A stretch of DNA of 64,000 bases from Desulforamulus ruminis DSM 2154 (GTDB lineage: Bacteria; Bacillota; Desulfotomaculia; Desulfotomaculales; Desulfotomaculaceae), in NCBI RefSeq assembly GCF_000215085.1, contig NC_015589.1:2244120-2308119 (forward strand), read 5' to 3'. A model generated the notes under the pieces. It saw nothing but the letters and a program-made list of their open reading frames with translations, did no database searches and was not told the DNA's origin. Below, one piece after another: positions 1-64,000 of this stretch (positions are counted from its first letter, which is position 1; the number at the start of each line of letters is the position of its first letter). The position numbers and the translations under genes are program-made.

Positions 1-286
1 TTCCCAGCTCCAGGTTGTCCAAATCCGCTGCAGCCGGTTCCGGCAGATCCTCTTCCCTCTGCACCAGCGCGGTATGGGTGATCTCTGCCAACCAGGGCAA
101 GGCAATAACTTTATGGGGAATTTGATAATACCGTGCCAATTGGGCGGCGGCGGCAATTTCTTTTTCTGCGGAACGCTGCCCATAATCCATGGTTAAGGCC
201 AATTCAACGGAAGCTTCCGTCCTGGCATAGGCCAGACAGACAGCGGAATCCAGCCCTCCCGATAACAAAACAACAGCCTTCAACAC
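1..286 (-). CDS. queC: 7-cyano-7-deazaguanine synthase QueC (partial)
   Basis: N-terminal 95 codons of QueC, which makes preQ0 from 7-carboxy-7-deazaguanine, ammonia and ATP in queuosine synthesis; the rest lies beyond the window start. The PP-loop SGGLDS stands at about residues 9-14, followed by the family's MDYGQR segment. The start follows the queD stop directly. A GGAGG lies 5 bases before a GTG at 286 and 8 bases before a TTG at 283; either could be used. The zinc-binding cysteines of the family would be in the missing C-terminal part. Same strand and contiguous with queD, so co-transcribed. Confidence 0.93.
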   Translation of the reverse strand, partial: MLKAVVLLSGGLDSAVCLAYARTEASVELALTMDYGQRSAEKEIAAAAQLARYYQIPHKVIALPWLAEITHTALVQREEDLPEPAAADLDNLELG

Positions 287-670
287 TTATTCCTCCCGGT
301 AAGTGGCATAGGCATCCGGCGATTCCCATACGGAAATTTCCTTTAATCTTATGCCCTTCTTGATCTCTAGAATGGGTTTTTCCAGTAACCGATATATATA
401 AAAAGAAAGGTTTTCCGCCGTGGGGTTGACTCCCCCCTGTCCAAAGCCGGGAATTTCGTTTAAAAACTGGTGGTCCAGCCGGTCAATGACCGCTGCCAGA
501 TGTTTCTTGATCTCCTTAAAATCCACCAGCATTCCCAGCGGGTCCAGTTCTTCGCCAATGACCTTTACCTGGACGGTCCAGGTGTGTCCATGCAATCGGG
601 CACAATCACCGGGATAACCGCATAGACGATGAGCAGCGGAGAATTTGCCGTTAACCGTTAACTCGTACAT
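287..670 (-). CDS. queD: 6-carboxy-5,6,7,8-tetrahydropterin synthase QueD
   Basis: Converts 7,8-dihydroneopterin triphosphate to 6-carboxytetrahydropterin, an early step of queuosine biosynthesis. The 127-residue length is normal. Zinc ligands are visible as H14 (FSAAHRL), H27 and H29 (LHGH), with the catalytic cysteine C23 just before them; a later DHQFLNE segment and the C-terminal WESPDAYATY also match the family. ATG with AGGAGGAGG just upstream. It is the first gene of a queD-queC unit; queE is not in the window (the radical-SAM gene at 7069-7665 is a different family). Confidence 0.95.
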   Translation of the reverse strand: MYELTVNGKFSAAHRLCGYPGDCARLHGHTWTVQVKVIGEELDPLGMLVDFKEIKKHLAAVIDRLDHQFLNEIPGFGQGGVNPTAENLSFYIYRLLEKPILEIKKGIRLKEISVWESPDAYATYREE

Positions 671-804
671 GCATCCTCCTCCTTCGAATGGTAGTATTTC
701 TCCCGGTACTGAACTTTACTATATTTCGCCTCCGTTGGCTTTCTCCCTGCCGCAAAGAAGGATTTTTTCTTTTTTTCTACAATAACCTTCTCCAGCGGGT
801 CACA

Positions 805-856
805 GAAAAAATAGGGCTATCGCAAAAAAACCGGAATGGTTGAATTGCGCAGCCCT
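805..856 (-). terminator. Rho-independent terminator
   Basis: On the minus strand AGGGCTGCGCAA pairs with TTGCGATAGCCCT, followed by ATTTTTT. It lies downstream of the TPR gene, past the dispersed repeat, and probably ends that transcript before queD. The 671-1034 interval has no gene; it holds this hairpin, the repeat at 879-957 and the purine-rich leader of queD. Confidence 0.65.
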
Positions 857-878
857 TTATTGTCCAAAAATAAAAAGA

Positions 879-957
879 GAATAGAACGCGGATTCTCACG
901 GATTTTTTAATTGAAATCCGCGTAATTCCGTGTCATCCTTTCAATCCGTATTCTATT
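879..957. repeat. Dispersed palindromic intergenic repeat, copy 1
   Basis: Starts GAATAGAACGCGGATT and ends AATCCGTATTCTATTTC; the outer arms are inverted repeats (11 of 13 bases in the core). Inside it repeats the words CACGGATT and AATCCGCGTAATTCCG. Related copies are at 33912-34018, 40559-40645 and 58889-58995. It has no coding capacity and lies between genes. Confidence 0.8.
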
Positions 958-1034
958 TCTTATTAGTCCGGTTGTTCCCTGGGTTATCTGCCGTTCTTCA
1001 GACGCTATGCAAAGTCGCTTCTCCAATGTCCCTT

Positions 1035-2120
1035 TTAAACGGCGATACCCAGAGCTTTTCCATAACACTCCGCCGCTTCTCTCATCTTCCCTTGTTCCAC
1101 CAATATTTCTCCTCGCAACCCCCAGGCCTGATAATGATTGGGTTCATAATCGAGGATTTGCTCCACCAGACCATAGGTTTCGTCCAACCGGTTGAGTCGA
1201 AACAAGCATTCCGCCAGGTTTAACAAAAAAGTGCAGTTGCGGGGAGAGCACTCAACGGCTTTCCGGTAACATTCCAGGGCTTCCTTCACTTTTTCCATCT
1301 TTTCCAGACAAACCCCCAGATTATTGTGCAGGGTCCCGTCATGGGGACAAGCTTTGATGGCGCTGCGGTAGCAGCCCTGGGCCTCTTCCACCCGCCCCAT
1401 TTGATGATAGCAGGAAGCCATGTTGCTTAACAGGCCGAGATCCCGGGGCAGGTATTGTCTGGCCACTTCATAGCAGACCAGCGCCTCCTCGTACCGGGCT
1501 AAATAAAACAAGCTGTAGCCCTTGTTATTTAAGAGTTCAGGACTGGAAAAGCCCTGCGATTGAGCTTCGGTGTAAAAATCCAGGGCTTCCTGATGCCGAT
1601 CCATTTTACTTAAGGCCAGCCCGGTGTTAAATGAGATGGCCGGATCATTGCCGCCCAGCTCACGGGACTGCTGGAAGCAGGCCAGGGCTTCACGATAGCG
1701 CCCCATTTCCAAAAGATAAAGACCGCTGTTATTAAATTCGGAAACCCGGTCGCCCCCGGAGCATTCGACTTTCGTAGAAAAATCCTCCTGGTGGTGCTCC
1801 TGAATCTCCAGTTCATCCCAGCGGTGCGGCTTTATGCCTCCGTTGGAGGCTCGGTCCAGCCAGTATAAAAAACTGCCGGGTCCCAACCCGGAGGCAGCTT
1901 TTTTGCAATGCAGGGCCGCTTGATCCACCTGCCCCATTTTCAAATAGATCCGGCTGGCCTGCAAATGAAGATCCGCCTGACGGGGGTTCTTCTGGAGGGC
2001 CTTTTCCAGAGAACGCAAGGCGGGTTTGCCTGCTCCGGCTGCCTCAAACAAACAAGCCACCACTTGCCAAAAGCCTCCCTTATAAACAGCCCTGGCTAAA
2101 AAATCGCTGGGCTTCCACAT
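1035..2120 (-). CDS. Tetratricopeptide repeat protein
   Basis: A 361-residue soluble protein made almost wholly of 34-residue TPR units, about nine of them, with typical W/L-G-Y-A-F-A-P spacing (for example GRYREALACFQQSRELGGND and EKVKEALECYRKAVECSPRN). There is no signal peptide, membrane segment or catalytic domain. TPRs form a superhelical protein-binding scaffold; the partner cannot be told from sequence. ATG preceded by AAAGGAG. Monocistronic: the divergent acetyltransferase starts 216 bases upstream. Confidence 0.9.
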   Translation of the reverse strand: MWKPSDFLARAVYKGGFWQVVACLFEAAGAGKPALRSLEKALQKNPRQADLHLQASRIYLKMGQVDQAALHCKKAASGLGPGSFLYWLDRASNGGIKPHRWDELEIQEHHQEDFSTKVECSGGDRVSEFNNSGLYLLEMGRYREALACFQQSRELGGNDPAISFNTGLALSKMDRHQEALDFYTEAQSQGFSSPELLNNKGYSLFYLARYEEALVCYEVARQYLPRDLGLLSNMASCYHQMGRVEEAQGCYRSAIKACPHDGTLHNNLGVCLEKMEKVKEALECYRKAVECSPRNCTFLLNLAECLFRLNRLDETYGLVEQILDYEPNHYQAWGLRGEILVEQGKMREAAECYGKALGIAV

Positions 2121-2336
2121 CGGGCATCACTCCTTTCCCTTCTCTGTCAAAAATAATTCTCTCAAAAAATAGATAATCCTTCCATTTTTTCCTTAATTCG
2201 TATGTCAAATCCTTTTAATATTTGACAATTTTCTGTTAATAAAAGAATTTTAGAATTATTTGTTGTTCTTTGTTCCTTTAAAAAGGGGTTAGTGCTATAT
2301 TTATAAGGAAATCATCATAAAAGGAGTAAGATACGG

Positions 2337-2789
2337 GTGCACTATTTACCTGCTCCTGACCCGAACCTGGACATATTTCGCCTGCGGCTGGAAAGATTGC
2401 TGCAAACCCGCCTTTGTTTTATCGAACACATATTATTTCCCCGCTGTGTATACATAACGGACGCCGATCATAACAATGACATTGAGGAGGAGAATTTCTA
2501 TCTAATTTACGAACTAAAAAAAGACCCCATGGGTCTCTCTCAAGCCTACATTCATTTTTTTCAGATTCCCTTTCATTTAAGAAATAAAGGCATGGGCAGG
2601 CAAATTTACCAGTTATTTGAGGAAGTGGTAAGAAACCAGGGATGCAAATCCATTGCTTTAGAAGCCAGAGTTAATTCCTCAAATCCAAAGGATAATACCG
2701 TGGGTTTCTGGGGCCGGCAAGGATTTTTTTCTTATGTAAGCTATGCTTTTGATGATGAAAATTACCCTATGATTAAACGCTTTGTCTAG
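2337..2789 (+). CDS. GNAT-family N-acetyltransferase
   Basis: A 150-residue protein with the GNAT acetyl-CoA signature RNKGMGRQIY at about residues 83-92 (R-x-x-G-x-G/A pattern), followed by a helix and the C-terminal GFWGRQGF segment typical of the fold. The substrate is unknown. GTG start with AAGGAG 10 bases upstream. The N-terminal half resembles no specific subfamily I recognise. It stands alone between the TPR gene and a terminator at 2801-2838. Confidence 0.8.
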   Translation: MHYLPAPDPNLDIFRLRLERLLQTRLCFIEHILFPRCVYITDADHNNDIEEENFYLIYELKKDPMGLSQAYIHFFQIPFHLRNKGMGRQIYQLFEEVVRNQGCKSIALEARVNSSNPKDNTVGFWGRQGFFSYVSYAFDDENYPMIKRFV

Positions 2790-2800
2790 TTCTTCCTCCG

Positions 2801-2838
2801 GAAAGGCCAAGAAGACCCTATGAGGGCCTTCTTTTTTA
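2801..2838 (+). terminator. Rho-independent terminator
   Basis: AAGGCC and GGGCCTT arms around a short loop, followed by CTTTTTT. It ends the acetyltransferase transcript and separates it from the convergent copper operon. Confidence 0.75.
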
Positions 2839-2850
2839 ATGCCTGCAAAT

Positions 2851-3780
2851 TTATACGGTGGCCAGGGGTCTGTCTTCCTTCACTTTGCTCTTTAATTCAT
2901 CGAGATATTTGGCGGCGCTGAGAGCTGCCACCTGTCCTTCCCCGGTGGCCTTACTTAGCTGGTAGGGCGCTCCGGTGCAGTCCCCTGCGGCAAAAACGCC
3001 GGGAATATTGGTTGCTCCCCACCGGTCCACTTCAATCCCTTGGCTGCCCACCTTTAAACCAGGCACCAACTGATCCGGCAGCACCGATTCACGAACAATG
3101 AACACGCCGTCCGCCGTAAGCTGCTGGTCTTCCAGCGCAACCCCGGTGGCCCACATTTCTCCGGTAATGCCCATGGCTTTGCCTTTAACAACTTTTATTT
3201 TCTCATTCAACCGCACCCGGGCGGCCTCTTCTTCTTTAAGCAGGGGCACCAGCAACACTTCCGAGGCAATTTCCGAAAGAAAGTTGGCCTCTTCCAGTCC
3301 ATCGCGGTTGTAAGCCAGTACAATGACCTTCCGGTCTTTATACAAAGGGCCGTCGCAAGTGGCGCAATAGCTGACCCCGCGCCCCAGGTAATCCAGTTCC
3401 CGCTGGATGGGTTTTACGGTATTCACGCCTGTGGCCAGGATCACTGCCCTGGCTTTAAAAAATTTGTCTCTGGATTGCAGGGTAAAGTTTTCCCCTTCAG
3501 GATAAATGCCGCTGATTTTGTTTTGGTTTACCTTTAATTTTACTTCCTGAAGATGCGCTAAAAATTTTTTACGCAGTTCCTCTCCGGTAATATTGGGTAA
3601 ACCCAGGTAATTCTCAATTTTAGGAGCGTGATGCAGTTTAGGGCTGCAAAAGTCCGTTCCAAACAAAATGATTTTCTTTTTGCGAATGGTTCCGTTTAAA
3701 GCCGCCGCCAGGCCGGCGGGACCGCAACCAACCACGGCCAGGTCATAAAGCTCATGAATGGATTCCGAACTGTCTGCCAC
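2851..3780 (-). CDS. Thioredoxin-reductase-like flavoprotein lacking an NADPH motif
   Basis: A 309-residue flavoprotein of the low-molecular-weight thioredoxin reductase fold. FAD-binding GCGPAG is at residues 18-23, the redox pair C139-A-T-C142 follows GRGVSY, and the second FAD motif GVFAAGDCTG is near the C terminus. Where canonical TrxB has the NADPH motif GxGxxA, this protein has VIVLAYNRDG (about 152-161), so NADPH binding looks lost. Pyridine-nucleotide-independent relatives (ferredoxin-dependent FFTR and DTR-type enzymes) share this feature. It is the last gene of the copA-copZ unit, 23 bases after copZ; a canonical trxB is elsewhere at 48752. Electron donor and partner are inferred, not shown. 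Confidence 0.8.
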   Translation of the reverse strand: MADSSESIHELYDLAVVGCGPAGLAAALNGTIRKKKIILFGTDFCSPKLHHAPKIENYLGLPNITGEELRKKFLAHLQEVKLKVNQNKISGIYPEGENFTLQSRDKFFKARAVILATGVNTVKPIQRELDYLGRGVSYCATCDGPLYKDRKVIVLAYNRDGLEEANFLSEIASEVLLVPLLKEEEAARVRLNEKIKVVKGKAMGITGEMWATGVALEDQQLTADGVFIVRESVLPDQLVPGLKVGSQGIEVDRWGATNIPGVFAAGDCTGAPYQLSKATGEGQVAALSAAKYLDELKSKVKEDRPLATV

Positions 3781-3803
3781 TCTACCACCTCATCCTTTTT
3801 GGT

Positions 3804-4013
3804 CTAATCTACCACCGTATAACCCTCGTCGGTAATGGCCTCTTTAACGGTTTTTAAATCCGTGGACCCGTCATGGGTAACCACCACCTGGTTTTCCGCC
3901 GGGGTAGCCTCTACGGTCTGCACGCCGGAGAGCTTTTTAACCGCCTTCTCAACGGCCGCCTTGCAATGACCGCAACTCATTCCCCGTACCTGCAGTTTTA
4001 TAGTGTTTGACAT
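3804..4013 (-). CDS. copZ: Copper chaperone CopZ
   Basis: A 69-residue single heavy-metal-associated domain. The metal-binding motif GMSCGHC is at residues 11-17 and binds Cu(I) by its two cysteines. Length and ferredoxin-like pattern match CopZ, which hands copper to the N-terminal domains of CopA. It sits 24 bases after copA in the same operon and before the flavoprotein. Confidence 0.93.
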   Translation of the reverse strand: MSNTIKLQVRGMSCGHCKAAVEKAVKKLSGVQTVEATPAENQVVVTHDGSTDLKTVKEAITDEGYTVVD

Positions 4014-4037
4014 TAGTATTCTCCTCCTTTGTCCTCT

Positions 4038-6464
4038 CTAACCCCGGTGATGGGGGGTAAATCTTTTTAATCTCAGGGCGTTGGTTACCACCGAAACAGA
4101 ACTGAAAGCCATGGCCGCTCCGGCTAAAACCGGATTGAGCAGGCCAAAGGCCGCCACCGGAATACCAACGGTGTTATAGAATAAAGCCCAAAACAGGTTT
4201 TGTCGGATATTGCGAATGGTGGCTCTGGATAGGATAATGCTGTCCACAACCCCCCAGAGATCCCCGCGCATCAGCGTGATATCCGCAGCTTCCATGGCCA
4301 CATCGGCCCCGGTGCCGATGGCAAACCCAACATCTGCGATAGCCAGGGCCGGAGCATCGTTGATGCCGTCCCCCACCATGCCGACAATTTTATTTTGTTC
4401 CTGAAGCTCCCGTATTTTTTGTGCCTTATCTTCCGGAAGCACCTCCGCCATAACCTGTTGGATGCCCACCTGGGCGGCAATGGTCCGGGCGGTTCTCTGA
4501 TTGTCGCCGGTCAGCATCCACACTTCAATGCCCATGGCCAGCATTTGCCGGATGGCCGAAGCAGATTCTTCCTTCACGGTATCCGCCACGGCAATTAAAC
4601 CAACGGGCGAACCGTCCACCGCCATCAGCATCACCGTTTTACCCTGTTCTTCCAATTCCTCCCGGTTTTTCTGCCAGGGCGTGAAATCCACCTGATGATC
4701 TTTCATCAGCTTAACGGTGCCCAGCAGGACCTCCTTCTGCTCTACCCTGGCCTGTATCCCGTGTCCCGGTATGGCCGTAAAATCAGAAACCGCGGCCAGC
4801 CCAGCGGTTTTTTCCGCCGCCGCTTCCACAATGGCCCGGGCCAGGGGGTGTTCCGAGCTGTTTTCCACCGCTCCGGCCAAAGCCAGCAGTTCGGCCTCCC
4901 GGCCTTCATAGGCGCCAAAGGCCAGTATCTCCGTAAGCTTTGGATTGCCATGGGTAATGGTACCGGTTTTATCCAGCACTACGGTATTGAGCTGGTAAGC
5001 CTTTTCTAAATATTCGCCGCCCTTGATGAGAATGCCCAATTCAGCCCCTTTGCCCGTTGCCACCATAATGGAGGTGGGGGTAGCCAGTCCCAGGGCGCAG
5101 GGGCAGGCAATCACCAGAACTGCGGTGGCAGCCAGCAGAGCCCGGGCCAGTTCGCCGGGTTGTGCCAAAAAGTACCACAGGCCAAAGGTAATCAAGGCAA
5201 CGCCCACCACCACCGGCACAAAATAAGAGGAAATGACGTCGGCCATCCGTTGAATGGGCGCCTTGCTGCCCTGGGCTTCTTCCACAATACGGATGATCTG
5301 AGCCAGAGCGGTATCCCGGCCAACCCGGGTGGCTTCAAACTTAAAGGTGCCCAGCTTATTGAGGGTGGCCCCAATCACCCGGTCCCCCGGCTGCTTGTCC
5401 ACCGGAACGCTTTCGCCGGTAAGCATGCTCTCGTCTACGGTGGAATAACCCTCCACCATGGTTCCGTCCACCGGGATTTTCTCCCCGGGCCGAACCATCA
5501 GCAGATCTTTCACCTGTACTTCTTCAATGGGAATTTCCTGTTCCTGTCCCCCGCGAATAATTCTGGCGGTTCTGGGCTGCAGCCCCATTAATTTTCGGAT
5601 GGCTTCGGAAGTTTTCCCCTTGGCTGAGGACTCCAGCATTTTACCCAGCAATACCAAGGTTATGATTAAACCGCCGGTTTCATAATAAACTTCATGCTGG
5701 CCAATTTGATGGCCGAAAAAGGTGGCTGCCGCACTGTAAAAATAGGCGGCACTGGTGCCCAGCACCACTAAAACCGACATGTTGGCGCCGCCGCCCCGCA
5801 GAGAACGCCAGGCATCCTTATAAAAATGCAGTCCGGGACCAAACTGAATGGCCGTGGCCAGGGCAAACTGTACATAAGGGTGAAAAATACCCCAACGCAT
5901 GGCCTCATGCCACTGAAAGAGCATGGTCATCATAAATAAAAGCAACGGCAGGGATAAAACCGCCGACAGGTAAAAAAGCCTTCTCTGCCGTGTAATCTCC
6001 CGCTGTCTCTCCAGACGTTCCCGGTCCGGATCGCCGTCTTCCGTCAAAGCCTCGGGAGTAAACCCGGCATCCCGGATCACTCTGCGGATTTCTCCGGGGG
6101 AAGTTTCTCCGGGATTATATCTTACGACCGCCTTCTCCGTAGCCAGGTTCACAACGGCGCTAAAAACACCCCGGGCCCGGTTCAGCGCCTTTTCCAGCCG
6201 ACTGGAGCAGGCCGCACAGCTCATTCCCTTAACCTTCAGTTCCAAGGTTTCCTGAACCACGCCGAAACCGGTTTCCGTTATTTTATGAATAATTTCATCC
6301 GTGGATAGCTGATCAGGATCATAGGTTACGGTGGCCGTTTCGCCGGCCAAATTCACTTGAGCCTTTTCCACCCCGGCCAGTTTGCCGAGGTTTCGCTCCA
6401 ATCGGGAAGAACAAGCCGCACAACTCATTCCGGTTACTTTTAAACGGGCTTCTTTCGTATTCAT
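4038..6464 (-). CDS. copA: Copper-exporting P-type ATPase CopA
   Basis: An 808-residue P1B-type ATPase that exports Cu(I) from the cytoplasm. Two HMA domains each carry GMSCAAC (residues about 12-18 and 82-88). The membrane copper site is [12 protein letters not shown], the phosphorylation loop DKTGTITHG, the nucleotide-binding SSEHPLARA and the hinge [10 protein letters not shown]. The last helix has the [15 protein letters not shown] pattern of copper-type members. ATG at 6464 is 8 bases after GGGAG; a TTG at 6467 is also possible. First gene of copA-copZ-flavoprotein. Confidence 0.95.
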
Positions 6465-6499
6465 CAAGATGACTCCCTTTATGGATTCACGTTATCCAG

Positions 6500-6590
6500 A
6501 TTTTACCCCTTGAGGAATCTTCCGGTCAATGTAAAATTACCGACTTTGCCAACCAGCCCTTGGTATAAGCAAGGGCTGCCCCGGTCAAAA
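6500..6590 (-). promoter_or_regulatory. Candidate promoter and dyad upstream of copA
   Basis: On the minus strand TTGACC (6528-6523) and TAAAAT (6505-6500) are 17-18 bases apart, a plausible promoter for copA, with GGAAGATTCC in the spacer. Farther up is a perfect 9-7-9 inverted repeat, CAGCCCTTG (6554-6562) and CAAGGGCTG (6570-6578), preceded by another TTGACC. The dyad could be an operator for a copper regulator or a hairpin. The rest of the 6468-6795 interval is AT-rich with no gene seen. Confidence 0.4.
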
Positions 6591-6795
6591 TAAAAAACAA
6601 ACCCTCCGTATTATTAACAGGTTTTACGCAGGAGATCTATAATGATTTTCAATATCAAGATACTGTCATATTATACCGATCCGGAACCGGTGTCAATCAT
6701 TCATAGCATTAAATACAAATATCTATTTTATTTATAATTGAATTTTAAATATTTCACTAAATATTTTTTAAATAAGATAACTCAGGAGGATGGAT

Positions 6796-6990
6796 ATGGA
6801 TAAAGATAAAAGAAACCAATATCAATTGGAAGAGGAACACCACTATGATACCGGAAAAAAATTTATTTATGAGCCAACCGGTTCTGCCACCCATATCAAT
6901 ACGGACGGTCGTTGGGAACACGATTTTTACGACACCAATAACAAAAAAAATCGTTCCGGCGGCACCGGAGATAACCCATTGGCCGAATAA
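6796..6990 (+). CDS. Small hypothetical protein
   Basis: A 64-residue, highly charged, probably soluble or disordered protein with no recognisable domain. It is rich in D, K, E, N and H, with a YDTGKKFIYEPTG segment. The start chosen is ATG 6796, six bases after AGGAGG; an upstream ATG at 6790 abuts the ribosome site and is less likely. A strong terminator follows at once, so it is an independent unit. Confidence 0.65.
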   Translation: MDKDKRNQYQLEEEHHYDTGKKFIYEPTGSATHINTDGRWEHDFYDTNNKKNRSGGTGDNPLAE

Positions 6991-6994
6991 TCGA

Positions 6995-7028
6995 CAAAGC
7001 CCCGGGACGCTAAAACCCGGGGCTTTCC
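6995..7028 (+). terminator. Rho-independent terminator
   Basis: AAAGCCCCGGG and CCCGGGGCTTT form a near-perfect GC-rich stem around a short loop. The base run after it is weak (TTTCCC). It closes the small gene at 6796. Confidence 0.75.
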
Positions 7029-7068
7029 CATTAAAATAATGATTATAAATACACTTTCACAATCCCAT

Positions 7069-7665
7069 CTAGGAGATGGGTTTTCTTACCCGGAATTCCA
7101 CGCCCAAATCCCGGGCAATCTGTCTACAGGCCTCCACATCAACCCCCGGCCACTCCACAATGGAAAGGATCACCCTGGGAATCACTCCGACACATTTTCT
7201 GGTAAAATCCAGCAGAGAATAATAAGCCTCTTCCCCTTTTTGGGGGCGGCACAGGGCAACATAGGCGGCGGCATTTTGAGCGTTGAGAGAAATAGAGATG
7301 GTATCCACCAGACCGGCCAACTCGGGTACAATGTTCCGACCATAATAAAGATTGGCCTGGCCGTTGGTATTCACCCGTATGGATTGAACTCCCCTTTGCT
7401 TTAATGCAGCGGCAACCTTTTTTAGAACCTCCAGTTGAGACAAAGGTTCCCCGTAACCACAAAATACAATTTCCTTATATTTTTGGGGTTCCTCCACAGC
7501 AGCCAGCACCTCTTCGGCAGTGGGTTCTTCTTTCAGCCATAAATCATAGCCAACCCCCTTCTCTGTCTTCCGGATACAAAAAGCGCAGCCATTGGAACAA
7601 CGATTGGTTATATTCAGGTATAAAGAGTCTCCGATTAAATAGCTAATGGTAAATTGCCTGTCCAT
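7069..7665 (-). CDS. TatD-associated-type radical SAM protein
   Basis: A 198-residue radical SAM enzyme. The [4Fe-4S] motif CSNGCAFC (C-x3-C-x2-C) is at about residues 23-30 after YLNITNR, and the SAM-binding GYGEP at about 70-74. The short length and the LYLNITNRCSN opening resemble the TatD-linked radical SAM family (TIGR04038); no tatD gene is next to it here. It is not QueE, despite the queuosine genes nearby. The substrate of this family is unknown. Confidence 0.8.
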   Translation of the reverse strand: MDRQFTISYLIGDSLYLNITNRCSNGCAFCIRKTEKGVGYDLWLKEEPTAEEVLAAVEEPQKYKEIVFCGYGEPLSQLEVLKKVAAALKQRGVQSIRVNTNGQANLYYGRNIVPELAGLVDTISISLNAQNAAAYVALCRPQKGEEAYYSLLDFTRKCVGVIPRVILSIVEWPGVDVEACRQIARDLGVEFRVRKPIS

Positions 7666-7748
7666 TTTATTGCCTCTCCCATCTTTCTGTCATAAATGAA
7701 CCTCTAATTCAATAGTTATATGTTAAAAAGTGTAAGGAGGTTCAAAGG

Positions 7749-8150
7749 ATGCCGCCTCTTAAACAAGATAAACCTTCCATGCCCGTACTGCACGTTCCTT
7801 CCATTTATCGGGGCACCTTGGTATCTTTGGGGTTATCTCTGGGTTTTAGCGTTTTAGTAGGATTAACCTATTATTTTACCAATCTTTCCGAAAATACCAT
7901 GTCCTGGGTTGCCACAGGAATTTTATTTATCAGTGTTGCTTCGGGCAGTGCTTATGCCGCTAAAAAAGCCCGCAATAAGGGGCTCTTCAACGGTTTAGGG
8001 GTTGGTTTTACCACTTTTATTATTATTTGGATTTTAGCCGGATTATTTTTACCGGGTCACATTTTGCTGGTGGGCGCTTTAGGCAAACTTTCCTTAACCT
8101 TGCTGGCCGGAGCCATCGGGGGAATGGTTGGCATAAGCCTTGCCTCTTAG
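7749..8150 (+). CDS. YrzE/TIGR04086-family membrane protein
   Basis: A 133-residue integral membrane protein with four predicted transmembrane helices after a ~20-residue cytoplasmic N terminus. Small-residue-rich helices (GLSLGFSVLVG, LLAGAIGGMVG) and the overall layout match the TIGR04086/YrzE family of spore-forming Firmicutes, whose function is not known. ATG follows AAGGAGG. The gene converges on a histidine kinase; their stop codons share one terminator stem. Confidence 0.75.
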   Translation: MPPLKQDKPSMPVLHVPSIYRGTLVSLGLSLGFSVLVGLTYYFTNLSENTMSWVATGILFISVASGSAYAAKKARNKGLFNGLGVGFTTFIIIWILAGLFLPGHILLVGALGKLSLTLLAGAIGGMVGISLAS

Positions 8151-8170
8151 GGAGATCTAAGAGGCTTTTA
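8142..8170. terminator. Bidirectional terminator holding both stop codons
   Basis: GCCTCTTAG (8142-8150) pairs with CTAAGAGGC (8157-8165), with a T-run on the plus side. The stop codons of the YrzE-like gene and of the convergent kinase gene both lie in the stem. Confidence 0.8.
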
Positions 8171-9422
8171 TATTTTCCCGGTTTACCAGTGGAATTTTTA
8201 TAATAAAGGTGCTGCCTGAACCGGAGATGGATTCAACCATCAATTTACCGCCATGATTGTCCACAATTTGATAGCTTACAGGCAGCCCCAAACCGGTTCC
8301 TTCGGGACGTGTTGTAAAAAAGGGATGAAAAATACGGGAGATGTTTTCCTTGGCAATGCCGATCCCTGTATCTTTAAATTTAACTACGATGCTTTCCTCC
8401 TGCTGCACATATTCGGCGGAAACCACCAGTTCCCCGCCGTCGGGCATGGCATGAATGGCATTGGTGGCCAGGTTGATAAACACCTGTTTCATCTGATCTT
8501 CGTCTAAAACCACCAGTGGCAATTCGTTGCTGTATTCCTTATATACAAAGATTCCTTTGCTGTTAGCCTGTCCTTCCAACAGCAACAGGGCGTCATCCAA
8601 CAGGGCCGGTAAGGAAATAAAGCTTAAATTGGGACTGGTGCGTCTGGCCAGCAGCAACAATTCTTTAATAATGTAATTAATATGATCAATTTCCGACAAC
8701 ATCATTTTTATATATTCTTGGGCCGAATCATTCTTATCCAGTCTTTGACCAAGAATTTGCACCAATCCTCTCACCGAGGTAAGAGGATTGCGGATTTCAT
8801 GGGCGGTTCCTGCAGCCAGTTCACCGATCATAGCCAGTTTTCCCCGCTGGCTTAGCTGCTCTTCCAGCAAAAATTGTTCCGATATGTTAAAACCCGTAAG
8901 CAGCGCTCCCAGGGGCTGCCCATCTTCATCTTGGATCAGGCTGGTGTTCAGCCGGTAATATTTGGACTCTCCCACCAGACGGCAGGTATAATCATATTCC
9001 TGAAAAACCTGTTTGCTTTCCAGGGTTTTCTTTAATAACTCAAGGGGATCCTCCGCACCGTGGGGATTTTGATAGATATTCTTAACATTGTCTTTTATAT
9101 CGGCAATTTCTCTGGCTAGATTATTCATATGCATAATCGTGCCCTGCCGGTCCACAAACAATACCGCCAGAGGCAGATATTCAAGCAATTGTTTATGATC
9201 GGCAAGCTGTTTATCCCAGTAATGATGCTCTTTTTCCCGTTCTTTCTTTTCCCCACGTATAAAAACAAAATAGAAAACAGCCACAGCGAGCAAAACTTCC
9301 GCCAATGCCTGGAAAACGATTAGCCATGGGGACAGATGGAATGTGCCCAATGCCCAGTGGAACAAACCGATCATTCCGGTGACAGGAAGAACCACGATTC
9401 CCCACAATCCAATCCTTGGCAT
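8157..9422 (-). CDS. Orphan PAS sensor histidine kinase
   Basis: A 421-residue kinase. Two N-terminal membrane helices (about 5-25 and 31-50) have almost no loop between them, then come a short coiled coil, a PAS domain (about 85-185), HisKA with AHEIRNPLTSVRG (phospho-accepting His at about 209), and an HATPase domain with the N, G1 (DTGIGI) and G2 (GTGLGLPVS) boxes. The arrangement resembles NtrB/AtoS/KinB-type kinases. No response regulator is adjacent, as is common for Spo0A-phosphorelay kinases; that role is only an inference. Confidence 0.9.
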   Translation of the reverse strand: MPRIGLWGIVVLPVTGMIGLFHWALGTFHLSPWLIVFQALAEVLLAVAVFYFVFIRGEKKEREKEHHYWDKQLADHKQLLEYLPLAVLFVDRQGTIMHMNNLAREIADIKDNVKNIYQNPHGAEDPLELLKKTLESKQVFQEYDYTCRLVGESKYYRLNTSLIQDEDGQPLGALLTGFNISEQFLLEEQLSQRGKLAMIGELAAGTAHEIRNPLTSVRGLVQILGQRLDKNDSAQEYIKMMLSEIDHINYIIKELLLLARRTSPNLSFISLPALLDDALLLLEGQANSKGIFVYKEYSNELPLVVLDEDQMKQVFINLATNAIHAMPDGGELVVSAEYVQQEESIVVKFKDTGIGIAKENISRIFHPFFTTRPEGTGLGLPVSYQIVDNHGGKLMVESISGSGSTFIIKIPLVNRENIKAS

Positions 9423-9560
9423 GGGTCATCCTCCCTCTTGTTTGGTATATTTGTTATATATTGTAAATTCGACGCACTGTATTGTAATCCTTCTCGGCCG
9501 ATTGGCGTCCTACAAAATAGTACTTTTGTCCTAATAAGACTTTAGTCCTATTCTTCCCAT

Positions 9561-9601
9561 AAAAAAAGGTTCAAGGCAAGCCATTAGTTGGCCTGCCTTG
9601 A
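9561..9601 (-). terminator. Rho-independent terminator of spoVM
   Basis: On the minus strand TCAAGGCA-GGCC and GGC-TGCCTTGA form a strong stem followed by ACCTTTTTTT. It begins just after the spoVM stop codon, marking a short separate transcript. Confidence 0.85.
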
Positions 9602-9603
9602 TA

Positions 9604-9669
9604 CTAATTCCAGAATTTAAGCAACAAGGACCGGAGAAAACTGGGAAGCCGCACAAAGTACACGCGCAA
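9604..9669 (-). CDS. spoVM: Stage V sporulation protein SpoVM
   Basis: A 21-residue peptide, too short for ordinary gene finders. Read from TTG 9669 it gives MRVYFVRLPSFLRSLLLKFW plus N. It aligns without gaps to the known SpoVM pattern M-K-x-Y-x-I-K-L-P-x-F-L-x-x-x-x-R. SpoVM is an amphipathic helix that recognises the convex forespore membrane and anchors the SpoIVA coat basement layer. AGGGG lies nine bases before the TTG, and a strong terminator follows directly. It is between pssA and the kinase gene, on the same strand as both. Confidence 0.82.
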   Translation of the reverse strand: MRVYFVRLPSFLRSLLLKFWN

Positions 9670-9778
9670 TTCCTATCACCCCTCATTTAAATTAAATCCT
9701 CTATTAGTGTATTTAGGTGGGGTCGGATTTGTGCATCTGTGTAACATTATGACGGACCGGAGAAGAAAATACCAATAA

Positions 9779-10282
9779 TTAAAACTTGGGTACTTTTATC
9801 TTACTCACCATTAAACACGAAAGCAGCAGCATGGCCAAGGGTAAGGCCAAGGTCGGGATATTTCCAAAATAAATAATCAAAATAGCAATAATTCCACCGG
9901 CAGCCGTAATGGGAACCCCCATAAAACAACCGGTAAAGGTGTTGGCGTTAAATCTTGCCAACCGCAAAGCGCCGCACAGAACAAAGGCCAATGCAATGGC
10001 CAAACCCAGATAACCCCAATCGGAGAGTTTTAGGGCATAGGCCAGAATCGCAGGAGCCACACCAAAAGATACCAGATCCGCCAGGGAATCCAATTCTTTA
10101 CCAAAGTCAGAAGATACTTGTAATTTTCTGGCTACTTTTCCATCCAGATAGTCCATTATACCGGCCATCAAGATCATGATGCCGCCCTGGACGTATTCCT
10201 CCTGAAGCGCCAGCACCAGTGCAAAGACACCAAACAATAAGTTTCCCATTGTAAACAGATTGGGAATGTGTTTTCCCTTCAT
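9779..10282 (-). CDS. pssA: CDP-diacylglycerol-serine O-phosphatidyltransferase PssA
   Basis: Makes phosphatidylserine from CDP-diacylglycerol and serine in the membrane. It carries the complete CDP-alcohol phosphotransferase motif, DG-x2-AR-x8-G-x3-D-x3-D, as DGKVAR then GKELDSLAD (about residues 46-70). The rest is hydrophobic with about six helices. At 167 residues it is slightly shorter than the B. subtilis enzyme. ATG follows GGGAGG. No psd gene adjoins it. A structured leader lies upstream at 10305-10360. Confidence 0.9.
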   Translation of the reverse strand: MKGKHIPNLFTMGNLLFGVFALVLALQEEYVQGGIMILMAGIMDYLDGKVARKLQVSSDFGKELDSLADLVSFGVAPAILAYALKLSDWGYLGLAIALAFVLCGALRLARFNANTFTGCFMGVPITAAGGIIAILIIYFGNIPTLALPLAMLLLSCLMVSKIKVPKF

Positions 10283-10304
10283 GGGGTAACCTCCCGCTAT
10301 TTTT

Positions 10305-10360
10305 CTTATCCTTTTGCCTGAGAGTTCCCAAGCTGGTATCTCTTATCAATACCAAAAAGG
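10305..10360 (-). promoter_or_regulatory. Structured leader with a glycine-riboswitch-like 3' motif
   Basis: On the minus strand just before pssA the RNA reads ACTCTCAGGCAAAAGGATAA, very like the conserved 3' half of a glycine aptamer. The usual 5' half is absent. Possible pairings are CCTTTTTG with CAAAAGG, a GGTAT/ATACC hairpin inside, and alternatively GAGA with TCTC. It may be a degenerate or unrecognised cis-regulatory RNA. Confidence 0.4.
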
Positions 10361-10419
10361 GTCACACCATATTTTATCATTCAAATGATCTCAGGGAAAG
10401 AGGTATACTTAAATTATTC

Positions 10420-13224
10420 TTAATTTTGTTGAAACCAGGATTTGACTTTGTACACCACCTGCTGCCAACTGCCTCTTACGTGCTCCCCCAAGGGCAGGGA
10501 ATTAAAAAATTTGCGGCCATACTTCTTTTCCACCAGACGGCTATCTAATAAAATAACCACTCCCCGGTCCTCCGGATCCCGGATCAGCCGGCCAAATCCC
10601 TGCTTAAACTTAATCACGGCCTGGGGCAGTTGGTAATCCTGAAAACCGTTTCTCCCCTGCCGCGCCAGTTTTTGCAGCCGAGCCTCAATGGTAGGCTGGT
10701 TGGGCGGGGCAAAAGGAAGTTTCACCATGATGACACAGGACAGGGAGTCTCCCGGTATATCCACCCCTTCCCAAAAACTTGCCGCGCCAAAAAGCACGGT
10801 TTTTTCTCCTTCCATAAACTGCTCCACCAGACGGCCGCGGCTGCCGTCCAATTCATGCCCCAGCAAACAGATGTCTTCCTCTTCATAGCGGGTCTTCAAA
10901 CGGAAATAGACTTCCCGGAGAGAACGGTGGGAGGTAAAAAGCACCAGGGTTCGCCCGCCTGCCATCAGGGATATTTGATAGACCGCTTCCGCAATTTGAT
11001 CATGGTAGGCGGCATCCCCGATTTGTCTGGGCTGTAAAATATCCTTTACAGCACATAAAAGAACCTGCTCACTGTAATGAAAGGGAGAAGTTAATTGCTT
11101 TTCCATAACGGCACCGGCGGGCAGTAAATCGAGGCCGATATTTTTTTGAAAATAATTAAAACTGCCGTCCACCGTTAAAGTGGCGGAGGTTAAGATTACA
11201 GGCCGTTGTTCTGAAAAAAGCCGGTCCTGCAGCAGCGGACCCACGTCAACAGGGGCGCAGCGCAGGATCATTTCCCGCTCCTCCCGGACGCCCTCAATCC
11301 AGTAGACATATTCATCTTCCGCACAACGGCCGATAAACTCCAAACGATCCGCCAGTTTTTCCCCCATCATGGCCCAGGACAATAAATCTTTAGCCAGTCC
11401 CGAGTGATCCCCGGCAAGAACGGTCAGGTCCTCCAGGCGGGAGGCCATGCGCAGATTAATCTGCACCAGTGACCTTAGGTGTACCAGTAAGTTATCCAGC
11501 TCTGTTTCCACCGCCGGGGATAAACAAGCCACCCCGTCAGGATTTCCTTCCCGTGCAAACCTCAGGGTCAGCCAACCGGGTTCTTCTGCTCCCGGAACAT
11601 TTTCCACCCAGCGGTACAGTAATTCAAAGAAACTGTTAACGGTTTCCCTGGCTCTTTGCCTAATTTCCGCCGATTGCTGCAGGGCTTTTTGCCAGTTTCC
11701 GGGGTCTGTGGAATCCTCTATCTGCTCCAGCCGCAACGGCAGTTTGGAGGACAGCCAGCGCATCATTTCTCCCCGCCCGGTGCTTTTGCCCAGATGTTCG
11801 GTGGCGCACTGCTCCAAGTGATGGGCTTCGTCCACAATCAGCGGCCCAAAGGAGGGCAAAAAACGGTTTTCCGCATTGGCATCGCTGAGCAGCAGGGAAT
11901 GGTTGATAATCACCACATCCGCCCGCTCAGCCGCCCGCCGGGCGGCATTAAAGAAGCACTGCTGCCCAAAATGACGGCAGCGAGTGGCCAGGCAACTGTC
12001 CGTTTCAGAACAGATCCGATACCAATATTCCATCTCCTGATAAGGAATAAAGAGTTCACTTTTATCCCCGGTTTGGGTTTGTTGAAGCCAGATCATTAAT
12101 CGGGCTAAAAACCAGGCCTCGGCCGGGGGATGATGGGTTTCCGCCAGCATGGCGTACCAGCGCCGCAGGCAGAGATAATTGCTCCGCCCCTTTAATAAAG
12201 CGGTTTTGAAGGAGAAATCCGCAACTTCCTCCAATAGGGGAATATCCTTTTTCCATAACTGTTCCTGCAAATTAATGGTATGGGTGGAAATCACCACCCG
12301 CTCACCATTATGCCGCGCCCATAATATGGCGGGTACCAGATAGGCCAGGGATTTGCCGGTTCCCGTTCCGGCCTCCACCAGCAGAATGCGGCTTTGGTTC
12401 AAGGCCTCCACCACCGAGCGGGTCATCTCCCACTGCTGGGGGCGGTGATTGAATTTAGCCATGGACAAAGCCAAGGTCCCTTCGGGCCCCAGGATCTTCA
12501 GGCAGTCCTCAAGGGCCAGCGGCATCTTTTCCGGATAGGGTTTTTCCTCCGGCAGGTTATTTTCGTAGCAGGCCCCGGGAATCTTGCGGTTGATTTTCCC
12601 ACCGGGAAATTCCTTTAAAACCTTACTGTAAAGGGAGTGAAAAAAGGGATACCAGGCAGATTCCGCCTGCTTCAATAACTGGCTTAATTGCCAGATGACG
12701 TCCGCTTCGTTTTCTTCGGCCTGTTGCAGCAATTTCAACAGCAATTGCGCAGCTCCCCGGGCATCGTCCAGAGCCCGGTGTTCGGTCTGCAGCTCGAAAC
12801 CCGCCCTTTTGCACAGCTCGCCCAGACGGTGGCTGGGTGCGGCAGGCAGCAATAACCTGGACAATTCAAGGGTATCATACAGTTCATAGGTCCCTTGAAA
12901 GCCCAAGGCCTGATCCAAAAATTCCTTATCAAATTTTATGTTATGCCCCACAAAGGGCAGGTCGCTAATAAAAGTAAGAATTTCTTGTTGAATGTCTGTA
13001 AAATCCGGCGCTCCGGCAAAATCCTCATCCTTCAGTCCGGTCAGGCGTTTTATTTTTACCGGTAAGGACCCCCGGGGCTTTACCAGGGATTGAAAAAAAG
13101 CGACTTCCTTTCCGTCGATCACTTTCACCAAGGCAACTTCAATAATACGGTCACGGCCGGAATCCAGTCCGGTGGTTTCCAGGTCGACGGCTACAAATGA
13201 AAACATCCCTTTGAATACCCCCAA
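10420..13224 (-). CDS. dinG: DinG-family helicase with N-terminal DnaQ-type exonuclease
   Basis: A 934-residue protein. An N-terminal 3'-5' exonuclease domain (VAVDLETTG near residue 13, ExoI motif; HRALDDARGA as ExoIII) is fused to an XPD/DinG superfamily 2 helicase: Walker A EAGTGTGKS (about 287), DEAH (IVDEAHHLEQ) and the motif VI arginine stretch GFGRLIRDPED. Cysteines in LCLRR, DSC, TRC and QQC between motifs I and II could hold an iron-sulfur cluster as in XPD/E. coli DinG; this is inferred. TTG 13224 follows AGGAG by five bases; an ATG six codons in is the alternative. Confidence 0.9.
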   Translation of the reverse strand: MGVFKGMFSFVAVDLETTGLDSGRDRIIEVALVKVIDGKEVAFFQSLVKPRGSLPVKIKRLTGLKDEDFAGAPDFTDIQQEILTFISDLPFVGHNIKFDKEFLDQALGFQGTYELYDTLELSRLLLPAAPSHRLGELCKRAGFELQTEHRALDDARGAAQLLLKLLQQAEENEADVIWQLSQLLKQAESAWYPFFHSLYSKVLKEFPGGKINRKIPGACYENNLPEEKPYPEKMPLALEDCLKILGPEGTLALSMAKFNHRPQQWEMTRSVVEALNQSRILLVEAGTGTGKSLAYLVPAILWARHNGERVVISTHTINLQEQLWKKDIPLLEEVADFSFKTALLKGRSNYLCLRRWYAMLAETHHPPAEAWFLARLMIWLQQTQTGDKSELFIPYQEMEYWYRICSETDSCLATRCRHFGQQCFFNAARRAAERADVVIINHSLLLSDANAENRFLPSFGPLIVDEAHHLEQCATEHLGKSTGRGEMMRWLSSKLPLRLEQIEDSTDPGNWQKALQQSAEIRQRARETVNSFFELLYRWVENVPGAEEPGWLTLRFAREGNPDGVACLSPAVETELDNLLVHLRSLVQINLRMASRLEDLTVLAGDHSGLAKDLLSWAMMGEKLADRLEFIGRCAEDEYVYWIEGVREEREMILRCAPVDVGPLLQDRLFSEQRPVILTSATLTVDGSFNYFQKNIGLDLLPAGAVMEKQLTSPFHYSEQVLLCAVKDILQPRQIGDAAYHDQIAEAVYQISLMAGGRTLVLFTSHRSLREVYFRLKTRYEEEDICLLGHELDGSRGRLVEQFMEGEKTVLFGAASFWEGVDIPGDSLSCVIMVKLPFAPPNQPTIEARLQKLARQGRNGFQDYQLPQAVIKFKQGFGRLIRDPEDRGVVILLDSRLVEKKYGRKFFNSLPLGEHVRGSWQQVVYKVKSWFQQN

Positions 13225-13388
13225 TTTTTCTCCTGAACATTCTCAATTCTATTGCGTAAGATGGATATCCTGCCTACAATTGAAATTAATCGGGGTTCCT
13301 TTGGGGTCGGCCTTCGGCTTTTTACCGACAACCGATAGCCAATCGCCGGAACCAAAAAATACCCCTTATCTAAGAGGAGGTTTCCTTT

Positions 13389-13742
13389 TTGAAAAATGAG
13401 ATTACACGTCTTGCCGCATCCCTGGAACTATTGGAGCAAGCCCTGGGCGCTGCTTTTATTAAAGAAGAAGTGCATAAAATCGAGGGGTGGAATCCCGAAG
13501 GCGCTGCCGGGCTGCATCCCCTGGCGCTGCTATGGTATAAAACCAGGGAAGAACTGGCCATGGCTGAACTGACCGGCAGCCTTCCTCATTCCCACTGGGT
13601 GCGCAATACTTTGCTTATGGGTGAATGCCTGGAAACCCTAACAAACCGCCCGGAGCATCCGGAACGTCTGGAAGAGTTGAAAAGTCTCAATACCTGGCAA
13701 GACACCCTGGAGTGGCTCAAAGAGTGCGCCCACGGCAAGTAA
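13389..13742 (+). CDS. Conserved-looking hypothetical protein
   Basis: A 117-residue, helix-rich acidic protein with no motif I recognise. Many Leu and Glu residues (ELLEQALGAAF, EELKSLNTWQDTLEWLKE) suggest a helical bundle. TTG start eight bases after GGAGG. It precedes the cyclophilin gene by ~60 bases on the same strand, so the two may be co-transcribed, though a promoter-like TATAGTAAAAT lies between them. Confidence 0.7.
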   Translation: MKNEITRLAASLELLEQALGAAFIKEEVHKIEGWNPEGAAGLHPLALLWYKTREELAMAELTGSLPHSHWVRNTLLMGECLETLTNRPEHPERLEELKSLNTWQDTLEWLKECAHGK

Positions 13743-13805
13743 AATTTGTCTATTTAGCCTATTTATAGTAAAATGAATGAAGTTTATATGAAGGGGGAAC
13801 TTCAT

Positions 13806-14240
13806 TTGAAAAAGGGTAGTATTGAACTGGAAAAGGGCGGGAAAATCGAAATTGAGTTTTTTGACAAGGAAGCTCCCGGCACCGTCGCCAATTTTGAAAA
13901 ATTGGCCAACGAGGGTTTTTACAACGGTTTAAACTTCCACCGAGTCATCCCCGGATTTGTCGCCCAGGGCGGTTGCCCACACGGGACGGGCACCGGCGGT
14001 CCCGGGTATACCATTAAATGTGAAACCAAAGGAAATCCCCACAAACACCAAAAGGGCGCCTTATCCATGGCTCACGCAGGCAAAGACACCGGCGGCAGTC
14101 AATTCTTCATTTGTTATGATGCCTTCCCTCACCTGGATGGTGTACATACGGTTTTCGGTCAGGTGGTTGAGGGACAGGAATACGTTGATCAAATTCAACC
14201 CGGGGATAAGATGAAAGAAGTTAAAGTTTGGGAAGAATAG
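13806..14240 (+). CDS. Peptidyl-prolyl cis-trans isomerase, cyclophilin type
   Basis: A 144-residue single-domain cyclophilin. Catalytic landmarks are present: [13 protein letters not shown] (active-site Arg, Phe, Gln), GTGTGGPGY, and SQFFI. There is no signal peptide, so it is cytoplasmic and speeds prolyl isomerisation during folding. TTG 13806 is chosen because GAAGGGGG is eight bases upstream and the protein then begins at the first beta strand; an in-frame ATG at 13773 has no ribosome site and overlaps a likely promoter. A terminator follows. Confidence 0.9.
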
Positions 14241-14249
14241 GCATGAAAT

Positions 14250-14284
14250 AAAACCGGCTCTCCTTTGGGAGCCGGTTTTATTCC
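14250..14284. terminator. Bidirectional terminator
   Basis: AAAACCGGCTC and GAGCCGGTTTT flank a short loop with T-runs on both sides. It serves the cyclophilin gene and the convergent hydG gene. Confidence 0.88.
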
Positions 14285-14296
14285 TAATACCCTTTG

Positions 14297-15754
14297 TTAA
14301 AAATACAAATCTCTTTCCCCGTTCTCAATTTGTATCAGTCGATCTTCCGTTATTTTTCTAATTTGATCGCTTCTAATCTCGGCCAAGTGGTTTTGGATTG
14401 TCCGTTCACCCGCTGCTTTCGTTTCGGGACCGGCGTAGTCTATCAGGTACTCCTTAAAAGTTAAAATGGCGTTAGGTTGGCAAACATTCTGTATTTCACC
14501 GGATTTAGCCAGGGGCATAAATCTGTCCCCGGTCCTTCCCTTACGATAACAAGCAGTACAGTAGCTTGGAATATAACCCGATTCGCAGATGCGGCGAATG
14601 ATCTGATCCGGGGTGCGATGGTCTGCCACTTCAAACTGTGCATCATCCTCGTCTGCAGCGGTCGTAATGCCTTTTTTAATATTCTCCAGTTGTTTTTTAT
14701 AGCCACCGATTCCTACACAAGAACCGGCACTCATTTGTGAAATTCCAAGGTCAATGATTTCATCACGGAAGTTAGGCTCTTCCCGGGTGGAAATAATGAG
14801 CCCGGTATAAGGAACGGCCAGACGCATAACCGCCACGATTTTCTTAAATTGATCATCACTTACTAAGTAAGGAAAGGTTTCTAAATTGACGCCTTCAGCT
14901 TCCCTCATCCGCGGGAAGGAAAGAGTATGCGGGCCTACTCCGAATCTCTCCTCTAAATGTAAAACGCCCAACATAAGTGCCACTACTTCATAGCGGTAGT
15001 CATAGAGGCCAAAGAGTACCCCCATACCGACATCATCAATACCGCCTTTCATGGCTCGGTCCATGGCGGTAGTGTGCCAATCATAATCCCGCTTTGGTCC
15101 GGAGGGGTGCATTTGGGCGTAGGTCTCCCGGTGGAAGGTTTCTTGGAACAGAATATACGTACCAATACCCGCTTCTTTCAGTTGGCGGTATTCTTCAACG
15201 GTTGTTGCCGCAATCTGAACATTTATTCTGCGAATGGCGCCATTGTCCTTTGTCGTCTCATAGATGGTTTTCATTGCCTCCAGCACATACTCAATGGGAG
15301 TCTTTTTGGGGTCCTCCCCCATATCCAACATTAAACGTTTGTGACCAAGCTCCTCAAGGGCTATTACCTCTTCCCGTATTTCTTCCATGGTTAACTTTTT
15401 CCTGGTAATTTTATTGGAACAACGATAGCCGCAGTATACACAGTTGTTTACACAGTGGTCACTCAGGTAAAGAGGGGCGAAAAGTACCAATCTTTTCCCG
15501 TAAATCTTTTGTTTAATCTCTAAAGCGGCGGCAAACATCTTCTCTAACAATTCTTCATCCTCAATCTGAATTAATGCTGCAACTTCTTCCGGATTAAGGC
15601 CCTTGGCTGTTCTGGCTTTTTCAATAATGGCTTCTAACTCAACTTTTGAAAAATTTCTTCCCTGTTCAAGTAATGAAATAATTTTTCCATGGTTAATAAA
15701 AGTCGCCTCTTCATGTTGTTGTTTTCTTAGCTCCACCCAGGACTCCGCCATCAT
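14297..15754 (-). CDS. hydG: [FeFe]-hydrogenase maturase HydG
   Basis: A 485-residue radical SAM enzyme that splits tyrosine to give the CO and CN ligands of the hydrogenase H-cluster. The SAM cluster motif CVNNCVYC (C-x3-C-x2-C) is at about residues 96-103. The C-terminal auxiliary-cluster motif C-x2-C-x22-C is seen as CTACYRKGRTGD...CQPN, which separates HydG from ThiH. Length is normal for HydG. ATG with GGAAAGG upstream. It is monocistronic behind a ~170-base leader; hydE, hydF and hydrogenase genes are not in the window. Confidence 0.93.
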   Translation of the reverse strand: MMAESWVELRKQQHEEATFINHGKIISLLEQGRNFSKVELEAIIEKARTAKGLNPEEVAALIQIEDEELLEKMFAAALEIKQKIYGKRLVLFAPLYLSDHCVNNCVYCGYRCSNKITRKKLTMEEIREEVIALEELGHKRLMLDMGEDPKKTPIEYVLEAMKTIYETTKDNGAIRRINVQIAATTVEEYRQLKEAGIGTYILFQETFHRETYAQMHPSGPKRDYDWHTTAMDRAMKGGIDDVGMGVLFGLYDYRYEVVALMLGVLHLEERFGVGPHTLSFPRMREAEGVNLETFPYLVSDDQFKKIVAVMRLAVPYTGLIISTREEPNFRDEIIDLGISQMSAGSCVGIGGYKKQLENIKKGITTAADEDDAQFEVADHRTPDQIIRRICESGYIPSYCTACYRKGRTGDRFMPLAKSGEIQNVCQPNAILTFKEYLIDYAGPETKAAGERTIQNHLAEIRSDQIRKITEDRLIQIENGERDLYF

Positions 15755-15825
15755 ACTAACCTACCTTTCCTACGAAAAATTTGGGATTGGATGTGGCTCC
15801 CTCATTGCTTGTATTCTTTCGTCAA

Positions 15826-15995
15826 AACCAAAAACCCGTCCAGCCGGAAAAAGGCATAGACGGGTAAAGTACACCGAAAAAACACACTGCATAAATACAG
15901 CGTTAACGGTATACCCCTTGGCCTAGGCATCTGCCTTTCTCCTCAGGGAAACCAATCGCGTTGTTATACCCTCATAGCCAGGTATACCCCAGCTA
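15826..15995 (-). promoter_or_regulatory. Structured hydG leader with intrinsic terminator
   Basis: On the minus strand the leader ends in ACCCGTC-loop-GACGGGT followed by TTTTTGG (15826-15865), a terminator upstream of the hydG start. Before it is a conserved-looking block with GGGGTATACC twice and GAGGGTATAAC once, plus GGCAGATGCC and CTGTATTTATGCAG hairpins. This is the usual layout of a transcription-attenuating riboswitch, but I cannot assign a known class. Confidence 0.5.
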
Positions 15996-16222
15996 GTTAG
16001 GTATTTAAGTAATTATAGAAATAATATGGCAGCCTTGTCAAAGCTCAAAAAGCTTAAATACAGTAGATTTGAGTGAAAAATTAAAATTATTTTTTAATAA
16101 CTGCAAATATTTAGCAGGAGCCTATGTTCTTTTTCTCCCCATATCTTCGCAAAAATACACTTTTGTTGTTAAATCTGTTTATTAGCAAAAAACAGAAGCA
16201 CACCAAGTTTATCTTTTCCTCG

Positions 16223-16262
16223 TTGACAAAATTCATTGATTTCTATACTCTATTAGGGTATA
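16223..16262 (+). promoter_or_regulatory. csoR promoter with CsoR-type operator
   Basis: TTGACA (16223-16228) and TATACT (16244-16249) are 15 bases apart. The -10 overlaps the 19-base imperfect dyad TATACTCTATTAGGGTATA (16244-16262), with 6-7-6 spacing typical of CsoR/RcnR-family operators. The same layout recurs before the metal ATPase at 16631-16670. The rest of 15996-16222 is AT-rich with no gene seen. Confidence 0.65.
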
Positions 16263-16298
16263 GGGTAGCAAAATGGTTCCATAAAAAGGTGATTAAAC

Positions 16299-16574
16299 AT
16301 GCGAGAATGTATGGATATACCAAAGGTGCGCGCCCGGTTAAAGCGCATTGAGGGACAGGTTCGGGGCATTTCCGAAATGGTGGATAAGGATATCCCCTGT
16401 GATGAAATCATGATTCAAATTAATGCTGCTAAATCGGCGCTCCATAAGGTCGGGCAGATAATCCTGGAGGGGCATTTGCAGCATTGCGTCCGGGACGGTA
16501 TCGAACACGGCGATGCGGATAAAACCATTAAGGACTTTGCGAAAGCGGTGGAACATTTTTCCCGCCTAAGTTAA
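16299..16574 (+). CDS. csoR: CsoR-family metal-sensing repressor
   Basis: A 91-residue all-helical regulator of the CsoR/RcnR/FrmR family (KVRARLKRIEGQVRGI signature). The ligand residues C34, H59 and C63 are spaced 25 and 4 apart, exactly as C45/H70/C74 of B. subtilis CsoR, which points to Cu(I) sensing, although other soft metals are possible. It should repress its own promoter and that of the following ATPase gene, since both carry matching 19-base operators. The start has a weak AAAGGTG ribosome site. A strong terminator separates it from the ATPase gene. Confidence 0.88.
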   Translation: MRECMDIPKVRARLKRIEGQVRGISEMVDKDIPCDEIMIQINAAKSALHKVGQIILEGHLQHCVRDGIEHGDADKTIKDFAKAVEHFSRLS

Positions 16575-16580
16575 ACCAAC

Positions 16581-16619
16581 AAGCCTTGATAAAGCGAAAC
16601 TTTATCAAGGCTTTTTTTA
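16581..16619 (+). terminator. Rho-independent terminator after csoR
   Basis: A perfect stem of CCTTGATAAAG and CTTTATCAAGG with a CGAAA loop, followed by CTTTTTTT. Confidence 0.92.
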
Positions 16620-16630
16620 TTCGTTAGTTA

Positions 16631-16670
16631 TTGACAATTTCAAAGCCTTAATATACCTTATAGGGGTATA
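16631..16670 (+). promoter_or_regulatory. ATPase promoter with CsoR-type operator
   Basis: TTGACA (16631-16636) is 15 bases from TATACC (16652-16657), which starts the 19-base dyad TATACCTTATAGGGGTATA (16652-16670). It is identical at 15 of 19 positions to the dyad in front of csoR, supporting joint control by CsoR. Confidence 0.7.
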
Positions 16671-16699
16671 ATGTATATTTGTTGGAGGAGCTGTTAGGG

Positions 16700-18559
16700 A
16701 TGAAAAACTGGTGGGTGGATGAGGAAAAGCGGGCCATTCTTTTTACGGTGATTTCCGGGCTTTCCCTTATCGTAAGCTTTTTTCAGCTTTGGAGCCTCCC
16801 CTTTGATGCCGCCTGGGTGGCTATTGTTTTGTGCGGATTACCTATTATCAAAGGGGCTGTGGAAGGTTTGGTGACCGAATTTGATATTAAAGCCGATGTA
16901 CTGGTATCCCTGGCCTTGATTGCCTCGGTGATTATCGGTGAAATCTTTGCCGCGGGCGAAGTGGCCTTTATTATGACCATTGGCGCGCTGCTGGAGGAAC
17001 GGACGGTGGCCAAGGCCAGGGCGGGCATTGAAAGGCTGGTGCACCTCACGCCCCGCACCGCCAGATTGGTGCGGGATGGAGCGGAAACAATTGTCCCCGC
17101 CGAACAGGTACAGGTGGGCGATATCCTGCGGGTGCTGGCCGGAGAGACCATTGCGGTGGATGGGGTAATTATCAGCGGACAAACCTCCATTAATCAAGCG
17201 GTCATGACCGGTGAATCTTTGCCGGTGGATAAGGGCGTGGGTGACGAAGTCTCCAGCGGCACCGTCAATCAATTTGGCACCTTTGAGATGAAGGCAACCA
17301 AGGTTGGCGAGGACAGTTCCCTGCAAAGAATGATTCGTCTGGTGGAATCCGCCGACGCCAACAAGGCCAAAATTGTGGGTCTGGCCGACCGATGGGCCAC
17401 TTGGATTGTTGTGATTGCTTTGCTGGCAGCCCTGGGTACATGGTTTATCACCGATGAAATTATCCGTTCGGTCACCATTCTGGTTGTCTTTTGTCCCTGC
17501 GCGCTGGTGCTGGCAACGCCCACCGCCATCATGGCCGGTATTGGCAACGTTACCAGGCACGGTGTGCTGGTCCGTGAAGGCGACGCCCTGGAACGGCTGG
17601 CCAAGGTAAGCAAAATTGCTTTTGACAAAACCGGTACCCTGACCTACGGCAAGCCGGTGGTTGTGGCGGTGGAAAGCTTTCAGGAAGAGGTTTCTCCGTC
17701 AGCACTGCTGTCCCTCACCGCTTCCGCCGAGCAGCGGTCCGAGCATCCCCTGGGAAAAGCCATTGTGGTCCACGCCAGGACGATACCGGAAATACATAGG
17801 CACGAGCCAAAGGATTTCATACTGCTGGCCGGCCGGGGGGTTCAGGCGGAAATTGACGGCAAAGTTCTGTTGGCAGGAAATCCGGAATTGCTGGCAGACC
17901 ATAAGATTCCTCTGCCCCAGGCCATGATGGACAAGGCAGCCCGTTATCAAGCGGACGGTTTTACCATGATTTACGTGGCCCTAGTAGACAAGGCCGTCGG
18001 TTTTATCGCCCTTTCCGACACCCTGCGCCCGGACGCCGTCCATATGGTAAAAAGCATTCAGGCCATTGGTATTGAACCCATCCTGCTTACCGGGGACCAC
18101 CCTCAGTCTGCTTTCCATATTGCCAAGACGGTGGGGATTAAGAATGTGCACGCTGAATGTCTGCCGGAGGATAAGATGTCCGCCATTGATCACTACCAAA
18201 ACCAAAACCAGATGGTCTGCATGGTGGGTGACGGTATCAATGACGCGCCGGCGCTTAAAAAAGCCTCTGTGGGAATTGCCATGGGCGGCATTGGCAGCGA
18301 CATTGCCGTGGACGCAGCGGACATCGCCCTGGTGGGGGATGATATAAAAGCCATTCCCCATTTGCTGCGCCTGGCCAAAAAGACCATGAAAACCATTCAC
18401 ATTAACTTAGCCCTTTCCCTGCTGCTGAACTTTGCAGCCATTCTTTTGGCCATGACCGGTATTTTGAATCCGGTTTTGGGAGCCCTTGTGCATAATGTCG
18501 GCTCTGTGGGGGTGATTATCAATTCTGCTTTATTATTGAATTGGAGGCAAAGAGAATGA
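16700..18559 (+). CDS. P1B-type heavy-metal-translocating ATPase
   Basis: A 619-residue metal-exporting ATPase without any N-terminal HMA domain. Visible are the membrane site FCPCALVLATP, the phosphorylation loop DKTGTLTYG, SEHPLGKA and [13 protein letters not shown]. The last helix reads HNVGSVGVIINSALLL, unlike the copper-type (MSSxxVxxNAL) or CadA-type (DTGA) ends, so the metal is uncertain; its CsoR-type regulator argues for copper or another soft metal. ATG 16700 is nine bases after GGAGGAG. The stop overlaps the next start by four bases (ATGA). Confidence 0.88.
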   Translation: MKNWWVDEEKRAILFTVISGLSLIVSFFQLWSLPFDAAWVAIVLCGLPIIKGAVEGLVTEFDIKADVLVSLALIASVIIGEIFAAGEVAFIMTIGALLEERTVAKARAGIERLVHLTPRTARLVRDGAETIVPAEQVQVGDILRVLAGETIAVDGVIISGQTSINQAVMTGESLPVDKGVGDEVSSGTVNQFGTFEMKATKVGEDSSLQRMIRLVESADANKAKIVGLADRWATWIVVIALLAALGTWFITDEIIRSVTILVVFCPCALVLATPTAIMAGIGNVTRHGVLVREGDALERLAKVSKIAFDKTGTLTYGKPVVVAVESFQEEVSPSALLSLTASAEQRSEHPLGKAIVVHARTIPEIHRHEPKDFILLAGRGVQAEIDGKVLLAGNPELLADHKIPLPQAMMDKAARYQADGFTMIYVALVDKAVGFIALSDTLRPDAVHMVKSIQAIGIEPILLTGDHPQSAFHIAKTVGIKNVHAECLPEDKMSAIDHYQNQNQMVCMVGDGINDAPALKKASVGIAMGGIGSDIAVDAADIALVGDDIKAIPHLLRLAKKTMKTIHINLALSLLLNFAAILLAMTGILNPVLGALVHNVGSVGVIINSALLLNWRQRE

Positions 18560-18738
18560 AAGAGATTTTTTTAATGATTGTGCAAATTGGCGTCGTTCTT
18601 TTGGGTATCGGGTTGATCGGCGCAGGGGCTTTTTATTTGGCCAAGGAAAAAAACGATCCGGCTGCCAAAAAAATTTATGGCACAACCATCGGTATCGGAA
18701 TCATTACACTGGTATTCGCGGCTGTCAAACTGTTCTAA
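18556..18738 (+). CDS. Small two-helix membrane protein coupled to the metal ATPase
   Basis: A 60-residue protein with two transmembrane helices (about 6-26 and 42-60) joined by a charged KEKNDPAAKK loop. Its ATG overlaps the ATPase stop codon (ATGA) and has GGAGG eight bases upstream within the ATPase gene, so translation is coupled. It may be an accessory or stabilising subunit of the transporter; no family recognised. Confidence 0.75.
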   Translation: MKEIFLMIVQIGVVLLGIGLIGAGAFYLAKEKNDPAAKKIYGTTIGIGIITLVFAAVKLF

Positions 18739-18807
18739 AGGGTTTAAAAATCTCAGGGTTTTTAACAGGGTTGTATCAAAATATTTTTTTAATAAAGTCT
18801 TATTGCC

Positions 18808-18853
18808 GAAAAAAACTCCCAAAGCCCATATGAAGGGTTTTGGGAAGTTTTTA
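18808..18853. terminator. Bidirectional terminator
   Basis: AAAACTCCCAAA and TTTGGGAAGTTTTT arms with an inner GCCC/GGGT extension. It ends the metal ATPase unit and the convergent kinase operon. Confidence 0.8.
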
Positions 18854-18864
18854 TTTAAGGCGGC

Positions 18865-20289
18865 TTATTCCTTTGGACTGATCTTATTCTCCGGCAGATG
18901 CTGGTTTAAGGTTATGGTTACCCTGGTTCCCCAACCCGGTTTGCTCTGTATCTCCAGTTCCCCCCGGTGAAGCTTAATAATCTCCTCAACAATGGCTAAC
19001 CCCAGGCCGCTGCCCGGTCGGTTCATGCGGGCCTTGTAAAATTTCTCCGTTACTCTTGGCAGGTCTTCCTCTTCCATGCCCTCGCCATTATCCTCCACCG
19101 TGATTCTGACAGCCTCTCCTGTCTGTAGGCTGTAAACAGCCACCCTCCCCCCGGCCGGGGTAAATTTGATGCCATTGTGAACGAGGTTGATAAAAACCTG
19201 CTTCAGCCGGTTATAGTCGCCGGTAATTTCCATGGGAGCCGTCTGCAAATCCAGTTGAATATTTTTTTCTCCGGCCTGAATGGTAAACTGCCGGACCACC
19301 TCCTGCAGCAACCGGTCCAGCGGGACTTTTCCCTGGTGCAGTTGTATCCTTCCTGTATGGAGTCCGGAAAAATCAAGCAATTCCTCCACCAGATCAATCA
19401 TTCGGTCTGTCTCCCGGGAGATAATGGTTAACCCCTCCCGGGTCTCTTGTTTATCCTCCAAACTTCCTTCCAGCACCGTCTCCGCCCAGCCTTTAATGGA
19501 GGTGAGAGGAGTACGGAGTTCGTGGGATATGGAGGAAATAAATTCGTTTTTCACCCGGTCACTTTTTACAATTTCTTCAGACATATAATTCAGCGTATCT
19601 GCCAGTTGGCCAATCTCGTCGTCCCGCTGCTTTACCGCTTTTACGTCAAAGTTTCCCCCGGCCATCCGCCCGGCCACCGCGGTGATATCCTGAATGGGAT
19701 GGATGATCCCCCGGGCCAGCCAGAGGCTTAAAAACATGGAAAGCAGAATCACCAATAAACCCAGCGTCAAAGCGGCGGAGGTAATTTTTATAACCGTTTT
19801 GTCCGTATCTTCCAGCGAGGCCACATAGCGCAGCACTCCTACCACATCATTCTGCCAGTTCTGCAGCGGAGTGGAAACCGCCAGAATCCTTTCATCGGAA
19901 CCTTCTTCCCGTCCCCGCCAAATTCCGGTGCTCCCCTTCACCGCCTGCTGGAAATCCGGTGTGGACACCTTCTGCCGGGTGACCAAGCCGTTATGAACGG
20001 CGATCAAATTTCCTTTCCAATCCATGATCTCTACCCTGGCCGTTTCGTCCCGGGGGATATTCTCCAACACATAGCGAGCCTTATCCTTTATCAGCAGGCC
20101 GCTGGAATCATCCGGTAGGTAGCGGTTGTAAAAACTCACCGCCACCCCGGCACGATTTAACAGCATTTGCTCGGTGCTGCCGTAATAATATTGCCGGACC
20201 GCCAGGATAAAAAATCCCTCCAGCAAAGTTACGATCAAAATGATTATCAGAAGGGTCTGCCAGACCAACCGCTTTTTAATACTTTGCAA
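18865..20289 (-). CDS. Membrane sensor histidine kinase, PhoR/ResE-like
   Basis: A 474-residue kinase: membrane helix at about 10-32, an extracellular sensor region of ~130 residues, a second helix near 168-190, a HAMP domain, HisKA (SSISHELRTPLTSIKG) and an HATPase domain (VNLVHNGIKFTP, DNGEGM, GSGLGLAIV). TTG 20289 is six bases after GGGAGGGG and one base after the response-regulator stop, so earlier in-frame starts are unlikely. It is the third gene of a lipoprotein-regulator-kinase operon. Confidence 0.92.
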   Translation of the reverse strand: MQSIKKRLVWQTLLIIILIVTLLEGFFILAVRQYYYGSTEQMLLNRAGVAVSFYNRYLPDDSSGLLIKDKARYVLENIPRDETARVEIMDWKGNLIAVHNGLVTRQKVSTPDFQQAVKGSTGIWRGREEGSDERILAVSTPLQNWQNDVVGVLRYVASLEDTDKTVIKITSAALTLGLLVILLSMFLSLWLARGIIHPIQDITAVAGRMAGGNFDVKAVKQRDDEIGQLADTLNYMSEEIVKSDRVKNEFISSISHELRTPLTSIKGWAETVLEGSLEDKQETREGLTIISRETDRMIDLVEELLDFSGLHTGRIQLHQGKVPLDRLLQEVVRQFTIQAGEKNIQLDLQTAPMEITGDYNRLKQVFINLVHNGIKFTPAGGRVAVYSLQTGEAVRITVEDNGEGMEEEDLPRVTEKFYKARMNRPGSGLGLAIVEEIIKLHRGELEIQSKPGWGTRVTITLNQHLPENKISPKE

Positions 20290-20290
20290 G

Positions 20291-20995
20291 TCAATCCCCT
20301 CCCAGCCAGCGGTAGCCATACCCCCAGATGCTCTGGATGTATTTGGGGTCTTCCGGTTTGTCCTCAATCTTCTGCCGGATTCTCCGTATATTCACATCCA
20401 CGGTCTTTAAATCGCCGATATAATTTTTGCCCCAGACGGAATTTAATACGTCATCCCTGCTTAAAGCAACTTTGGGATTTTCCATAAACAGTTTGATAAT
20501 GGCAAATTCCCTGGGAGTCAGTTCAATCTCCCTGGAATCTTTATAAAATTTCCTTTGGTCCGGTCGCATGATGAAAGGCCCTGAGGTGAATGAAGCTTCC
20601 TGCCGGCTCCCTAACTCCACCGTCGGCCTTTCCAGGCGCCGCAGCAGGGACTCAATTCTTGCCAGAAGTTCCTTGGGGCTGAAGGGCTTTACCACATAAT
20701 CATCCGCTCCCAGTTGCAGCCCCTGTACTTTGTCCTGTTCCTGGCCTTTGGCCGTGAGCATGACCATCCCCATTGCCGGGAATCTTTCCCTTAAGGCCCG
20801 GCAAACCGCAAAGCCGTCCATCCCCGGCAGCATCACGTCCAAAATGGCCACGGCAATGTCTTGTTGCTGTTCCATCACTGCCAAGGCCTCTTCACCGCTG
20901 GCCGCTTCCACCGGATCATAGCCCTGCCGTCTTAAATTCACTGCAATAAAACTCCGGATGGCGGACTCGTCTTCTACTACCAGAATTTTGGTCAT
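20291..20995 (-). CDS. OmpR/PhoB-family response regulator
   Basis: A 234-residue regulator. The receiver domain has the acidic pair near residues 8-9 (VVEDES), phospho-accepting D52 or so in AILDVMLPG, T in MLTAK and K in VVKPFSP. The C-terminal winged helix has LTPREFAIIKLFMENP and SIWGYGYRW. Cognate partner of the kinase that follows. Its ATG overlaps the upstream lipoprotein stop (ATGA). Confidence 0.95.
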   Translation of the reverse strand: MTKILVVEDESAIRSFIAVNLRRQGYDPVEAASGEEALAVMEQQQDIAVAILDVMLPGMDGFAVCRALRERFPAMGMVMLTAKGQEQDKVQGLQLGADDYVVKPFSPKELLARIESLLRRLERPTVELGSRQEASFTSGPFIMRPDQRKFYKDSREIELTPREFAIIKLFMENPKVALSRDDVLNSVWGKNYIGDLKTVDVNIRRIRQKIEDKPEDPKYIQSIWGYGYRWLGGD

Positions 20996-22359
20996 GACTG
21001 CATCTCCAGCAGATTGGCCATATCGATGGTTTTAAAGCAATCCTTCACCTCTTCTTCCGTTAACAGCATCCCTTTGTATTCCTGCAGTTCATCTCCCGCC
21101 AGATTGGGGCTATCCGAAGGAAAAACGGCGAATAAAACATTCCGGTTGTTTTCTCCCAGCTTCACATAAAGCCGCTTGGAAGGAAGTTCCCCGGAAGCTT
21201 GGTTCCTATCCTTGGGCTGATAAGAAATAGACAGTAGCGGCACCCTGGATTTCTTATCCCGGCCGATATAATAAAAATCCACCGCTTTTACCCCCTCATC
21301 ATCCGATCTTCTTTCAATGGTATATTTTCCAATCCACTTCCGGGGAATCACAAAGCTGTACTCTTCGCCATAGTCTGAGTAATCCTCCCGCACCGCTAAG
21401 AGGCCCTTTTGGCCATCCCACCGATACCAGACATTAATCCATGGCTTGGCCACCATGGGCAGATCTTCCGCACCCAGCGGCTCTTTTTGCATGCCAATTT
21501 CCACAATACCGTCCTGATCTACATCTTTACTAGGCAGCGGGTAGGCTTTGAAGGTCAGTCCATTGCCATCCGCCAGTTCATTAAACCGTTCCGTCCACTG
21601 TCCGTCTTGATAAATCAGCAGTAGGGTATAGGCGGAATGAGCTCCCACCCCCAGGTCGCAGAAGATTCCCGGCTGATTTTTATCGGCCCGGCCGATCAAA
21701 ACCTGTTCCGGATAGCCGTCATATTCCCTTTGCAGCGTTTCAACCAATTTTTGCTCCCGGAGACTGTAAAGGGTTAATTGGGATGTGGGGAATTCCGCTT
21801 CGCTTTTGGCTAATACGGCTAATTGCACCTGCCCGTCCCCCTTTACATCTCCCACTGAGAAACTGGCATAGGGGATGCGATTCACCTCTTGATATGTTTG
21901 GCCCGCCATCCGATATACCGTTAAATCATTATTCTGCTCCCAGTTACTGAGCCTGCCAATCAAAAGTTCGGGTATTTTGTCGTCATTGAAATCCTGCCAA
22001 ACAACATAACCCAGATCACTGCCCTCACCGTTTAAACGATCTCTCAGTTCCCACTTTCCTTCCTTCATTGCCAATATCAGCAGGCCGACTTCCCCTTCCT
22101 TTTTGTAAAAAACAGCCGTTTCCTGGGTACCGTTCCCGTCTACATCCACCTCCAGGAAAGAGCCGGTCTTGGCAGCAGGCCCCTTGGGCAGGGTCAAGCT
22201 GGCCCCTTCCGGTAAAAACTGCCGGGCTGCCTGCAGTAATTCCTGCTGATTCCTATTCATTTCAGGCGGTTTTACCAGTTCCGGGGGAGTTAAAGGCCGG
22301 CAGCCGGTTAGCAGGATCCCGGCCAGCAAAAGGGCGGCCAGCTTCTTTTTAAATTCCAT
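20992..22359 (-). CDS. Lipoprotein with FG-GAP-like calcium-type repeats
   Basis: A 455-residue secreted lipoprotein: basic N terminus, hydrophobic core and lipobox LLTGC, so anchored outside the membrane. The mature part has Asp-rich loops DVDGNG, DFNDDK and DVDQDG, typical of VCBS/FG-GAP beta-propeller repeats. ATG 22359 follows GAGGAG by seven bases. It is the first gene of an operon with a two-component system; it may act as an accessory sensor, which is inferred from position only. Confidence 0.82.
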   Translation of the reverse strand: MEFKKKLAALLLAGILLTGCRPLTPPELVKPPEMNRNQQELLQAARQFLPEGASLTLPKGPAAKTGSFLEVDVDGNGTQETAVFYKKEGEVGLLILAMKEGKWELRDRLNGEGSDLGYVVWQDFNDDKIPELLIGRLSNWEQNNDLTVYRMAGQTYQEVNRIPYASFSVGDVKGDGQVQLAVLAKSEAEFPTSQLTLYSLREQKLVETLQREYDGYPEQVLIGRADKNQPGIFCDLGVGAHSAYTLLLIYQDGQWTERFNELADGNGLTFKAYPLPSKDVDQDGIVEIGMQKEPLGAEDLPMVAKPWINVWYRWDGQKGLLAVREDYSDYGEEYSFVIPRKWIGKYTIERRSDDEGVKAVDFYYIGRDKKSRVPLLSISYQPKDRNQASGELPSKRLYVKLGENNRNVLFAVFPSDSPNLAGDELQEYKGMLLTEEEVKDCFKTIDMANLLEMQS

Positions 22360-22547
22360 AAAGTCACTCCTCATCTTATCTGCAATAGACCTCTGATCTT
22401 ATTTTAAAGCCCTATGGAATAAAAATCGTTACAAAGTCGTTACAAATAGGGCTGCGGTTGCTCTTGTCTATCATAATAAACTTTTAGGCTGCTTGACAAA
22501 TCCTTTACTGCTGTGAAATAATCTTATAAAATATATATTTTTGTTTT

Positions 22548-22632
22548 CTAGGGTTCCGCGATAAAATTATCGGACTGGTCCAAGAGAAAACACACAGCCT
22601 AGCTGTGACACGGAGGGACAAAAGCCCGGGAG
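22548..22632 (+). ncRNA. Guanidine-I (ykkC) riboswitch
   Basis: All conserved blocks of the ykkC aptamer are readable in order: CTAGGGTTCCG, GGACTGGTCC, AAGAGAAAACACAC, ACGGAGGGACAAAAGCCCGG and GAG. It sits before two SMR transporter genes, the standard guanidinium-export target, and its 3' end overlaps a terminator, so guanidine should switch on read-through. TTGACA at 22493-22498 is a likely -35. The rest of 22360-22547 is AT-rich. Confidence 0.95.
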
Positions 22633-22669
22633 ATATCAGTGATGATATCCCCGGGCTTATTTATTTTTT
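22622..22669 (+). terminator. Riboswitch-controlled terminator
   Basis: AAGCCCGGG-GATATC and GATATC-CCCGGGCTT form a long perfect stem followed by ATTTATTTTTT. The 5' arm uses the last conserved bases of the guanidine aptamer, so ligand binding and termination exclude each other. Confidence 0.92.
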
Positions 22670-22687
22670 AATAAGGAGGAAGTAGAC

Positions 22688-23032
22688 ATGACTTTCCAGT
22701 GGTTAAAAGTGTTCATTGGAGCATTTTTTGAAGTGTTTTGGGTTATAGGGCTCAAACACGCCGATAATCTCTGGACCTGGCTGGGTACCGCCATGGCTGT
22801 CTCACTCAGCTTTTATTTCATGATTATGGCGGGCCGAAAATTACCGGTAGGTACGGTATATGCCGTCTTCGTGGGCCTGGGAACAGCCGGAACGGTTCTT
22901 AGCGAAATTCTTTTCTTTGGTGAGCCCTTTAACTGGATCAAACTGTCCTTGATCCTTTTATTGCTGGCGGGGGTTATTGGATTGAAGCTTGTAACCGGGG
23001 AAAAAGAAAGCAGCCTGCAGGGAGGTGCTTAA
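22688..23032 (+). CDS. SMR-family guanidinium exporter subunit
   Basis: A 114-residue small multidrug resistance protein with four transmembrane helices. The essential membrane glutamate is in helix 1 ([15 protein letters not shown]15), with the Gdx/SugE-like E-V-x-W signature. It is the first of two tandem SMR genes under a guanidine-I riboswitch, like the paired ykkC/ykkD (gdnCD) of Bacillus, which act as a heterodimer that exchanges guanidinium for protons. AAGGAGG precedes the ATG. Confidence 0.9.
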
Positions 23033-23034
23033 AA

Positions 23035-23349
23035 ATGTCCTGGTTTTATTTGCTTTTGGCAGGTATTTTTGAAATGTGCGGTGTGGCTATGATCAATAAA
23101 TTGCATCGGGATGGCAATTGGCAGGCAGTTGTTTTATTGCTCTCGGGTTTTGGTGCAAGCTTCTTATTCCTGACCTTGGCCATGAAAACCCTGCCCATGG
23201 GTATCGCTTACGCTGTCTGGACGGGTCTCGGTGCCGCCGGCGGAGCTATCCTTGGTATGATATTCTACGGTGAGTCAAAGGATCGATCCAGAATCTTTTT
23301 TATCTCGGTGATTCTTGGCGCCGTTATGGGTTTAAAGCTGGTTTCATAA
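23035..23349 (+). CDS. SMR-family guanidinium exporter subunit, partner
   Basis: A 104-residue four-helix SMR protein with the key glutamate in LLAGIFEMCGVAMIN (about E13) and the family's PMGIAYAVWTGLGAAGG helix 3 segment. It starts two bases after the first subunit's stop, with GGAGG inside the preceding gene's end. Likely heterodimer partner of that protein. Confidence 0.9.
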   Translation: MSWFYLLLAGIFEMCGVAMINKLHRDGNWQAVVLLLSGFGASFLFLTLAMKTLPMGIAYAVWTGLGAAGGAILGMIFYGESKDRSRIFFISVILGAVMGLKLVS

Positions 23350-23393
23350 TCTATTTACACCTTAAACACAGGGGTTGAAACTAGGCACAAATA

Positions 23394-23436
23394 TCAAGCG
23401 CAGTCTGACAATCCAGACTGCGCTTTAGCTCTTTAT
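23394..23436. terminator. Terminator after the SMR genes
   Basis: A perfect stem AAGCGCAGTCTG/CAGACTGCGCTT with a six-base loop, followed by a T-rich tail (TTTAGCTCTTT). Confidence 0.85.
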
Positions 23437-23467
23437 TTTCTTGCGGGTTTAGCTGAGGTTTTTGGTT

Positions 23468-24706
23468 TTAAGTGTTCTGAACGGGCCTTTTTTCCAAAAT
23501 TAACGCCGGGCTAATCAGGTGATGCAGGTGAGCCAGTCTGGCGTCGATTTTGAAATGTTTAATAATATCGTTGAGCTGGTCCCAGCAGTTGTGGCAGGGA
23601 CAGGCCACCAGTTTACAGCCGGTGGCTACGATCTGATCGGCTTTTAACTTTCCTTTGCTCATGCGGTAGGGCTGGATGTCCTTGCCCATGGCCAGCAATC
23701 CTCCCCCGCCCCCGCAGCAGTAATTGGCTCTGCCGTGGGGCGTCATTTCCCTGAATTCCGTTACAACCTTTTTTAACACATAACGCAGGGTCTCTCCCAA
23801 ATCTTCTTTCCGCACCATGTTACAGGGATCGTGCAGGGTAACCGGTTCGGTATTCTTGGAGGGATCTACAAACAACAAGCCTGCATCCAGCCATTCTTTA
23901 TACTTCTCAATAATGCTTTTTACCGGATAAAAGGGATCCTTGGTCCAGACCTTGGGCCCCCACTTCTGAGCCCGGGTGGCATGGCCGCACTCGGTTACCA
24001 CCACTTCTTTTACTTTCAAACGTTTTACTTCTTCCCCGATCCTTTTCATCAAAATGGTGGATTCCTCATCATTGCCGTTAAACAGGCCGTAATGGGTGGC
24101 ATCCCACCACTGGCTGCTGCAGGTCCAGTTGGCCCCTACATACCAAAAGATTTTGGCAATGCTCTGTACGTCCTGAGGATAATATTTAATTTCCCGGGGG
24201 TCCCAGAGAAAAAGAAAATCCGCCCCTTCCTTATCCACCGGAATTTTGGCCGTTGGGTCGTCCACTTCCGCCTGAAGCTCCTCCTCCATCCACTGCAGGG
24301 TATCCAGATAATCCTCCTGGGTCACTTCCATCTGATTACCGGTGTTGATCTGGGCATTGACTACATCCTGCAAAAATCCCGGCGACTGCAGTCCAAAGTT
24401 TCCCCGGAGGGTACGGATCACTGTAGCCACATCCACCCCCATAGGGCATTCCACCGTACAGCGGCCGCACATGGTACAGGTCCAAACCAATGGGTTATTT
24501 AAAGCTTGATCCTTTAATCCTAAGGCAATTTCCCTAAGAATCTTACGCGGGTCCGAATGGTCATGAACTCCGTTATAGGGACACCCCGCGCTGCACATGC
24601 CGCAGGTCAGACAGTTATATAACTCGGGACGTTGCTTGTCTGTACATATCTTTTGCAGGACTTCATTTTTAAACTGCCAGTCCATATCATTTAATAAAAT
24701 AGCCAA
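23468..24706 (-). CDS. HdrD/DsrK-like iron-sulfur protein with CCG domains
   Basis: A 412-residue cytoplasmic redox protein. Two [4Fe-4S] motifs occur near the N terminus (CLTCGMCSAGCP at about 32-43; CTMCGRCTVECP at about 77-88). Two CCG (cysteine-rich) domains follow; the second is complete (DPCNMVRK, YCCGGGGGLL, CPCHNCWDQ), the first is less canonical (NWTCSSQWW, ECGHA). This is the layout of HdrD, DsrK, TmcB and HmcF, which handle thiol/disulfide chemistry at a noncubane cluster. No membrane partner (HdrE/DsrM type) adjoins it. TTG 24706 is eight bases after GGAGG. Confidence 0.82.
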   Translation of the reverse strand: MAILLNDMDWQFKNEVLQKICTDKQRPELYNCLTCGMCSAGCPYNGVHDHSDPRKILREIALGLKDQALNNPLVWTCTMCGRCTVECPMGVDVATVIRTLRGNFGLQSPGFLQDVVNAQINTGNQMEVTQEDYLDTLQWMEEELQAEVDDPTAKIPVDKEGADFLFLWDPREIKYYPQDVQSIAKIFWYVGANWTCSSQWWDATHYGLFNGNDEESTILMKRIGEEVKRLKVKEVVVTECGHATRAQKWGPKVWTKDPFYPVKSIIEKYKEWLDAGLLFVDPSKNTEPVTLHDPCNMVRKEDLGETLRYVLKKVVTEFREMTPHGRANYCCGGGGGLLAMGKDIQPYRMSKGKLKADQIVATGCKLVACPCHNCWDQLNDIIKHFKIDARLAHLHHLISPALILEKRPVQNT

Positions 24707-25182
24707 AAATCACACCTCCAAGTTTTTACTGGTAAAAGTAATTTCCCCCTCAATTAGTTAATTAAGGTATTCCTCAAAACAAGTATAGGCTGTACTTAAA
24801 TTCGTTGTCAATATATATATAAAATAATTTATTTAATATTATTATAATTATTTATTTAATTATATCCTTATTATTTATTTAAATATAAATGTTTTACTTT
24901 TGCTTTATATTTAGCGAATATTTTATCGTCCATGTCCGGTAAAATCCGACTCCCTTGGAGGGTGCGTGAACGGCCTGAAGAAGGGCCAATGCACTCATCC
25001 ATGGCTTTAAATCAATCAATAAATTTATATTAATTATTGACATCCGTTCATAATAGTTATAATATGACATTGAAATAATATCTAATTTCATTTGTATTCA
25101 CAGGCCTGTGGATCCCATGAAAGGCTTTTTTAACTGCCGTCTGTATATAAGACGTCATTTTACGATTAAGGGAGGATGGATC
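24707..25182. other. Long AT-rich intergenic region with nested hairpin
   Basis: Holds promoters for the flanking divergent genes and a very AT-rich tract at 24750-24890. At 24940-24998 there is a GC-richer island in which GGGTGC pairs with GCACTC around an inner GGCC/GGCC hairpin, next to CTCCCTTGGAGGG. A 65-codon minus-strand frame (24894-25091) crosses it, but it lacks a good ribosome site and is not called as a gene. Confidence 0.5.
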
Positions 25183-26016
25183 ATGAGCAACCAGTGTTCC
25201 AGTTGTGGAGAAGCGAAAGAAAAAAGCTGTACTGAAGAAGAAATGAACCCCTTGCCGAAACTCTATCCCGGCGGCCAAAGCCGGATCGGCCATGTCATTG
25301 CCGTAATGAGCGGGAAAGGCGGGGTGGGCAAGTCTTCCGTTACGGCACTGATGGCGGTTAATTTGCAGAGGCAGGGTTATAAAGTAGGTATTTTGGATGC
25401 GGATATTACCGGCCCCAGCATTCCGAAAATGTTCGGGTTAAAAAAGATTCCCGCCAATCCGGGGCTTTTACTCCCGGCCATCAGCCGCACCGGCATTGCC
25501 ATTATGTCCTTAAACCTGCTGCTGGAAAAGGAAGATGAACCGGTTATCTGGAGAGGACCCATGATTGCCGGCGCTGTAAAACAATTTTGGACCGATGTGA
25601 ACTGGGGGGAATTGGACTACCTGCTTTTGGATCTGCCTCCCGGCACCGGTGATGTTCCCTTAACGGTCATGCAGCAGATTCCGGTGGATGGCATGGTGGT
25701 AGTTACTTCTCCCCAGGACCTGGCTCTAATGGTTGTAAAAAAAGCCATTAACATGGCCGGGATTATGGAAATACCCCTGCTGGGCGTTGTGCAGAATATG
25801 GCCTACGCCGTCTGCCCCAAATGTGGAGAGCGATTGGAGCTATTCGGTAAGGCCCTGCAGAAGGGAGATGTCCTGGATCAATTGACCGTGCTGGAGGTTC
25901 TCCCTATCGATCCGGAGTTTACACGGTTGTGTGACCACGGTCAGGTGGAAAATACCGCTACCCGGGCTTTTGAAGACATCCCTACCCTGCTGAAAGTAAA
26001 AAAACAGGTAAGCTAA
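25183..26016 (+). CDS. Mrp/NBP35-type P-loop ATPase, iron-sulfur carrier
   Basis: A 277-residue ATPase of the Mrp/ApbC family that carries or inserts [4Fe-4S] clusters. The deviant Walker A GKGGVGKSS is at about residues 45-53, the Mrp box is DLPPGTGDV, and the N-terminal tail has cysteines (CSSCGEAKEKSC) that could bind a cluster. Near the C terminus CPKCG is a further C-x2-C, the usual dimer-bridging site. ATG 25183 follows GGGAGG; longer in-frame extensions lack a ribosome site. A small zinc-ribbon gene follows. Confidence 0.9.
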   Translation: MSNQCSSCGEAKEKSCTEEEMNPLPKLYPGGQSRIGHVIAVMSGKGGVGKSSVTALMAVNLQRQGYKVGILDADITGPSIPKMFGLKKIPANPGLLLPAISRTGIAIMSLNLLLEKEDEPVIWRGPMIAGAVKQFWTDVNWGELDYLLLDLPPGTGDVPLTVMQQIPVDGMVVVTSPQDLALMVVKKAINMAGIMEIPLLGVVQNMAYAVCPKCGERLELFGKALQKGDVLDQLTVLEVLPIDPEFTRLCDHGQVENTATRAFEDIPTLLKVKKQVS

Positions 26017-26101
26017 CCCCCGATGACACTTAATAATATGGCTACGGCCACGCCTTTACTGTTCCGGAACCTTACTCCCCTTGCCTTGTTAGGAGTTCAA
26101 A

Positions 26102-26254
26102 ATGATACGGCTTCAATGCAGCCAGTGTGGAAAAATCATAGAATTTCTGCGTAAATTTCAGCAAGACACAAAGGAGCAAAAATGCACCTGCGGAGGAAAT
26201 TTACGCCCTGTAAACAAGCCTGGCGAGATAAAAATAAAGAAGAAAGAGCCCTAA
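26102..26254 (+). CDS. Small zinc-ribbon protein
   Basis: A 50-residue protein with two metal-binding knuckles, CSQC (residues 6-9) and CTC (28-30), then a lysine-rich tail (KIKKKEP). Likely a zinc ribbon or a small iron-sulfur-associated protein. AGGAG is six bases before the ATG, and it follows the Mrp-type ATPase gene by 85 bases on the same strand, so the two may be one operon. Function unknown. Too short for ordinary gene lists. Confidence 0.65.
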   Translation: MIRLQCSQCGKIIEFLRKFQQDTKEQKCTCGGNLRPVNKPGEIKIKKKEP

Positions 26255-26310
26255 AGCGGATGCAGTAATTCCGATAAAGCCAGAGGAACTCTACCCGTTT
26301 TTTATAGCAC

Positions 26311-26350
26311 ATGAAAAACACCTGAACCAGTCAGGTGTTTTTCATCTTCT
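26311..26350. terminator. Bidirectional terminator
   Basis: A perfect symmetrical hairpin: AAAAACACCTGA, loop ACCAG, TCAGGTGTTTTT. Confidence 0.88.
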
Positions 26351-26417
26351 TTATCTTACTCCCGGAGCGCCCACCAGCGGTATTTGTTACCACAGATAAA
26401 ATTGTTAATGATCGCGA

Positions 26418-26446
26418 TTGACAAAATAAACAGCGACCAATATAAT
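26418..26446 (+). promoter_or_regulatory. Consensus sigma-A promoter of the Rrf2 gene
   Basis: TTGACA (26418-26423), a 17-base spacer and TATAAT (26441-26446): a perfect consensus match 43 bases before the ATG of the Rrf2-family regulator. Confidence 0.88.
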
Positions 26447-26488
26447 TGTAGATAAATACAGTCTTTAATATCTTTAAGGAGTATTTTA

Positions 26489-26902
26489 ATGAAGTATACA
26501 AAGGCAACCAATTATGCTTTGCACACAATGTTGTACATGATTGACCATGGACAACACGAAAAATTAAGTGTACATGTTCTGGCCGAGCATTTTCAAGTAT
26601 CCGTTACCTACCTTTCTAAGATTTTGACACAGCTTGTAAAAGCAGGTCTAATTGAATCAACCTCTGGAGCAAGCGGAGGATACACATTGCGCAAACGGGC
26701 TGAAAACATCTCCTTTATGGATGTCATTCGGGCAACGGAAGGTTCCGGCGCACTATTTGAATGCGGGATTCAGGAAGAAAAGCGATGCCCTATTCATCAG
26801 GTGATGAAAGAAGCAGAAAACATCATGGAACAGTATTTACAAGACAAGAAGCTCTTTGAACTGGCTTCAAGAGATAAGGTCTGTGAAGCAAGCAAAGATT
26901 AA
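26489..26902 (+). CDS. Rrf2-family transcriptional regulator
   Basis: A 137-residue winged-helix regulator. The MKYTKATNYALHTMLYMI opening, the recognition-helix segment VSVTYLSKILTQLVKAGLI and the wing GASGGYTL match Rrf2. Only two cysteines are in the effector region (FECG and RCPIHQV), one fewer than the three cluster ligands of IscR/NsrR, so cluster binding is uncertain. It is followed by a MATE transporter gene on the same strand and probably controls it. Confidence 0.9.
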   Translation: MKYTKATNYALHTMLYMIDHGQHEKLSVHVLAEHFQVSVTYLSKILTQLVKAGLIESTSGASGGYTLRKRAENISFMDVIRATEGSGALFECGIQEEKRCPIHQVMKEAENIMEQYLQDKKLFELASRDKVCEASKD

Positions 26903-26941
26903 GCTTATGCGAAAAGTATATAATTTTTATGCTTGTATTAC

Positions 26942-26956
26942 AGATATTAAATATCT
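26942..26956. promoter_or_regulatory. Perfect dyad upstream of the MATE gene
   Basis: AGATATTAAATATCT is a 15-base perfect palindrome 25 bases before the MATE start. Its place between the Rrf2 and MATE genes makes it a candidate operator. Confidence 0.35.
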
Positions 26957-26981
26957 ATAATATATTTATTAGGAGAACTTA

Positions 26982-28361
26982 ATGAATAAGATCAATGAAC
27001 TCGAAAGTAAACCGGTCGCGAAATTGTTGGTGCAGTATTCGTTACCGGCTGTACTCGGCCTATTCGTAAATTCACTCTATACGGTCATTGACCGGATTTT
27101 TATCGGAAACATCCCGGATATTGGCGCATTGGCCTTAACGGGTATTGGACTTACTATACCAATTACCACGGTGATATTGGCGCTATCTGCTTTGATTGCT
27201 TTTGGAGCCGCTTCCAATATCACCATCCGATTAGGAGAAGGCAAACAGGAAGAAGCCGAGAACACAGCGGGTAATGCGATTTTATTAACTGTTGTAGCAG
27301 GCATTACAATTACAGTACTTTATCTAATTTTTCAAAATCAAATATTAGGTTTGCTTGGGATACAGGGGCAAACGTTGCCTTATGCCAAGGCTTTTATCAC
27401 GATCATCGTGTTAGGCACGGTTTTCAACATGTTAGGATTTGCCTTCCCCATTCTTGTCCGTTCCGATGGCAGTCCCGCCTTTTCCGCAATCATTACGCTG
27501 ACGGGATGTGTGCTCAATATAGGTCTGGACGCACTTTTTATTCTTGTGTTCCATATGGGGATACAAGGTGCCGCCATAGCTACTGTGTTATCCCAGTTTG
27601 TGACTGTAATCCTCGGGTTTTTCTATTTCAGAAGAAGGAAAGCAACCTTGCGGCTTATGAAACAAAATTTCAAACTTCAACCTGACACAATGAAGGCAAT
27701 TGTTCTAATTGGTCTGGTCCCTTTCTCCAATCAATTATCTATCAGTATCGCACAAATTGTCAGCAACTACTCCTTAAATCTATATGGAGGAGAGCTGGCA
27801 GTCGGAGCCATGACAGTCATCGCCTCTATTGCGTCCATTTTCCTGATGCCCGTTTACGGAATATCACAGGGATTCCAACCGATTATTGGGTTCAACTGGG
27901 CAAAAAAGCGCAATGACCGGACGATGAAAACACTCAGCCTTGCAGTTGCATCCAGTGCTATGATTTTGGCAGTAGGTACCTTACTAGTATGGATATTCCC
28001 TGAATTTGTAGTGGGGCTTTTTAACCGTGACGTAGAGCTTGCAGGTATCGCCGTAAATGGAATCAGAAAATATATGCTGCTGCTTCCCCTTGCTGCGATT
28101 CCCACATTTGGAATAGGCTTTATGATGCTGACAGGAAAGGTGCAGGCGGCGGTATCGCTGAATATCGCAAGACAATGTGTTATCTTGGCATTGACCATTT
28201 ATTTTCTGCCAAAGGCAATTGGGACAGATGGCCTTTGGTATGCACAGCCTGTAACCGACTTCCTATCAAGCATCCTTATGGTCATACTTTTTGTAAAAGG
28301 ATATGGACATATCTTACGGGGAAAGGCACCTTCAAAGAACAAAAAGACTTTTAACTCATAA
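26982..28361 (+). CDS. MATE-family efflux transporter
   Basis: A 459-residue, 12-helix multidrug/toxin exporter of the MATE (NorM/MepA-like) type. The internal duplication is visible: PVAKLLVQYSLPAVLGLFVNSLYTVIDRIFIG at the N terminus recurs in style near residue 235 (VPFSNQLSISIAQIVSNYSL). It uses a Na+ or H+ gradient to expel cationic compounds. Located after an Rrf2 regulator with a palindrome between; codon use is more AT-rich than in the flanking core genes. Confidence 0.92.
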   Translation: MNKINELESKPVAKLLVQYSLPAVLGLFVNSLYTVIDRIFIGNIPDIGALALTGIGLTIPITTVILALSALIAFGAASNITIRLGEGKQEEAENTAGNAILLTVVAGITITVLYLIFQNQILGLLGIQGQTLPYAKAFITIIVLGTVFNMLGFAFPILVRSDGSPAFSAIITLTGCVLNIGLDALFILVFHMGIQGAAIATVLSQFVTVILGFFYFRRRKATLRLMKQNFKLQPDTMKAIVLIGLVPFSNQLSISIAQIVSNYSLNLYGGELAVGAMTVIASIASIFLMPVYGISQGFQPIIGFNWAKKRNDRTMKTLSLAVASSAMILAVGTLLVWIFPEFVVGLFNRDVELAGIAVNGIRKYMLLLPLAAIPTFGIGFMMLTGKVQAAVSLNIARQCVILALTIYFLPKAIGTDGLWYAQPVTDFLSSILMVILFVKGYGHILRGKAPSKNKKTFNS

Positions 28362-28487
28362 CTTCTTATGGTACAATAACCAGGATTGATGATCAGGCCT
28401 CCACTTTATCTATGCGCGCGACGAAAGATACATTAATTCAACCGCATTATAGCGAGGACCACAACATATGCTGAGGAAAGAAAAAAT

Positions 28488-29144
28488 ATGAGTATGACCG
28501 GCCCACAAATATTAAAAGAACTCTCTCCTATTGATGATTTTTCTTCCTACGTTCAAGATTTTTTATTGGATGAGATACCAATTTTGGCGATAAAGAGCTA
28601 TGCCGAGCAAATCGAAGGTATGGAATTTTTTAAAATCGAAATACAAATGAGTGTTTTCGAGAATTGTACCTTTCGTAATTGCAGCTTTGAAAACGCAAGC
28701 TTTATTGATGTTATATTTCAATCTTGTGATTTCTCAAACAGCAAATTTACAGGTGCCTATTATCAACGATGTCGATTTATTAATTGTAAATGCGTTGGTG
28801 TAGATATGCGCGATACCATTGTAAAGCAAACTGCTTTTGAACAATCAAATTTTCAGTATTCCTATTTCGACAAAACAAAAATGATGGATGTTTTATTTGA
28901 CCATATCGACTTTACCGAATCATCCATGGCTGAAGCAAAACTAAAAAAGTTTGAAGCAAGGGATTCCAAATTTGTAAAAAACAATTTCTTTAAAACAATG
29001 TTAGCAACAGTAGATTTTACCAATAATGAATTTGCCATGCCAATGGTATCATCCCCTCCGGTCGAGCTGAAAGGAGCTATTGTCAATATGTTTCAAGCGA
29101 CAGATTTGATTGGTCTTTGGGGTGTTATTGTTGATCGGAAATAA
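28488..29144 (+). CDS. Pentapeptide-repeat protein
   Basis: A 218-residue protein with about 20 pentapeptide units of A(D/N)Lxx type in the middle ([34 protein letters not shown]), forming a quadrilateral beta helix. It resembles Qnr/MfpA-like DNA-mimicking proteins in general build, but fluoroquinolone protection is not established by sequence alone. The C-terminal 30 residues ([19 protein letters not shown]) form the usual capping segment. A GAGGAAAG site precedes the ATG. AT-rich composition suggests transfer along with its neighbours. Confidence 0.85.
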
Positions 29145-29171
29145 AATATTAAATACTTAGATTTGTGAGTA

Positions 29172-29245
29172 TAATGGGAAGCAATTAGTATAGTTCATTG
29201 CTTCCCATTTTCATACCTTCTTTCACTGTTTCTATAAATTATAGA
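29172..29245 (+). repeat. Terminator-plus-dyad module, copy A
   Basis: GGGAAGCAAT/ATTGCTTCCC hairpin followed by TTTTC (terminator of the pentapeptide gene), then 23 bases later the palindrome TCTATAAATTATAGA (29231-29245). The palindrome is upstream of the MerR gene and is a candidate operator. A second copy of the whole module follows the MerR gene. Confidence 0.7.
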
Positions 29246-29364
29246 TGGTATTCACAAAGCGTCCAAACACACCGGAAGGTGTTGCCGCTGATGAAGAGAT
29301 ATTTTTCAAAAACATATTGACTATTCCCTTGGGTGTTAGCTTACCATTGGTTTGAGGTGATGAA

Positions 29365-30237
29365 ATGTTCATTAACGAAGCGCGAAAGGCAACTAATTTA
29401 ACGAAAAAGGCCATTGAATACTATACAAGTCAAGGGCTGGTTTCCCCTGCAATTTTGGAAAACGGATATCGGGATTTCAATGAAAATGATGTAGAGCTTT
29501 TAAAGAGGATTTCTATTTTTCGTAAAATTGGTTTTAGCACCGAAGATATTAAAGCTATACTGGCAGACGATAAAGAAGCTGTTTTACAGAAAATGTCTGT
29601 AAAAAAAGAGTTAAGTATACAAAGAGAAAAAGCAAAACAAGTACTCCTTGACCGGCTTAGTACCGGAGAAAGCTTGGCAGAAATAGAAACCGCTCTGAAT
29701 GCCATTGAACAGAACAAAACAATTACGGATAAGCTGTTAGAAGCATTTCCGGGGTATTATGGCCGCTTTCTTTGCTTGCATTTTGCACGTTTTTTGAATG
29801 AGCCAATTTCAACACCGCAACAACAAGCTGCTTATGATAAAATCGTAACATTTCTTGATGAAGCCCCTGCACTGAGCTTTTCAAAAGAACTGTGGAACTT
29901 TCTGGATGAAAGTACGCAAAGCATCGGCGTAGAAAATATTTGTGATATGCATGAAAAAATGAAGAGGTCTATTGAAAATCCTGAACAGTTTTTATCAGAA
30001 AACCAGGAAATGTTGGCATGGTATCTTGAGTATAAAAAGTCGGATGAATATAAAAATTCTGCTGCGTTCAAAATTCAAACAACGCTTAAAGAATTCAATA
30101 ATACAAGCGGGTATTATGATGTTTTTATACCGGCGATGAAAAGGTTAAGTAATTCTTATGCCAAGCATTGTCGGCAATTGGAAACTGCCAATGAAAAATT
30201 ATTATCAGAATATCCTGAGATTGAAAATTTAAAATAA
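29365..30237 (+). CDS. MerR-family transcriptional regulator
   Basis: A 290-residue regulator. The N-terminal MerR DNA-binding domain is clear (INEARKATNLTKKAIEYYTSQGL, then GYRDFNENDVELLKRISIFRKIGFS). A ~170-residue C-terminal region follows that I cannot assign to an effector-binding family; it has no cysteine cluster for metal sensing. ATG follows GAGGTGATGAA. It is flanked on both sides by a repeated terminator/dyad module. AT-rich like the preceding two genes. Confidence 0.88.
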   Translation: MFINEARKATNLTKKAIEYYTSQGLVSPAILENGYRDFNENDVELLKRISIFRKIGFSTEDIKAILADDKEAVLQKMSVKKELSIQREKAKQVLLDRLSTGESLAEIETALNAIEQNKTITDKLLEAFPGYYGRFLCLHFARFLNEPISTPQQQAAYDKIVTFLDEAPALSFSKELWNFLDESTQSIGVENICDMHEKMKRSIENPEQFLSENQEMLAWYLEYKKSDEYKNSAAFKIQTTLKEFNNTSGYYDVFIPAMKRLSNSYAKHCRQLETANEKLLSEYPEIENLK

Positions 30238-30253
30238 CCAAATCAAATAAGCA

Positions 30254-30334
30254 TAATGGGAAGCTTGAGCATTGACTCATCGCTTCCCATTTTCATATTA
30301 TCCTTCGGGGGTTCCATCGTCTATAAGTTATAGA
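30254..30334 (+). repeat. Terminator-plus-dyad module, copy B
   Basis: TAATGGGAAGC...GCTTCCCATTTTCATA hairpin and then TCTATAAGTTATAGA (30320-30334), with the same order and similar spacing as copy A. Here no plus-strand gene follows the dyad; the next gene is on the other strand. Confidence 0.7.
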
Positions 30335-30355
30335 TCCGATATACACAAGAAATCC

Positions 30356-31042
30356 TTATAGTTCCAGGGCACTTCCCGGCTGCAGGATCACAACTTTGCC
30401 GGGGCTTTGTTCTTCTACCGCCCGTTTGAAGGCTTCGGGGTCCTGGGCAATAAGCGGCCAGGTATTATAATGCATAGGCACCACCTGGCGGGGATTCAGC
30501 ATTTTTACCGCCTCCAGGGCATCCTCCGGCCCCATGGTGAAATTGTCCCCGATGGGAAGTAAAGCCACATCAATGGCGTTTAGCCGCCCAATCAGCCCCA
30601 TATCTCCAAATAAACCGGTATCCCCGGAATGATAAAGGGTTTTTCCCTCGGCATAAATCAGAAAACCGCAGGGATTGCCCAGATACTCCGCCGGGCCGGT
30701 GTCGCCGCCGGTGGAATTGCCGTGCCAGGCCGGGGTCAATTTTACTTTAAAGGAACCAAAATCATGGGCTCCGCCAATGTGCATGGCATGGGCCTTAACC
30801 CCCTGGCGCATAAAATAATTGGCCGCTTCATATACCGAAACGAGGGTGGCATTGGTTTTCCGGGCCAGGGCCAGGGCGTCTCCGGCGTGGTCCCCATGCC
30901 CGTGGCTTACCAAAATGTAATCGGGATGAAGATCCAGGTTCCGGGGGGCTACCGGATTACCGGTAATAAAAGGATCAATGACCAGCGTCAGGTCTGCGGT
31001 TTCCAGCAAAAAGGCGGCATGTCCCAGAAAAGTAAGTTTCAT
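30356..31042 (-). CDS. UPF0173-type metal-dependent hydrolase (MBL fold)
   Basis: A 228-residue metallo-beta-lactamase-fold protein. The metal-binding motif HGHGDHAGD is at about residues 49-57, with further ligands in HSGDTGLFGD and the C-terminal PMHYNTWP. Length and the MKLTFLGHAAF opening match the YtkL/UPF0173 family, whose substrate is not known. ATG after GGAAGGAG. Monocistronic. Confidence 0.88.
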   Translation of the reverse strand: MKLTFLGHAAFLLETADLTLVIDPFITGNPVAPRNLDLHPDYILVSHGHGDHAGDALALARKTNATLVSVYEAANYFMRQGVKAHAMHIGGAHDFGSFKVKLTPAWHGNSTGGDTGPAEYLGNPCGFLIYAEGKTLYHSGDTGLFGDMGLIGRLNAIDVALLPIGDNFTMGPEDALEAVKMLNPRQVVPMHYNTWPLIAQDPEAFKRAVEEQSPGKVVILQPGSALEL

Positions 31043-31145
31043 CTTTACTAACTCCTTCCACGGGTAATGCTAGCTTCTCCCTATCCCTACCGCAATATGC
31101 CAGAAAATCTGACAGTTTATTCCTGATGGCGGTCCCCACTTCCCC

Positions 31146-32030
31146 TTAGCATACCTCATCATTCTGGGTTAGTATGTTTTTAACCTGTTCCGCCACTTCC
31201 CAGGGCAGGCTGACCACTTTCGCTCCGGCGGCAGTTAGTGCAGCCACCTTACTTTCAAAAGTCCCCCGTCCCCTTTCGATAATGGCCCCGGCATGGCCCA
31301 TCCGTTTGCCTGGAGGAGCGGAACTGCCGGCCAAAAAGGCCACCACCGGCTTGGTCATCTCTTTTATATACAGGGCGGCCTCCTCTTCGGCATTGCCGCC
31401 GATTTCTCCTACCAGAACCACAACCTTGGTTTCAGGGTCCGCCTCAAACCTTTTTAACACTTCAACAAAGGACAAACCGACCACCCGGTCCCCCCCCAGT
31501 CCTACCACCGTGGATTGTCCCAGGTCATGCATGGTCAGGTTATAGGCAATTTCGTAACTGAGGGTGCCGCTGCGGGCCACCACGCCCACCGGTCCCGGAA
31601 TATAAATGCGGTTGGGCATAATGCCCATTTTGCTCTGTCCCGGAGAGATCACACCAAAGGTATTGGGGCCCACAATGATAACGCCCAGCCTTTCGGCATA
31701 GGCCATGATATCCAGTTCGTCGTGCAGAGGTACATGCTCGGTAATAATGACCAGGGTTTGAATGCCGGCGGTCATGGCCTCAAAGGCCGCATCCTTTACG
31801 CCGGGGGCCGGAATGAAAAGGATGGTGGCGGTAATCGGGTGCTTTTCCATGGCTTCGGCCACGGTGTTGTAAACCGGTACCCCCTGAACCTCCTGCCCCC
31901 CTTTGCCTGGCGAGACCCCTGCGGCCACCTTGGCCCCATAGGCCAGCATCTGTCCGGTATGGAAGGCCCCCTGCTTGCCGGTAATACCCTGTACTAAAAT
32001 AACTTCGTCCTTATCAATGATGATTGCCAT
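31146..32030 (-). CDS. sucD: Succinate-CoA ligase, alpha subunit
   Basis: A 294-residue subunit that binds CoA and carries the phosphohistidine (GHAGAII near residue 247). The CoA-binding Rossmann region is at the N terminus (VQGITGKQGAFHT). With the beta subunit it makes ATP or GTP from succinyl-CoA reversibly. Its ATG is two bases after the sucC stop, with GGGAGG inside the sucC end, so the pair is translationally linked. Confidence 0.95.
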   Translation of the reverse strand: MAIIIDKDEVILVQGITGKQGAFHTGQMLAYGAKVAAGVSPGKGGQEVQGVPVYNTVAEAMEKHPITATILFIPAPGVKDAAFEAMTAGIQTLVIITEHVPLHDELDIMAYAERLGVIIVGPNTFGVISPGQSKMGIMPNRIYIPGPVGVVARSGTLSYEIAYNLTMHDLGQSTVVGLGGDRVVGLSFVEVLKRFEADPETKVVVLVGEIGGNAEEEAALYIKEMTKPVVAFLAGSSAPPGKRMGHAGAIIERGRGTFESKVAALTAAGAKVVSLPWEVAEQVKNILTQNDEVC

Positions 32031-32032
32031 GT

Positions 32033-33154
32033 TTATATAGCCTCCCTGCCCACAGCCAGTTCAACCACTTTGGCCACTGCCTCGTGAATAGTTCGATAGG
32101 CGCTCATACCCTGCTGATTTAATATTTCCACTCCGGCCTGTTCGTTGGTACCTACCAGCCGGATCACCATGGGTACATGAATGCCGGTATTCTTCTTGAC
32201 CTGGGCAAAGGCCCTGGCCACGTCATCACAGCGGGTAATGCCGCCAAAAATATTAATTAAAACCGCCTTGGGATTGGTAGAAAGCAAGATTTCCAGTGCT
32301 TTGGCCGTGGCTTCGGTCCCTGCGCCGCCCCCTGCATCCATGAAGTTCCGGGGACTTCCGCCAAAGTGGTTGATGATATCCAGAGTGGCCATGGTAATGC
32401 CGGCCCCGTTGGCCATCACCCCGATGTCCCCCCCCAATTCCACAAAGGAGATGCCGATTTCCGCGGCTTTTAATTCCCGCTCGCTGCGTTCCTCCACCCT
32501 GGGTACCCAACCGGGCAGCCGGAAAAGGGCCTCGTCATCAATGGTTATTTTAGCGTCTGCAGCAATCAATTGCTCCCCACTGACCACCAGGGGGTTAATT
32601 TCCACCAGCTCGGCGTCATATTTGCGGAATAACTCATACATTTTTACCAGAAGCCTGGCAAAAGGCCCGGTTTCTGCCGCAGGCAAACCCATGCGCCTGG
32701 CCACTTCCCGGCCAAAAAAAGGCTGGATGCCGGCATGGACATCCACATGGGCTTTCACCAGATGTTCCTCGGAGACCTCTTCAATATCCACACCGCCTTG
32801 GGCGGAAGCAATGACCAGAGGCTTTCGTCTTCCCCCGTCAACGGTGACGGCCACATAATATTCCTTGTCAATTTTCAATTTTTCTTCCACCAGCACCGCC
32901 TGTACGGGAAGATCCCTTATGACGGTAGCCAATAATTCCTGAGCCGCTTCCTCGGCCTCCGCAGGGTTGGCCGGGAACTTGATGCCGCCGGACTTACCCC
33001 TGCCCCCGGACAAAACCTGGCACTTCACTACGCTGGAGGGAAGCTCCGCCGCAAATTCGGCCACTCCCCCGGGAGTAAGGAAGGCCTTTCCCCTGGGAAC
33101 CGGAATTCCTTCCCGCTGAAATATTTCCTTACCCATGTACTCGTATAGTTTCAT
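32033..33154 (-). CDS. sucC: Succinate-CoA ligase, beta subunit
   Basis: A 373-residue ATP-grasp subunit that binds nucleotide and succinate. The N-terminal MKLYEYMGKEIFQREGIPVP, VKCQVLSGGRGKSGGIK and the C-terminal NIFGGITRCD are diagnostic. First gene of sucCD. With the kor operon at 56-58.7 kb it gives a route from 2-oxoglutarate to succinate with ferredoxin reduction and ATP formation. Confidence 0.95.
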   Translation of the reverse strand: MKLYEYMGKEIFQREGIPVPRGKAFLTPGGVAEFAAELPSSVVKCQVLSGGRGKSGGIKFPANPAEAEEAAQELLATVIRDLPVQAVLVEEKLKIDKEYYVAVTVDGGRRKPLVIASAQGGVDIEEVSEEHLVKAHVDVHAGIQPFFGREVARRMGLPAAETGPFARLLVKMYELFRKYDAELVEINPLVVSGEQLIAADAKITIDDEALFRLPGWVPRVEERSERELKAAEIGISFVELGGDIGVMANGAGITMATLDIINHFGGSPRNFMDAGGGAGTEATAKALEILLSTNPKAVLINIFGGITRCDDVARAFAQVKKNTGIHVPMVIRLVGTNEQAGVEILNQQGMSAYRTIHEAVAKVVELAVGREAI

Positions 33155-33202
33155 CTTTACACCCAGTCTCCCACCTAAAAGATTTATTTTTTTAAAAGTT
33201 CT

Positions 33203-33745
33203 CTATTCTCTCTCTTTTTCCTTTTCTAAGATGCGGAGAAAACGAATTAACATTTCGGAAACTGAATTATTTTCTCTCCGGGGAATCCTCAGGGCCTGCT
33301 CCAGGCTGTATCCCATCAGCATCATCATTTTGATGGTTTTTACGCTGCTGAGAACGGGTACGGTCAGACCATTTTTCAAGCTTAGGACGGAACGGAACCG
33401 GGCGTCTGTTCTTTTCTCAACAAAATTCACCATGTTCAAATTAAAGAAGCCGTAACAGGGATCTCCGCCACAGCGGGCCGGTCGGGTTTTTATGGGAATC
33501 AGGACATATTCCGGCGCCAGCAGCAGCGGGGTCAGCCCTGTACCGCCCTGTTCCCGGTATTTCCTACGCAGGGCGGTATAATCCAAAGCAAATTCCCGGC
33601 AGAGGGATTTCCGAAAACTACGGGCATTTCTGGCATCCCGGTGGACACTTCCCGAAACGGCGGCAAATTCCGTTCCGTCCCCCTGGGGCAGATACACCGG
33701 CTGAAAGTACACCAGCGGATGAATTCCTTTCCTGGTTGCGGGCAT
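33203..33745 (-). CDS. ComK-like protein (tentative)
   Basis: A 180-residue soluble protein. The middle part, LLAPEYVLIPIKTRPARCGG followed by FFNLNMVNF and LKNGLTVPVLSSVKTIK, resembles in order the ComK core (FPT-STRP-C, H-V-F, NG-x-E-L-x-x-S-x-x-S), the competence master regulator of Bacillus; the match is by eye and weak. ATG 33745 is eight bases after AAGGAG. It lies just upstream of sucCD on the same strand. It could also be an unrelated protein of unknown function. Confidence 0.4.
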   Translation of the reverse strand: MPATRKGIHPLVYFQPVYLPQGDGTEFAAVSGSVHRDARNARSFRKSLCREFALDYTALRRKYREQGGTGLTPLLLAPEYVLIPIKTRPARCGGDPCYGFFNLNMVNFVEKRTDARFRSVLSLKNGLTVPVLSSVKTIKMMMLMGYSLEQALRIPRRENNSVSEMLIRFLRILEKEKERE

Positions 33746-33911
33746 CACCAACACTCCTTTTCCTGTTCTCTCAGCCCATTCTACTACCCGCCGGTGTTCT
33801 ATCGGTTAAGGAAAAGTGAGCAGGGTTTTGTTTAGGTGAAAAAAGGAGTGTTACAAAACGATTTTATATGACACACCAAAGAACACGCAGATAACCCAAC
33901 AACCGGATAAA

Positions 33912-34018
33912 AGGAATAGAACACGGATGATGCGTATATAAACGGATTTTAAATTTAATAAAATTTTAAAAGGCCGCGCGAATCCGCAGAAATCCGTAAA
34001 ATCCGCGTTCTATTCCTA
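33912..34018. repeat. Dispersed palindromic intergenic repeat, copy 2
   Basis: AGGAATAGAACACGGAT and ATCCGCGTTCTATTCCT are inverted repeats matching at 16 of 17 bases, the cleanest pair in the window. The inside has AACGGATTTTAAATTTAA, AATCCGCAG and AAATCCGTAA words shared with copies 3 and 4. The remainder of the 33746-34096 gap holds a terminator and no gene. Confidence 0.85.
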
Positions 34019-34033
34019 TTCATTTTTTAGTAA

Positions 34034-34090
34034 AAGAGGGGCCGCGCAAAAGGAACCTCTCCGGATTCTTTTTGCAACAGCGCCTCTTGA
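34034..34090 (-). terminator. Hairpin terminator of the sigma-54 activator gene
   Basis: AGAGGCGCTGTTGCAAAAAG pairs with an imperfect TTTTGCGCGGCCCCTCT on the minus strand and runs into TTTTAC. It sits seven bases after the gene. Confidence 0.55.
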
Positions 34091-34096
34091 CCTTTT

Positions 34097-35713
34097 TTAC
34101 TCTTTCTCTGTCAGGATAATATCATAGGTTTTTATTTTATTTAAAATGGTTGTATTGGAAACGCCCAAAACATTTCCGGCCTTACGGGAGGAAGGATATT
34201 TTTCCAGCACGTGCTGTAGAACCTGCTTTTCCACTTCACCGACAATTTCCTTAAGGGGCGGAATTTTATCTCCCAGGGGAACGCTTATGCCCCGGCCCCC
34301 ATTCCCCTGCAGGATGCAGGATCCGGGTTCGGTGGAGGCCCACTGGTTAAAATGCCGGGGCAATATTTCGGTGGAGTCACTGACGTTGATGATTCGTTCC
34401 AAGGTATTTTCCAACTGCCTCACATTGCCGGGCCAGGTCTGATTCATTAAAAAATCGGCGCTTTCTTTGGTTAGAAATTTTTCCGGCTTACCCAATCGGG
34501 CACAAATTTTCCGTACCAGATGCTGGGCTGTAAGAGGAATATCCTCGGGCCGTTCCCGCAGAGGCGGTATCCTCAGGGGAATGACATCCAGGCGGTAATA
34601 CAAGTCTTCCCGAAAGGTTTTCTGACGGACCATCTCCTCCAAATTCCGGTGGGTGGCGGCAATAATCCGTACATTTACCGGGATTTCCAAAATACCTCCA
34701 ATTTTGCGGATGGTACTCTCCTGCAAAACCCGCAACAGCCGCACCTGCATGTGCGGGGAAAGCTCTCCGATTTCGTCCAGAAACAAAGTGCCGTTTTCCG
34801 CCTGTTCAAAGAGTCCTTTTTTGCCGCCCCGAGCCGCCCCGGTAAAGGCTCCTTCTTCATAACCAAAGAGTTCACTTTCCAGCAAAGTTTCCGGCAGGGC
34901 CGCACAATTGACAGCAATAAAAGGGGCAAGAGAACGGTGGCTCTCCATGTGAATAGCCCTGGCAAAAAGTTCTTTGCCGGTGCCGCTTTCCCCCCTCAAG
35001 AGAATGGTAGAGTTTCCTCTGGCCACAATTTTGGCTGTTTCCACAAGCTGCCGCATCCTGCCGCTCTGGTGAACAATATCGTCAAAAGTGGTCAGCCGTT
35101 TATTCCCCAGTTCCACCTTGGAAAGGATTTCCTCCACCTGGCGGTAATCCTTTACGGTGGCCACCGCTCCCATGATCTGTCCTTTCTCGTTAATCACAGG
35201 CACACCGCTGGTTAAATAGTGAATGACTTTGGAACCCTTTTTCATTTTGATCTCCGTAAATCGGTAGGACCGGCCGGTTTTTAAGGTCTCCTGAATGGGA
35301 ATCTCAATGGAAAACAATTCTTCCACCGTTTTGCCCAGTACCTTCTCCCTGCTAAAGTCCAAAATTTGGCAGGCCACATCGTTGATGTGAGTAATTTGCC
35401 CCTGGCTGTCTACCGCCAGAATCCCCTCGCTGACAGAGTTTAAAATGGTTTCCAGTTGGTGTTCGCGATGTTCGTAGGGCATCTGATCCCGTTGGGCCAC
35501 CGCCTGTATGCCGTTAATTTTTTTTAGTTCAGCCATCAGCCTTTGCAGCTTCCGGTCCGAAGGGCAGGCAAATTTCACCATCATTACCTGATTGGTCTGG
35601 GCCTCCATACCCAGGAGGCTGATTTTCTCGTTTTTGAAAATTTCTAAGATTTCATGAGCCAGTCCCAGACGATCCACAAAATGAATTTGTATAACAATTT
35701 CCTGGGCTTGCAT
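34097..35713 (-). CDS. Sigma-54-dependent activator with ACT and PAS domains
   Basis: A 538-residue TyrR-like enhancer-binding protein. It has an N-terminal ACT domain (about 1-75), a PAS domain (about 85-190), then the AAA+ core with Walker A GESGTGKE (about 239), the sigma-54 contact GAFTGA, Walker B LFLDEIGE and [11 protein letters not shown], and a C-terminal TyrR-type HTH ([19 protein letters not shown]). The ACT domain suggests control by an amino acid or similar ligand. It lies downstream of buk-ptb, which it could regulate; no clear -24/-12 site was found there. Confidence 0.92.
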
Positions 35714-35975
35714 TATGGCTCACCATCCTTTATTTTTATATAAAATCCGAAGGGGAACCGTCTTCGTCCATGGGAATTTATGGGCGGCCCCATTACAACC
35801 CGTTCTCTTTTACATGATTCATACTTATTTCTAGGGCTGTTGGTTGATGGACAGCGTTTCCGGCCTTTTAGCCGCCACCACGTCGCCGGAGTTAAATTCA
35901 TTCCAACCAGTATCCACCCCATTGGCCAGCCCCGGCTTGCCTACTTCCCCGCTGCCGTAGTTCCTCCAAAGAGAG
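35714..35975. other. Intergenic region with an unexplained open frame
   Basis: On the minus strand one frame stays open after an in-frame TAG just past the ptb end and reads protein-like (GNSLWRNYGSGEVGKPGLAN, then NSGDVVAAKRPE) to a TAG near 35832. It has no convincing start codon. It may be a remnant; nothing else was recognised. Confidence 0.3.
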
Positions 35976-36920
35976 TTACCCTATTTGTCGGCATCGAAAG
36001 TAATGGTCCTGTCCGGCCACCCCGTGTCCTGCCAGGCAGGCTAAAGCCAGTGACATCAACTTATTGGTGGGGGTATCGGACCTGGAGGGAAGCACCACCG
36101 GCGCTGCGGCGCCCCAGACCAGTCCCGCCATGATCCCGCCGGCAAAATAAATGATGGACTTGCCCAGCATGTTGCCTGCTTCAATGTCCGGTACCAGCAA
36201 AATATCGGCGTGGCCGGCCACCGGGCCTTTAATCCCTTTGTGCTGGGCCGCCTTTTCATTAATGGCAATGTCCAAGGCTAAAGGACCGTCCACCAGAGCA
36301 CCTCTGATTTCTCCCTTTTGAGCCATCTGGGTCAATTGCTGGGCTTCCAGGGTAACCGGCATTTTGGGGTTCACCTGTTCGTTGGCCGAGAGAATCGCCA
36401 CCTTCGGCTGCGTGATTCCCACAGCCCGGGCAAAGTCAATGGCGTTCTGGCAAATGTTTTTCTTTTGTTCCAGATCTGGAGCAATGTTTAATCCCCCGTC
36501 CGTCAGAAAAAGCAGCCGGTCGTAACCGTTGACCTGATAAACTGAAATATGACTGAGCATTTTCCCGGTGCGCAGGCCCCAGTCCTTGTTCATGACCGCC
36601 TTCAAAAAGGTGCTGCTGTTCACCAAACCCTTCATGAGCACCTGGGCAAAGCCGTTTCTCACTAGTTTTACCGCAATTTCCGGAGCTTCCATGGCGTCGG
36701 CTTCCCAAATCTCCACTCCGTTCAAAGGAAAGCCAACCTCCCAGGCCACCCGTTCGATTTCACTGCGGGAACCCACCAGAACCGGCTCGGCAAAGCCCTC
36801 CTTGACCGCTTCCTTCAGGGCCTGCAGCACCGCTTCATCCTGAGCGTTGGCCACACTGATGCGCATCTTGGGCAGGGTCTTTACCTCTTCCAAAACCTGC
36901 TGAAAGTTCTTTATCAACAT
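35976..36920 (-). CDS. ptb: Phosphate butyryltransferase
   Basis: A 314-residue member of the phosphate acetyl/butaryltransferase family, making butyryl-phosphate (or a branched homologue) from the acyl-CoA. Family landmarks are DGGLNIAPDLEQK, GHADILLVPDIEAGN and the C-terminal SDTPTNKLMSLALA. ATG 36920 is six bases after GGGGGG; the in-frame extension upstream lacks a ribosome site. It follows buk by 14 bases; in clostridia the usual order is ptb-buk, so it is reversed here. The last ~17 residues after ACLAG differ from typical enzymes. Confidence 0.9.
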   Translation of the reverse strand: MLIKNFQQVLEEVKTLPKMRISVANAQDEAVLQALKEAVKEGFAEPVLVGSRSEIERVAWEVGFPLNGVEIWEADAMEAPEIAVKLVRNGFAQVLMKGLVNSSTFLKAVMNKDWGLRTGKMLSHISVYQVNGYDRLLFLTDGGLNIAPDLEQKKNICQNAIDFARAVGITQPKVAILSANEQVNPKMPVTLEAQQLTQMAQKGEIRGALVDGPLALDIAINEKAAQHKGIKGPVAGHADILLVPDIEAGNMLGKSIIYFAGGIMAGLVWGAAAPVVLPSRSDTPTNKLMSLALACLAGHGVAGQDHYFRCRQIG

Positions 36921-36934
36921 TCTGAACCCCCCAA

Positions 36935-38008
36935 TCAAGCCCGGTAAGTCAGGGCTTCTTCCTCATGTTGCAAAACCCGAAGGGCTCCCAGGGCTAGGGA
37001 TTCCATTTCCTCTTCGCCCGGAACCACCACCACCGGAGCAATAAAGGAAACCCTTCGGACGATTTCGCCGGTAATAAAATCCGAGTAAGCGATGCCGCCG
37101 GTCAGCACAATACATTCCACTTCCCCGGCCAGGACTGCGGACATGGCCCCGATCTCCTTGGCCACTTGGTAGCACATGGCCTCCAATACCAACCGGGCCT
37201 GTTCATCTCCCCCGGCCATGCGTTTTTCCGCTTCCCGCACATCCTTAATGCCAAGGTAAGCATACATGCCTCCCTCTTTATTTAAAAGTGTAAACATTTC
37301 TTCCTGATTATATCTGCCGCTGAAACAAAGTTTGACCAGTTGACGGGAAGGCAAGGTGCCGCAGCGTTCAGGAGAGAAAGGACCTTCGGCGTTGGCATTG
37401 TTTACGTCAATCATTCTCCCTTTCCTGTGAGCAGCTACCGAAATGCCGCCTCCCAAATGGGCCATGAGCAGATTCATTTCCCGGTAGTCTTTGCCCCTCT
37501 GCGCCGCCACCTTGCGGGCAACCGCCTTCATGTTCAAAGCATGGGACAGGCTGACCCTGGGTATCTCCGGGTGACCGGACAAACGGGCGTGGGGTTCCAG
37601 TTCATCCACTGCCACCGGATCAACAATATAGGCGGGAACAGAAACGGATTGAGCCAGTTGATAAGCAATAATGCCGCCCAGGTTGGAGGCGTGCTCGCCC
37701 TCCGGGGCATTTTGCAGTTCATTGACTAGGTATTCATCCACCCGGTAGGTTCCCCCTACCAGCGGCTTCAACAATCCGCCGCGGCCTACCACGGCGCTGA
37801 ATTGTCCCATTTCGCAGCCTCTTTTTTTGAGGATATTCAAAATGGTTGCGGTTCGGAACCCGGACTGATCAGTAATTTTGGAAAAGGAGCCCACTTCCTC
37901 CACGGAATGCTCAATAGTTTCTTTCCATAAACCTTGTTTCCCCTGAAAAGCCGCTATTTTGGTTGAAGTAGACCCGGGGTTGATGGCTAAAATCAGCAAG
38001 CGTATCAT
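36935..38008 (-). CDS. buk: Butyrate kinase
   Basis: A 357-residue ASKHA-fold acyl kinase that forms ATP from butyryl-phosphate (branched-chain acids are also possible). INPGSTSTK at the N terminus binds phosphate, HLGGGISVAAH is the second phosphate loop and LTGGIAYSD the adenosine motif. ATG 38008 is very close to its GGAG; a TTG at 37999 would have better spacing. It forms an operon with ptb and lies behind a palindromic region next to an IclR gene. Confidence 0.93.
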   Translation of the reverse strand: MIRLLILAINPGSTSTKIAAFQGKQGLWKETIEHSVEEVGSFSKITDQSGFRTATILNILKKRGCEMGQFSAVVGRGGLLKPLVGGTYRVDEYLVNELQNAPEGEHASNLGGIIAYQLAQSVSVPAYIVDPVAVDELEPHARLSGHPEIPRVSLSHALNMKAVARKVAAQRGKDYREMNLLMAHLGGGISVAAHRKGRMIDVNNANAEGPFSPERCGTLPSRQLVKLCFSGRYNQEEMFTLLNKEGGMYAYLGIKDVREAEKRMAGGDEQARLVLEAMCYQVAKEIGAMSAVLAGEVECIVLTGGIAYSDFITGEIVRRVSFIAPVVVVPGEEEMESLALGALRVLQHEEEALTYRA

Positions 38009-38023
38009 CACTCCGTCTATATT

Positions 38024-38049
38024 TGTTCTAGTATGCGGAACATTGTTCT
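38024..38049. promoter_or_regulatory. Candidate IclR operator upstream of buk
   Basis: GAACATTGTTC (38038-38048) is a perfect 11-base palindrome, and a further GTTC at 38025 makes GTTC-N9-GAAC with it. It lies 16-40 bases before the buk start, between buk and the IclR-family gene. Confidence 0.4.
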
Positions 38050-38085
38050 ATATTTTTTGCAAAAATTTTTTAGTTAGACTCTCTC

Positions 38086-38898
38086 TTATTTTAACCTGCT
38101 ACTGATACGGTCGGCAATTTGTTTTACACTGGGAATTATTTTTTCTTCAAGGGTTGCTACCATCCTGGTTGTAGGGCCGGATGTGCTCACCGCCGCCACC
38201 ACTTCCCCCCGGTGATTGAAAATAGGGGCGGCCACACAGGTAAGGCCCATTTCCAGTTCATCCCGGTCCATGGCATAGCCCAGGGAACGAACCTTCTCCA
38301 GTTCTTGCAAAAAGGTCTCCCGGTCCGTAATGGTGTGAGCCGTGAAAGGGGTAAAGCGATATTGCAGTAATTTGTTCAGGGTTTCTTCTCCGGCAAAAGC
38401 CATCATGGCCTTGCCGACCCCGCAACAGTGCACGGGAGCCCCGGATCCGATGGACGGCGTAATACTTAACCGCTGCCGCGTTTCCACCTTGTCAATGACG
38501 ATGACCTGTAAATTCTCACCGCAGAACCGGTCCAAAACCGCCAGGTGCACCGCTTCATTTAACTGATCGGCTAATTCCTGGATAAAGGGAGAAGCGATGG
38601 GACACAGAGACATCGTTTCGGTGTAAAGACTGCCCAGGATATAAAACTTAATTCCTAACCAGTACCGGCTGGTAGTCGGATTCTGCTGCACAAACCCCCT
38701 GCGTTCCAGGGTATTCAGGCAACGATGAACGGTGCTTTTATGCAGTCCCAGCAAACGGCTGATTTCCGTAACGCCCAGCTCCCGTTTTTCCTGCTGGAAC
38801 ATCATGACAATATCCATGGCCCGCTCCAGTGCCGCAATGCCGGACTCCTTTGACGTCATCTTTACACCTTGTATAATGGAGTCCGTAAAGGGCTCCAT
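38086..38898 (-). CDS. IclR-family transcriptional regulator
   Basis: A 270-residue regulator with an N-terminal winged helix (IALERAMDIVMMF, LGVTEISRLLGLHKSTVHRCLNTLERRGFV) and a C-terminal GAF-like effector domain (about 95-265) of the IclR type, which usually binds a small carboxylate. It is immediately upstream of buk-ptb on the same strand and may control them and itself. An IS110 element sits within ~50-150 bases of its start. Confidence 0.93.
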   Translation of the reverse strand: MEPFTDSIIQGVKMTSKESGIAALERAMDIVMMFQQEKRELGVTEISRLLGLHKSTVHRCLNTLERRGFVQQNPTTSRYWLGIKFYILGSLYTETMSLCPIASPFIQELADQLNEAVHLAVLDRFCGENLQVIVIDKVETRQRLSITPSIGSGAPVHCCGVGKAMMAFAGEETLNKLLQYRFTPFTAHTITDRETFLQELEKVRSLGYAMDRDELEMGLTCVAAPIFNHRGEVVAAVSTSGPTTRMVATLEEKIIPSVKQIADRISSRLK

Positions 38899-38929
38899 TA
38901 CCTTTCTCCCGATTATGGGTTAAAATGTT

Positions 38930-40300
38930 GCCTGCGCTGTGGATTGGTTTGATCACCTACAGCGGTACGTCCGACTGGTTTTACCTTAGAGGCTACAACC
39001 ACAGCTTCATGCGCATTTGACGCTTAATATCGGAAAAGGATACATTCAGCATTGAAGTGCGTGGACACACAGCGCCAAAATCAATCAATGGGAGATGATT
39101 CTTTGATCTACGTGGGTATCGATGTAGCGTCTCGGAAGCACGACTGCTGCATCCTGAATCGCGATGGCTCCGCCCTCTTTGAAAACTTCACCTTTACCAA
39201 TGACCGCAACGGTTTTGAGACTCTGATAAGTAACATTGTTTCCTTAAAATCGGCTTCCAGGCCTCTAAACGTAAAAATAGGGCTGGAATCCACCGGCCAT
39301 TTCAGCACGAATCTCACAAACTTCCTCATGGACAGGGGTTTGAAGTCACTACCTTCAATCCCCTCCATGTCAATCTATACCGTAAGGCACAGACTCTGAG
39401 AAAAACCAAGACCGACAAGTCGGATGCAAGATTCCTGACTGCCATGCTCTTCTCCGATGACACCAAGCCCTATTCTCCCGCATCATATCATATCTCCGAG
39501 CTGAAAGCACTAACCCGGCACCGGTTTCGTCTGCTTTCTATACGCTCTAAACTGAAAACGTCCTATAACCGGCAGCTTACGATCCTCTTTCCGGAGCTTC
39601 ATACGGCCGTCTGGTCCATCCATCAGAATTCTTGTCTTGCCCTCCTCAGCCAGTTCCCCTCCGCTCAGGCCATCGCCCAATGTCATTTGGCTCGTCTTAC
39701 GAACCTCCTCGCAGAAGCCTCACGCGGAAGATATGGCAGAGAGAAGGCCATCCAGATTCGCGAGCTTGCCAAAGTTTCTATTGGTTCTTGCTCTCCTGCG
39801 CTCAGCTTCGAGCTGATCCAGACGATTCAAACCGTCCGCTTTCTCCAGACTCAGATCACTGCCATTGATGCCCGCATCAGGGAGGTTATGGTGGAGCTCG
39901 ATTCTCCCATTCTCACGGTACCGGGCATTTCTTATACCCTTGGAGCCATCATCCTGGCCGAGGTCGGCGACATTGCTCGGTTTGCCACACCGGCTAAGCT
40001 CCTTGCTTTTGCGGGTCTGGATCCTTCTACTTATCAGTCCGGTAAGTTCTCCGCCAATTCCACTCCGATGGTCAAGCGCGGTTCCTCTTATCTCCGCTGG
40101 GCTTTGATGAACGCCGCTAGACTCATTGCCATGCGCGACCCTACCTTTAAGTCTTATATGGCGAAGAAAAAATCCGAGGGTAAGCATCACTTTGTCGCTA
40201 TGAGCCATGTCGGCAAGAAACTTGTTCGTGTGGTTTTTAGTTTGCTTAAAAATAACTCTATTTTTATTCCTCAGGCCTAACCATTCCTTTCTCTTTTTGC
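38930..40300 (+). mobile_element. IS110-family element 1
   Basis: Approximate limits of an IS110-type element: a transposase with a frameshift plus ~150 bases of noncoding left end. The left end has GCTGTGG (38936-38942) pairing with CCACAGC (38999-39005) around a ~56-base loop, as expected for a bridge-RNA-like structure. IS110 elements lack terminal inverted repeats, so exact ends are not fixed. Confidence 0.6.
39088..40280 (+). pseudogene. IS110-family transposase, frameshifted
   Basis: A DEDD transposase broken by one missing base. The first part has GIDVAS and GLESTGHF; the second has KTDKSDARF and the C-terminal GLDPSTYQSG serine region. The frame changes at AGGGGTTTGAAG (about 39333-39345): one more G would restore RGFEVTTFNPLHVN. 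The left piece ends at 39399, and the right piece has its first ATG at 39444. IS110 transposases normally use one frame, so this copy is probably dead unless the base is an assembly error. Confidence 0.85.
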
Positions 40301-40558
40301 TGCCGGATATCCCGACAGTGTGCTTTAGCATGCCCTTTTTTCGCTACTACTTTTATTCTTCCTGCTCTTGTTTTTCTCTTGACTTCATATAGTTGGTCTC
40401 CCAGGGTAAAACAAAATACTTTGTTTTTTTATTATCTCTTTCGCCACCGAAACGCCGTTCTCCTCTATGGAACAGGAAAATAAAAGTGGGGGCTGGTACA
40501 AAAAGAATACAGGAGAGGTTTAATATTACTCAGTCTTTCTTTTCTAAGAAATAAAAAA

Positions 40559-40645
40559 GAATAAAACACGGATTGGCGCGGATTTTAAATTTAAATAAGA
40601 TTTAAAAGATCCGTAAGAATCCGTGGAAATCCGTATTCTATTCCT
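40559..40645. repeat. Dispersed palindromic intergenic repeat, copy 3
   Basis: GAATAAAACACGGATT at the left and AATCCGTATTCTATTCCT at the right, with GCGGATTTTAAATTTAAAT inside as in copy 2. The remainder of the 40281-40659 gap (after the IS110 element) is T-rich with no gene seen. Confidence 0.8.
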
Positions 40646-40659
40646 GTTAAACCACTCCC

Positions 40660-41202
40660 CTATTTCTCATGAATAACCCGCACCTTCTCTTTAACCAGCC
40701 GGTAGCCTACAGAACGCTTGCTTTGAATATAGCGCTGAATCTGTCCGCTGTCCCCCAATATTTTTCGAATCCGGCAAATCTGTCCCTTTACCTCACCGGC
40801 AGGACCATAGACGGTTCCGTCCTCCCGGGCGGACCAATAAAGCGCCTCCCGGTCCACATAAATACCGGGTCTCTCCGCCAGCTTGAAAAAGATTCTTTTT
40901 TGCGTCCGGGTCAATTCCAGACAACGTCCTTCCAGCCAAACCTCGGATCTGGATGAATTCACGGTCAAGGGAAAGGGTTCTCCCCCCTCCCCGGACCGGC
41001 GGTTTGGCCATGACCGGATGCCCGAGTCCTGACTTCCGGGCTTTATGAAGGACATGGCAGGATTGGCACTAACGTCCAGAGCCAAGCGAACCAGTTCAAT
41101 ACAGCCGCTCTTTCCCACCTCTCTGCCGGTAGCCGGGTGATGGCCCTGCCACTCTCCCAGTACTCTTAACTCAATAACCTTGCTCCACCCCTCCTGTGAC
41201 AT
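40660..41202 (-). CDS. Winged-helix DNA-binding protein (OmpR-type effector domain)
   Basis: A 180-residue protein. The C-terminal ~95 residues form a PhoB/OmpR-type winged helix (LELTRTQKRIFFKLAERPGI, GQICRIRKILGDSGQIQRYI, RSVGYRLVKEK). The N-terminal ~80 residues have no receiver domain and no other motif I recognise (VIELRVLGEWQGHHPATGRE). It may be a one-component regulator. ATG follows GGGAGGGGAG. Stands alone between an IS element and a broken LUD gene. Confidence 0.75.
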   Translation of the reverse strand: MSQEGWSKVIELRVLGEWQGHHPATGREVGKSGCIELVRLALDVSANPAMSFIKPGSQDSGIRSWPNRRSGEGGEPFPLTVNSSRSEVWLEGRCLELTRTQKRIFFKLAERPGIYVDREALYWSAREDGTVYGPAGEVKGQICRIRKILGDSGQIQRYIQSKRSVGYRLVKEKVRVIHEK

Positions 41203-41320
41203 CTTTCTCCCCTCCCAATCCAGAACGTATGTTTGTATCTATTGTATCGAGCTTCCCTGTTTTTTATAACTATCCGGGCTGGAAAACATTTAATTATAAC
41301 TCCCTTACAGCAAAAAATCA

Positions 41321-41350
41321 TAAAAAATTACCCTTTTAACAAAGGGCAAC
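41321..41350 (-). terminator. Terminator of the LUD-domain gene
   Basis: On the minus strand GCCCTTT-GTTA-AAAGGGT followed by AATTTTTT, about 50 bases after the stop. Confidence 0.65.
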
Positions 41351-41396
41351 TTCATCCGGCTTTTGTTTATGACCCAAGAGATTTCATCCCTATTGG

Positions 41397-42034
41397 TCAA
41401 TATCCTAAGAATTTACCAACCAGGATGACTTTGATTCGATCCTTTGTAAACTGTCTTTTAATCACCACAAAGCTGTTGCAGATTCTTTCTTCACTTTTAC
41501 AGTCCACACAGTAGCCCAAGGATACGCAGGGAGTCTTTTTATTCAGCCTTTTTGCGTCTAGTGGTGCAGCATAGTTTCTAACCCGTTTCTCAGCCTCTTC
41601 CAGATTTTTAACAATTTTATTAATGCCCGCTACAATAATCACCTGTTTGGGGCCGTAAATCATGGGAGCTACTCTGCTGCCGTTGCCGTCAATATTATAT
41701 AATTCCCCCGCTTCCGTTAACGCATTGGTGCTGCATAAAAAAGTATCGGCGTAAAAGCTTTCTCTATACATTTGATCCTTCTCGTCCCGGGTGATTCCTT
41801 CCCTGTATTTATCCAAAAAAACCGGACCTTAGCCTTTCTGAGATACACACCGGTTTCAAAAAGCGTCATGGAATCCCCTACGGCCACCAGTGAATTTTCT
41901 TTGACCAATTCCCTTATTTTTTCAAGGAGTGCCCTTTCATCCCTCACATAGCAAGCGAACATATTATTTTTAGCCAAATGGTTCACGGTTCTGTCAATCT
42001 GATTTTCTCTGTACCACTCAATACACTTGTCCAT
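41397..42034 (-). pseudogene. LUD-domain (LutC/YkgG-type) protein, frameshifted
   Basis: Two overlapping frames together give a ~210-residue LUD protein of the lactate-utilisation type: the N part (KIRELVKENSLVAVGDSMTL) and the C part (STNALTEAGELYNIDGNGSR, APMIYGPKQVIIVAGINKIV). They join at a run of seven T in CGGTTTTTTTGGA (plus strand 41815-41821); one base more, or two fewer, would restore the reading frame. C-terminal cysteines (CVDCKSEERIC) are kept. ATG 42034 is preceded by GGTGGAG. Broken in this sequence; could be an assembly error. Confidence 0.82.
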
Positions 42035-42149
42035 AATCTCCACCACCTTAAAATCCTATTAATGCAATTTTATACGATTTGTAAATTATAAAAGGACCCC
42101 GGGGTCTACCATGGAAATTGGTAGCGACACCCATAAAAAGATGATAAAC

Positions 42150-42320
42150 TGACAACAGACGAGGGTGTGGCTCGTGGGGTTAGTTGCTCATGAAAATGAG
42201 TTAACTCGGCTCTGAAATGCCGCCCTCGTTTTGTTGTTATCCATGACATTTACCGGGATGATGCCGTCCTGCGGGAAGTGGCTCTGTTAGTAGACGTGAT
42301 GTTGGATAACAACAGGGTGG
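42150..42320 (+). ncRNA. Candidate IS110 bridge RNA
   Basis: Two consecutive stem-loops precede the transposase. Loop 1: ACGAGGG (42159-42165) pairs with CCCTCGT (42223-42229), with an inner AGTTGCTCAT/ATGAGTTAACT hairpin capped by GAAA. Loop 2: TGTTGTTATCCA (42232-42243) pairs perfectly with TGGATAACAACA (42303-42314) around a 59-base internal loop. Two large loops are the layout of the target- and donor-binding loops of IS110/IS621 bridge RNAs. Guide pairing to the flanks has not been verified. Confidence 0.6.
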
Positions 42321-42343
42321 CGCCATAAAGGGAGGGGTTGTAT

Positions 42344-43545
42344 ATGCAACAACAGCACCTGTTAGTCGGCGTGGATGTAGGGTGCCGCAAGCATCACGTC
42401 GCCATTGGTGGACCGGGCGGGATCACAGAACAATTTGAAATCACACATGACGCTCGCGGCTTTGCGTATTTCTTTGGGCGTGTTAGTGAACAGGCACGAC
42501 GCCAACGCTTGCCGGTTGTCGTCGGTATGGAAGGCACTAACGGCTATGCCCGGCCCTTAGATCAACTTGTTAAAGACAAAGGGTATACCCTCTTGAATGT
42601 CAACAACTTAAAATTAGCGCGGTTTAAAGAAATATTTGCGTCTCCGGCCAAAACGGACAGTATTGATGCACAACAGATGGTCACGCTTATGATGATGGCT
42701 CCCTTTATGGAGCAGGTCAAAGAATCCCTGCAACCCGTACTGACCGTCAGCGAGATCGAACAGCAGCTCAAACGGCTCAGTCGCCGCCGCAGACAGTTAG
42801 TACAGGAGAAAGTCAATGTGCAAAACCGCATGCAGGTGGACCTTCAATCTGTGTGCCCAGGATTTCTTGATATCATTCATAAAGTGGATGCGCTCTATGT
42901 ATTGCGCTTCCTCAGCTTTCGTTCCGATCTACGCCAGCTAGCCAGACTGAGGCCGGCCACCATCCGAAGCATTCCCGGCATAGGCGTGACCAAAGCGGCG
43001 GTGTTGGCACGATGGCAGTCCAGCGCCGTCTTTGGATCGGAAATTGCCTGGGTGGGACCGATGATTGTAGAAGACGCCAAACGCTTGCTGCAACTAAAGG
43101 AAGCAATTGATTCGCTGGAAGCCCAACTGGAGGCTTTGGTTAAACAGTCTTTACTAGCAAGAATCCTTGACAGCATCCCGGGGTTCGGGACGATCAGCGC
43201 AGCGGAGGTCAGTGGCGAAATTGGGACGATGACACGATTTGCGTCAGAAGCCAGTCTAGCTATCTATTTAGGGATGGCTCCGCTTGACAACAGTCCGGCA
43301 AGCATAAGGGAACGAAATCGCCGCAACAAGTTAATAAACGGGCTAAGGCAGCCATGATGGTAGGCATGGGGCATCATATCCGCAAAGTAGCTGAATCAAA
43401 AGCATATTATGAAAAGAAACGGCCCGAAGGAAAAAGGCACAATCAGGCCTTGCGTTCGTTAGGTAGACACATTACCCGTGTCTTTTGGAGCATGGTAAAA
43501 AACAACCGTCTATACGAAGAAAAAAAACAATCTCCTGTTACATAA
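42344..43545 (+). pseudogene. IS110-family transposase, frameshifted near the 3' end
   Basis: The first 337 codons carry the RuvC-like DEDD residues (GVDVGCRKHH, MEGTNGY, TDSIDA) and the C-terminal serine region APLDNSPAS. The frame breaks at AAGTTAATAAACGGGCT (about 43329-43345): one extra A would continue as KRAKAAMMVGMGHHIRKV, which is read in the next frame to 43545. ATG 42344 is preceded by GGGAGGGG. Probably inactive in this form, or affected by an assembly error. Confidence 0.85.
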
Positions 43546-43654
43546 TTTTATGGTAGCTAGGGAGAATGGGATGTCGTTTCAACTGCCTAACTTCCAATAT
43601 TTTACTGAATTGGCTCTGGTAAATAAAAATCTCTTGACAAATCGAGCGGGATGT

Positions 43655-43783
43655 TCAGGCTTGACTTTTTGATTTATTTTTTATTAATTCTTTCATTTTC
43701 TGAAGGCCTCTGGTTATTGGTGATATCGTTTTCTTAGTTCTTTGTATAGCCAGGTTCAAAACAAGTCAATAAGTCAAGCCTGA
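43655..43783. repeat. 129-bp element with 18-bp terminal inverted repeats
   Basis: TCAGGCTTGACTTTTTGA (43655-43672) and TCAATAAGTCAAGCCTGA (43766-43783) are inverted repeats with one mismatch. The interior is AT-rich and noncoding. It looks like a MITE or a pair of REP sequences of the kind linked to Y1 transposases; none is in the window. Confidence 0.7.
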
Positions 43784-43815
43784 CCCCTCCGGATAATAGA
43801 CCCCTCCGGATAATA
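43782..43815. repeat. Two perfect 17-bp tandem repeats
   Basis: GACCCCTCCGGATAATA occurs twice head to tail (43782-43798, 43799-43815), directly at the right edge of the inverted-repeat element. Confidence 0.9.
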
Positions 43816-43819
43816 TAGC

Positions 43820-43849
43820 CAAAAAAGTTACCCTTTTAACAAGGGTAAC
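43820..43849 (-). terminator. Terminator overlapping the sigma-factor stop
   Basis: GTTACCCTT/AAGGGTAAC stem followed on the minus strand by TTTTTT. The last codons of the sigma-factor gene form one arm, and its stop codon is in the loop. Confidence 0.82.
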
Positions 43850-44372
43850 TCCACAATCTTTTGATTTCCCTCCTGGCATAATATAGCCGGGATTTCACAG
43901 TTCCCTTTGGGACACCGGTGACGTTACTTATTTTATCTAAGGTCAGATCCTTATAATATTTGAGATAAATTAATTGTCTGTGTTCCGGAGTGAGGCGATT
44001 GATCATTTTTATTATCTCTTTGCTTTTCTCTCCGGTTACAACGGCTGTTTCAGGTGACATCAATTGTTCCTCTTTATAAATATTCCCCACGTCTTCAACA
44101 AGCGAGCTTCTTGCAAGATGCCTGATGATGTTCCGAGCCTTGTTGGCGGACATTCGGCACAGCCATGAACCCAGCTTGGAGGGGTCGGCCAATTGATGTA
44201 TCTTATTCTTGAGCGTTAAAAATACTTCCTGCACAACATCCTCGGCCAGATCAATATCGCCGGTTACAAAATAAGCAGCCTGGAATATCCTCTTGTAAAA
44301 TAGTTCATAAATAATCTTCAGGGTCTCGATATCGCCATTTTTTAGTTTGGTGACGATTGTTTCCGATTTCAT
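43836..44372 (-). CDS. ECF-type sigma-70 family RNA polymerase sigma factor
   Basis: A 178-residue sigma factor with region 2 (AAYFVTGDIDLAEDVVQEVFLTL, core binding and -10 recognition) and region 4 (LTPEHRQLIYLKYYKDLTLD, VPKGTVKSRLYYARREIKRL, -35 recognition). No anti-sigma gene is next to it. ATG follows AGGGAG. It is divergent from a LytTR regulator; a short open frame overlaps its start codon (44369-44458). Confidence 0.92.
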   Translation of the reverse strand: MKSETIVTKLKNGDIETLKIIYELFYKRIFQAAYFVTGDIDLAEDVVQEVFLTLKNKIHQLADPSKLGSWLCRMSANKARNIIRHLARSSLVEDVGNIYKEEQLMSPETAVVTGEKSKEIIKMINRLTPEHRQLIYLKYYKDLTLDKISNVTGVPKGTVKSRLYYARREIKRLWSYPC

Positions 44373-44458
44373 GGTAGATCTCCCTTAATTAAAGAGGGCT
44401 TTTGTGAACAAAGATTCGCCAAAAAACATGCTATTCCTTTAATATACATGATAGCCAT
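44369..44458 (-). CDS. Possible 29-residue leader peptide of the sigma-factor gene
   Basis: An open frame starting ATG 44458 with GGAG seven bases upstream ends in a TGA that overlaps the sigma-factor ATG (ATGA), so translation could be coupled. The peptide (MAIMYIKGIACFLANLCSQK...) is hydrophobic with two cysteines. Unproven; it could be chance. Confidence 0.3.
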   Translation of the reverse strand: MAIMYIKGIACFLANLCSQKPSLIKGDLP

Positions 44459-44665
44459 AATAAGGCTCCGGGTAAGTCCCGGCTTTGGCAGTTCAACAAA
44501 CTAAATACTCCAAAAAAATTTGTATAAATTTGAACCAAAAGACTTTTTCATCCGTCTATGTTTAGATCATTTTTCAGGAAAAGGCTGTCTGAAGATAAAG
44601 TTATCATTTGGGTGCTCTATGATTACTTAGGAACTGATAATATTGTTAGGAGGCGGTTGGTGTAA

Positions 44666-45394
44666 ATGGTAACCATCCTGCTGCTGGAAGATGAACACTA
44701 TATCAGAAGGTTTATCAAGCAACTGGTGTCCGGCAATCCTCTGGTGGACAAGGTTATCGACACTCCCAGCGGCAAAGAGGCAATCGGTCTGGCCGGAAAA
44801 TACAAACCAAACATTGCTCTGCTGGACATAAAACTGGCCCCTGGGGAAGGTTTGGATGGCATCCAGGTGGCAAAGACCATCCATGATTATTTAAATCCGG
44901 AAACACATTTTGTTTTTATCACCGGATATTCCGAGTATGCAATTGAATCCTTTGCCGTTCACCCCTATGACTATATTCTTAAACCCTTGGAAGAGGGTAA
45001 GCTAGACGAAGTCATTAGTAACCTTGCCGTTAAAGTGAAAGACAAGATTGGCACTGGGCATGGTCCGAGAAAAATAACCGTTAAAGCAGGAAATAAACAA
45101 TATATTATATCTCTGGAAAACATCATATTTATTGAGAAGCAGGGCAAGTGCAGTTTGATTCATACTGAAAGCGGCATTTATAAATCATACCAAACTATGG
45201 AGAGCTTTGAAAGCATGCTGGGAAGCAACTTTCTCAGGGTTCACAGATCATTCATTGTGAACCTTAATAAAATCAGGGGAATCAGAGAAGTGGGCAACCG
45301 GTCACATATGATTGATTTTGACGGATATGACCGGGTTGCCTTGATGAGCAGATACAAATATGAAAAACATAGGCGAATGTTTACCCCTTTGTAG
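44666..45394 (+). CDS. LytTR-family response regulator
   Basis: A 242-residue regulator. The receiver domain (LLEDEHYIRRFIK; D at about 52 in IALLDIKLAPGEG; K in DYILKPLEEG) is joined to a C-terminal LytTR DNA-binding domain (ISLENIIFIEKQGKCSLIHT, FLRVHRSFIVNLNKI). No histidine kinase is adjacent. LytTR regulators often control secreted or cell-surface products; an unknown secreted protein gene follows at 45625. AGGAGG lies 12 bases before the ATG. Confidence 0.93.
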   Translation: MVTILLLEDEHYIRRFIKQLVSGNPLVDKVIDTPSGKEAIGLAGKYKPNIALLDIKLAPGEGLDGIQVAKTIHDYLNPETHFVFITGYSEYAIESFAVHPYDYILKPLEEGKLDEVISNLAVKVKDKIGTGHGPRKITVKAGNKQYIISLENIIFIEKQGKCSLIHTESGIYKSYQTMESFESMLGSNFLRVHRSFIVNLNKIRGIREVGNRSHMIDFDGYDRVALMSRYKYEKHRRMFTPL

Positions 45395-45569
45395 AAAGGG
45401 GAATTTTTTGTTCTTAATAAATATATAAATGGTTATTTGCGCCCATTATATGGCTATTTAGGGAAAAACACTAGAAATATGTAATTGGTTGATTATACTT
45501 TGATTAACAGAAATGTCAAAGAAAAGTGGTTTTCGAATAAATTTTAAAATTACAGATTGGGGGTGATTA

Positions 45570-45653
45570 ATGTGCTTTAAAATTCAATACCGTAGAAATA
45601 AAATTATTTTTCGAGGAGGATATTATGAAAAATTTACTCGTAAAAATGTCTAG
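45570..45653 (+). CDS. Possible leader peptide overlapping the secreted-protein gene
   Basis: ATG 45570 has GGGGGTG upstream and opens a 27-codon frame that runs over the ribosome site and start of the next gene and stops at 45653. Such overlap can couple or attenuate translation. The peptide is basic (MCFKIQYRRNKIIFRGGYYE...). Low confidence. Confidence 0.25.
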   Translation: MCFKIQYRRNKIIFRGGYYEKFTRKNV

Positions 45654-46140
45654 AATTATACTTGTATTAGTAACGATACTTTCCATATCTGCAACAGCCT
45701 TTGCTCATTCCCCATCTACTAAAGAAATAGATGCAAATACCATATATGAAGTAACGATCGGGGACACAACGATAGAATTAAAGGAGGGTGAAAAGGCCGA
45801 GATACCGCTTACTTCAATAAATAATTCTAATTCTGATATTCAACCAGAGACCACTTTCCCCGGTGATGCGGGAACTTTAGATTTATGGCCATCTGCTGGT
45901 AGGGTTTATTACAGTATAACAATGCATATTCCAGCATCATCTTTTTCAGGCATAATGACAGTGACAGACCTTACTTCCGGTCTTAGTGGTGGACGTACTC
46001 CTGTAGTTAGTTTTAATGGATCTGTTCCTACTTCTAATCTTTCAGGACATCAATATAGTGCTTCATTGAGCGGCGCGGCTTTTTTTGGTGCAGAACTAGT
46101 AGCAACTGTAGTTCCTAACTATATAACTTGGATAAACTAA
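45625..46140 (+). CDS. Secreted protein of unknown function
   Basis: A 171-residue protein with a clear signal peptide (basic KNLLVKMSR, hydrophobic IILVLVTILSISATAFA, cleavage about residue 27, AFA-HS). The mature part is Ser/Thr/Gly-rich with no cysteine, a predicted beta-rich domain (SITMHIPASSFSGIMTVTDL) and ends VVPNYITWIN. I recognise no family. GAGGAGG precedes the ATG and a strong terminator follows. It lies downstream of a LytTR regulator. Confidence 0.8.
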   Translation: MKNLLVKMSRIILVLVTILSISATAFAHSPSTKEIDANTIYEVTIGDTTIELKEGEKAEIPLTSINNSNSDIQPETTFPGDAGTLDLWPSAGRVYYSITMHIPASSFSGIMTVTDLTSGLSGGRTPVVSFNGSVPTSNLSGHQYSASLSGAAFFGAELVATVVPNYITWIN

Positions 46141-46151
46141 AAAGAAATAGC

Positions 46152-46195
46152 AAAAAGGAATATCTCTATTTATTTAGAGATATTCCTTTTTATTT
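46152..46195 (+). terminator. Rho-independent terminator
   Basis: AAAAAGGAATATCTCTA and TAGAGATATTCCTTTTT form a perfect 17-base stem around TTTATT. Confidence 0.92.
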
Positions 46196-46400
46196 AATTA
46201 TAGCTAATAGTGATTTACAAGTTTACCTGGGGCGTTTTCTAAGCAATTACAGGGAGCCTTAGTAGTTTGGATAACCTTAGCCTATTTTATTATTCTGTTA
46301 TAAAAATAAGATCCGCATTGACCTTGACCTGCTCCCCGAAAACTGGTCCAAAGGAAATGTTAGTCCTGATGTAGTATAACTAAGTCAGGAGGGGACAGTT

Positions 46401-46664
46401 ATGAGAAAACGTTTCACCGAAGAGCAGATCATTGGAATACTTAACTCCCATGAGAATGGGATGCCGGTAGCTGACATTCTTCGGCAACATGGCATTAGCG
46501 AACAAACCTTTTATCGCTGGAAATCTAAATACGGCGGAATGGAAGCAAGTGATGCGAAGAAACTTAAGCAGTTGGAAGAGGAAAACCGCAGACTTAAGCT
46601 ACTCGTAGGTGAACTAACCCTCGACAACCAGGCTCTAAAGTGGGTTATTGAAAAAAACAAGTAA
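46401..46664 (+). CDS. IS3-family transposase OrfA
   Basis: An 87-residue helix-turn-helix protein with a leucine zipper (MRKRFTEEQIIGILNSHENG; KLKQLEEENRRLKLLVGELT) that binds the element ends. Near the end the run of seven A (46651-46657) is a -1 slippage site by which OrfA and OrfB fuse into the active OrfAB transposase. AGGAGGGG precedes the ATG. Confidence 0.92.
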   Translation: MRKRFTEEQIIGILNSHENGMPVADILRQHGISEQTFYRWKSKYGGMEASDAKKLKQLEEENRRLKLLVGELTLDNQALKWVIEKNK

Positions 46665-46714
46665 AGCCTGCTCGCAAGCGAAAGCTTGTTAAAGAACTCC
46701 AAGATACTTTTGGT

Positions 46715-47506
46715 ATGAGTGAACGCAGAGCGTGCAGGCTTGTTGGTATCGGACGCTCCAGTCATAGATATGTTCCTTCTACTTCAGAAGAGAACGAGGC
46801 ATTGAAAACGAGAATATCTGAACTTGCCTTTAAGTGGCGTCGCTTTGGATATAGACGAATCCATGCCTTACTTCAGCGTGAAGGACAGAAAGTTAACCAC
46901 AAGAAAGTATATAGGCTATACCGGCTTGCTGGACTCGCTGTCCGTCGCCGCAAAAGAAAACGTGTTCTCTCTGGAAGGGGCCGCCCCCCCACAGTTACGC
47001 CTCAACCGAATGTAAGGTGGTCTATGGATTTTGTTAGTGACTCAACAGCAACTGGGCAGCGATTTAGAGTTTTTGTAGTGATTGATGAAGCAACTCGAGA
47101 GTGTCTGGCCAGCGAAGTGGATACTTCAATAACAGGACGGCGTGTGACAAGAGTACTAGATAGAATTGCTATTTACAGAGGTTATCCCAAAGAAATCCTC
47201 TCTGATAACGGACCTGAATTTGCAGGACTGACCTTGAATCAATGGGCTTATGAACATAGGGTTATCCAACTGTTTATAGACCCCGGTAAACCAATGCAAA
47301 ATAGCCATGTAGAAAGCTTTAATGGAAAACTCCGAGATGAATGCCTTAATGAACACTGGTTCAGAGGCGTAAGTGAGGCTCGTCGAATTATTGAAGAGTG
47401 GCGTCATGAATACAATACAGTTCGTCCACATAGCGGACTGAGCAACAAAACACCAGTAGAATATGCTACAGATCTGGCTAAAAAAACCTGTGAACAAATT
47501 TCGTGA
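46715..47506 (+). CDS. IS3-family transposase OrfB (DDE integrase domain)
   Basis: A 263-residue catalytic part of the transposase with DDE residues in SMDFVSD, LSDNGPEF and NSHVESFNGKLRDECL. The frame is open back to the OrfA slippage site (joining ...KKQVKPARKRKLVKELQ), so most functional product is probably made by -1 frameshifting from OrfA; the ATG at 46715 is only an internal start. Confidence 0.92.
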   Translation: MSERRACRLVGIGRSSHRYVPSTSEENEALKTRISELAFKWRRFGYRRIHALLQREGQKVNHKKVYRLYRLAGLAVRRRKRKRVLSGRGRPPTVTPQPNVRWSMDFVSDSTATGQRFRVFVVIDEATRECLASEVDTSITGRRVTRVLDRIAIYRGYPKEILSDNGPEFAGLTLNQWAYEHRVIQLFIDPGKPMQNSHVESFNGKLRDECLNEHWFRGVSEARRIIEEWRHEYNTVRPHSGLSNKTPVEYATDLAKKTCEQIS

Positions 47507-47544
47507 CTAACATCCCCTGTGGTACAAAACCTGGGGGCAGGTCA

Positions 47545-47582
47545 ACCTGCCTCAAGGTTTAGTACCACGGGGAATGTTAGTC
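47545..47582. repeat. Third, inverted copy of the IS3 end
   Basis: AACCTGCCTCAAGG...TACCACGGGGAATGTTAGTC right after the IS3 right end is its inverted near-copy, so the two form a ~38-base-arm palindrome. It may be the end of a second, lost copy in opposite orientation. The rest of the gap to 47885 is AT-rich with nothing recognised. Confidence 0.7.
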
Positions 47583-47885
47583 AACATAACATGAACATCT
47601 GCACCTACTCGCTAAACAAGTTCTAAGTTTTTTATGTGGTGCTTGTAATCTAGGTAAAAAATTGATAATGTTATATTTCAGAAGCCAAATAATTAAAGCA
47701 CCAGCATCAAAAACAGTGTTACACTAAGCTGCAAAGAGTTGTATATATGTAGGTATACTTCAACAATAGGATTGCAATGCTAAAACGAGCTATTAACACG
47801 GTTCCTGTGCTATTTGTTTTTCTGGACCATAACAATGCTTTACTTTAAATCTAATTTAATAGGAAATAGAAAAGAGGGGAAAGAA

Positions 47886-48341
47886 ATGCAAAGCGTTGGA
47901 ACAGAGATGCCTAAAGATATAATAAGAGAAAAATTATTGATAGCTATTAAAAAATACCATATTACATTAGATACTCTAAATAAAGTAACTGGAATTGATA
48001 CTAATTGGCTTTTAGATTATGTGAATGGAAAAAAAGAAATAAGTGATTTAAGGGTTGAAAAATATGGATCTCTGTTCGAGATAGTCATTTTTTTATCAGA
48101 AGGAATAAAAATGATTCGCGAAGATGAGAGAATAAAGGGTGTTATTGAAGTGCTTGTGCAAATATTTGGACTTGAATATGAAACTATATCACTATATGCG
48201 GGATTGGAAAAGCAAGATGTTGAAAACTTTATGAAAGATGCTAATTTGATTGATTACGAAAAAAGGTACAAGTTAGCCACCACAAGTATGATGTTGCATT
48301 ATCTATTTAAAAACCCAAAGTATCCTGTTAAAAACCACTAA
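47886..48341 (+). CDS. Hypothetical HTH-domain protein
   Basis: A 151-residue AT-rich gene. Residues ~20-60 (YHITLDTLNKVTGIDTNWLLDYVNGKKEI) look like a Cro/C1-type helix-turn-helix in which the loop after the recognition helix is kept; a helical C-terminal part follows. ATG 47886 is six bases after GAGGGG. Function unknown; it may belong to the accessory region rather than the core chromosome. Confidence 0.6.
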   Translation: MQSVGTEMPKDIIREKLLIAIKKYHITLDTLNKVTGIDTNWLLDYVNGKKEISDLRVEKYGSLFEIVIFLSEGIKMIREDERIKGVIEVLVQIFGLEYETISLYAGLEKQDVENFMKDANLIDYEKRYKLATTSMMLHYLFKNPKYPVKNH

Positions 48342-48371
48342 ATAAAAAATGAACTATAAAATTTAGGTAAA

Positions 48372-48590
48372 TCATCGGCGTATTTCTCTGGAATATTGAA
48401 AATAGGTGGTTAATTCAAACCCAGTTGTTTTCCCAGGTTTAATTACTACAGGGTATTTACTACCCCATTTTTCTTTGAATTCCTCGAAGTCGAGCTCTGC
48501 TTCCTTAAGGTGAATGCCTAATAAACTCTCTTTAAATCGGTCCGGTCATTAATTCCAGCTGCCGCCAATAAAAGAGCTGCTTGCGGTTTG
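48372..48590 (-). pseudogene. IS256-type (mutator) transposase remnant
   Basis: On the minus strand a broken frame reads DLKRVY, then after a stop and a frame change LKEAELDFEEFKEKWGSKYP and ELTTYFQYSREIRR, continuing after another one-base shift as MIY. This matches the C-terminal part of IS256-family transposases (DLKxIY, EKWGxKYP, FFxYPxEIRRxIYTTN). At least two frameshifts and a stop make it a dead fragment. Confidence 0.7.
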
Positions 48591-48602
48591 ACGTCATGAT
48601 TA

Positions 48603-48645
48603 AAAAATACAAACACCGCCGTAACGGTGTTTGTATTTTTGGTTT
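48603..48645. terminator. Bidirectional hairpin terminator
   Basis: AAAAATACAAACACCG/CGGTGTTTGTATTTTT, a perfect 16-base stem with loop CCGTAA. Confidence 0.85.
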
Positions 48646-48751
48646 TAATGGGCATACTAGGTTCCATAGGTTGATATCTCAACCTAATCTCCTCTCCCTT
48701 TTTGCTGTATCAATTTTTTGATACAGCCTTTTTTTCTGTCATGAAAGATTA

Positions 48752-49669
48752 TTAGTGTCCTGCCAGGTATTTTTCTACCTCCACGGCGGCAATGGCTCCG
48801 TCAGCCGTAGCGGTTACCACCTGGCGCAAGGATTTCTGACGTACGTCTCCGGCGGCATAAAGTCCGGGAACACCGGTACTCATGTTTTCATCGGTTATAA
48901 TGTAGCCCCGGTCATCCAGCTTCACCAAATCCTGCACTAATTCGGAATTGGCCCGGGTTCCCACATAAACAAAAATACCGTCTACCAGGACACGGGTCTG
49001 GTCCCCCGTCTGCACATCTTTCACCTTGATAACTTCCACTTTGTTTTCCCCTACAATTTCCTCAACCACCGCATGCCATAAAAATTCGATCTTAGGATTA
49101 TCCACCGCCCGTTTCTGTAAAATCTTGGTGGCTCTCAGTTGGCCACGGCGGTGAACGATATAGACTTTGGCCGCAAATTTGGTTAAGAAAATGGCTTCTT
49201 CCACGGCGGAGTCGCCTCCTCCCACCACCGCTACGGTCTTATCCCGAAAGAAAGCTCCGTCGCAGGTGGCGCAATAGGAAACACCCCGGCCGTGAAATTT
49301 CCCTTCCCCTTCTACCCCGAGAAACTTGGGTTTAGCTCCGGTGGCTAAAATAACCGCCTTGGTCCCGATGGACCCCTGGGTGGTGTGAACAATAAACCCG
49401 CCCTCCCGCTGCTCCAGTCTCTCCACATCGGCAAATTCCACATCTAAATTAAAGGAACGGGCCTGTTCATCCATTTTCATGGCTAAATCAACACCGCCCA
49501 CCCCTCCGGGAAAACCGGGGTAATTTTCAATCCACTCGGTAGAAGCCGCCTGGCCGCCGGGCATACCCCGCTCCACCAGCATCGTATCAATATCGGCCCG
49601 GGCCGCATATAAACCGGCGGCATACCCGGCCGGCCCTCCGCCGATAATTACCAGTTCCTTTTCTAGCAA
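48752..49669 (-). CDS. trxB: Thioredoxin reductase
   Basis: A 305-residue canonical NADPH-dependent thioredoxin reductase: FAD motif GGGPAGYAAG near the N terminus, redox motif CATC (in YCATCDGAFF), NADPH motif GGGDSAVEEA and the second FAD motif GLYAAGDVR. TTG 49669 is eight bases after GGAGG; the ATG at 49684 has no ribosome site. Compare the motif-poor relative at 2851-3780. No trxA adjoins it. Confidence 0.95.
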   Translation of the reverse strand: MLEKELVIIGGGPAGYAAGLYAARADIDTMLVERGMPGGQAASTEWIENYPGFPGGVGGVDLAMKMDEQARSFNLDVEFADVERLEQREGGFIVHTTQGSIGTKAVILATGAKPKFLGVEGEGKFHGRGVSYCATCDGAFFRDKTVAVVGGGDSAVEEAIFLTKFAAKVYIVHRRGQLRATKILQKRAVDNPKIEFLWHAVVEEIVGENKVEVIKVKDVQTGDQTRVLVDGIFVYVGTRANSELVQDLVKLDDRGYIITDENMSTGVPGLYAAGDVRQKSLRQVVTATADGAIAAVEVEKYLAGH

Positions 49670-49789
49670 AATGGGCACCTCCATGTTTACGGTTTTTATA
49701 GATCCAAAAAACCACTGATATATATTATCTCATTATTAAAAATACTCCGTCAAGACAGAATTGGGAACAGTAAGAAAAAGGTAATCTCA

Positions 49790-49816
49790 TGAAAAAACAA
49801 GGCCCATGGCCTTGTC
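49790..49816 (-). terminator. Rho-independent terminator
   Basis: On the minus strand CAAGGCC-ATG-GGCCTTG followed by TTTTTTC, just after the HEAT-repeat gene. Confidence 0.85.
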
Positions 49817-49822
49817 GACAAT

Positions 49823-51298
49823 TTACTCGGTGAACTCTCCGTCTTTTAATTCCTTTTCTCTAAGTAAAATCATTCTGGTTTCCCGGGCGGCCCGCTGGAC
49901 CTGGATATCCTCTGCAGGATCTTCCATCAGCCGTTCCATGTGCTTCAGGGCGCTGGCCATCTTGATGCGTCCCAAGGCCTGGACCGCATTTTGCCGGACC
50001 AGGGCCACGGGATCATCCAGCGCTGCGATCAGAGCGAAGTAAAAGGCCGGATCGGCCATTTCCCTCATGGCCTGACAAGTGCGGACCCGAACTAGACTGT
50101 CCCTGTCGCTGACGGTCTTACTCAACAGCCCGATGGCATCCTTGCCGCCCAATTGACCGCAAGCCCAGATAATTTTTAAAAACACTTTTTTGGGCACCCG
50201 GCGCTGCAAGGCTTTAAAACAAGTCAATACAGCAGGGTCCCCCCGTTTTACCAGTTCTGCGATAACGTGAACCGCAATTTCCGGATTTTTCCCCTGCAGC
50301 ACCGAGGTGCTGCGGGAAATTTTGTCCCGGGCTTTACTGCGTAAGGCGCTCTGCACTTCATCGGCCAGTGGGGGCACCACCTGGGGAGCAATCAGCCGGG
50401 CGGCCGCTTCGGAAAGGCACAGGCCCTTTTCATTCCCGGCTTCCAGCACCAGCAGGTTTTTTTCCAGCAGGCGCTCCAGCAGCATGGTAATTTGTTTTCT
50501 GGGCCAATCGGCCAGTAAACCGTAACCAAGGGTTTTGGTAAAATAACTCTCCCCGGTCAACCAGGCTGTTTTAGCCCCTTTCAGAATATCTGCAAAGCGT
50601 TGGAGACTAACTTGCCTTTCCACCTCAAAAAGTCCTGTAAAAATTCGCACCAGGCAGTCGGGTTCCATGTGCAGTTCAATATCGCTGATCATTTGCTCGG
50701 CCTGCAGCCGCTCGTAGTAATGATTAAACTCCGTAAAACGGTTTTGAAAATCCACCATAAAACGCAGTAAATTTACGCCAAAGCCCGCCAGTTCACGGTG
50801 ATGAAGAAGCGTATCCTCGGCCAGAGCTTCCATCCCTTCTGCAACATCCTGAAATTTATAGTAGCGCAGACGGAACAACTCCAGGTAGGCTTCCGGATAA
50901 CCCGTCTTGGCAGCAATCTCCGGCAGACGGTAGCCGATGGTAAACATACGCAGGATCACTTCCCAGGGCTGCCAAAGATGGTTGCTGGCCACCGGGCTCC
51001 TCCCCAAAATCTTCTTAGAGCAGTTTAAAATATCCACCGCCAGTCCTTCGGCAAAGGCAGGGGGGTAAGCAAACTGGGAATTCAGCTTTGCCACCAGAAT
51101 CTCCCGGAAGGTGGGGTTATCCAGAAAAGACCAGTTGATTTTTAAGCATTGAATCAGTTCCGGTAGGACGGTGTCCTGCAGGTAGGCAAGGGCCAGGGCG
51201 CTTTTGGGGCCGCCCCATTCCTCGGTAAATAATTTTTCCAGGGCTCTGGCCAAGTTCTCTTCTTCGTCCGCAGGCCTTGGCTGAACCTTAATGTCCAA
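49823..51298 (-). CDS. HEAT-repeat protein with RQC-like winged helix
   Basis: A 491-residue soluble protein. Residues ~235-310 (RFADILKGAK, GYGLLADWPRKQITMLLERL, then LCLSEAAARLI) resemble the RQC winged helix of RecQ helicases. The C-terminal ~150 residues contain HEAT/PBS-type repeats (AVLTCFKALQRRVP, LVRQNAVQALGRIKMASALK). The N-terminal ~230 residues are helical and unassigned. No helicase motor is present. DNA or protein binding is inferred. TTG start with GGGGATGTGATG upstream. Confidence 0.65.
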   Translation of the reverse strand: MDIKVQPRPADEEENLARALEKLFTEEWGGPKSALALAYLQDTVLPELIQCLKINWSFLDNPTFREILVAKLNSQFAYPPAFAEGLAVDILNCSKKILGRSPVASNHLWQPWEVILRMFTIGYRLPEIAAKTGYPEAYLELFRLRYYKFQDVAEGMEALAEDTLLHHRELAGFGVNLLRFMVDFQNRFTEFNHYYERLQAEQMISDIELHMEPDCLVRIFTGLFEVERQVSLQRFADILKGAKTAWLTGESYFTKTLGYGLLADWPRKQITMLLERLLEKNLLVLEAGNEKGLCLSEAAARLIAPQVVPPLADEVQSALRSKARDKISRSTSVLQGKNPEIAVHVIAELVKRGDPAVLTCFKALQRRVPKKVFLKIIWACGQLGGKDAIGLLSKTVSDRDSLVRVRTCQAMREMADPAFYFALIAALDDPVALVRQNAVQALGRIKMASALKHMERLMEDPAEDIQVQRAARETRMILLREKELKDGEFTE

Positions 51299-51397
51299 GA
51301 CATCACATCCCCAAAAATAGTATTCAGGGGTATGTATTCCACACCAGGTTCTTTATATCCTTTTAAAATCCACCGATTAAACCAATGGATTATAGTT

Positions 51398-51568
51398 TTA
51401 AAAGGGTTGCCTCAGGAAAATAGTGTAAAAAGAAACTGCCATGGTGATGACCGTCAGCAAAAAGGTTCCCAGGGCCCCCCGCCGATTCTTTTGCCGCCAA
51501 AGCCAGGCGGCGAAGCAAAGGGTGTATATCCCTACGGCCAGAGGAATCAAAAACAATAAATAGTTCAT
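51398..51568 (-). CDS. Small membrane protein, fourth gene of the ger operon
   Basis: A 56-residue protein with two transmembrane helices (about 4-24 and 33-51) around a basic RQKNRRG loop. Its ATG is four bases after the gerC stop with AGGGGGAG upstream, so it is translated from the ger transcript. Too short for ordinary gene lists. It resembles by position and build the small GerD-less accessory proteins found in some ger operons, but no family is assigned; a role with the germinant receptor is inferred. Confidence 0.65.
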   Translation of the reverse strand: MNYLLFLIPLAVGIYTLCFAAWLWRQKNRRGALGTFLLTVITMAVSFYTIFLRQPF

Positions 51569-51572
51569 CTTC

Positions 51573-52820
51573 TTACTCCCCCTGCAGCGGTGCAGAAGTA
51601 TTTCGCATGGTGCCGGGCCGGCGGATATTGGTTTTAAAATCCACGGTAAATTCCGCCTGCTGGTAGATATCGTTCCAGTTTATACTTCGCCACTGCTGCC
51701 AACTGCTCACTTTTCTTCGATAGGCCTTGTCATAGTGAAAAATATCGTTCCAGTTCCGTTCCTTGGTCTTCTCAATGAGCCCATGGGCCAGTTCCTCCAT
51801 CTCCTGATCAAAGGCCTCTTCCACCATTTTCTGTCTATTGGGAACTTCATAATTTTCACCGCTCTGGATGGACAAAAATTCACCTTCTAAAAAGACGGTC
51901 TGGCTAATTTTAAGCTGCCCTGCCTCTTCCCGGAACTGAATTTGGGGCTTCCGGGCCTGACGCAGCCGCATCATAATAATTTTATCCTTGTGCCGTGGGT
52001 CGGTCAGGGTAAAGTTGGATACTCCAAACTCTCCCTGCAGTAACAGCAGTGTGCGGGTTTCGTCCCCGGTTAGTTCCCCCACCATTTTATCGTCGTTAAA
52101 TACGGCAGTGCCAATAAATTCGATCAAATTACCGCCGCTCTTGGGAATTTGTCCGGCCTCGTAAGGCACCTTCAGGGGGCTGTCATCCTTTGAACCTTGA
52201 TTGTTTTTTTCCTGAACGCCCACTAAGGCTAGAGTGGATCCATGCAGTGACTTCCAGGAGGTATAGTAATCATGTAAATCATGGTTGTAAAAGAGACCGG
52301 TATATTGAGAAGTTCTGTCAATAAAATAAAATTCCTTGGCCAGGGAGGTTTCCAGAGGAGGTTTGTTTTTTTCTATAAAATCCTTGGCTTTGCCCCGGCA
52401 AATATAGAGTGAGCTGTTCCTGCGGGCCTCCCGCTGGCGCGTCATGGCGTAAATATATCTACCAATGCCCTCCCGGGCCAGATCCTCCCCAAAAATATAG
52501 GCCTGGGTGTGAAAAAAACTGGTTTCCCGGGATACAAAGGTGTTCAACAGCGTATAGCACTCCCAAATACTGGGACCCTCCACACTAACGTTAAAAAAAG
52601 GTTCTTCCTGCCCTCCGGCCTCCGCGGAAAAGGCTTTGGGATTGGCGATGGAAAGAGTGACTTCCAAGGGTTGATGTTGGCCCTTATCAAAACCAACCGC
52701 CAATACCAAAGCTACTTCATCCGTTTCCCTGCCGCCCCAGCAGCCGCTCAACAGAACAGTCGTCAGCAGCACCAGAAAAATCCTCAGATATTTTTTAGCT
52801 TGACTTTTGGTCCTGTTCAT
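51573..52820 (-). CDS. gerC: Spore germination lipoprotein, Ger(x)C family
   Basis: A 415-residue lipoprotein: signal peptide and lipobox LLSGC (C at about 27), then CWGGRETDEVALVLAVGFDK, the family's opening. It is the C subunit of a GerA-type germinant receptor on the outer face of the spore inner membrane. It overlaps the gerB end by 26 bases and is followed by a small membrane protein gene. Confidence 0.92.
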   Translation of the reverse strand: MNRTKSQAKKYLRIFLVLLTTVLLSGCWGGRETDEVALVLAVGFDKGQHQPLEVTLSIANPKAFSAEAGGQEEPFFNVSVEGPSIWECYTLLNTFVSRETSFFHTQAYIFGEDLAREGIGRYIYAMTRQREARRNSSLYICRGKAKDFIEKNKPPLETSLAKEFYFIDRTSQYTGLFYNHDLHDYYTSWKSLHGSTLALVGVQEKNNQGSKDDSPLKVPYEAGQIPKSGGNLIEFIGTAVFNDDKMVGELTGDETRTLLLLQGEFGVSNFTLTDPRHKDKIIMMRLRQARKPQIQFREEAGQLKISQTVFLEGEFLSIQSGENYEVPNRQKMVEEAFDQEMEELAHGLIEKTKERNWNDIFHYDKAYRRKVSSWQQWRSINWNDIYQQAEFTVDFKTNIRRPGTMRNTSAPLQGE

Positions 52821-53913
52821 CCGGCATTCCTCCCCCTTTCTTACGCCATACCGACACCACCAGCAATAACGCCGGCAGCAACGCCGTGGTAACCAGTCCC
52901 CAGGTTAACAGGTAATTATTCTCTATGGCTGTGGCGGAAGCCATATCGGGAGGCAGGATGGCCAGGTTGTAAGATAATACGGCCATAATCCACAGCAGGG
53001 GACGGTAATCCTTCAAGCGGAATATCCGGGCCATAATTACCGTGGCCGCATACAGACTGACCGCAATTTTAATAAAGCCCACCATGGCCCAGGTCAGCAG
53101 GAAAACCGCCTCCAGTCGCTGGAAAAACCGGCCCAGCTTAATGGTTTGGCTCAGGTCAAAGAATGGCAGCAGAATTTCCGTCACCGAACGGGTGCCAAAG
53201 ATGCTGATGGCAAACAAAACCACCATCATCAAAAAAAACCCGCCCACCAGTATGGCCGTGACGCCGGCCTTGCGGATATTTTGCCAGCCTCCCGCCGCCT
53301 GAACAATAAGGGCCGCCAGCAACCCTTCACTAAACCCGCTATGGTGTTTCCCGGCCAAAAACCAGGCCTCCCCCAGCCCCATGCTCCAGATAGGAAAAAG
53401 AAAATCGATATCTACCCGGGGCAACAGAGAGACAAATAAGATAAGCAGCCCCAGCAGAATAAAGGTGACGGAGACCCTTGCCACCCGAGCCATGGCCTCC
53501 AGGCCATAGTAGCAACTGATAATCGCTCCCAGAATAAAGATTGTCAGAACCGCGCTAATGGGCGTTTGGGGCAGCGCCGTGGTCAGAATGGCTTCCGAAT
53601 AGGATCTGTGAACAATAAAAAGCACATTAATAAAATACAAAGAAAAAAAAATGTTCACAACGGTCCCCAGATAAGGCCCCAGTATCTCTTCGGTAGCCTC
53701 TACCAGGGTTTTATTCGCATGCCTTTTCATCAGCAGGGTTATCATCCAGAATACCAACACGCCATTGAGCGTTCCTAACAGGATTAATAACCAGCCGGTG
53801 GTTTTGCCCTGCTCCACGGCATATGCGGGCACGGTTAAAAACATTCTGTAGATATTGGAAATAAACAACAGGGAAAAGGTTTCCGCAAAACCAAATTTTC
53901 CTTCTCTGATCAA
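52795..53913 (-). CDS. gerB: Spore germination permease-like protein, GerB family
   Basis: A 372-residue integral membrane protein with ten helices of the APC-superfamily endospore permease type (FGFAETFSLLFISNIYRMFLT at the N terminus). B subunit of a GerA-type receptor, believed to bind the germinant. TTG start with AGAGG upstream, 43 bases after gerA. Confidence 0.92.
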   Translation of the reverse strand: MIREGKFGFAETFSLLFISNIYRMFLTVPAYAVEQGKTTGWLLILLGTLNGVLVFWMITLLMKRHANKTLVEATEEILGPYLGTVVNIFFSLYFINVLFIVHRSYSEAILTTALPQTPISAVLTIFILGAIISCYYGLEAMARVARVSVTFILLGLLILFVSLLPRVDIDFLFPIWSMGLGEAWFLAGKHHSGFSEGLLAALIVQAAGGWQNIRKAGVTAILVGGFFLMMVVLFAISIFGTRSVTEILLPFFDLSQTIKLGRFFQRLEAVFLLTWAMVGFIKIAVSLYAATVIMARIFRLKDYRPLLWIMAVLSYNLAILPPDMASATAIENNYLLTWGLVTTALLPALLLVVSVWRKKGGGMPDEQDQKSS

Positions 53914-53956
53914 AGGGTTTCATCCTCTACAGTTTATAACAGACTTTCGCTGGGGT

Positions 53957-55828
53957 TTATTTCTTCTTCCGGGTCGATTTCCTGATCCAGCCTCTGGCTA
54001 TATTCCCTTGCAACCGGTCATCCTTGGTATTTAGATAATCCGGACGTCTTTCCCAGCTAAAAGCCGGTATGCGCACCACCACATCCCCTCCGCTTTTGGT
54101 GGTAGGGGCCATGGGCGCTAGGTAAGGAACTCCAAAGGATTTAAGAGAGGCCATCATGTGCATTTGAACAAACAGACCAAAGACAATGCCCACAAAGCCC
54201 ATCATGGTACCCAGGACAATGTAGCCAAAGCGAATGATGCGCAGGGAAAATTGCAGCGAATAAGAAGGAATGGCAAAGGAAGCCAGTCCGGTGACGGCCA
54301 CAACAATGACCAGGATGGGACTGACAATGTTGGCCTGTACCGCCGCCTGTCCCAAAATTAAAGCCCCAACAATCCCGATGGTGGCCCCCATGACGCCGGG
54401 CACCCGGACCCCGGCCTCCCGGATCAGTTCAAAGGATCCTTCCATAATGATTACCTCAATAACACTGGGAAAGGGCACCCGCTCCCGGGCTCCGGAGATG
54501 GCCAGCAACAACTCGGTGGGAATCATCTCCTTGTGAAACAGCACGGTAGCCAGGTAAACCCCCGGCGTGAGGAAGGAGACATAAAAGGCCAGCGTCCGCA
54601 CCAGCCGTAAAAAGCTCCCGTAAAAGGGACGCAGGTAGTAATCTTCCTGGGTGTGCAGGTGGTCGAACATGGTCACAGGCACGATTAGGACATAAGGGTT
54701 GCTGTCCATAAAGATGGCCACTTTTCCTCTCATGAGCATGAAAGCCACCCGGTCCGGTCTTTCGGTGGCCATGACCTGAGGCGCAATGTTCCAGGGCTGG
54801 TCCTCAATCAATTGTTCCAGGATGCCGCTGTCGATGACGGCATCAATTTTGATGCTCTGAATTCTGCGTTTGACCTCCCGGATCAGGCTTTCATTGGCCA
54901 CACCCCGCAAGTACATGATGGCCACGTCGCTCTGGGCCACATCCCCCAGTTTCATCATTTCGGTGGTCAGTTTCGATGACCGAATGTATTTTCTGACCAG
55001 ACCCGTATTCGTCCTCAGGGTTTCCCCAAAGGCTTCCTGGGGACCCCGTATCACGGTTTCATTGGCCGGCCGGTCCACCGCCCGGTGTTCCCAGCCCTTG
55101 GTTTCCACCACCAGAGCCTGGTCACAACCTTCAATAAACACGGCGGTGGAACCATAATTGATGCCGCCGATAATTTGTTCATATTCTTTGTGGGGCGTCA
55201 CCTGATTACCGGTCAAAACTCTGTTTTGGATATGCTCCAACAGAAAACCGTCCACCTGCTCATGAAAATTGGAGAACAGCATCATGGGCTGCAAGACCTG
55301 ATTATCAATCAAGTTTTTATCGCTTAAGCCCTCCATAAAAACCGCAAAGGCTTTCACCGGAGGCTCCAGGGCCACCGTAAACTCACGGATGATAAAATCT
55401 TTGTTGAGGGGCAGATGGTAAATCTCTTCAATGCGTTCTTTGTTGTAATCCAGGTTGCTGCTGACCTGGTCCGGATTATGGTGTTTCTGAGCCCAGGACA
55501 AGGATAAAGGTTTTTTCCAATGACCTTCTTTTTCCGGTGGATTTTGTCCGTCCTCATCCGCTGCTTCTTTACCGCTGCTGCGATTTTCCTGTAACCGGGA
55601 TACCTTAACGGGCTTCTTGCGTTTACCCCGGTTCTCCGTACCCTCTTGACGACTGCACAAGGACCCCTCTGTGGCCGAAGAATTTTTTTTATCCCCTTCG
55701 CTCCCGGATTGACCTCCAACCTGTGGGGCCTCTTTTTTTTCCCGGGGTGTTTCCTTTAAAACAAAGCCTTCTCGCTCATCATCACTCTCAAACTGAAAAA
55801 TCTTTCGTATGTTTTGCCAAATATTCAT
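53957..55828 (-). CDS. gerA: Spore germination protein, GerA family
   Basis: A 623-residue A subunit of the receptor. A ~110-residue highly charged hydrophilic N-terminal region (many K, E, S, G) precedes the conserved domain (YHLPLNKDFIIREFTVA onward), and the C-terminal part has about five membrane helices (ERVPFPSVIEVIIMEGSFEL, LILGQAAVQANIVSP). ATG 55828 is chosen with GGTG six bases upstream; ATG 55855 lacks a ribosome site. First gene of gerA-gerB-gerC-small membrane protein; expected to be forespore (sigma-G) expressed. Confidence 0.92.
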   Translation of the reverse strand: MNIWQNIRKIFQFESDDEREGFVLKETPREKKEAPQVGGQSGSEGDKKNSSATEGSLCSRQEGTENRGKRKKPVKVSRLQENRSSGKEAADEDGQNPPEKEGHWKKPLSLSWAQKHHNPDQVSSNLDYNKERIEEIYHLPLNKDFIIREFTVALEPPVKAFAVFMEGLSDKNLIDNQVLQPMMLFSNFHEQVDGFLLEHIQNRVLTGNQVTPHKEYEQIIGGINYGSTAVFIEGCDQALVVETKGWEHRAVDRPANETVIRGPQEAFGETLRTNTGLVRKYIRSSKLTTEMMKLGDVAQSDVAIMYLRGVANESLIREVKRRIQSIKIDAVIDSGILEQLIEDQPWNIAPQVMATERPDRVAFMLMRGKVAIFMDSNPYVLIVPVTMFDHLHTQEDYYLRPFYGSFLRLVRTLAFYVSFLTPGVYLATVLFHKEMIPTELLLAISGARERVPFPSVIEVIIMEGSFELIREAGVRVPGVMGATIGIVGALILGQAAVQANIVSPILVIVVAVTGLASFAIPSYSLQFSLRIIRFGYIVLGTMMGFVGIVFGLFVQMHMMASLKSFGVPYLAPMAPTTKSGGDVVVRIPAFSWERRPDYLNTKDDRLQGNIARGWIRKSTRKKK

Positions 55829-55912
55829 CCGCATCACCGCTATTAGTTTGACCATAAACTGGAAGCTTATTCTAAATGAACTATTTCTGTAAAAACATAA
55901 ATTGGAGCAAAT

Positions 55913-55940
55913 AAAAACAACCCCCTTAGGAGGTTGTAAA
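55913..55940 (-). terminator. Terminator of the kor operon
   Basis: ACAACCTCC-TAA-GGGGGTTGT on the minus strand followed by TTTTTA, just after korC. Confidence 0.78.
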
Positions 55941-55951
55941 TAGTAAAAAAT

Positions 55952-56518
55952 TTAGTTTTGATGGACCTGCGCTCCAGCCAAGGCCTGGTCTGCCAGGCCA
56001 AAGCCCAGTTCCAAAGCCTTCCGGTTCATTTCCTCGGTCCCTTTGGGAACCCTGCGCAGCAGGGCGGTGGCAACGGCCTCCCGGTTAACCATACCCGATA
56101 AAGCCGCTAAAGCGCCCAAGGCCACCACATTGGCCACCAGTTCCCGGCCCACTTCTTTACGGGCCGTCTCGGTAATGGGCAAGGCGTAAACCCGTGCTTT
56201 GCCCGGGGGAATATGGGCAACCAGGCCGGAGTCCACAATGGCTACCGCCCGCTCCTTACAGTCCCCCATGTATTTCAGGACCGATTCCTGATTTAACCCT
56301 AAAAACACATCCGGACGTTCAACCTTGGGATAATCAATTTCATCCGGACTGATAATGACTTCGGCCTTACTGGCGCCCCCCCGGGCAGCCGGTCCATAGG
56401 ACTGGGTCTGTACCACATTCTGGCCGTCAATAATGGCCGCTTCGGCTAAAATAATTCCGGCAAGAATCAATCCCTGGCCTCCGGACCCACTTAAGCGAAC
56501 TTCCCATGTTCCTGGCAT
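55952..56518 (-). CDS. korC: 2-oxoacid:ferredoxin oxidoreductase, gamma subunit
   Basis: A 188-residue gamma subunit (GSGGQGLILAGIILAEAA; QSYGPAARGGASKAEVIIS) of a 2-oxoglutarate:ferredoxin oxidoreductase. Last gene of korDABC, two bases after korB. Confidence 0.92.
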   Translation of the reverse strand: MPGTWEVRLSGSGGQGLILAGIILAEAAIIDGQNVVQTQSYGPAARGGASKAEVIISPDEIDYPKVERPDVFLGLNQESVLKYMGDCKERAVAIVDSGLVAHIPPGKARVYALPITETARKEVGRELVANVVALGALAALSGMVNREAVATALLRRVPKGTEEMNRKALELGFGLADQALAGAQVHQN

Positions 56519-56519
56519 A

Positions 56520-57338
56520 CTAACTACCTCCCTGGAATTTCTCCATCAGCTTCTGGTATTCCGCTGTATACTCAGGCGCTTCGCCCCGGTGAAGAATCCC
56601 CACCGCAAATTTATCCGCCTGTTCCCCGGGCGTTAAATTTGCGTAACGCATGGCAGGGATCCCGTGATCTTTCTGCCACTTCAGCATATCTGCCGACGAA
56701 CCCATTTTGTTATGCCGCCCGAAGGCGGTGGGACAGTGGGTTACCACTTCAATCAGGGAAAAACCGTTATTTTTATATCCTTCAATGATCAGATCCGTCA
56801 GCAGTTTGGTGTGATAGGTGGTGGCCCTCCCTACGAAGGTTGCACCGGCGGCAATGGCCAGGTTCGCCAGATTAAAAGGGCGTTCCAGGTTGCCGTAGGG
56901 AGAAGTGGTGGCCCGGCAGGTATTGGGTGTCATGGGTGAATATTGGCCGCCGGTCATGCCGTAAATGTTGTTATTAAATACTATGGTGGTAAGGTTAATA
57001 TTGCGACGGGCTGCATGGATAAAATGATTGCCGCCGATGGCGGTGCAGTCACCGTCACCGGTCAACACAAAAACATTTAATTCCGGTTTGGCAAACTTAA
57101 CCCCGGTGGCAAAAGCCAGAGCCCGGCCGTGGGTGGTATGGAGGGTATCAAAATCCAGGTAACCGGCGGCCCTGGCCGCGCAGCCAATACCCGACACCAT
57201 GGTGGTACGGTCCTGATCCAGACACAATTGATCAATGGCCTTTACCAGGCAGTGTAAAATGATGCCGTTCCCGCAGCCCGGACACCACATATGAGGAAGT
57301 TTCTCCAAACGAAAATATTGTTCAATCACCGGGAGCAT
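56520..57338 (-). CDS. korB: 2-oxoacid:ferredoxin oxidoreductase, beta subunit
   Basis: A 272-residue thiamine-pyrophosphate and [4Fe-4S] subunit. HMWCPGCGNGI supplies cluster cysteines, and GDGDCTAIGGNHFIHAARRN with NNNIYGMTGGQYSP forms the TPP/Mg site. It overlaps korA by 13 bases. Confidence 0.93.
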   Translation of the reverse strand: MLPVIEQYFRLEKLPHMWCPGCGNGIILHCLVKAIDQLCLDQDRTTMVSGIGCAARAAGYLDFDTLHTTHGRALAFATGVKFAKPELNVFVLTGDGDCTAIGGNHFIHAARRNINLTTIVFNNNIYGMTGGQYSPMTPNTCRATTSPYGNLERPFNLANLAIAAGATFVGRATTYHTKLLTDLIIEGYKNNGFSLIEVVTHCPTAFGRHNKMGSSADMLKWQKDHGIPAMRYANLTPGEQADKFAVGILHRGEAPEYTAEYQKLMEKFQGGS

Positions 57339-58474
57339 GTTCCATACACCTCCCTGATTTTATTTAAAATGGTTTCCGGCTTGGTTAATTCCCCGTCCGC
57401 CTGCAGACAGCCGGTCACCAGGCATCTTCCCCGACTGATCCGTTCCACTTCCAGCAGCAGTTGTCCGTAGTTCATTTCAGCCACCAGCAGTTTTTTTCCG
57501 GCTGCGGCCAATTGATCCACCGCCTTTTCCGGAAAGGGCCAAATGGTTTGGGGTCTAAAAACGCCCACCTTTAAGCCTTCCTCCCGGGCCAGTTTTACAG
57601 CCCGAGCCACCGAGCGCGCTGTGCCGCCGTAGGCGATGACCACCAGCTCTGCATCCTCGGTCCGGTCACTGTGATAGGTCACAATTTCATCCAGATGAGC
57701 GTAGATCTTTTGATGCAGACGCTTGAGCTGGGTATCAATGATCTGGGATTTTTCGGTAGCAAAGCCGCTTTCATCATGAAATAATCCTGTAACGTGATAG
57801 CGGTAGCCTTCACCAAAGAAGGCCATGGGAGGCGCTTCATGGATCTCGGCCCGGAAAGGATAGTAACCATCCCTTTTACAGTCAGGCTTTAGGCGATTAA
57901 AAATGGGCAGATCGCCGGGTTCCGGCAGCGTGACCTTCTCTCTCATGTGCCCAATCACTTCATCCATCAAAAGAATCACCGGAACTCTGAATCTTTCAGC
58001 CAGGTTAAAGGCCCTGACCGTTAAATCAAAGGTCTCCCGCACCGATGAAGGCACCAGGGCAATCACCGGATGGTCTCCGTGGGTCCCCCAACGGGCCTGC
58101 ATAACATCCCCCTGGGCCGGAGCGGTGGCAACCCCCGTACTGGGCCCAAGCCTTTGTACGTTTACAATCACACAAGGTATTTCAGCCATGGAGGCATAAC
58201 CGATGTTTTCTTGTTTTAAGGAAAATCCCGGGCCGCTGGTGGCGGTCATGCTTTTGGCTCCGGTGAGAGAGGCTCCCACCACCGCCGCCATACTGGCAAT
58301 TTCGTCTTCCATCTGGATAAATTTCCCGTTTACCTGAGGTAATCTTCTGGCCAAAATCTCGGCAATTTCGGTGGAAGGCGTAATGGGGTATCCCGCATAA
58401 AACCGCATTCCCGCATAAATGGCCCCTTCGGCACAGGCTTCATTCCCCTGCATCAGGCGTGGTTCCTGGTTCAT
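57326..58474 (-). CDS. korA: 2-oxoacid:ferredoxin oxidoreductase, alpha subunit
   Basis: A 382-residue alpha subunit. YPITPSTEIAE and the TSGPGFSLKQENIGYA segment are typical of KorA (2-oxoglutarate type) rather than pyruvate synthase. The enzyme makes succinyl-CoA and CO2 from 2-oxoglutarate and CoA with ferredoxin as acceptor, feeding SucCD or running in reverse for anabolism. ATG overlaps the korD stop by four bases. Confidence 0.93.
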   Translation of the reverse strand: MNQEPRLMQGNEACAEGAIYAGMRFYAGYPITPSTEIAEILARRLPQVNGKFIQMEDEIASMAAVVGASLTGAKSMTATSGPGFSLKQENIGYASMAEIPCVIVNVQRLGPSTGVATAPAQGDVMQARWGTHGDHPVIALVPSSVRETFDLTVRAFNLAERFRVPVILLMDEVIGHMREKVTLPEPGDLPIFNRLKPDCKRDGYYPFRAEIHEAPPMAFFGEGYRYHVTGLFHDESGFATEKSQIIDTQLKRLHQKIYAHLDEIVTYHSDRTEDAELVVIAYGGTARSVARAVKLAREEGLKVGVFRPQTIWPFPEKAVDQLAAAGKKLLVAEMNYGQLLLEVERISRGRCLVTGCLQADGELTKPETILNKIREVYGTCSR

Positions 58475-58722
58475 TGTTCAGCCACCTCCAGGGTTATGGC
58501 ATAGTCGGGGCAGAAATTCTCACAGAGACCACACCCCACGCATTTATCCGGTTGAGCCACTTCCAACCGGTTGCCCTCCCCGAAGGCTAACACCCCTTTG
58601 TTGCAAAAAGCAATGCAGATACCGCATTTTTTGCACCAAGCCTGATTAATGACCACACCCGTTGGCTTTAGCCTTGGAATTTGTGAACGGTCCTTCACAG
58701 AGTCACTCCCCATCCCTGGCAC
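58471..58722 (-). CDS. korD: 2-oxoacid:ferredoxin oxidoreductase, ferredoxin-like delta subunit
   Basis: An 83-residue ferredoxin with two [4Fe-4S] motifs (CKKCGICIAFC and CVGCGLCENFCP). The first cluster's distal cysteine partner is in NKGV rather than CP, so one site may be altered. First gene of korDABC and electron outlet of the complex. Confidence 0.9.
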   Translation of the reverse strand: MPGMGSDSVKDRSQIPRLKPTGVVINQAWCKKCGICIAFCNKGVLAFGEGNRLEVAQPDKCVGCGLCENFCPDYAITLEVAEQ

Positions 58723-58888
58723 CCGTTTCCTATTCCAACTATTTTGATAATTAAGAAAAGAGTACCGCTGAAATGAAATCTCGTCAACCAGCCAATTTCT
58801 TAGTTTTTCCGCTCTTACCCATTTATTTCCCTATACATTCTCATTTAGGATTTATATGCTGCCCAATGCTGTCAAAAAAAGAGAACCA

Positions 58889-58995
58889 ATGGAACGCAGA
58901 TTTTACGGATTTCCACGGATTTTTTAAAAAGCAATTTTCAAATTATTTTTAATCCACGTAAATCCGTATGATCCGTTAAATCCGCGTTCTATTCT
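58889..58995. repeat. Dispersed palindromic intergenic repeat, copy 4
   Basis: AATGGAACGCAGATT at the left and AATCCGCGTTCTATTCTT at the right, with ACGGATTTCCACGGATTTTT and AATCCGTATGATCCG inside. It fills most of the intergenic region between the kor operon and the dehydrogenase operon. The rest (58723-58888) shows nothing definite. Confidence 0.8.
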
Positions 58996-58998
58996 TTT

Positions 58999-60147
58999 TT
59001 ACACTACCGAGGGCTCCACATAGAGTTCCCCGCGTTCAAAACGGCTGAAGTCAAACATACTGATGGGCAGGCTGGTTTCCTCTCCCAGGATATATTCCGC
59101 CATAAGGCGGCCGGTCATGGGAGCAATCATAAAACCGTGGCCCGAAAAACCTGCCGCTAGATGAAAGCCTTCAATACCCGGCACACTGCCTAGAATTTGC
59201 TGGCGGTCGGGGGTCAGGTCATAAAGCCCGGCCCACTGGCGCACCACCCGCAGGTTGGCCAAAGGAGGCAGTAGGAAGGTAACCTTGGCCGCCATCTCAT
59301 GCAGGAACTGCCAACTGCTGTTTTGATTGTATTCTTTGGGTTCATTGGGATCTCCCAGCCCCATCACAAAGCTCCCATGGGGCACCTGCTGACAATAAAG
59401 TCCATGATAAAAGCTCATCACCATGGGCTCCTGCATCATTTCCACCGGTTCGGTCACCAGGATCTGGTGGCGCTCCGGCGTTAAAGGAAGATCAATGCCG
59501 ATGGTAGCCGCCAGGTCTTTGGAGTAAGAACCGGCGCAAAGAATCACCACCGGACTTTCAATGACTCCTTTATCGGTTTCAACTCCGGTAATTTTACCGT
59601 CCCGGCTCAATAACCGGGTCACTTCGGTGTAGGTCATGATTTCCACACCCAGCCTGCTGGCCGCTTTGGCGTAAGCGTCGGTGGTTTTAAAGGGATTGCA
59701 GTGCCCGTCTTTCTGGCAAAAGGTAGCCCCCAGCAGCCCCTGGGTATTTAAATGGGGTACAATTTCCTTGGATTCTTCCGGTGTAACCCACCGGGAAGGA
59801 ATGCCCAATTGATGCTGAACACCCAGGTTTTTATGAAATTGCTCCACCATTTTCTCGGTGTAGGCCAGCAGCAGGTAACCGCCTTGCTTCAATTCAATAC
59901 TGCCTTGGTAATCCAGTTCTTCTTCCAGATGCTCATAAATTTCAATACTTTTTTTAGCCAGCAGGCAGTTGGTTTCGGTGCCGAACTGCATACGCAGACC
60001 GGCGCCGCAGCGACCGGTGGCTCCGCTGGTCAGGTATTTCTTTTCAATTAATACAATTTTCCGGGCACCCTTGCGGGCCAGATTATAAGCAATGGAACAA
60101 CCAATGACGCCACCGCCGATAACCACATAATCCGCCGTTTTATTCAT
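58999..60147 (-). CDS. FAD-dependent amino acid/imino acid oxidase subunit (DAO family)
   Basis: A 382-residue DAO-type flavoprotein resembling the beta subunit of sarcosine oxidase, HcnC or D-hydroxyproline dehydrogenase. GGGVIGCSIAYNLARKG near residue 13 binds FAD. The C-terminal GFSGHGFMIAPMTGR is typical of the family. ATG 60147 follows GGAGG. Last gene of a five-gene operon with three iron-sulfur proteins and a second flavoprotein; it is expected to take electrons from an amino or imino acid, identity unknown. Confidence 0.88.
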   Translation of the reverse strand: MNKTADYVVIGGGVIGCSIAYNLARKGARKIVLIEKKYLTSGATGRCGAGLRMQFGTETNCLLAKKSIEIYEHLEEELDYQGSIELKQGGYLLLAYTEKMVEQFHKNLGVQHQLGIPSRWVTPEESKEIVPHLNTQGLLGATFCQKDGHCNPFKTTDAYAKAASRLGVEIMTYTEVTRLLSRDGKITGVETDKGVIESPVVILCAGSYSKDLAATIGIDLPLTPERHQILVTEPVEMMQEPMVMSFYHGLYCQQVPHGSFVMGLGDPNEPKEYNQNSSWQFLHEMAAKVTFLLPPLANLRVVRQWAGLYDLTPDRQQILGSVPGIEGFHLAAGFSGHGFMIAPMTGRLMAEYILGEETSLPISMFDFSRFERGELYVEPSVV

Positions 60148-60427
60148 GCTCAACACCTCCTGCCAAGACACCCAGCTTCACCGGTGTGGTGGGTGGGCGG
60201 AAGGTGGTAAGGGGTATATCCTTTACCGGATGACCGGTGGCCCTGGACAATTCGTTAACAATCAAAGGGGTGCAGGTTCTTCCCTGACAGGGGCCCATCC
60301 CCACCCGCAGCAATCGCTTTAACTGCTCCAAATCCGTGATACCCTGCTCAATGTAGCTGCGGATTTCCTCTGCGGTAATATCCTCACAGCGGCACAGGAT
60401 GGTCAGGTCTTTTTTTTCATCGGCCAT
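60140..60427 (-). CDS. BFD-like [2Fe-2S]-binding protein
   Basis: A 95-residue protein with the Bfd/NifU-middle type motif: CRC near residue 12 and C-Q-G-R-T-C near 47 (C-x1-C then C-x4-C). In Hcn/Lhp-type dehydrogenases this domain is usually fused to the large flavoprotein; here it is a separate gene. It starts directly after the preceding stop (TAAATG) and overlaps the DAO gene by 8 bases. Confidence 0.88.
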   Translation of the reverse strand: MADEKKDLTILCRCEDITAEEIRSYIEQGITDLEQLKRLLRVGMGPCQGRTCTPLIVNELSRATGHPVKDIPLTTFRPPTTPVKLGVLAGGVEHE

Positions 60428-60922
60428 TTACCGCACCTCCTTTATTTTGAAGTGCCGTACTTCCATCATCTGTTCCTTCGGTACCGCCAGCCATACAATA
60501 GCGGTTTTATCCTGTATTTTGCTGTTTTGTACCCGGATCACCCGGACCTCGCCCACTTCCTGCCCGGCCCGGTTCACGGCAATGACCCGTTCATCCACTT
60601 GGGGCAGCGGAAGGAATTCATAAGGGATTTTTACCAGCGCCTCGTTATCCGAGAAGGTGGCATCCACCACAAAAATAGCTAATCCCGGGCAGCGGCTCAT
60701 GCAGGTGCCGCACCCATTGCATTGATCGAAATGAATCCGGGGCCGTTCGTTAATATCTGCAAATTCCTGGATCGCTCCCTGCTTGCAGCTATGGTAGCAG
60801 GGATCACAGGGAATATTTTGAAAACACTCGGCAATGGCCACCGGACCCTTGGCCAACCGTTCCTGGCTGGGAAAGACTTCGGCCAGATTTTCCGGTGTTG
60901 GAATGCCGTTCACTGCCAGCAT
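60428..60922 (-). CDS. [4Fe-4S] ferredoxin-like subunit
   Basis: A 164-residue protein with cysteine clusters CFQNIPCDPCYHSC (about 33-46) and CNGCGTCMSRCP (about 68-79), so probably two [4Fe-4S] clusters, then a ~75-residue C-terminal domain without motifs. ATG 60922 is eight bases after AAGGAG. Probable electron carrier of the dehydrogenase complex toward ferredoxin or the membrane. Confidence 0.85.
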   Translation of the reverse strand: MLAVNGIPTPENLAEVFPSQERLAKGPVAIAECFQNIPCDPCYHSCKQGAIQEFADINERPRIHFDQCNGCGTCMSRCPGLAIFVVDATFSDNEALVKIPYEFLPLPQVDERVIAVNRAGQEVGEVRVIRVQNSKIQDKTAIVWLAVPKEQMMEVRHFKIKEVR

Positions 60923-60941
60923 CTGTATCACTCCTTTTAGC

Positions 60942-62018
60942 CTAAAGCATAGCCTGGGCTAAGCCTTGGCGAATTTTCTCCCCCACCGGACCGGAACGCA
61001 GGCCCGCCAACTGGTCAAGGACATTTTGTCTCTCCAGTTCCAGACCATCACTGCTGTATCCTAAACTGGCCGCAGCATTTAACCCGGCCAGGGCTCCTTC
61101 CATCATGGCTGCGGAAGCCTCTTCAATGCCGGACACATCCCCGGCTACATAAATACCGGACTTGGAAGTTTCCAGATATTCATTTCTCAAGGGAACATTC
61201 CCGCCCAGTTCGGGAACAAAGGCCATTTTACAACCGGCCTGCCAGAGCAGTTCCGTCAGCGGCGACAGCCCCACGGACAGGCAGATTACGTCCGCCTCCA
61301 TTTCCTTCTCTGTACCGGGAATGGGCTGCCAGCGATCATCCAACTGCACCAGAGTGGCTCCGGTTACTTCTCTTTCCCCGTGGGCCCGCTGAATGGTATG
61401 CCGGGTATAAATGGGCACCCCGGCCCGAACTACTTTGGCTGCATGGACCCAGTAGGCTCCGATGCGGGGACCGGCCTCAATAATGGCGGCCACCTCTACG
61501 CCCGCCTGCAGCAATTGGTAGCTGACAATAACCCCGATGTTTCCGGCGCCCACCATAAGCACTCTTTGGCCGGGTTTTACGCCGAAAACGTTGACCAGGG
61601 TCTGCACCGCTCCGGCACCGTATACCCCCGGCAGGTCATTGTTGGGGAACAATAAGGACTTTTCCGCCCCTCCGGTGGCAATAATCAAGCGTTCCCCTTG
61701 AAGGGTGATAATTTTGTTATGCTGCTCCAGCGCCAGCACTCCGTCTTCATAAAAGCCCAGGGCAGTGGCTTCGGTCAGCACTCTAATCTGCGGGTTGGCC
61801 ATTACTTCATCGGCCAGTTCCCTGGCTATATCAATTCCTCTTTCAGAGGCTCGCTGTTGTTTGGAGCCGAAAAAACGGTGGGTTTGCTTGATTAATTGAC
61901 CGCCTAAATAATCATTGCGGTCAATTAAAACCACCTTGGCCCCCAGTTTTGCAGCATTCAGGGCTGCGGCCAAACCCGCAGGTCCTCCTCCGACAATGGC
62001 AATCTCGGTATATTTCAT
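60942..62018 (-). CDS. FAD/NAD(P)-binding oxidoreductase subunit
   Basis: A 358-residue flavoprotein (alpha subunit of sarcosine-oxidase/HcnB/LhpF type without the fused iron-sulfur parts). GGGPAGLAAALNAAK near the N terminus binds FAD, GAGNIGVIVSYQL is the second dinucleotide site, and GIYVAGDVSGIEEASAAM is the C-terminal FAD motif. Its ATG overlaps the preceding stop by four bases. Confidence 0.88.
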   Translation of the reverse strand: MKYTEIAIVGGGPAGLAAALNAAKLGAKVVLIDRNDYLGGQLIKQTHRFFGSKQQRASERGIDIARELADEVMANPQIRVLTEATALGFYEDGVLALEQHNKIITLQGERLIIATGGAEKSLLFPNNDLPGVYGAGAVQTLVNVFGVKPGQRVLMVGAGNIGVIVSYQLLQAGVEVAAIIEAGPRIGAYWVHAAKVVRAGVPIYTRHTIQRAHGEREVTGATLVQLDDRWQPIPGTEKEMEADVICLSVGLSPLTELLWQAGCKMAFVPELGGNVPLRNEYLETSKSGIYVAGDVSGIEEASAAMMEGALAGLNAAASLGYSSDGLELERQNVLDQLAGLRSGPVGEKIRQGLAQAML

Positions 62019-62320
62019 TTCAACTCACCCTTCCCCTTCTGGGCTTCAACAACCATTCCTTCCTGCAGGCGCTCCACGCAAACTCTTACATTGGGTTCGC
62101 CATTCACCACCATCAGACAGGAAGAACAGTTGCCAATATTACAAAAAAGTCCCCGGGGACGGTGTAAATGCCCGCTTTCGCGCAGGGTCCGGACACCGGC
62201 GGCATGAAGGGCGGCGGCGATGGTTTCTCCTTCGTATCCTTCAAGTTTCTTACCGTCGAAGATAAAAGTTACCTTGCGTCCGGTTTTAAATTCCAAGATT
62301 GGATGTTGTTCAATACGCAT
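62015..62320 (-). CDS. [2Fe-2S]-binding subunit (SoxA-N/HcnA type)
   Basis: A 101-residue plant-type [2Fe-2S] protein with CNIGNCSSC and a distal C in VRVC (C-x4-C-x2-C ... C), matching the small subunit of Hcn/Lhp/Oox dehydrogenases. ATG 62320 is nine bases after GGGGG. First gene of the operon, 30 bases downstream of a consensus sigma-54 promoter. Confidence 0.88.
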   Translation of the reverse strand: MRIEQHPILEFKTGRKVTFIFDGKKLEGYEGETIAAALHAAGVRTLRESGHLHRPRGLFCNIGNCSSCLMVVNGEPNVRVCVERLQEGMVVEAQKGKGELK

Positions 62321-62348
62321 GACTCGATACCCCCTCTGGTTTCTATAA

Positions 62349-62366
62349 CGCAATTCTTGTGCCAAA
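62349..62366 (-). promoter_or_regulatory. Sigma-54 (-24/-12) promoter of the dehydrogenase operon
   Basis: On the minus strand TTTGGCACAAGAATTGCG matches the sigma-54 consensus TGGCAC-N5-TTGC exactly. It is about 30 bases before the first gene and next to a sigma-54 activator gene, which is the obvious regulator. Confidence 0.88.
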
Positions 62367-62507
62367 CATTTGGTCTCTGGCCCGGAGAACGGATAAAATT
62401 ATTGATGGCTTCTGCGAACCCGCCAGCCCTTGATTTTAATAGGCCCATAAATATTTAAAAAGGGGTTTCCCACGACAAAAACCGACAGTAGCAAGGGATT
62501 TAAAAGA

Positions 62508-62560
62508 AAAAACACGACACATTGTACAAACCTCTGTACAACGTGTCGTGTTTTTAAACA
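62508..62560 (-). terminator. Rho-independent terminator of the activator gene
   Basis: A long, nearly perfect stem: AAAAACACGACA-CATTGTACA and TGTACAACG-TGTCGTGTTTTT. It ends the sigma-54 activator transcript upstream of the dehydrogenase promoter. 62366-62507 holds the upstream activator-binding region; no gene seen. Confidence 0.88.
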
Positions 62561-62572
62561 CTTCTCTATTTT

Positions 62573-64000
62573 TTACATAATGCCTAACTGATGCATTTTG
62601 TAATAAAGAGTGCTCCTGGGAATTCCCAGCATGCGCGCAGCCTCCGAACGGTTACCGTTCACCTGCTTCAGGGTTCTGATGATTAATTCCCTTTCGGTTT
62701 GTTCCGTAACCGATGCCAGCCCCACCGCAGCGGTTGCCTGATCTTGCTGGGAACTGATACGCAGCCCCTCCGGTATGGAACTCTCCAGAACTACATCCTT
62801 TTCCGTCAGGATGACCATCCGTTCAATGACGTTTTTAAGCTGGCGAATATTCCCCGGCCAGGAATAGGCTAAAAAGGTTGCCATCACGCCCGGTTCCAGC
62901 CGGGTAATGTTTTTATTGTACAATTGACCAAATTCCTGCAGAAACAGGTAAACCAGTTCGGGAATGTCTTCCCGCCGTTCCCGCAAGGGAGGTACTTCTA
63001 AGGCAACCACATTCAGTCTGTAATATAAATCTTCCCGGAAGGTCCCCTCTTCCATCATTTTTTCCAGATCCCGGTTGGTTGCGGCAATAATCCGCACATC
63101 CACCTTCACCGGGATTGACCCGCCCACTCTGAAAAAGATGCCGTCTTGCAGAACCCGCAGCATCTTTACCTGCATATCCAGGGGCAGCTCTCCCACCTCA
63201 TCCAGAAAAAGGGTGCCTCCGTCGGCCATTTCAAAAACTCCGGCCTTTCCCTTCTTGTCCGCTCCGGTGAAAGCCCCACTTTCGTAACCAAACATTTCAC
63301 TTTCAAAAAGACTGGGAGGAATGGCCGCACAATTAATGACGATAAAACTTTCCTTGGCCCGGCCACTGGCTTCATGAATGGCTTTGGCCACCAGTTCCTT
63401 CCCGGTGCCGCTTTCACCCCGCAGAAGCACCACAGCCTGGGTGTCGGCCACTTTGCGAGCCACATGGATCAGCTCCACCAGGCGTTTATGATGCCCTTTG
63501 ATCATGGAAAAAGGGTTGCGGCCGGTAGCGATTTGTACAATTTCTTTTTCCAACCGCTGCACCTGGCAACTGGCTTGATTTAATTTTTGATTCAACTGCA
63601 CAACTTCCGTTATGTCCCTTTCAGCAGAGACGGAGCCAATAATTTGCGGTCCCAGCCGCACAGGGGTGGCATTAATTAAAACATGGGTCCCTTCCACCGC
63701 TTCGTGGTGCTGGGAACGAATTTCTTCCCATTTCTTATTAACCCTGGTCACAATCAGGTTGGAGAAAAAATCTTTAATGGGTTTGCCCAGGATCTCTTTG
63801 GCCTTAATGCCGTATAAGGCTTCAGCCCGGCTGTTCCAGGTGAGGACTTTGTCGGATGCATCCACAATACAGATGGCTTCTTCCACGGTTTCCACCACCG
63901 CATTAATACGGGCCTCGGTTTCACAGACCCGGAGGGCTAGATCATGAAATACCTGATCGTAAGATAAGACCCCTAAAACTTCACCCTCTCCATTTCGGCA
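62573..64000 (-). CDS. Sigma-54-dependent PAS-domain activator (partial)
   Basis: The C-terminal 475 codons of an enhancer-binding protein; the frame stays open to the window end, so the N terminus lies outside and the ATG at 63898 is internal. It has a PAS domain (EEAICIVDASDKVLTWN), the AAA+ core with [22 protein letters not shown] and WPGNIRQLKN, and a Fis-type HTH (NRSEAARMLGIPRSTLYYK). It very likely activates the neighbouring sigma-54 promoter at 62349-62366, with the substrate or a related signal sensed by the N-terminal part. Confidence 0.93.
   Translation of the reverse strand, partial: CRNGEGEVLGVLSYDQVFHDLALRVCETEARINAVVETVEEAICIVDASDKVLTWNSRAEALYGIKAKEILGKPIKDFFSNLIVTRVNKKWEEIRSQHHEAVEGTHVLINATPVRLGPQIIGSVSAERDITEVVQLNQKLNQASCQVQRLEKEIVQIATGRNPFSMIKGHHKRLVELIHVARKVADTQAVVLLRGESGTGKELVAKAIHEASGRAKESFIVINCAAIPPSLFESEMFGYESGAFTGADKKGKAGVFEMADGGTLFLDEVGELPLDMQVKMLRVLQDGIFFRVGGSIPVKVDVRIIAATNRDLEKMMEEGTFREDLYYRLNVVALEVPPLRERREDIPELVYLFLQEFGQLYNKNITRLEPGVMATFLAYSWPGNIRQLKNVIERMVILTEKDVVLESSIPEGLRISSQQDQATAAVGLASVTEQTERELIIRTLKQVNGNRSEAARMLGIPRSTLYYKMHQLGIM

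Follow-up and report, generated by a model that had tools for sequence, protein, structure and literature searches.

In PyrR-type regulatory systems, the first gene of the operon encodes an RNA-binding regulator. The Bacillus pyr leaders controlled by PyrR contain an antiterminator and a sensor hairpin that exclude one another, the regulator gene is located first in the operon, and trans leaders are found before transporters. Guanidine-II is a tandem-hairpin riboswitch, built of small repeated hairpins with internal pseudo-symmetry. For [FeFe]-hydrogenase maturation, no RNA regulator was found in the open-licence literature that we searched, and the word hydrogenase is absent from the main text of the motif and riboswitch papers and the attenuator survey that we examined. 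In Clostridium thermocellum, Rex acts on a TM1266-like gene and on hydG (PMC8457756).

Here we analysed a leader located before hydG in Desulforamulus ruminis DSM 2154. The stretch of DNA that was analysed, hereafter the window, comprises 64,000 nucleotides of a genome of one contig and 3,969,014 bases (G000); all coordinates are window positions, and the leader occupies 16006-15830 of the minus strand. A preliminary description had proposed a riboswitch-like leader that attenuates transcription of an H-cluster maturase gene and belongs to no established class. In the Rfam scan that it suggested, the leader fell into no Rfam 15 family at the gathering threshold and, together with the literature search, this agrees with the latter point. 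The sole Rfam 15 match in the window was Guanidine-I, away from the leader, the sole match among 20 leader loci was a tRNA outside the leader, and permissive scans of the window and the leaders returned below-threshold matches alone. Nor was a T-box leader indicated, as none of the Rfam T-box models produced a match. The leader belongs to a broad, unrecorded attenuator family for H-cluster maturation, larger than the preliminary description claimed.

The hydG leader and its second genomic copy

The hydG gene, encoding the [FeFe]-hydrogenase H-cluster radical SAM maturase (TIGR03955, 648.7 bits against a cut-off of 312), is located at 14297..15754 (-) behind a ribosome binding site that is probable from its sequence (15764..15771, -), and is one of two in the genome, the other being at G000:1662922. 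Upstream of the leader is a sigma-70-type promoter, TTGACA-18-TATAAT, at 16041-16012 (-), which matches at 12 of 12 positions. Given this perfect promoter, the transcript should begin near 16005 and take in the whole block. The element itself extends from about 16006, slightly beyond the 15995 given previously. The preliminary description had named a transcript start downstream of the hairpin as the case that would count against it; the predicted start is upstream. The conserved sensor part of the leader (15904..16006, -), which is matched by the covariance models R1 and R2 introduced below, scored 104.9 bits (E 9.5e-22) with R2, of which it is a training sequence. The predicted fold of the block reached -67.1 kcal/mol, compared with -52.4 +/- 4.1 for shuffled sequences (z -3.6), and none of 200 shuffles was as good.

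All of the sequence words singled out earlier are present on the minus strand. The word GGGGTATACC occurs at 15990-15981 and 15917-15908 (-) as an exact direct repeat (D7), and GAGGGTATAAC occurs at 15973-15963 (-). The two copies of GGGGTATACC are not equivalent: the second, comprising the 3' strand of the P4 hairpin and what follows, is conserved, whereas the first belongs to hairpin P2, in a stretch that varies and reads differently in other copies of the leader. The claim that no peptide is encoded between the leader and hydG held for open reading frames of at least 80 amino acids but not for shorter ones, as three minus-strand frames of 21-42 amino acids overlap the 3' half of the leader. 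The 42-amino-acid frame (15802-15930, -) has its ATG at 15930, inside P4, carries AGGAG before this ATG, and overlaps the terminator. The start codons of all three are absent from the second leader copy described below, and therefore these frames look incidental.

Divergent from hydG are genes for a CsoR-family repressor (PF02583; 16299-16571, +) and a heavy-metal P-type ATPase (16679-18559, +). The Guanidine-I riboswitch, at 22537-22634 (+; 87.6 bits), precedes an SMR/SugE-like pair (22688-23029 and 23035-23346, +), which is an ordinary known arrangement.

A search of the D. ruminis genome with the leader DNA revealed one further site, which precedes the other hydG gene by about 4 kb. This second leader precedes a TM1266 gene (TIGR03959, 110.5 bits), an AspA-like lyase, and then HydF, HydE and HydG, of which HydF and HydE were named from sequence and position. 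Both copies have hairpin 1, the ACAA linker and the core CCCTGAGGAGAAAGG..GCCTNGGCCAAGGGG, and their terminators are similar; the copies diverge inside the stems and at the first GGGGTATACC. R2 matched solely these two leaders in the genome. Two lower-scoring TM1266 paralogues are located at G000:C1:3381516 and 2765915. The hydG leader is a member of a regulon centred on TM1266-hyd operons, a relationship that the preliminary description had not seen.

Secondary structure, terminator and antiterminator

The 5' portion of the leader forms hairpin 1 (15967..16003, -), in which P1 (16003-15999 with 15971-15967) and P2 (15995-15987 with 15982-15975) are separated by an R.A internal loop (CCUAAC..GAGGG); among 60 sequences, double changes were found in three of the five P1 pairs and in all eight P2 pairs. 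P3 (15950..15962, -), a small and variable hairpin that separates hairpin 1 from P4, is the weakest helix, with 77% of cells paired. The core hairpin P4, CCCUGAGG..CCAAGGGG (15914..15948, -), was delineated by alignment and conservation and consists of an outer stem (15948-15945/15917-15914), a tandem G.A/A.A element (15944-15943 and 15919-15918), a middle stem (15942-15941/15921-15920) and an inner stem (15936-15933/15928-15925), all on the minus strand. An extra hairpin at 15884..15903 (-) is particular to the window copy and absent from the second. P5 (15869..15914, -) pairs GUAUACC (15914-15908) with GGUGUAC (15875-15869) and is present in both of the predicted states described below.

P4 has the consensus CCCUGMG..RAGGG..CCUG..CAAGGGG and is a pseudo-symmetric hairpin carrying two CCUGA/RAGGG modules. 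In its minimal versions it is nearly a self-repeat, as in CCUGA-CGC-AAGGG-loop-CCUGA-GCG-AAGGG (L208) and CCUGA-CUUA-GAGGG-loop-CCUGA-UAAG-GAGGGG (L153). These patterns suggest a geometry of two facing modules, each of CCU/AGG plus tandem G.A pairs, and hairpin 1 holds one further module of this kind. Tandem copies of P4 were found by model at L151 and by eye at L154 and L165.

We examined covariation in an alignment (A6) of 60 chosen leaders, from which near-duplicates, P4-only loci, two antisense rows of the alignment A5 (L094 +, L109 +) and L129 were omitted. Standard pairs occupied 88.1% of pair cells, and double-sided changes were present in 24 of 28 pairs (301 cells), counts that lean towards structure because the alignments A4-A6 were fitted to our own models. 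The covariation score was 0.470, compared with 0.189 for shuffled alignments (0/500) and at most 0.127 when pairing partners were slid. When 52 P4 hairpins were aligned without a model, the score was 0.317 against 0.182 (0/500); in this alignment the numbers of double-change pairs (6; 244/500) and of further pair types (20; 29/500) were unremarkable. The covariation check proposed in the preliminary description therefore finds the leader conserved, with covariation, far beyond close relatives.

That description had also noted several hairpins followed by an intrinsic terminator, and a terminator is indeed recognizable before hydG by sequence and folding: ACCCGUCUAUGCC-UUUUUCC-GGCUGGACGGGU at 15865-15834 with a T run at 15834-15830 (overall 15830..15865, -). 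The 5' half of P4 can base-pair with this terminator through its 5' arm and loop, 15941-15932 being complementary to 15856-15847. Antiterminator strand a (GAGAAAGGCA, 15932..15941, -) is located in the P4 5' strand and strand b (UGCCUUUUUC, 15847..15856, -) in the terminator, on its inner 5' arm and loop; the two are part of the inverted repeat I10, with a duplex of -13.2 kcal/mol, and strand b is also supported by folding. Across the 60 leaders, pairing of the P4 5' half with its own terminator averaged -14.44 kcal/mol, compared with -11.41 (sd 0.36) for permuted partners (0/2000), whereas the P4 3' half gave a non-significant signal (159/2000). Because kinship could inflate such a signal, the permutation test was redone with 20 mutually dissimilar leaders. 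The 5' half again stood out (-13.31 against -10.69 kcal/mol, sd 0.61; 0/5000) and the 3' half was without significant signal (2648/5000). For L036, L042 and L086, the terminators entered into these tests were assigned manually.

Folding of the growing window transcript predicted P4 at 3' ends 15887-15857, the antiterminator at ends 15847-15837, and the terminator together with P4 at end 15832; at 15826 the terminator was retained and the outer strands of P4 were paired otherwise. The minimum-energy fold of the full-length window leader likewise retains the terminator but not P4 itself, which counts against our main reading. Full-length states forced to contain the terminator, the terminator with P4, or the antiterminator had energies of -70.4, -67.4 and -65.2 kcal/mol, respectively. 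These states are within about 5 kcal/mol of each other, such that whatever briefly holds P4 could decide for termination.

A promoter matching at 10 or more of 12 positions was present just upstream of 31 of the 60 leaders (1.5% of shuffles), and a strong terminator within 170 nucleotides in 58 of the 60 (5.7% of shuffles). The leader therefore combines the two features of a transcription attenuator, an intrinsic terminator before the gene and a conserved alternative pairing that disrupts it. The antiterminator covariation, the folding and the conservation of the terminator all argue for the transcription-attenuating leader of an H-cluster maturase gene that had been proposed from the sequence, and the leader is very probably a cis-acting attenuator of this kind. 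The switch probably operates in the OFF direction, with stabilization of P4 leading to termination.

Distribution of the leader and its association with TM1266

A strict core pattern search of 100 genomes, including that of D. ruminis, recovered the two D. ruminis copies alone; this search being too strict, covariance models were adopted. A strict symmetric-core regular expression, of low sensitivity, was found at 26 of 118 leader or TM1266 loci and at none of 20 TM1266-less loci, and a relaxed version was found in 36 of 80 TM1266 upstream regions, against 0.19% of shuffles, and at one of the 20 TM1266-less loci (L175, judged a chance match). The first model, R1, was built from the two D. ruminis copies and matched 17 of 100 genomes (E<=0.1), D. 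ruminis included, among these all eight other members of the genus. R2, built from 20 leaders, matched 34 of 113 genomes of the class, D. ruminis included (E<=0.05), and 18 of 398 genomes in a sample of the phylum (E<=0.01).

Directly downstream of 29 of the 34 class matches at E<=1e-3 is TM1266 or hydG; the remaining five are followed by genes for an SsuABC-like ABC importer (G043, G087, G101) or for an unassigned protein of about 185 amino acids (G002, G005). Seven class matches of R2 fell at E 0.001-0.05, four of them at TM1266 (G041, G079, G040, G059) and the others in G003, G106 and G008. Outside the order, nine of the ten matches in the phylum sample precede TM1266 or hydG, and the tenth (L089) is probably due to chance. 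The leaders before the SsuABC/NrtABC-like importer come from three species of one genus, in another family (L056, L057, L066), where the importer takes the place of hyd genes, and the substrate of the importer may hint at the signal. The protein of about 185 amino acids, which is without a Pfam or NCBIfam match, follows the leaders L058 and L059 (R2 E 2e-11 and 2e-10).

A third model, R3, describes the P4 hairpin and was trained on 52 hairpins, many of them from loci that were later scored. At E<=0.02, it matched 37 of 40 TM1266 upstream regions of the class (20 of 23 among those untrained), some of which hold the P4 hairpin alone, and 15 of 40 from other families (3 of 27 untrained; 4 of 27 at E<=0.1). 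In whole-genome searches, which scored the best 150 or fewer first-look candidates per genome, the best R3 match was at TM1266 in 26 of 30 genomes, and in 10 of the 12 with an untrained hairpin. Among named records, R3 matched upstream of TM1266 at 18 of 80 loci (E<=0.05), at least six of these apparently on contigs already used; these records included Desulfoscipio geothermicus, Desulfotomaculum copahuensis, Fervidicella metallireducens, a Syntrophus MAG and a Lentisphaerae MAG. P4-like sequences were seen by eye in Synergistaceae, WOR-3 and UBP13 records. Some TM1266 genes have no leader directly upstream, for example those of L136, L140, L141, L149, L155 and L163; by eye, the upstream DNA looks coding in all of these except L136.

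Other placements of the hairpin were also observed. At L195 (G149; 1501-2033), a P4-like hairpin (R3 E 2.6e-4) overlaps the apparent ribosome binding site of an ECF substrate component (PF12822), which is located beside the end of a trpS-like gene named by eye; this is a possible translational version of the element. P4-core matches are also located just downstream of TM1266 genes (L214 1776-1809, L224 1781-1814, L228 346-379), where they perhaps control the next gene.

Every one of the 34 R2-positive genomes of the class encodes TM1266, as does every one of the 18 in the phylum sample, among which G278 carries a chance leader match. In ten TM1266-bearing genomes the leader is located apart from TM1266: before hydG in G000, G040, G105, G106 and G285 and, by weak R3 matches, in G149 (E 0.030, 154 nucleotides before hydG) and G284 (E 0.077, 215 nucleotides before hydG), and before the ABC importer in G043, G087 and G101. 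No R3 leader match was found near the hyd genes of 38 HydG-bearing, TM1266-less genomes (sets of 20, 3 and 15), an absence weakened because these are mostly distant lineages, because R3 is of low sensitivity in far families, and because the whole-genome searches scored at most 150 candidates per genome. TM1266-less here signifies no TIGR03959 match at E<=1e-20, or at 1e-3 for G020, G021 and G032; weaker paralogues may exist below these thresholds, as one does in G015. In the set of 20, up to 4 kb upstream of hydG was scanned, shortened by contig ends in three cases, and the best match had an E of 0.2. Where R3 did match a TM1266-less genome at E<=0.3 (0.03-0.26), it did so away from hydG or without a hyd match within 1.5 kb. 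Five of 13 TM1266-bearing genomes (G036, G151, G195, G285, G378) gave no R3 match at either TM1266 or hyd genes, although R2 does see a leader in G036 and G285. The regulon thus includes the gene of a putative regulator, which every R2-positive genome carries, a pattern confounded by common history and by model sensitivity.

The TM1266 family (TIGR03959, PF21699), whose member is the first gene behind the second leader, is named "putative regulator", and a structure of this family, PDB 2nzc, was deposited as an "uncharacterized protein"; the available portions of the literature searched give no function or target. An AlphaFold2 model of TM1266 (pLDDT 93.8) matched 2nzc, its relative from Thermotoga (Z 15.4), then the regulatory domain with which NikR binds nickel (3bkt; Z 13.4, rmsd 1.5, 78 aligned) and ACT domains (Z 11.3). 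These were the best of the listed fold matches, among which PyrR, HutP and TRAP do not appear. The model thus predicts a beta-alpha-beta-beta-alpha-beta domain like the C-terminal domain of NikR. No DNA-binding domain was matched by Pfam or NCBIfam profiles and, judging from the model, TM1266 is a sensor-type domain without a recognised DNA-binding part. In 31 aligned members, a GRMG(I/V/L)PY motif is mostly conserved and is usually followed by basic residues.

Candidate readers of the attenuator

Together, these observations suggest a mechanism in which hairpin 1 (P1/P2) would form in the nascent leader along with the pseudo-symmetric P4, whose 5' strand could alternatively pair with the 5' arm of the terminator to form an antiterminator; as this strand would serve both structures, P4 and the antiterminator should be mutually exclusive. 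When P4 is held, the terminator would form and hydG, or the TM1266-hyd operon, would be off; when it is not, RNA polymerase would read through. We propose that the small NikR/ACT-like TM1266 protein, in a signal-loaded form, might hold P4 in the manner of PyrR, the signal presumably being something tied to H-cluster assembly or supply. Since its gene is often the first of the regulated operon, TM1266 would then be an autoregulator. From the gene linkage, we consider it an even chance that TM1266 is the P4-holding factor and sensor, and the reading as a whole, an attenuator of an H-cluster maturation regulon with TM1266 as its candidate reader, appears to us evenly balanced as well. The association between TM1266 and the leader could also reflect common operon history.

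The same attenuator might instead be a riboswitch in which P4, with or without hairpin 1, binds a small molecule or ion directly through the repeated CCUGA/RAGGG modules as binding pockets, TM1266 being merely co-regulated. We consider this a serious alternative, of somewhat less than even probability. The strong conservation of the unpaired tandem-G.A modules and the tandem hairpin copies are in its favor, as are the leaders before the SsuABC-like importer in three species of one genus and the P4 core that stands alone before the ECF substrate-specific component in G149, since control of transporter genes would be just as expected of a riboswitch that senses a small molecule. On the other hand, no Rfam relative was found, nor any leader near the hyd genes of the 38 HydG-bearing genomes that lack TM1266, which distance may explain. 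A more specific version, which we regard as unlikely, is a new riboswitch class whose paired modules bind an H-cluster-specific compound and so meter assembly of the organometallic core; this could be, for example, a HydG product or precursor (an Fe-CO-CN synthon, cyanide or CO) or an imported building block. Of the riboswitch-like leader proposed originally, the conserved, covarying aptamer-like structure and the expression platform stand, but a TM1266-bound leader fits at least as well. The candidate ligands named there (SAM-, tyrosine-, metal- or cofactor-related) gained no support from the present analysis, nor did it speak against them. We slightly prefer TM1266 over direct ligand binding as the sensor, and the evidence does not separate the two.

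The anatomy of the switch does not itself name its reader, which could be neither TM1266 nor a direct ligand but another trans factor, such as an unrelated RNA-binding protein, an sRNA or a translating ribosome. The 42-amino-acid frame that begins inside P4 of the window copy would suit the last of these, but the absence of the short-frame start codons from the second copy and the linkage of TM1266 genes to the leader across many families make such a reader improbable. It is also conceivable that GGGGTATACC and similar words are DNA operators for the neighboring CsoR-type repressor and that the hairpins are incidental, given that the CsoR-family and heavy-metal ATPase genes adjoin the leader and that AGGGTATA/GGGGTATA words occur before both. 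We rejected this highly improbable explanation because other genomes carry the element ahead of different genes, because it follows the promoter and because its stems covary as RNA; furthermore, the first GGGGTATACC is not conserved.

Under the preferred reading, with TM1266 as candidate reader, the TM1266 family gains a precise candidate role. The leaders appear to reveal a widespread, RNA-based layer in the control of [FeFe]-hydrogenase maturation, and either outcome would be new, be it a riboswitch whose ligand relates to H-cluster chemistry or a sensor of the NikR/ACT type that binds RNA. Such a system would also give a handle on hydrogenase output in anaerobes. In the available part of its description, Rex (PMC8457756) is a DNA-binding redox repressor for which no leader RNA is mentioned; as with the leader, the genes that receive the regulatory input are a TM1266-like gene and hydG. 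The hydG leader resembles guanidine-II in its small repeated, pseudo-symmetric hairpins, but differs in that its conserved modules are internal CCUGA/RAGGG loops and in that it has no Rfam match. It resembles the PyrR-controlled pyr leaders in its mutually exclusive antiterminator and sensor hairpin, in having TM1266 often as the first gene, and in the presence of leaders before transporters. Unlike PyrR, TM1266 has a NikR/ACT fold, and the targets are H-cluster maturases; the sequences of the hydG and pyr leaders were compared through Rfam alone.
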